14,656 bases of DNA from Pseudomonadota bacterium. GTDB lineage: Bacteria; Pseudomonadota; Gammaproteobacteria; Xanthomonadales; Rhodanobacteraceae. The translations under genes and the position numbers were made by a program. Under the pieces are notes generated by a model that searched no databases, was not told where the DNA came from, and saw nothing but the letters and a program-made list of their open reading frames with translations. Numbering within the stretch: position 1 is the stretch's first letter; every line of letters starts with the position of its first letter. Positions 1 through 14,656 of the stretch are shown piece after piece. Location: the NCBI GenBank assembly GCA_021783385.1, contig JAJXTX010000037.1:1-14656 (forward strand), given 5' to 3'.

Positions 1-179
1 TCGTGTGCGGCCACTGGTCGGCGCTGGGCCGCTTCGCCGGGCTCGGCGTGCATGCGATCGACACCGGTTGCGTGTGGGGCGGGCAGCTCACCGCGCTGCG
101 CCTGGATGGCGAGGAGCCGCAGTACATAGCGGTGCAGGCCGAAGCGCACCGCCAGCGACCGCCGGGTGTCGTGGATTGA
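1..179 (+). CDS. apaH: Bis(5'-nucleosyl)-tetraphosphatase (symmetrical), C-terminal fragment
   Basis: This is the last 58 codons of a gene that enters from the left edge; the frame begins at base 3 and the TGA stop is at 177-179. The visible peptide starts VCGHWSALG and continues with [18 protein letters not shown]. This matches the C-terminal end of ApaH, where the VCGHW histidine is a metal ligand of the metallophosphatase fold and the DTGCVWGG segment is strongly conserved. ApaH hydrolyses Ap4A symmetrically to two ADP in the cytoplasm and also removes Np4 caps from RNA. The tail after the conserved block ([14 protein letters not shown]) is short and unremarkable. It is convergent with the response-regulator gene. 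The usual partners ksgA and apaG would lie outside the window. The family call is firm; the catalytic N-terminal half cannot be seen. Confidence 0.88.
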
Positions 180-190
180 GCCGGCACGCG

Positions 191-207
191 CGGACGGCTC
201 CCGTCCG
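191..207. terminator. Hairpin between convergent genes, possible bidirectional terminator
   Basis: A perfect 7-bp inverted repeat, CGGACGG / CCGTCCG, with a 3-base loop (CTC) sits 11 bases after the apaH stop, in the 82-base gap between apaH and the convergent response-regulator gene. It is GC-only and has no T-run on either side, so intrinsic termination is uncertain. Its position between two convergent 3' ends is the main support. Confidence 0.3.
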
Positions 208-261
208 GTCGCAGGTCACGCTTGCGGAAGTCCCGCGCGCGCTGCAGCGCTTTACCGGCGC

Positions 262-1623
262 CTACAGCCCGTAGCGCTTGAGCTTGTACCACAGCGCCCG
301 TTCGCTGATTTCCAGCAGGCGCGCCGCCGCCGCCTTGTTGTTGTCGCTGCGCGCCAGCGCCGCTTCGATGAGCCTCTTTTCCAGCGCGTCGACGTGCGTC
401 CGCAGCGATAGTGCTTCGGTGTCGGCAGGTGCGCAAGGCTCCCGCGCCGTCGCCGGCTGCTGCTCGCGCAGCATGTTTGCAGGAATGTGCTGCAGAGTGA
501 TCTCCTGCCCCTCGCTGAGCACTACCGCACGTTCCATCAGGTTTTCCAGCTCGCGCACATTGCCCGGCCAGCCATGCGCTTCGAGCCGCTCCAGCACCTG
601 CCGCGTCAGCCGCGGCGGCGGGCGGCCGAGTTCGCTGGCGTATTTGCCGAGGAAATGCTGCGCCAGCAGCGCGATGTCTTCGCGCCGGTCACGCAGAAGG
701 GGCACGTCGATGCGCACCACATTCAGCCGGAAATAGAGATCCTGGCGCAGCCGCCCCGATTCCACCGCATGCTGCAGATCCACGTTGGTGGCCGCCACGA
801 TCCGCAGATCGACCGGCATCGTCACGTTCGCTCCCAGCCGCTCGATGGTGCCCTCCTGCACCACGCGCAGCAGCTTGGCCTGCAGCGCCAGCGGCATCTC
901 GGTGATCTCGTCCAGGAAAATGGTGCCGCCGCTGGCCAGCTCGCATTTGCCCACGCGGCCGCGGGCGGCGCCGGTGAAGGCGCCCTTTTCGTGCCCGAAC
1001 AGTTCGCTCTCCAGCAGCTCGGCGGGAATCGCGGCACAGTTGATCGGCACAAACAATCCGCTGCGGCCGGAAGCGTGATGCAGGGCGCGCGCCACCAGTT
1101 CCTTGCCGGTACCGGTCTCGCCGACGATGAAAACGTTGCTGCGCGCCGGCGCCACCTGCTGCACCAGCCGATACAGCGCCTGCATTTTCTCGCTGACCCC
1201 GATGAACTCGCCCCAGCCCCGCGATACCTCATCGCGCAGGAAGCGGTTTTCGCGCTGCACCACGCTGACCGCGAGGGTGCGCGTCACCGCCAGCTCGATC
1301 GTCTCGATCTCGAACGGCCGGATGATGTAGTCCGACGCGCCGAGCCGCATCGCCTCTACCGCGGTCTCGATCGTGCCGTAAGCGGTCAGCACGATGACCG
1401 GCACTTCCTCGCCACGCTCACGCAGCTCGCGCAGCAGTTGCATGCCGTCCATCCGCGGCATGCGCAGATCGGTCAGCACCAGATCGAAACGGGTGGCATC
1501 GATGGCGGCCAGCGCCTCCACTCCGTCCGCGGCCTGCACCACCTCATGGCCCATGCTGCTGAGCGCGAACTCCAGGATGTGGCGCATCCTCGCCTCATTG
1601 TCGACCACCAGCATTCGCTTCAC
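262..1623 (-). CDS. Sigma-54-dependent response regulator, NtrC family
   Basis: A 453-residue bacterial enhancer-binding protein in standard order. The receiver domain (about residues 2-120) has phospho-acceptor Asp52 and Thr80. The AAA+ domain (about 140-380) has Walker A GETGTGKE at 168-175, the sigma-54 contact loop GAFTGA at 216-219 region (214-219), Walker B FLDE ending at Asp238-Glu239, and a WPGNVREL segment at 352-359. A C-terminal Fis-type helix-turn-helix covers about 428-453. It should bind upstream sites and use ATP to open sigma-54 promoters. Two receiver residues are unusual: the acidic pair reads Asp8-Asn9, and the conserved lysine of the KP motif is Arg102. I chose the GTG at 1623 because a GAGG box lies 5 bases upstream; GTG 1629 and ATG 1614 are alternatives. 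It lies 16 bases after the kinase gene and is surely co-transcribed with it. The likely target is the sigma-54 promoter at 12369-12384. Confidence 0.93.
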   Translation of the reverse strand: MKRMLVVDNEARMRHILEFALSSMGHEVVQAADGVEALAAIDATRFDLVLTDLRMPRMDGMQLLRELRERGEEVPVIVLTAYGTIETAVEAMRLGASDYIIRPFEIETIELAVTRTLAVSVVQRENRFLRDEVSRGWGEFIGVSEKMQALYRLVQQVAPARSNVFIVGETGTGKELVARALHHASGRSGLFVPINCAAIPAELLESELFGHEKGAFTGAARGRVGKCELASGGTIFLDEITEMPLALQAKLLRVVQEGTIERLGANVTMPVDLRIVAATNVDLQHAVESGRLRQDLYFRLNVVRIDVPLLRDRREDIALLAQHFLGKYASELGRPPPRLTRQVLERLEAHGWPGNVRELENLMERAVVLSEGQEITLQHIPANMLREQQPATAREPCAPADTEALSLRTHVDALEKRLIEAALARSDNNKAAAARLLEISERALWYKLKRYGL

Positions 1624-1628
1624 GTGCA

Positions 1629-1632
1629 CCTC
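1629..1632 (-). promoter_or_regulatory. Ribosome binding site deciding the regulator start
   Basis: GAGG on the minus strand, 5 bases before the GTG at 1623. It lies in the short gap after the kinase stop codon. This spacing favours GTG 1623 over GTG 1629 (which would overlap the box) and over ATG 1614 (14 bases away). Confidence 0.5.
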
Positions 1633-1639
1633 GCCAAAG

Positions 1640-3397
1640 CTATTTCATGTCAAGACGGATATTGAAGGCCGCGCCACCCCAGGGGCTGTCGGTAACGCTG
1701 ATATCGCCGCCGTGCGCCTGCACGATCTGCTGCACGATGGTCAGCCCCAGACCGATACCACCCTGACGGCGCGTGAAGAAGGGATCGAAGATGAGCTCGC
1801 GGATCGGCGGTGGAACGCCGGGGCCGTCGTCGGCCACGCAGAGCCATAGCGCGCCCGCTTCAAGGTAGGTGCTCACCGCGACCCTGCCGCCTGTGCTGAC
1901 AAACTCCAGCGCGTTCAGCACCAGATTGAGCAACACCTGCATCATCTGCTCGCGATCGCAGGCGAACACCACCTCCTGCGCCTCCAGATCCCGCTCCAGA
2001 TGCACGCCGGCGGCCTCCGCCCGTGACGCGATCAGGTTGAGCACGCTGTCGACGATGGCATGCACGTTCTGCGGGCGCACATCCGGCGACTTCGGCCGGG
2101 CGCACTCCAGCAACATGTTCACCAGCGGGTTGAGCCGCTCGGTCTCGCTCAGGATGAATCCGATCAGTTCGCGCTCCCGCTCACCGAGTGTCGTGTGGCG
2201 CGCCAGCAGCTGCGCCGAACTGCGCACGATGCTCATCGGCGTGCGGATCTCGTGCACCATCACCGCCGCCATCTCGCCCACCACCGCGAGCTTGCCGGCG
2301 CGCACCACCTGCTCGCGCGAGCGCTCCAGTGCCTGGATCATGTCGACGTAGGCGCGAAACAGCTCCGTCACCTCGGATATGGTGGTGACCGGCGCGCTCG
2401 GCAGGGTCTCGTCACCCTGGCGGAAACGCCGCGTGAATTCGGTCAGATCGACAATCGGTTTCGCGATCCGGCCGGCCAGTCGCGACGCCAGCCACAGCCC
2501 CAGCGCCAGCGTCAGCAACAGCAGCACCAGCATGCCCCACAGCATGCGCCACACCGGACGAAACGCCTCGCTGGTCGGCTCGATCATGAGAATGTGCCAG
2601 CCCAGCCCCTTGAACTGCTGGTATCCGCTGGAGGCAGCGGCGCCGACGAGCAGCGAACGGTAGCCGAGGGCGGCACCGTCATGGACATACGAGGTTGCGC
2701 CGACCGCGGGCACGACCCAGTGCAGCATCCGCTGATGGGGCAGATCCAGGCGTTCCCGCAGCGCGCTCGATGCGGCGATCACCCGGCCCTGCGCATCCAG
2801 CAGCAGCAGGTCGCGCGACCCGTCGGCGACCGCCTTGTCCAGCAGACCCTGCACGGCGCCCCAGCCCACCGTCAGATAGAGGGTGCCGATGTTGCCGCGC
2901 CCGAAGGCGTTGGGTATCAGCGTGCGCAGAACCACTGCTTCGCCGGTGCGCTGATAGGTGGTCGCGATGAAGACATCCTTCAGCCTTGAATCGGGCATCT
3001 GTTGCCAGGCGCGGATCGAGGGCGCCATTTTTCCGATCAGTGCACGATCAGTCGCGGCCACCACGCGGCCGGAAGTATCGGTGCACAGCAGGGTCTGGTA
3101 GATGTTGCCCTGGCCTGCCTGCAGCTCGGCGAGAAAGTTGGAAATGCGCTTGTCGACGTCGTTGACGCGGATGTCCTGCATCACCTGCAGGTTGCGCCAG
3201 ACCCGCATGCTTTCCATCTGCGTGAACAGAAACGTGTCGATACGCTCCTTCACCGCACCCGCGCCGAACTGGAGATTGTCGGCAATCTCCGACTGCAGGG
3301 CCCGGCGAAACTCGACAAACGACAGCACCCCCATCACCGTGATGGAGCCGAGCAGCATCCAGAAGAACGCGCGCAGCAGGGCCGAGCGAGCCGTCAC
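1640..3397 (-). CDS. Membrane sensor histidine kinase with periplasmic Cache-like domain and HAMP
   Basis: A 585-residue hybrid-free sensor kinase. A first membrane helix (about residues 7-28) and a second (about 283-308) enclose a periplasmic region of roughly 250 residues. That region looks like a double-Cache sensor (for example the LLCTDTSGRVVAATD and LLLDAQGRVIAAS segments). A HAMP linker follows at about 300-355. The dimerisation box carries His382 in VHEIRTPM. The ATPase domain has the N box (Asn495 in NLVLNALEF), the G1 box DDGPGVP at 523-529 and the G2 box GGIGLGL at 546-552, so it appears catalytically complete. The start is a GTG at 3397; the in-frame TAG at 3425-3427 rules out a longer protein. 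It is followed after 16 bases by its response regulator. I infer that it senses an extracytoplasmic ligand or envelope state and controls the glycan operon upstream. The ligand is unknown. Confidence 0.92.
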   Translation of the reverse strand: MTARSALLRAFFWMLLGSITVMGVLSFVEFRRALQSEIADNLQFGAGAVKERIDTFLFTQMESMRVWRNLQVMQDIRVNDVDKRISNFLAELQAGQGNIYQTLLCTDTSGRVVAATDRALIGKMAPSIRAWQQMPDSRLKDVFIATTYQRTGEAVVLRTLIPNAFGRGNIGTLYLTVGWGAVQGLLDKAVADGSRDLLLLDAQGRVIAASSALRERLDLPHQRMLHWVVPAVGATSYVHDGAALGYRSLLVGAAASSGYQQFKGLGWHILMIEPTSEAFRPVWRMLWGMLVLLLLTLALGLWLASRLAGRIAKPIVDLTEFTRRFRQGDETLPSAPVTTISEVTELFRAYVDMIQALERSREQVVRAGKLAVVGEMAAVMVHEIRTPMSIVRSSAQLLARHTTLGERERELIGFILSETERLNPLVNMLLECARPKSPDVRPQNVHAIVDSVLNLIASRAEAAGVHLERDLEAQEVVFACDREQMMQVLLNLVLNALEFVSTGGRVAVSTYLEAGALWLCVADDGPGVPPPIRELIFDPFFTRRQGGIGLGLTIVQQIVQAHGGDISVTDSPWGGAAFNIRLDMK

Positions 3398-3432
3398 GCC
3401 GCGGGTCCGCCGCTGGCAGCAGGGCTATTCAT

Positions 3433-3466
3433 GTGCACGACCTGATCAGCGCTGATTCTCGTGCAC
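3433..3466. repeat. 34-bp nested dyad just upstream of the kinase gene
   Basis: The outer arms GTGCACGA (3433-3440) and TCGTGCAC (3459-3466) are perfectly complementary. Between them sits a second perfect palindrome, ATCAGCGCTGAT (3445-3456). The inner edge lies 35 bases from the kinase GTG start. The symmetry suggests a binding site for a dimeric regulator. A transcript hairpin is the alternative, but there is no T-run after it. Confidence 0.55.
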
Positions 3467-3533
3467 ACCGCGAGGGATCCGATCCAGCCAATCGCTGCGG
3501 CCCTCAAGGTAGGGCCGTACGCGGCGGCGCGTG

Positions 3534-3548
3534 TGAACAATTTGTTCA
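3534..3548. repeat. 15-bp operator-like palindrome
   Basis: TGAACAA-T-TTGTTCA is a perfect 7-1-7 dyad and is AT-rich in an otherwise GC-rich region. It looks like a dimeric regulator operator. A related but differently spaced pair (AACAA and TTGTT, 4 bases apart) occurs next to the sigma-54 promoter at about 12390-12402. Confidence 0.45.
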
Positions 3549-3566
3549 ATCAGCACCGCCGGCCTT

Positions 3567-3600
3567 GCATGTCTGCAGCGACACGCGCCGTACGACATGC
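3567..3600. repeat. Inverted repeat downstream of the UDP-glucose dehydrogenase gene
   Basis: The arms GCATGTC (3567-3573) and GACATGC (3594-3600) are perfect complements separated by 20 bases. It starts 35 bases after the dehydrogenase stop. It could be a protein site or a weak hairpin; the long loop and lack of a T-run argue against a strong intrinsic terminator. Confidence 0.35.
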
Positions 3601-3634
3601 CGCAACCTTCCGCCGCACGGTAACCGCCACGGAA

Positions 3635-5010
<1,376 letters not shown>

Positions 5011-5026
<16 letters not shown>

Positions 5027-5649
5027 GGTTGTTGCTCCGGGAGTTGGGTTGAAAGGCTGATGTTTCCGTGGCGCCGGCGCAGCGTCAGCGCATGCAGCGA
5101 GCCGGTGGCCACGCTGACTTGCCGAAACATGCAAAGCGACATCCCGGCCGCTTCCAGCAGGGCGATGCGAATCGGTCCGGCGTGGCTGACGATCAACACA
5201 CCGCCGCCGTCGTGCACAGCCCACCTCGGATCCCGCAGAAACTGCTGCAGGCGCTGGCGCACGGCGGCGAGACTCTCGCCACCCGGCAACGCCGCGGTGT
5301 CCGGCGCTCGCTTCCACTGGCGCAGCTGATCCGGCCAGCACGCGCGCACCTCGGCCTGGGTCAGCCCCTCCCACGCGCCGTAGGCCAGCTCGATCAGCCT
5401 CGAATCGACCCGTGGGGCGTCCAGCCCCAGCGTGGCGGCGACGATCTCGGCGGTCTCGCGGGCGCGGCGCAGCGGGCTGCTCAGAATCGAGCGCACGCCC
5501 TGCCCGCGTGCGCGCATGCCGATCTGCACCGCCTGCGCGCGGCCCTCGTCGATCAGCGGGGGATCGCAGCGGCCTTGATAGCGCCCGCTGCGGCTCCACT
5601 CGGTCTGCCCGTGGCGCACCAGCAGCAGCGGAATGATCGCATCCGTCAT
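5011..5649 (-). CDS. Histidine phosphatase family protein (phosphoglycerate mutase-like)
   Basis: A 212-residue cytoplasmic protein without signal peptide or membrane segment. The RHG signature LLVRHGQTEW places the phospho-accepting His13 near the N-terminus. The SSPLRRARETA segment gives the phosphate-binding arginine near residue 62, the acid residue is Glu88 in IELAYGAWEG, and the second histidine is His156 in IVSHAGPIR. The family includes cofactor-dependent phosphoglycerate mutase, alpha-ribazole phosphatase and the LPS heptose phosphatase Ais/PmrG. Sequence alone does not tell the substrate. Its place inside a glycan operon makes a sugar-phosphate or glycan-phosphate substrate more likely than glycolysis or cobalamin. 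A TTG at 5658 overlapping the upstream stop is an alternative start three codons earlier; neither start has a clear ribosome binding site, so translational coupling is likely. Confidence 0.88.
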
Positions 5650-5654
5650 GGCGA

Positions 5655-6512
5655 TCAATAGTGCACGGCAACGCCGAGGACGATGCGCCGGCCGGCGTGG
5701 ATGCCCTTGCCGGCGAGCGAGTCCTGGTAGCCGATGTACGGTCGAAACTGGCGCAAGCGCCCCGTCGGCAGATACTCCAGTTTCGCGCCCACGCGAAGCA
5801 GGTTGTAGATTTCGCCGCGGTCGCCCACAGCCACCATCTGCTGACGCTGCAGCGTGCGCACGTAGAACACCGAGCCGCTGACCCGGAATCGCGGCGTCAC
5901 CCGGTAGCCGAGCGAGATCGAGCTGCGCAGTTGCACGGCGGCACCGTCAAGAAACACGCGTGGGCCGGCCACCAGCGTCGCAAACATCGCGCCGCGGGCG
6001 ATGCCCACCTGATAGTCCGGTTCGATCGCGGCCTTGCCTGTGCCCAGCGCCGGCGACGGGCTGGTCGAGCCGGTCGGGAAGACCGCGTTGAGGGTGACCG
6101 AGTCGGCAAAGGACCTGGTCTGGCGCAGCCCGTAGTTCAAACCGATCACCTGGTCTTCCAGGCCGCTGGCGCGGCTGGTGACCTGCTGGCCGGCGTGATG
6201 GCGGGCTTCCTGCACGGCGCCGCCGCGCAGGTCGTACTCGATCGAGAGGCCGTGGCCGATGCCCTGCGAACCGGTGATGCGCAGTTGCGTCTCCCGCTGC
6301 TGCGAGGACGGATAGGTGCGGCTGCCGAAATGCGTCTTCGAAAATGCGTGGTTGGCGCTGAAGTAGCGCAGCATCGGATCGACGACGCCGTGACCCGCGG
6401 CCGGGATCCACGGATCGGCGTGAGCCGGTCGCGTGCTGACGGCGAACAGCACCAGCACGCAGGCGCAGGACAGCAGACACGTGGTACGGGCAGCCTTGCC
6501 GGCAGCGGTCAT
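5655..6512 (-). CDS. Outer-membrane beta-barrel protein, transporter-like
   Basis: A 285-residue exported protein. The N-terminus has a Lys/Arg region, a hydrophobic stretch (about residues 12-26) and an AHA site, so cleavage is expected after Ala32. The rest is alternating polar and hydrophobic strands, such as QLRITGSQGIGHGLSIEYDLRGGAV and RVSGSVFYVRTL. It ends in a terminal tyrosine (VLGVAVHY), the usual signal for outer-membrane assembly. It resembles the MetA-type outer-membrane transporter group, but I would not assign a substrate. The LLSC at 13-16 looks like a lipobox by chance; hydrophobic residues continue after it, so a lipoprotein is unlikely. Its ATG overlaps the ABC exporter stop (ATGA). 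Embedded in a glycan synthesis and export operon, it may be the outer-membrane partner for the product, or may simply help anchor or sense it. Confidence 0.75.
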   Translation of the reverse strand: MTAAGKAARTTCLLSCACVLVLFAVSTRPAHADPWIPAAGHGVVDPMLRYFSANHAFSKTHFGSRTYPSSQQRETQLRITGSQGIGHGLSIEYDLRGGAVQEARHHAGQQVTSRASGLEDQVIGLNYGLRQTRSFADSVTLNAVFPTGSTSPSPALGTGKAAIEPDYQVGIARGAMFATLVAGPRVFLDGAAVQLRSSISLGYRVTPRFRVSGSVFYVRTLQRQQMVAVGDRGEIYNLLRVGAKLEYLPTGRLRQFRPYIGYQDSLAGKGIHAGRRIVLGVAVHY

Positions 6513-8323
6513 GGAGCGACCATCCGGAGTTTCGGAGAAGGTGTGTCGTCACGCAATGCCTGCCACAGGCTGGCGTACAGGCCGCCCGTTGCCAGCAACT
6601 GCGCATGGGTACCGCGCTGGACGATGCGTCCACGCTCCAGCACCAGGATCAGGTCGGCATTCATCACCGTCGAGAGCCGGTGCGCGATCACCAGGGCCGC
6701 ACGTCGCGAGGCCAGCCGCGCCAGCGCCAGCATCAGCTCGCGCTCGGTGCGCGCATCGAGGCTGCTGCTGGGCTCATCCAGAATCACCACCGGCGCATCG
6801 CACAGCATCGCCCGTGCAATTGCGATGCACTGCCGCTGCCCGCCGGAGAGGCTGAGCCCGCGCTCGCTGACCATGCCGTCGTAGCCGCCAGGCAACTGCT
6901 CGATCAATTGATCGACGCCGACCTCGCGCGCTGCGCGCACCGCATCCGCGCGCTGGGCACCCTCGCGACCGTAGGCGATGTTTTCCCAGATCGTTGCCTG
7001 GAACAGCGCGGGCTCCTGCAGCACCATGGCCACCTGCCGGCGCAGATAGCCCAGCGGCAGGCTGCGCAGGTCGCGATCATCCAGCCATATCGATCCGGCG
7101 GTGGGATCGTAGAAGCGCGGAATCAGGCTGGCGATGGTGCTTTTTCCCGCGCCCGTGGGGCCGACCAGCGCGATCGTCTTGCCGGCCTCCAGCACGAAGC
7201 TGATGTCCTGCAGGATGGCCTGGTCGGGCCGGTAGCCGAAACCGACTGCCGCGAATTCGAGCCGCTGCGCACGCACGGCCGGCGTGACGGCGCCCGGCGG
7301 GTCGACCACGGTGGGCGTTTCGGCGCGGTATTCGCCGATCCGCTCCAGTGCCACGCCGGCACGGCCGATCACCCGGCCGGTCTTCGCCAGCTGGCGGGCG
7401 GGCGTGGCGATGCCGCGCAGATACGCCAGGAAAATCAGCAGATCGCCCGGCGTCAGCGCACCACGGATCACGCTGGCCGCGCCGTACCAGATGATCGCCC
7501 CGGTGGCGACCGCGATCACCAGGTTCATGCTGGGGCCGTAGCGCGCCTGCACGTTGTTGGCATGCAGGCTGGCGGAGAGGCTCTTGCTGGCATGCTCGCT
7601 GAAGCGATCATCCTCGTGCGACTCGCGCGCGAACGCCTGCACCACCTGCACGCTGGCGAGGATTTCCTGCGTCACGCCCCACAGCGTTCCTTCATGGTTT
7701 CGCACCTCGCGCAGCGCCTGCCGCAGCCGCTGCGAGTAGAAGCGCGCGATGTAGAACAGCACCGGCGCGATCGCCAGCGCGATCAGCGCGTAGCGCCAGT
7801 CGATCACGAACATCACGCAGGCCATGCCCACGATGGTCAGCGCATGCGGCAGCAGATCGATGCCGACGGCGGCGACGAAATCCTGCAGCTGCTTCACATC
7901 GCCACTGAGCCGCGACATCAGTTCGCCGCCGCGATGGCGGCGATGGAATTCCAGCGACAGCCGCTGCAGGTGGGCGAACAGGTCGAAGCGGATGGCGAAC
8001 ACCACGCGCTGTCCGGCATCGAGAAAGAGCCGGTTGCCGAGATAGACCAGCAAGGCATCGGCGGCACCCAGGCCCAGCATGACCAGCGCCAGCAGATCCA
8101 GCAGCGGCATGCGCTGTTGCGCGATCTGCGGCAGCATGGCGTGCAGCCAGCCCGGCAGCGGCCGGCCAAAGATCACGTTGTCGATGGTGTATTTGAGCGG
8201 CCACGGCAGCAGCAGCAGCACTCCCGCCCGCACGCTCATCACCAGCGCGCCGGCGGACAGCGCTTTCCATTCCGGCCACAGATAGTCGAGCAGCCACGCG
8301 TGCGGGCGCGCGCGCCGCGCCAT
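6509..8323 (-). CDS. ABC exporter half-transporter, MsbA/PglK-like lipid or glycolipid flippase
   Basis: A 604-residue fused membrane-ATPase subunit that should work as a homodimer in the inner membrane. The transmembrane domain spans about 20-310, with clear helices near 22-45, 74-97, 158-196 and 265-300. The nucleotide-binding domain follows: Walker A GPTGAGKST at 388-396, Q-loop Gln436, signature LSGGQ at 492-496, Walker B VVILDE at 512-517 and switch His548. All key residues are present. There is no C39 peptidase domain, so it is not a bacteriocin exporter. Family members flip lipid A (MsbA), lipid-linked oligosaccharides (PglK) or drugs; between three glycosyltransferases and a UDP-glucuronate enzyme, a glycolipid cargo is the best inference. 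I took the ATG at 8323, which overlaps the upstream stop (TGATG) and has GGTGG 7 bases upstream; ATG 8344 would add seven residues. Confidence 0.9.
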   Translation of the reverse strand: MARRARPHAWLLDYLWPEWKALSAGALVMSVRAGVLLLLPWPLKYTIDNVIFGRPLPGWLHAMLPQIAQQRMPLLDLLALVMLGLGAADALLVYLGNRLFLDAGQRVVFAIRFDLFAHLQRLSLEFHRRHRGGELMSRLSGDVKQLQDFVAAVGIDLLPHALTIVGMACVMFVIDWRYALIALAIAPVLFYIARFYSQRLRQALREVRNHEGTLWGVTQEILASVQVVQAFARESHEDDRFSEHASKSLSASLHANNVQARYGPSMNLVIAVATGAIIWYGAASVIRGALTPGDLLIFLAYLRGIATPARQLAKTGRVIGRAGVALERIGEYRAETPTVVDPPGAVTPAVRAQRLEFAAVGFGYRPDQAILQDISFVLEAGKTIALVGPTGAGKSTIASLIPRFYDPTAGSIWLDDRDLRSLPLGYLRRQVAMVLQEPALFQATIWENIAYGREGAQRADAVRAAREVGVDQLIEQLPGGYDGMVSERGLSLSGGQRQCIAIARAMLCDAPVVILDEPSSSLDARTERELMLALARLASRRAALVIAHRLSTVMNADLILVLERGRIVQRGTHAQLLATGGLYASLWQALRDDTPSPKLRMVAP

Positions 8324-9576
8324 CACTGCGCCACCGCCCGGCATACTGTTGGCGCCCGCGCCAGTGACAGCGCCTGTTCGACCACGTGCGCCCAGCTGTG
8401 GCTGGCCGCCGCGAGCTCGGCGGCACGTCCCATCTGACGGCGATGATCGGGCGCATCGATCAGCTCCAGCAGCGCCTGCGCGCAGGCGACCGGATCACCC
8501 GGCATGTATAGCCGTCCGGTGGCCTGATCCTGGATCAACTCGGCGATCTGGCCGATCCGCGGCGCCACAACCGGGCAGCCGGCAGCCATCGACTCGATGA
8601 TTTTCAGCGGCGAGAAATAGAAATCCGGATCCGGCAGGTAGGGCGCAACGCTCACGTCCATCGCATCGAGCCAGGCCGGAATCTCGGCGTGCGGCACCCG
8701 CCCAGGCAGGGTGACCTGACGCTCCAGGCCCCACTCGGCGACGCGGCTGCGGATGGTCTCCAGTTCCGGGCCGTCACCGACGGCGAGCAGCCGCAGCTCG
8801 GGCCGGATCTCCACCAGCGCCCGGAACACTTCGAGCAGAAACATCATGCCGTGCCAGGGTTTGAAGCTGCCGACGAAACCCAGCACCGGACTGCCGCCCA
8901 GCCCCAGCTGCGCGCGCAGGGCGCTGCCGCCCTGGTGTTTGCCGAAGCGCGCCAGATCCACCCCGTTGGGCAAGACGTGCACCGCCTGCTGGCTGCCGAG
9001 GATGTGCCCGACATGCTCGGCCACCGCGGCGGACACCGCCACGATCGCATCGGCTCCGCGGTAGGACTCCACTTCCGCCACGCGCGACTCGCGCTCCAGC
9101 CGCAGCCCGCGAAAGCGCCGCTGCTCCTCGACCAGCGGTGCATTCACCTCGAGCAGGCGCGGCACGCCGAGTCGCCGTGCCACGCGCACGCCGGCCCGGT
9201 GCAGCAGAGCGTGACGCTCGTACACGAGATCGGGTCGGAAGCCGGTGCCGGCGAGATGGGTCAGCACACGCGCAGAGAACGTGCGGTCATAGGCCAGCCG
9301 CGAGATTTCGCGGCGCAAGGCCAGATCGGACAGCGCGGACACCGGCAACCCCAATTCGATGCACGCCGCATGCAGGTCGGCATCGGTGACGCTGTATTCG
9401 ATGCAGGCGATCCGCGCCGGCGGCGGCGGATTGCCGCTGCCGAGCGTGGCGCAGGCCAGCAACACGTCATGACCGAGTTCGGTCGCGGCCGTGACGAATT
9501 CGCGCACATGCACCGAGGCGCCCTTGTCACCGAGTACCGGAATGCCACGATCGGGATTCATGTAGAGGATTTTCAT
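8323..9576 (-). CDS. Glycosyltransferase, GT4 type (first of two)
   Basis: A 417-residue GT-B fold enzyme. The N-terminal domain begins MKILYMNPDRGIPVLGDKGASVHV, with the glycine-rich acceptor-side loop of GT4 enzymes. The C-terminal donor domain has LGFVGSFKPWHG at 232-243, AVGDGPE at 265-271, and the donor-sugar block FYFSPLKIIESMAAG near 319-333. In that block the first glutamate of the usual EX7E pair is Tyr320 and the second is Glu328; the FYFSPLK form is seen in other GT4 enzymes, so I do not read it as inactivation. The ATG at 9576 overlaps the upstream stop (ATGA) and has GAGGT about 8 bases upstream. It should transfer a sugar from a nucleotide donor to a growing cytoplasmic-face glycan. 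Donor and acceptor are not predictable. Confidence 0.87.
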   Translation of the reverse strand: MKILYMNPDRGIPVLGDKGASVHVREFVTAATELGHDVLLACATLGSGNPPPPARIACIEYSVTDADLHAACIELGLPVSALSDLALRREISRLAYDRTFSARVLTHLAGTGFRPDLVYERHALLHRAGVRVARRLGVPRLLEVNAPLVEEQRRFRGLRLERESRVAEVESYRGADAIVAVSAAVAEHVGHILGSQQAVHVLPNGVDLARFGKHQGGSALRAQLGLGGSPVLGFVGSFKPWHGMMFLLEVFRALVEIRPELRLLAVGDGPELETIRSRVAEWGLERQVTLPGRVPHAEIPAWLDAMDVSVAPYLPDPDFYFSPLKIIESMAAGCPVVAPRIGQIAELIQDQATGRLYMPGDPVACAQALLELIDAPDHRRQMGRAAELAAASHSWAHVVEQALSLARAPTVCRAVAQ

Positions 9577-10892
9577 GAGGCGACCTCGACGTTGGTCGTT
9601 GGGTATTCGGCGGCGGCGGGGGGTGTCTGGTCGCTGACTTCGCTGCACTCATGGCATTCGATCAGCGCGTGCAGGCGGCGCGTGGTGGTCCACAGATCGA
9701 AGTCCTGCTCCAACCGCGCGCGCGCCGCGCGCGCCAGCTGCGCCGCCGCGTGCGGGTCGGCCAGCAGCCGGCCCAGCGCATCGGCCATGGCGCTCGGGTC
9801 ATTCGGCGGCGCCAGCAGTCCGGTGTGTCCGTGCTGAACCAGCTCCGGTATGCCGGACACATCCGTCGACACGACAGGGATGCCGATCGCCATCGCTTCG
9901 GCGATGACATTCGGAATGCCGTCGCGATCGCCATCGTCGGCAATGCGTGGCGCCAGCGCGAACAGATCGGCGTGGCGGTACAGCGCGATGAGCTTCGAAT
10001 GCGTCATCGCACCCTCCAGCGTCACCCTGTCCTGCAGCTGCAGCTGCGCGATCTGCGTCGCGAGGACGCCGCGCAGCGGGCCCTCACCGACGATCATGCA
10101 GCGGAAGGAGTGACCGCGCTCGCGCAGCAGCGCACAGGCCGTGATCAGATCATCGTGACCCTTCTTCTCCACCAGCCGGCCCACGGAAAGTATCAGCCGG
10201 GGCTGTGCCTGCGCAGTGGGCTGCGGCGCTTCACGCACACCGAACTGCGACAGGTCGATGCCGTGATAGACCAGATGCACCTTGCCGGCATCGGCACCGA
10301 GCAGATCCTGCAGGTAGCGGGCGTTGTAGCCGGTGCAGGTGGCGACAAAGGTGGCCGCGCGCGCGCGCCGCTGGATCACGCGCGGCGGGGTCAGGTACAG
10401 ATCCTTGGCATGCGCGGTGAAGCTGAAGGGAATGCCGGACATCAGGCTGGCGAAGCGCGCCGTCGCCGCTGGCGCATTGGCGAAATGCGCGTGGATGTGG
10501 CGGATCCCCGCATGGCGGCAAGTGCTTGCCACATAGCCGCCGCGACCGAACTGCTTCCATACCGACAGCGGGGTGGGCGAAAGGGCGGACCAGAGCATCG
10601 CTCGCAACACCGCGCCCGCATAGCGCAGCGGTGAAGCGGCCAGCATGCGGCCGTGCACGCGGGCAAGACTGGCCCACTTGGCGCGACCTTGCGGTGGCAG
10701 CGAATGGATCGGCGCGACCACTTCGCTCACCATCGGGTGATGCGGCGGCAGCTCCGGCGGCAGCAGCGAAAAGATGTGCAGCTGCGCGCCCAGCCGCTCC
10801 ATCGCGCGGATCTCGTTGAGGATGAAGGTCTCGGTCAGGCGCGGATAACGCTTCATCACGTAGGCAATCGGTCCCGCCGCAGGGTCGATCAT
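9573..10892 (-). CDS. Glycosyltransferase, GT4 type (second), colanic-acid WcaL-like
   Basis: A 439-residue GT-B enzyme. The start AYVMKRYPRLTETFILNEIRAMERLG is typical of the WcaL-like GT4 group in exopolysaccharide and glycolipid clusters. HIHAHFANAPA at 132-142 and FTAHAKDLY at 158-166 lie in the N-terminal domain. LILSVGRLVEKKGHDDLI at 233-250 and IVGEGPL at 267-273 begin the donor domain, and DGIPNVIAEAMAIGIPVV at 324-341 is the donor-sugar block, with Asp324 and Glu332 in the EX7E positions. About 30 residues after the fold (from HECSEV) look disordered. The ATG at 10892 overlaps the previous stop (ATGA) and has GGAG 8 bases upstream. It acts in the cytoplasm or at the inner-membrane face. 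Donor and acceptor are unknown. Confidence 0.87.
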   Translation of the reverse strand: MIDPAAGPIAYVMKRYPRLTETFILNEIRAMERLGAQLHIFSLLPPELPPHHPMVSEVVAPIHSLPPQGRAKWASLARVHGRMLAASPLRYAGAVLRAMLWSALSPTPLSVWKQFGRGGYVASTCRHAGIRHIHAHFANAPAATARFASLMSGIPFSFTAHAKDLYLTPPRVIQRRARAATFVATCTGYNARYLQDLLGADAGKVHLVYHGIDLSQFGVREAPQPTAQAQPRLILSVGRLVEKKGHDDLITACALLRERGHSFRCMIVGEGPLRGVLATQIAQLQLQDRVTLEGAMTHSKLIALYRHADLFALAPRIADDGDRDGIPNVIAEAMAIGIPVVSTDVSGIPELVQHGHTGLLAPPNDPSAMADALGRLLADPHAAAQLARAARARLEQDFDLWTTTRRLHALIECHECSEVSDQTPPAAAEYPTTNVEVAS

Positions 10893-12331
10893 GCCCGGCG
10901 CTCCAGCGGGGTCGCCGTCGCGCAGGAGCTTTCGAGCAGATACTGCGCGACCCGCTCGGCGCCGTTCAGGTCGATCACCGCACTGGCGGACTCCAGCAGC
11001 GGCGGCGCGGTCAGCGCGGCGGGAATCAGCGCCGCGAGTTTCTGCACCAGATCCGCGTCGGGCTCGACGCTCCAGACGGCACCCAGTTTCGCCAGCAGAC
11101 CGGCGCGCATGCGCTGCTCGGCCCGCGGTGCGGCGCGCGGTACCAGTATGGCGCGCTTGCGCAAGGCCATGATTTCGGCGCTGGTGTTGTATCCCGCCAT
11201 CGCCACCACCAGATCGGCCGCGCGCAGGCTCGGCACCAGATCGGTCGTGTAATCCACCAGCTCGACATCCGGCCGGCCCGCTGCACGCTGGCGCAAGGCA
11301 TCGCTCTCGTCACCGGGCATCAGCGGCCCGGTGACAACCACCGAATGCACGCTGCCCCATGGCAGATGCGCGAGTGCCCGCAGGTAGGCGTCCATCAGGA
11401 AGAAGCCGTCGCCACCGCCGCCAGCGGTGACCAGCACCACCGGACGTCCCTGCGGGCGCTCCGGATTCCAGCAAGGCTGCGTCTGCTCCGCGCCGGCGGG
11501 CCGAGCGTGCGCCGCGGGCGCCGCCACAACGTGTCCGCAATAGCGTACGCGCGCGCCGAGCGAGGGCGACATGCCATACCCTTCGACCACATCGAACAGC
11601 GCCCGGCTGCCATAGACGAAAATATCGTCATAGGCCTGCTCCAGCAGCGGATAGATTTCCTGCTCGCGCCACAGCTTTTGCACGGTGGCCGGGCTGTCGA
11701 GGATATCGCGCAGGCCAATGATGGTCCGCGTCTGGGGAAGCTCCCGGCGAATCAGCGCCAGCGTCGAAAGCAGTTCTCCGTTCATGCCGGCGGGGGCATG
11801 ATCGACCAGGAACACATCCGGCCGGTAGCGCAGGATGGTCTTGAGAATCAGCGCTTCGCGGTATCCCTTGACCATCCCGAACAGCTGATCGCCATCGCGC
11901 GCGGCGTACTGCTCGGCACCGGTTTTTACCACCGGTGGCAGCGGTTGAACCCGCAGGCCAGGCGGAAGATTCCACTGCTGGATGACCGGCGAACCGGTCA
12001 GCAGTCGAACCGAAAATCTCCCTTCGCACTCCAGCAGGCGTGTGGCGATGGCGAGGTTGCGACGCAGATGTCCCAGGCCGAACGTGTCATGCGAATACAG
12101 CACCACTTTCACGCTGCCGCCGGATCGGTCGGCCCGCGCAGCGTATGTCTGCCTGCGTTCATCGGCGGCGCTGTCGGCATGCTCCGGTTTGCTCACCTGG
12201 ATCATCCGGCGCGACGGCGCAGCGATCTCGGTCGACGTGCGCAGCAGGCTGTGGGTCGGAGTGGACACGCGCAGCGACACGCCTTCCACCACGCACGTAT
12301 CGGCGCCGAAACTTGTTGCATGACCAGGCAT
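10889..12331 (-). CDS. MurG-like predicted glycosyltransferase (COG4671 type), first gene of the operon
   Basis: A 480-residue protein. The recognisable fold begins at about residue 74 with VKVVLYSHDTFGLGHLRRNLAIA, the hallmark of the COG4671 predicted glycosyltransferases. The C-terminal half has VLVTAGGGGDGFFLMDAYL at 299-317 and AMAGYNTSAEIMALRKRAILVPR at 377-399, which resemble the UDP-sugar-binding domain of MurG and GT28 enzymes. It probably transfers a sugar from a UDP donor; UDP-glucuronate from the last gene of the operon is a natural candidate but unproven. The first 73 residues are polar and Ser/Thr-rich and match nothing I know. The ATG at 12331 has a good GGAG box 6 bases upstream, so I keep it; GTG 12112 directly before the fold and ATG 12205 are alternatives. 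Transcription is expected from the sigma-54 promoter 38 bases upstream. Confidence 0.82.
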   Translation of the reverse strand: MPGHATSFGADTCVVEGVSLRVSTPTHSLLRTSTEIAAPSRRMIQVSKPEHADSAADERRQTYAARADRSGGSVKVVLYSHDTFGLGHLRRNLAIATRLLECEGRFSVRLLTGSPVIQQWNLPPGLRVQPLPPVVKTGAEQYAARDGDQLFGMVKGYREALILKTILRYRPDVFLVDHAPAGMNGELLSTLALIRRELPQTRTIIGLRDILDSPATVQKLWREQEIYPLLEQAYDDIFVYGSRALFDVVEGYGMSPSLGARVRYCGHVVAAPAAHARPAGAEQTQPCWNPERPQGRPVVLVTAGGGGDGFFLMDAYLRALAHLPWGSVHSVVVTGPLMPGDESDALRQRAAGRPDVELVDYTTDLVPSLRAADLVVAMAGYNTSAEIMALRKRAILVPRAAPRAEQRMRAGLLAKLGAVWSVEPDADLVQKLAALIPAALTAPPLLESASAVIDLNGAERVAQYLLESSCATATPLERRA

Positions 12332-12337
12332 GTGACG

Positions 12338-12341
12338 CTCC
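12338..12341 (-). promoter_or_regulatory. Ribosome binding site for the first operon gene
   Basis: GGAG on the minus strand, 6 bases before the ATG at 12331. It supports the long N-terminal form of the MurG-like protein over the internal starts at 12205 and 12112, which lack an equally good box. Confidence 0.55.
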
Positions 12342-12368
12342 GCGAAAGGTGGCTGACCCTACGCCTGG

Positions 12369-12384
12369 AGCGATATTCGTGCCA
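12369..12384 (-). promoter_or_regulatory. Sigma-54 (RpoN) promoter of the glycan operon
   Basis: The minus strand reads TGGCACGAATATCGCT. The sigma-54 consensus is TGGCACG, four free bases, then TTGC and A/T. Every fixed position matches except one (C for the second T of the -12 element). The invariant GG (12382-12383) and GC (12370-12371) are 10 bases apart, as required. Transcription should begin near 12358, giving a leader of about 27 bases with the GGAG box in it. It needs an enhancer-binding activator; one is encoded at 262-1623. Confidence 0.85.
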
Positions 12385-12393
12385 ATCGAACAA

Positions 12394-12412
12394 ATGCTTG
12401 TTTTTCAAGCAT
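12394..12412. repeat. Inverted repeat directly upstream of the sigma-54 promoter
   Basis: ATGCTTG and CAAGCAT form a perfect 7-bp dyad around five T/A bases. It is centred about 45 bases before the predicted transcription start, in an AT-rich patch. It could be an operator for a second regulator or shape the DNA bend. It is too close to the promoter for a typical enhancer. Confidence 0.5.
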
Positions 12413-12451
12413 ATTCATGCACTTTTAAGGCGGCGCGCAGGCTACCGAAAC

Positions 12452-12477
12452 TTGCAGGGTGCAGGGTTTGTCTGCAA
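12452..12477. promoter_or_regulatory. Candidate enhancer site 1 (inverted repeat)
   Basis: TTGCAG (12452-12457) and CTGCAA (12472-12477) are perfect complements with 14 bases between. The centre is about 106 bases upstream of the predicted sigma-54 start, in the range where NtrC-type activators bind. It also contains a tandem 7-base repeat, GCAGGGT twice (12454-12467). That the encoded regulator binds here is inference. Confidence 0.4.
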
Positions 12478-12481
12478 CCGT

Positions 12482-12510
12482 TTGCGCGGTCATCGCGCTA
12501 CGGTGCGCAA
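12482..12510. promoter_or_regulatory. Candidate enhancer site 2 (inverted repeat)
   Basis: TTGCGC (12482-12487) and GCGCAA (12505-12510) are perfect complements with 17 bases between, centred about 138 bases upstream of the predicted sigma-54 start. The arms resemble those of site 1 (TTGC..GCAA). It starts 20 bases after the binding-protein stop, so a weak terminator hairpin is the alternative reading. Confidence 0.4.
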
Positions 12511-12529
12511 GTGCAGGGGTTCCGAATCA

Positions 12530-13045
12530 TCAGTGCGTCGCGCGATCCGGACACGCTCCGGCCGGCTGCAAGGATGACGCTGCAGGGAGCGTAAGCAGCA
12601 GCACGGCATGGACATCCGCGGTGACGAAGCACGGTTTCACGTAGCCGATGGCGCCGGGCGTCTTGGCCACGAATTCCACCACGGCCGCCTCGGACCCGAG
12701 CACGTAAGGGGGACTGACGCCCTGGAAGTACTGCTGATTCCAATAGTTCTGCAATCGCAATTCGCTCATGCCGATGGCAGCGCGGGAAAAGGCCTGCCGC
12801 AGCCTGCTGTCCGGCGGCAGATTGACCGGAATATAGGCATGCCCCTGCGGGTCGACAAAGATCTTCTTCAGATAGATGTTGCGCAGCATCCCGGGATCGA
12901 TCGCCTGCGCGTCGTGTGCATGGCTCGAAACGATGACCGCGATCTTCGATTCACCCGCCGGTGCAGCCTTTGCGTAACGCGCGAAGGTGCCCGCGACGAC
13001 GAGGACGCCAAGCACAACCAGTCGGCGGCTGGATAGTGACGGCAT
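12530..13045 (-). CDS. Small PstS-like periplasmic substrate-binding protein
   Basis: A 171-residue exported protein. Residues 1-27 form a signal peptide (SRRLVVLGVLVVAGTFARYAKA, cleavage probably after AKA). The mature part shows the short phosphate-binding-protein-like domain: AVIVSSHAHDAQAIDPGMLRNIYLKKIFVDPQGHAYIPVN, then RQAFSRAAIG, an NYWNQQYFQG block near 100-109, and KTPGAIGYV at 128-136. Single-domain PstS-like proteins of about 150 residues are common in proteobacteria, often without any Pst permease. No permease or ATPase is nearby. The C-terminal 20 residues (SSLQPAGACPDRATH) look disordered. It starts 3 bases after the porin stop and has no ribosome binding site of its own, so it is coupled to the porin. 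The ligand may be phosphate or another anion; a sensory role is possible. Confidence 0.75.
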   Translation of the reverse strand: MPSLSSRRLVVLGVLVVAGTFARYAKAAPAGESKIAVIVSSHAHDAQAIDPGMLRNIYLKKIFVDPQGHAYIPVNLPPDSRLRQAFSRAAIGMSELRLQNYWNQQYFQGVSPPYVLGSEAAVVEFVAKTPGAIGYVKPCFVTADVHAVLLLTLPAASSLQPAGACPDRATH

Positions 13046-13048
13046 GAT

Positions 13049-14158
13049 TCAGAACAGCACGCCGATCGAGGCCAGCACGCCGTTCGGCGCCAGCGCGGCA
13101 TTGTTGTTTCCATCACGGTATTCGAGCTTGAGCGAGAGGCCGGATTCGGGCCGGTAGTCGATGCCGAATGTCCTCAGGGTCACCCACTGGCTGGGCAGCG
13201 AATTCCGGTACCGCTCATAGCGTCCCACGGCATACAGGTGCCGCGGCAGCGGAACAACCGCCTGCACATACCCACCGTATTCATCCGGAACCTGGGGGCT
13301 GTCCGCCGTGCGCCAGATGCCCTCGCCGCTGAATTCGACGTGGCGGCCTGACCATCCGAAGTCGATGCCGGTGAGCCGGTACTGCTGCTGCGGATTTTTC
13401 AGGGCATAGCGGACGTACGACGCGCCCAGGCTCAGACGGTCGTCCAGCATGTGATAGAGAAATTGGCCGCCGATGGCATGCTGAAAGTCGTTCCTCAGCG
13501 TGCTGCTGGCGCCATAGTCGGTGAATGCCAGATTGTGGCTGCGGGTGAAGGCGAGCGCTTTGCTGTCATCCGCGAACAGCCAGTAATCGAGATCGTTGTG
13601 CATGAGGCTGACGGTGCCGTACAGCATGGCGCCGCTGGCATGGCGCGAGAAGCTGCCCGTGGTGGTCAGCGGGCGCGACACCGTCCATACGAGGGGGTCG
13701 GCATGCACCAGATTCCACTGCCCCACCGGGGTCAGGAACTTGCCGAAGCGCAGCGTGATGCCGCTGCGGGTGTGATAGTCGGCGTAGAGCCGCTCGACAT
13801 CGATATTGGCATCCTTGGTGGTGGCGTGCTGGCTGTCGATGACCAGCGCGTCGCCGAGTTCGGTTTCGCTGAAGAGCTTCCAGTGGGTGCCGATATCCCT
13901 GGACAGAAACAGGCTGAGGTCCTCGACGCTGAGCGCCGCGCGGTGTTTGTCGAGGCTGTAGAAGTGAATGTCGGCATAGCCGCCGACCCGCAACGACTGT
14001 TGCGGGAAATAGAGCCCCTGGCCCAGCTGGTAGGGCTGGGCTTGCCAGGATCCGTCCGCCGCGGCGGCACCTGCGGGCAGAATCCACGCCAGTACCGCAG
14101 CCAATCCCCACACCAGCAAATCGGCGTGATGCCGGTATCTGCGCCTCGGGTTGCTCAT
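13049..14158 (-). CDS. Outer-membrane porin-like beta-barrel protein
   Basis: A 369-residue protein. A basic N-terminus (MSNPRRRYRHH) and a hydrophobic stretch (about 14-28) lead to a signal cleavage site near Ala33-Ala34 (AGAAAADG). The mature part is a run of amphipathic strands, for example LRVGGYADIHFYSL, GITLRFGKFLTPVGQWN and LSLKLEYRDG. It ends in a terminal phenylalanine (ASIGVLF), the outer-membrane assembly signal. RFGKFLTPVG and the strand pattern resemble OprO/OprP-like and related porins, but the specificity loop cannot be judged. Together with the PstS-like gene 3 bases downstream it forms a two-gene uptake-like unit. A weak sigma-70-type promoter is suggested at 14188-14216. There is no clear ribosome binding site before the ATG. 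Confidence 0.78.
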   Translation of the reverse strand: MSNPRRRYRHHADLLVWGLAAVLAWILPAGAAAADGSWQAQPYQLGQGLYFPQQSLRVGGYADIHFYSLDKHRAALSVEDLSLFLSRDIGTHWKLFSETELGDALVIDSQHATTKDANIDVERLYADYHTRSGITLRFGKFLTPVGQWNLVHADPLVWTVSRPLTTTGSFSRHASGAMLYGTVSLMHNDLDYWLFADDSKALAFTRSHNLAFTDYGASSTLRNDFQHAIGGQFLYHMLDDRLSLGASYVRYALKNPQQQYRLTGIDFGWSGRHVEFSGEGIWRTADSPQVPDEYGGYVQAVVPLPRHLYAVGRYERYRNSLPSQWVTLRTFGIDYRPESGLSLKLEYRDGNNNAALAPNGVLASIGVLF

Positions 14159-14187
14159 GACGGCATGCGCCTGTGACGTGAGGTCCG

Positions 14188-14216
14188 ATGATGTGGGATT
14201 GGGTTGCGTGAATCAA
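14188..14216 (-). promoter_or_regulatory. Possible sigma-70 promoter for the porin unit
   Basis: On the minus strand TTGATT (14211-14216) and CATCAT (14188-14193) are separated by 17 bases. The -35 box is fair and the -10 box is poor. A start near 14181 would leave a leader of about 22 bases. Confidence 0.3.
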
Positions 14217-14308
14217 CGCCGACCGACCCTCACCGGGGCGCCATCAGCGCCGCGCATGCAGGCTGAGGATGCGACGCGCCTGGAATCTCTGCCCAGGAGC
14301 CATCGACT

Positions 14309-14331
14309 CGCGGTACCGCGCAATCATTGCG
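14309..14331. repeat. Two adjoining palindromes downstream of secA
   Basis: CGCGGTACCGCG (14309-14320) is a perfect 12-bp palindrome. CGCAAT-C-ATTGCG (14319-14331) is a perfect 13-bp dyad that shares two bases with it. They may be operators or part of a secA 3' hairpin; neither has a T-run. Confidence 0.4.
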
Positions 14332-14411
14332 GCCGACAACCCACTAGCCGGCCGACCGACTCCCGCACATGACCAACACGCTTGCCGATGTTTCGTGGGT
14401 AGCGCCTTGCA

Positions 14412-14656
14412 TCAGGCCAGTTGGCCGTGGCAGTGCTTGTACTTCTTGCCGGAGCCGCACGGGCACAGCTCGTTGCGGCCGACCTTGGGAGCGTCGCTCG
14501 GCACCGATCGCGGGAGTGCGGCACCGGCAATCGCCGCCGGCGGGGCGCTGCCGAAGGCGTCCACCGGCGCACCGCCGCCGGTGGCCAGCATCTGCTTCTG
14601 CAGGCGCTCGGCCATGCGCATCTGCTCGGCCTCCATCGCGGCGACTTCCTCCTCGC
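14412..14656 (-). CDS. secA: Preprotein translocase ATPase SecA, C-terminal fragment
   Basis: The last 81 codons of a gene that continues past the right edge. The visible part begins [22 protein letters not shown] and ends with the SEC-C zinc motif, [21 protein letters not shown]. The pattern Cys-x-Cys-x8-Cys-His is the zinc ligand set that in SecA binds SecB and phospholipid. The linker between them is Ala/Gly/Pro-rich, as in other SecA tails. SecA drives protein export through SecYEG. Other proteins such as YchJ/YecA also carry SEC-C motifs, but the preceding helical charged segment, the linker and the terminal position fit SecA best. The motor domains are outside the window. Confidence 0.85.

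Follow-up and report, generated by a model that had tools for sequence, protein, structure and literature searches.

Does a glycan operon in the Rhodanobacteraceae carry the switch that controls it? Sigma-54 two-component circuits that adjoin their target are already known. What is new at this locus is that a single circuit is found with different operons, placed in the same position behind its promoter. Such rewiring amounts to a natural experiment in regulation, and one can ask which signal it pays to couple with each product. The locus also provides a regulator and a predicted binding site, both testable, for a glycan operon common to many acid-loving bacteria. We analysed a stretch of 14,656 nucleotides (hereafter the window), which in our judgement probably holds a portable sigma-54 switch together with a glycan operon of a type widespread among acidophiles, activated and exchanged as cargo in the manner proposed below.

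Gene content and insertion site

The glycan operon lies between a kinase-activator pair (HK-RR) and a porin/PstS-like pair (Por-Pst), all on the minus strand. The features of the window are as follows.

3..179, plus strand: 3' end of a gene that we take to be apaH; island border, adjoining secA where relatives lack the island
262..1629, minus strand: RR, sigma-54-activating response regulator (Pfam: REC, Sigma54_activat, Fis-type HTH)
1640..3397, minus strand: HK, membrane sensor histidine kinase (Pfam: dCache-like extracytoplasmic domain, HAMP, HisKA, HATPase; alignment)
3635..5026, minus strand: UGD, UDP-glucose/GDP-mannose dehydrogenase family (Pfam; most likely start ATG 5026)
5011..5649, minus strand: histidine phosphatase superfamily, branch 1 (Pfam PF00300; most likely start 5649)
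5655..6512, minus strand: putative outer-membrane beta-barrel, Phenol_MetA_deg family (Pfam PF13557, 24.8 bits, cut-off 22)
6509..8344, minus strand: MsbA-like fused ABC exporter (Pfam)
8323..9576, minus strand: GTc, GT4-type glycosyltransferase (Pfam; most likely start ATG 9576)
9573..10892, minus strand: GTb, GT4-type glycosyltransferase (Pfam)
10889..12331, minus strand: GTa, glycosyltransferase with a GT28-type C-terminal domain, first gene of the operon (Pfam PF04101)
12369..12385, minus strand: sigma-54 -24/-12 element TTGGCACGAATATCGCT (12 of 13 specified consensus positions, GG/GC intact)
12452..12477, minus strand: predicted activator binding site (enhancer), inverted repeat TTGCAG-N14-CTGCAA (matrix, 31.0 bits; alignment)
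12530..13045, minus strand: Pst, short PstS-like periplasmic protein of 171 aa (Foldseek to PstS structures, best E 1.9e-6; conserved beside the kinase)
13049..14158, minus strand: Por, porin-like outer-membrane protein (Porin_O_P, 18.5 bits, below the cut-off of 20.9; conserved beside the kinase)
14412..14654, minus strand: 3' end of a gene that is presumably secA; island border

The Pfam matches bear out the seven-gene operon (12331-3635) proposed in the first-pass annotation, with a kinase (3397-1640) and a sigma-54 activator (1629-262) just downstream. UGD scored 428.7 bits against TIGR03026 (cut-off 189.8), and the best NCBIfam models for the exporter, TIGR02204 and TIGR02203, both matched below cut-off. 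The beta-barrel protein, whose gene order is conserved in many loci, is a possible export channel. Relatives with the glycan operon include the acid-loving genera Acidiphilium, Acidocella and Acidithiobacillus. Among the matches listed in a search of open-licence PMC literature by title and abstract opening, neither the switch nor the operon was described. The portion available of PMC12194929, on sigma-54 in Acidithiobacillia, lacks the words 'polysaccharide' and 'glycosyltransferase', and the excerpts of PMC4886054 hold nothing on the glycan cluster.

RR is an NtrC-type protein by its domains: REC, a sigma-54 AAA+ domain with the GAFTGA loop (at residue 216) and a Fis-type HTH. Its receiver Asp is present, and it was 53-98% identical to 24 other switch regulators in an alignment that included near-copies. 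Judging by the predicted sites described below, RR would bind an enhancer and activate a sigma-54 promoter. HK has a HEIRTP box, and its dCache and HAMP matches fell under their cut-offs (20 bits against 45 and 23.5 bits against 25, respectively). The AlphaFold model of HK was of modest confidence (pLDDT 68.9), and the best 50 of 787 matches in a fold search were to sensor kinases, mostly through the kinase core. Comparison of the sensor profile with solved structures gave only a chance-level match (E 0.47). HK may act as an extracytoplasmic sensor. The predicted fold of Pst resembles PstS phosphate-binding proteins, but Pst is about half their length and has no transporter genes among those of the window. 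The PBP_like_2 profile, at E 0.01, matched one of 20 Pst family members. The enhancer (12452-12477) and the two conserved partner genes (12530-14158) were absent from the first-pass annotation.

To place the island, we compared the secA loci of 11 relatives out of 44. secA and apaH were adjacent in all ten genus relatives examined that lack the island at that place, and in one of these ten (G132) both switch and operon are located on a different contig. The window genome, in which rpoN was found, is an incomplete metagenome-assembled genome (79.8% complete), so other targets of the switch may exist. Two of its contigs, C257 and C258, each cover this region and its flanking genes, their proteins being 84-97% identical, and C356 holds a third match to secA, a partial one (query residues 1-41, 100%). 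Two strains in one bin would explain both the paired copies and the extra secA match; on the same observations, we judged a true duplication less likely. Rfam found no RNA family at gathering scores within the window.

The switch across genomes

The switch consists of four conserved genes, for a dCache-like kinase, an NtrC-type activator, a PstS-like protein and a porin, and of a control region that follows the PstS-like gene. At E values up to 1e-20, 15 of the 97 Rhodanobacteraceae genomes sampled contain the sensor domain of the kinase. Whether kinase, regulator, promoter and operon co-occur had been raised as a check in the first-pass annotation; the first three do occur together, but the glycan operon is missing from 13 of the kinase-bearing genomes, which have no GTa. 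Each of the 13 other-operon loci has RR-HK divergent from Por-Pst and a sigma-54 site of 11-12/13 that starts 115-168 bp after the end of the Pst match. The operon behind the switch is of a T_hemolysin/AMP-ligase type in nine and of a GT9/Asn-synthase type in four. Since the same switch is kept before such different operons, it looks like a reusable control unit.

In the wider class, HK-RR stood beside Por-Pst in eight of nine loci, the ninth being cut by a contig end. The class search scored up to six candidates per genome, and its count of 10 in 369 is therefore a lower bound. Among the eight wider-class loci with Pst on the contig, three have a sigma-54 site of 11-12/13, two of 10/13 and one of 9/13, and the remaining two (L145 and L152) have no site of at least 9/13 within 470 bp after Pst.

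Phylogenetic trees of the kinase and of the exporter were discordant. A single clade of glycan-bearing switches was rejected on the kinase tree (AU p 8.9e-9). The branches of this tree are long, and the AU test is subject to their pull as well. On the same tree the T_hemolysin type itself needs six changes. The exporter tree required five changes of switch presence, three of them forced by starred branches, in a count that labels L061 and others switch-free despite short contigs; with 21 of 65 short-flank loci set aside, three changes were required. Together, the two trees point to repeated joining of switch and operon. We lean towards the view that a sensor unit of four genes, whose enhancer/sigma-54 landing site after the PstS-like gene stayed fixed, has exchanged unrelated operons, so that one envelope signal can be wired to different surface or secreted products.

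The control region ahead of the glycan operon

The sigma-54 element at 12385-12369 was the best in the window, as the first-pass annotation had it: near-consensus, before the operon and the only strong one, the next best site reaching 10/13. A site of this quality is by itself only moderately surprising, since one or more 12/13 sites turned up in 19 of 300 dinucleotide-shuffled windows, and it was rejected as a sole argument. A looser pattern with up to two mismatches gave eight sites against 8.8 expected. The significance of the element comes from its position and its conservation across loci. Upstream of GTa, 12/13 sites were present in seven of nine loci labelled RR-positive and in none of 72 others, a count that covered 81 of 83 loci (excluding L027, which lacks an anchor, and L061, which is too short), took L085 as RR-negative although its genome G077 has HK and RR on another contig (L127), and scored L005 at 11 through a site other than the aligned one. 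The aligned element is weaker in L085 (11/13), L005 (10/13) and L006 (9/13). In L060, an Acidithiobacillus locus on a 3.4-kb contig, an 11/13 site occurs although no switch is known there.

The enhancer gave an independent test. A matrix trained only on other-operon switch loci (11 of 13, the L128 site being possibly out of register) scored 31.0 bits at 12452-12477, 92 bp ahead of the promoter, compared to 11.1 bits for the next best place in the window, nothing else there being comparable. The best score was 17.9 bits in 71 control glycan loci (1.14 Mb; 71 of 73 RR-negative loci, L054 and L055 being left out by oversight) and 20.8 bits in 200 shuffled windows. The proposal of a cassette with its own sigma-54 switch thus survives this test, because a motif of the same activator family, learned elsewhere, singles out the window promoter. 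From the start of the enhancer to the start of the -24 element the distance is 91-92 bp in the window and in the five other Rhodanobacteraceae-type glycan loci scanned. With one mismatch, the repeat has four further places in the genome, including the near-identical copy on C258, compared to three for a reversed control pattern. The trained matrix found nothing above controls in four distant glycan loci (L036, L043, L053 and L056), where similar TTGC/GCAA blocks can be seen only by eye. L043 belongs to Sulfuriferula multivorans, a harmless, culturable relative with both the switch and the glycan operon. A possible second enhancer in the gap between UGD and HK (11.1 bits at 3531, 14.3 bits at the matching place in L004) is within the control range.

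The operon might be driven by sigma-54 only in part, with read-through from Por-Pst or internal promoters giving a basal level that the switch boosts. Two observations suit this reading: Pst and GTa share a strand, with Pst upstream and a gap of 198 bp, and no minus-strand terminator-like site was found between them. Against it, the genes from GTa to UGD overlap or almost touch and a conserved leader directly follows the promoter (GGAGCG before the GTa start, also in L005, L006 and L036), as suits a single start, and the only sigma-70-like site in the window lies inside Pst (12858-12830), at chance level (one found, 1.5 expected). We regard partial control as unlikely. It is a good deal less probable that the promoter is real but served by another enhancer-binding protein, the linked pair controlling something else. 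The genome has nine Sigma54_activat matches above 200 bits. Once the switch copies on C257 and C258 are taken off, and the C13 and C334 matches, which look like one gene twice, are counted once, about six other activators could act here. However, the enhancer-promoter unit also stands behind Pst in loci that share the switch and not the operon, and the perfect repeat occurs only at 12452-12477 in the genome (at 79.8% completeness). That the control regions are alike through shared descent of neighbouring DNA, rather than function, seems very improbable: the Rhodanobacteraceae switches are indeed related, the other-operon kinases being ~60-62% identical to HK, but by eye the enhancer and the -24/-12 element are conserved in a gap between Pst and the operon that otherwise diverges strongly.

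Proposed mechanism and known systems

The reading that we prefer, a dedicated switch with exchangeable cargo, can be set out as follows. HK would sense a signal from the envelope or from a solute, which the porin and the PstS-like protein may bring to it, and would phosphorylate the activator. The activator would then bind TTGCAG-N14-CTGCAA and open sigma-54 polymerase at the -24/-12 element, and transcription from GTa to UGD would lead to a glycan or glycolipid, perhaps with glucuronate, that is made and exported. Relatives have the same control region before other operons, suggesting that the cargo is exchanged behind a constant switch.

AtoSC, ZraSR and NtrC-type systems have the same kinase-activator domain layout, and AtoS and AtoC gave the best profile matches. 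HK and RR nevertheless miss the equivalog cut-offs (AtoC, 483.9 of 714 bits; NtrC, 423.5 of 558.6; AtoS, 190.2 of 646). Those systems serve metabolism or metal stress, and we know of none with a porin/PstS-like pair.

PrsK/PrsR of PEP-CTERM/exosortase loci likewise combines a kinase with an NtrC-type activator, usually near polysaccharide genes, and has an enhancer motif ~60 bp before a sigma-54 promoter, according to the sections available of PMC1569441. Unlike PrsK/PrsR, the window switch includes genes for a porin and a PstS-like protein, and it precedes entire operons, of more than one kind. We give hardly any credence to descent from such a locus by loss of the exosortase: a sigma-54 activator does lie beside glycosyltransferases and matches TIGR02915 (405.6 bits), two glycosyltransferases match stp-family profiles below cut-offs, and the motif-spacer-promoter layout is similar (66 bp between enhancer and promoter here, mean 62.8 in the same excerpts of PMC1569441), but the TIGR02915 score is under the cut-off of 502.6 and fourth behind AtoC, NtrC and LuxO models, PrsK is not among the 25 of 81 families matching HK that were considered, and the published enhancer (motif 1) ends in TTTACA, unlike the window repeat when compared by eye with that text. 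The absence of an exosortase from the locus, stated in the first-pass annotation, extends to the genome at its 79.8% completeness (PF09721 unmatched). The profile cut-offs, the exosortase search and the enhancer sequence led us to reject this origin. In addition, one strain that has been tested has a PEP-CTERM gene, but seemingly not the EPS genes, under the control of RpoN1, as far as the accessible part of PMC9850573 goes.

In Burkholderia cenocepacia H111, NtrC and sigma-54 control exopolysaccharide as part of the nitrogen response, as outlined in the portion of PMC5491218 at hand. The theme of a sigma-54 activator and exopolysaccharide is shared; the window switch is, by prediction, dedicated, linked to its operon and portable.

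Arrangement of the region and its promoter

The genome assembly around the window comprises 2.83 Mb in 377 contigs and is 79.8% complete. At the left end of the window, on the + strand, lies the 3′ end of a gene that we take to be apaH. The − strand carries the following features, in order of transcription:

− strand: end of secA
− strand: porin-like gene (Por)
− strand: short PstS-like gene (Pst), then a 198-bp gap to GTa
12477–12452, − strand: predicted enhancer
12385–12369, − strand: −24/−12 sigma-54 element
12331–3635, − strand: seven-gene glycan operon encoding glycosyltransferases GTa, GTb and GTc, an MsbA-like exporter (ABC), a beta-barrel protein, a histidine phosphatase and a UDP-glucose-dehydrogenase-type enzyme (UGD), then a 237-bp gap
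− strand: kinase (HK), then activator (RR)

The whole region is found again in the same bin on contig C258 (locus L084, 1–14630), with proteins 84–97% identical, most likely representing a second strain. The nearest named relative of GTa is from Rhodanobacter.

The first-pass annotation had claimed that the only strong sigma-54 promoter of the window precedes the glycan operon, and the element at 12385–12369 does score best there, matching 12/13 consensus positions. Since 19 of 300 shuffled windows held a site as good, this match on its own could be due to chance, and the comparative evidence is decisive. A 12/13 site was present 5′ of GTa in 7/9 loci labelled RR-positive compared to 0/72 others. 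The enhancer–promoter interval also holds a perfect small inverted repeat (TGCTTG-AAAAA-CAAGCA, − strand reading, 12395–12411), absent from L084 and the fetched locus L004; IHF-like sequences were seen by eye in this interval in some relatives.

A constant switch with different operons

To locate the glycan operon elsewhere, a GTa profile scan was performed on one genome per species. At least 80 loci were recovered, and the GTa-GTb-GTc-ABC order was retained in most of those with sufficient contig; beta-barrel, phosphatase and UGD genes often followed in varying order. Acidophile genus names were attached to 14 of the 80 listed loci (Acidiphilium 3, Acidocella 6, Acidithiobacillus 5), and many others were metagenome-assembled genomes without a genus name. 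GTa is rare in the window's family (2/97 sampled genomes, own included) and was found in 4/45 of the genus sample, own included. The NtrC-type kinase and activator occur alongside the operon in Rhodanobacter-type loci, L036, L043 (Sulfuriferula), L053 and L056; in the last three, both genes diverge from Por-Pst-operon. Some loci that lack this pair contain a different, only distantly similar one close by (several of the alphaproteobacterial, actinobacterial and chloroflexi loci L045, L049–L052, L057 and L069–L080), as if different switches had been coupled to the same operon.

A kinase sensor profile matched 15/97 family genomes, and GTa is missing from 13 of the 15; all 13 loci were fetched. 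In 13/13, HK-RR is divergent from Por-Pst, and a sigma-54 site (11–12/13) begins 115–168 bp past the end of the Pst match. HK, RR, Por and Pst together make up the four-gene switch. The operons that follow the sigma-54 site differ: nine of the 13 have a T_hemolysin-family gene, AMP-ligase and SDR, eight of these nine additionally with a TPR protein and a TenA-like gene (labelled by eye), and four carry genes of GT9 and asparagine-synthase type, three of which showed a PMT-type gene as well in this search. In L138 (7641–7796) the T_hemolysin-family reading is split into two short pieces and is perhaps decayed.

The sensor was found in at least 10/369 class-wide genomes, own included. HK and RR adjoin Por in all nine remaining loci, as does Pst in eight; the contig of the ninth ends at the Pst position. 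A T_hemolysin-family match lies 3′ of Pst in 4/9, that of L147 being weak at 60 bits; the other operons were given no type label. Within 470 bp past Pst, the best sigma-54 site matched 11–12/13 positions in three of the eight loci with Pst, 10 in two and 9 in one, and no site of at least 9/13 was found in 2/8. Promoter conservation is looser here than in the family loci. In L149 (7325–6186), a 12/13 site behind Pst is followed by a gene in which a CxxCH haem motif was seen by eye; this operon may represent yet another type of output.

The predicted enhancer and a proposed mechanism

Alignment of control regions from the family loci revealed TTGCAG-N14-CTGCAA, or close forms, 80–93 bp upstream of the −24 element. 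A matrix was built from 11 of the 13 family loci lacking GTa (L137 and L140 were left out as near-copies of L136). The predicted enhancer at 12477–12452 scored 31.0 bits, compared to 11.1 for the next window site, 17.9 for the top-scoring locus among 71 RR-negative glycan controls and 20.8 for the best among 200 shuffled windows. The other Rhodanobacteraceae-type glycan loci (n=5) scored 20–32 bits at a spacing of 91–92 bp. The matrix did not recognise L036, L043, L053 or L056, whose motif has either diverged or is a different one. In the window's own genome, as far as assembled (79.8%), the perfect repeat occurs only at 12477–12452. Allowing one mismatch added C258 and three other places, and a reversed control pattern likewise gave three per strand; a longer core with up to one mismatch occurs only on C258 and the window's contig, C257.

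The UGD–kinase gap (3398–3634) holds a weak enhancer-like site at 3531 (11.1 bits; 14.3 bits in L004), possibly reflecting autoregulation. In L144 (7386) and L150 (6497), an enhancer-like or sigma-54-like site lies directly 3′ of RR, which hints that some lineages have a second target located downstream of this gene.

Activators of NtrC-type architecture bind an upstream enhancer, hydrolyse ATP and remodel sigma-54 polymerase. The window activator has the GAFTGA loop and the receiver Asp, and rpoN was found in the genome. The activator would bind the predicted enhancer and remodel sigma-54 polymerase at 12385–12369. The predicted model of the kinase is, at modest confidence, compatible in its strands and helices with a dCache region of two lobes, and the fold predicted for the PstS-like protein is similar to a portion of a PstS receptor. 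Because Pst and Por strictly co-occur with the kinase, our guess is that they may deliver its ligand.

The nearest described system is PrsK/PrsR. The window system differs from it in regulator score, in enhancer and in lacking an exosortase; as the first-pass annotation had stated, none is present in the window, nor was one found in the 79.8%-complete genome. On these differences we set it apart as, judged from sequence, a linked sigma-54 two-component circuit in which the switch is unusually constant and the outputs have been exchanged.

Evolution and insertion site

The kinase tree, built from 32 loci, placed the glycan-bearing switches at two positions, and their grouping as a single clade was rejected (AU p 8.9e-9). 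The GT9/asparagine-synthase type formed one side of a supported branch, and the T_hemolysin type required six changes. On the exporter tree, which covers 65 loci, operons with the switch required five changes, with starred branches forcing three; three were required when 21 short-flank loci were removed. Both trees have long branches and are to be read with caution.

secA and apaH are close convergent neighbours in 10 of the 11 fetched genus relatives; in the eleventh, Por follows secA. One of the ten, G132, carries the switch and operon on another contig, so their place varies among genomes.
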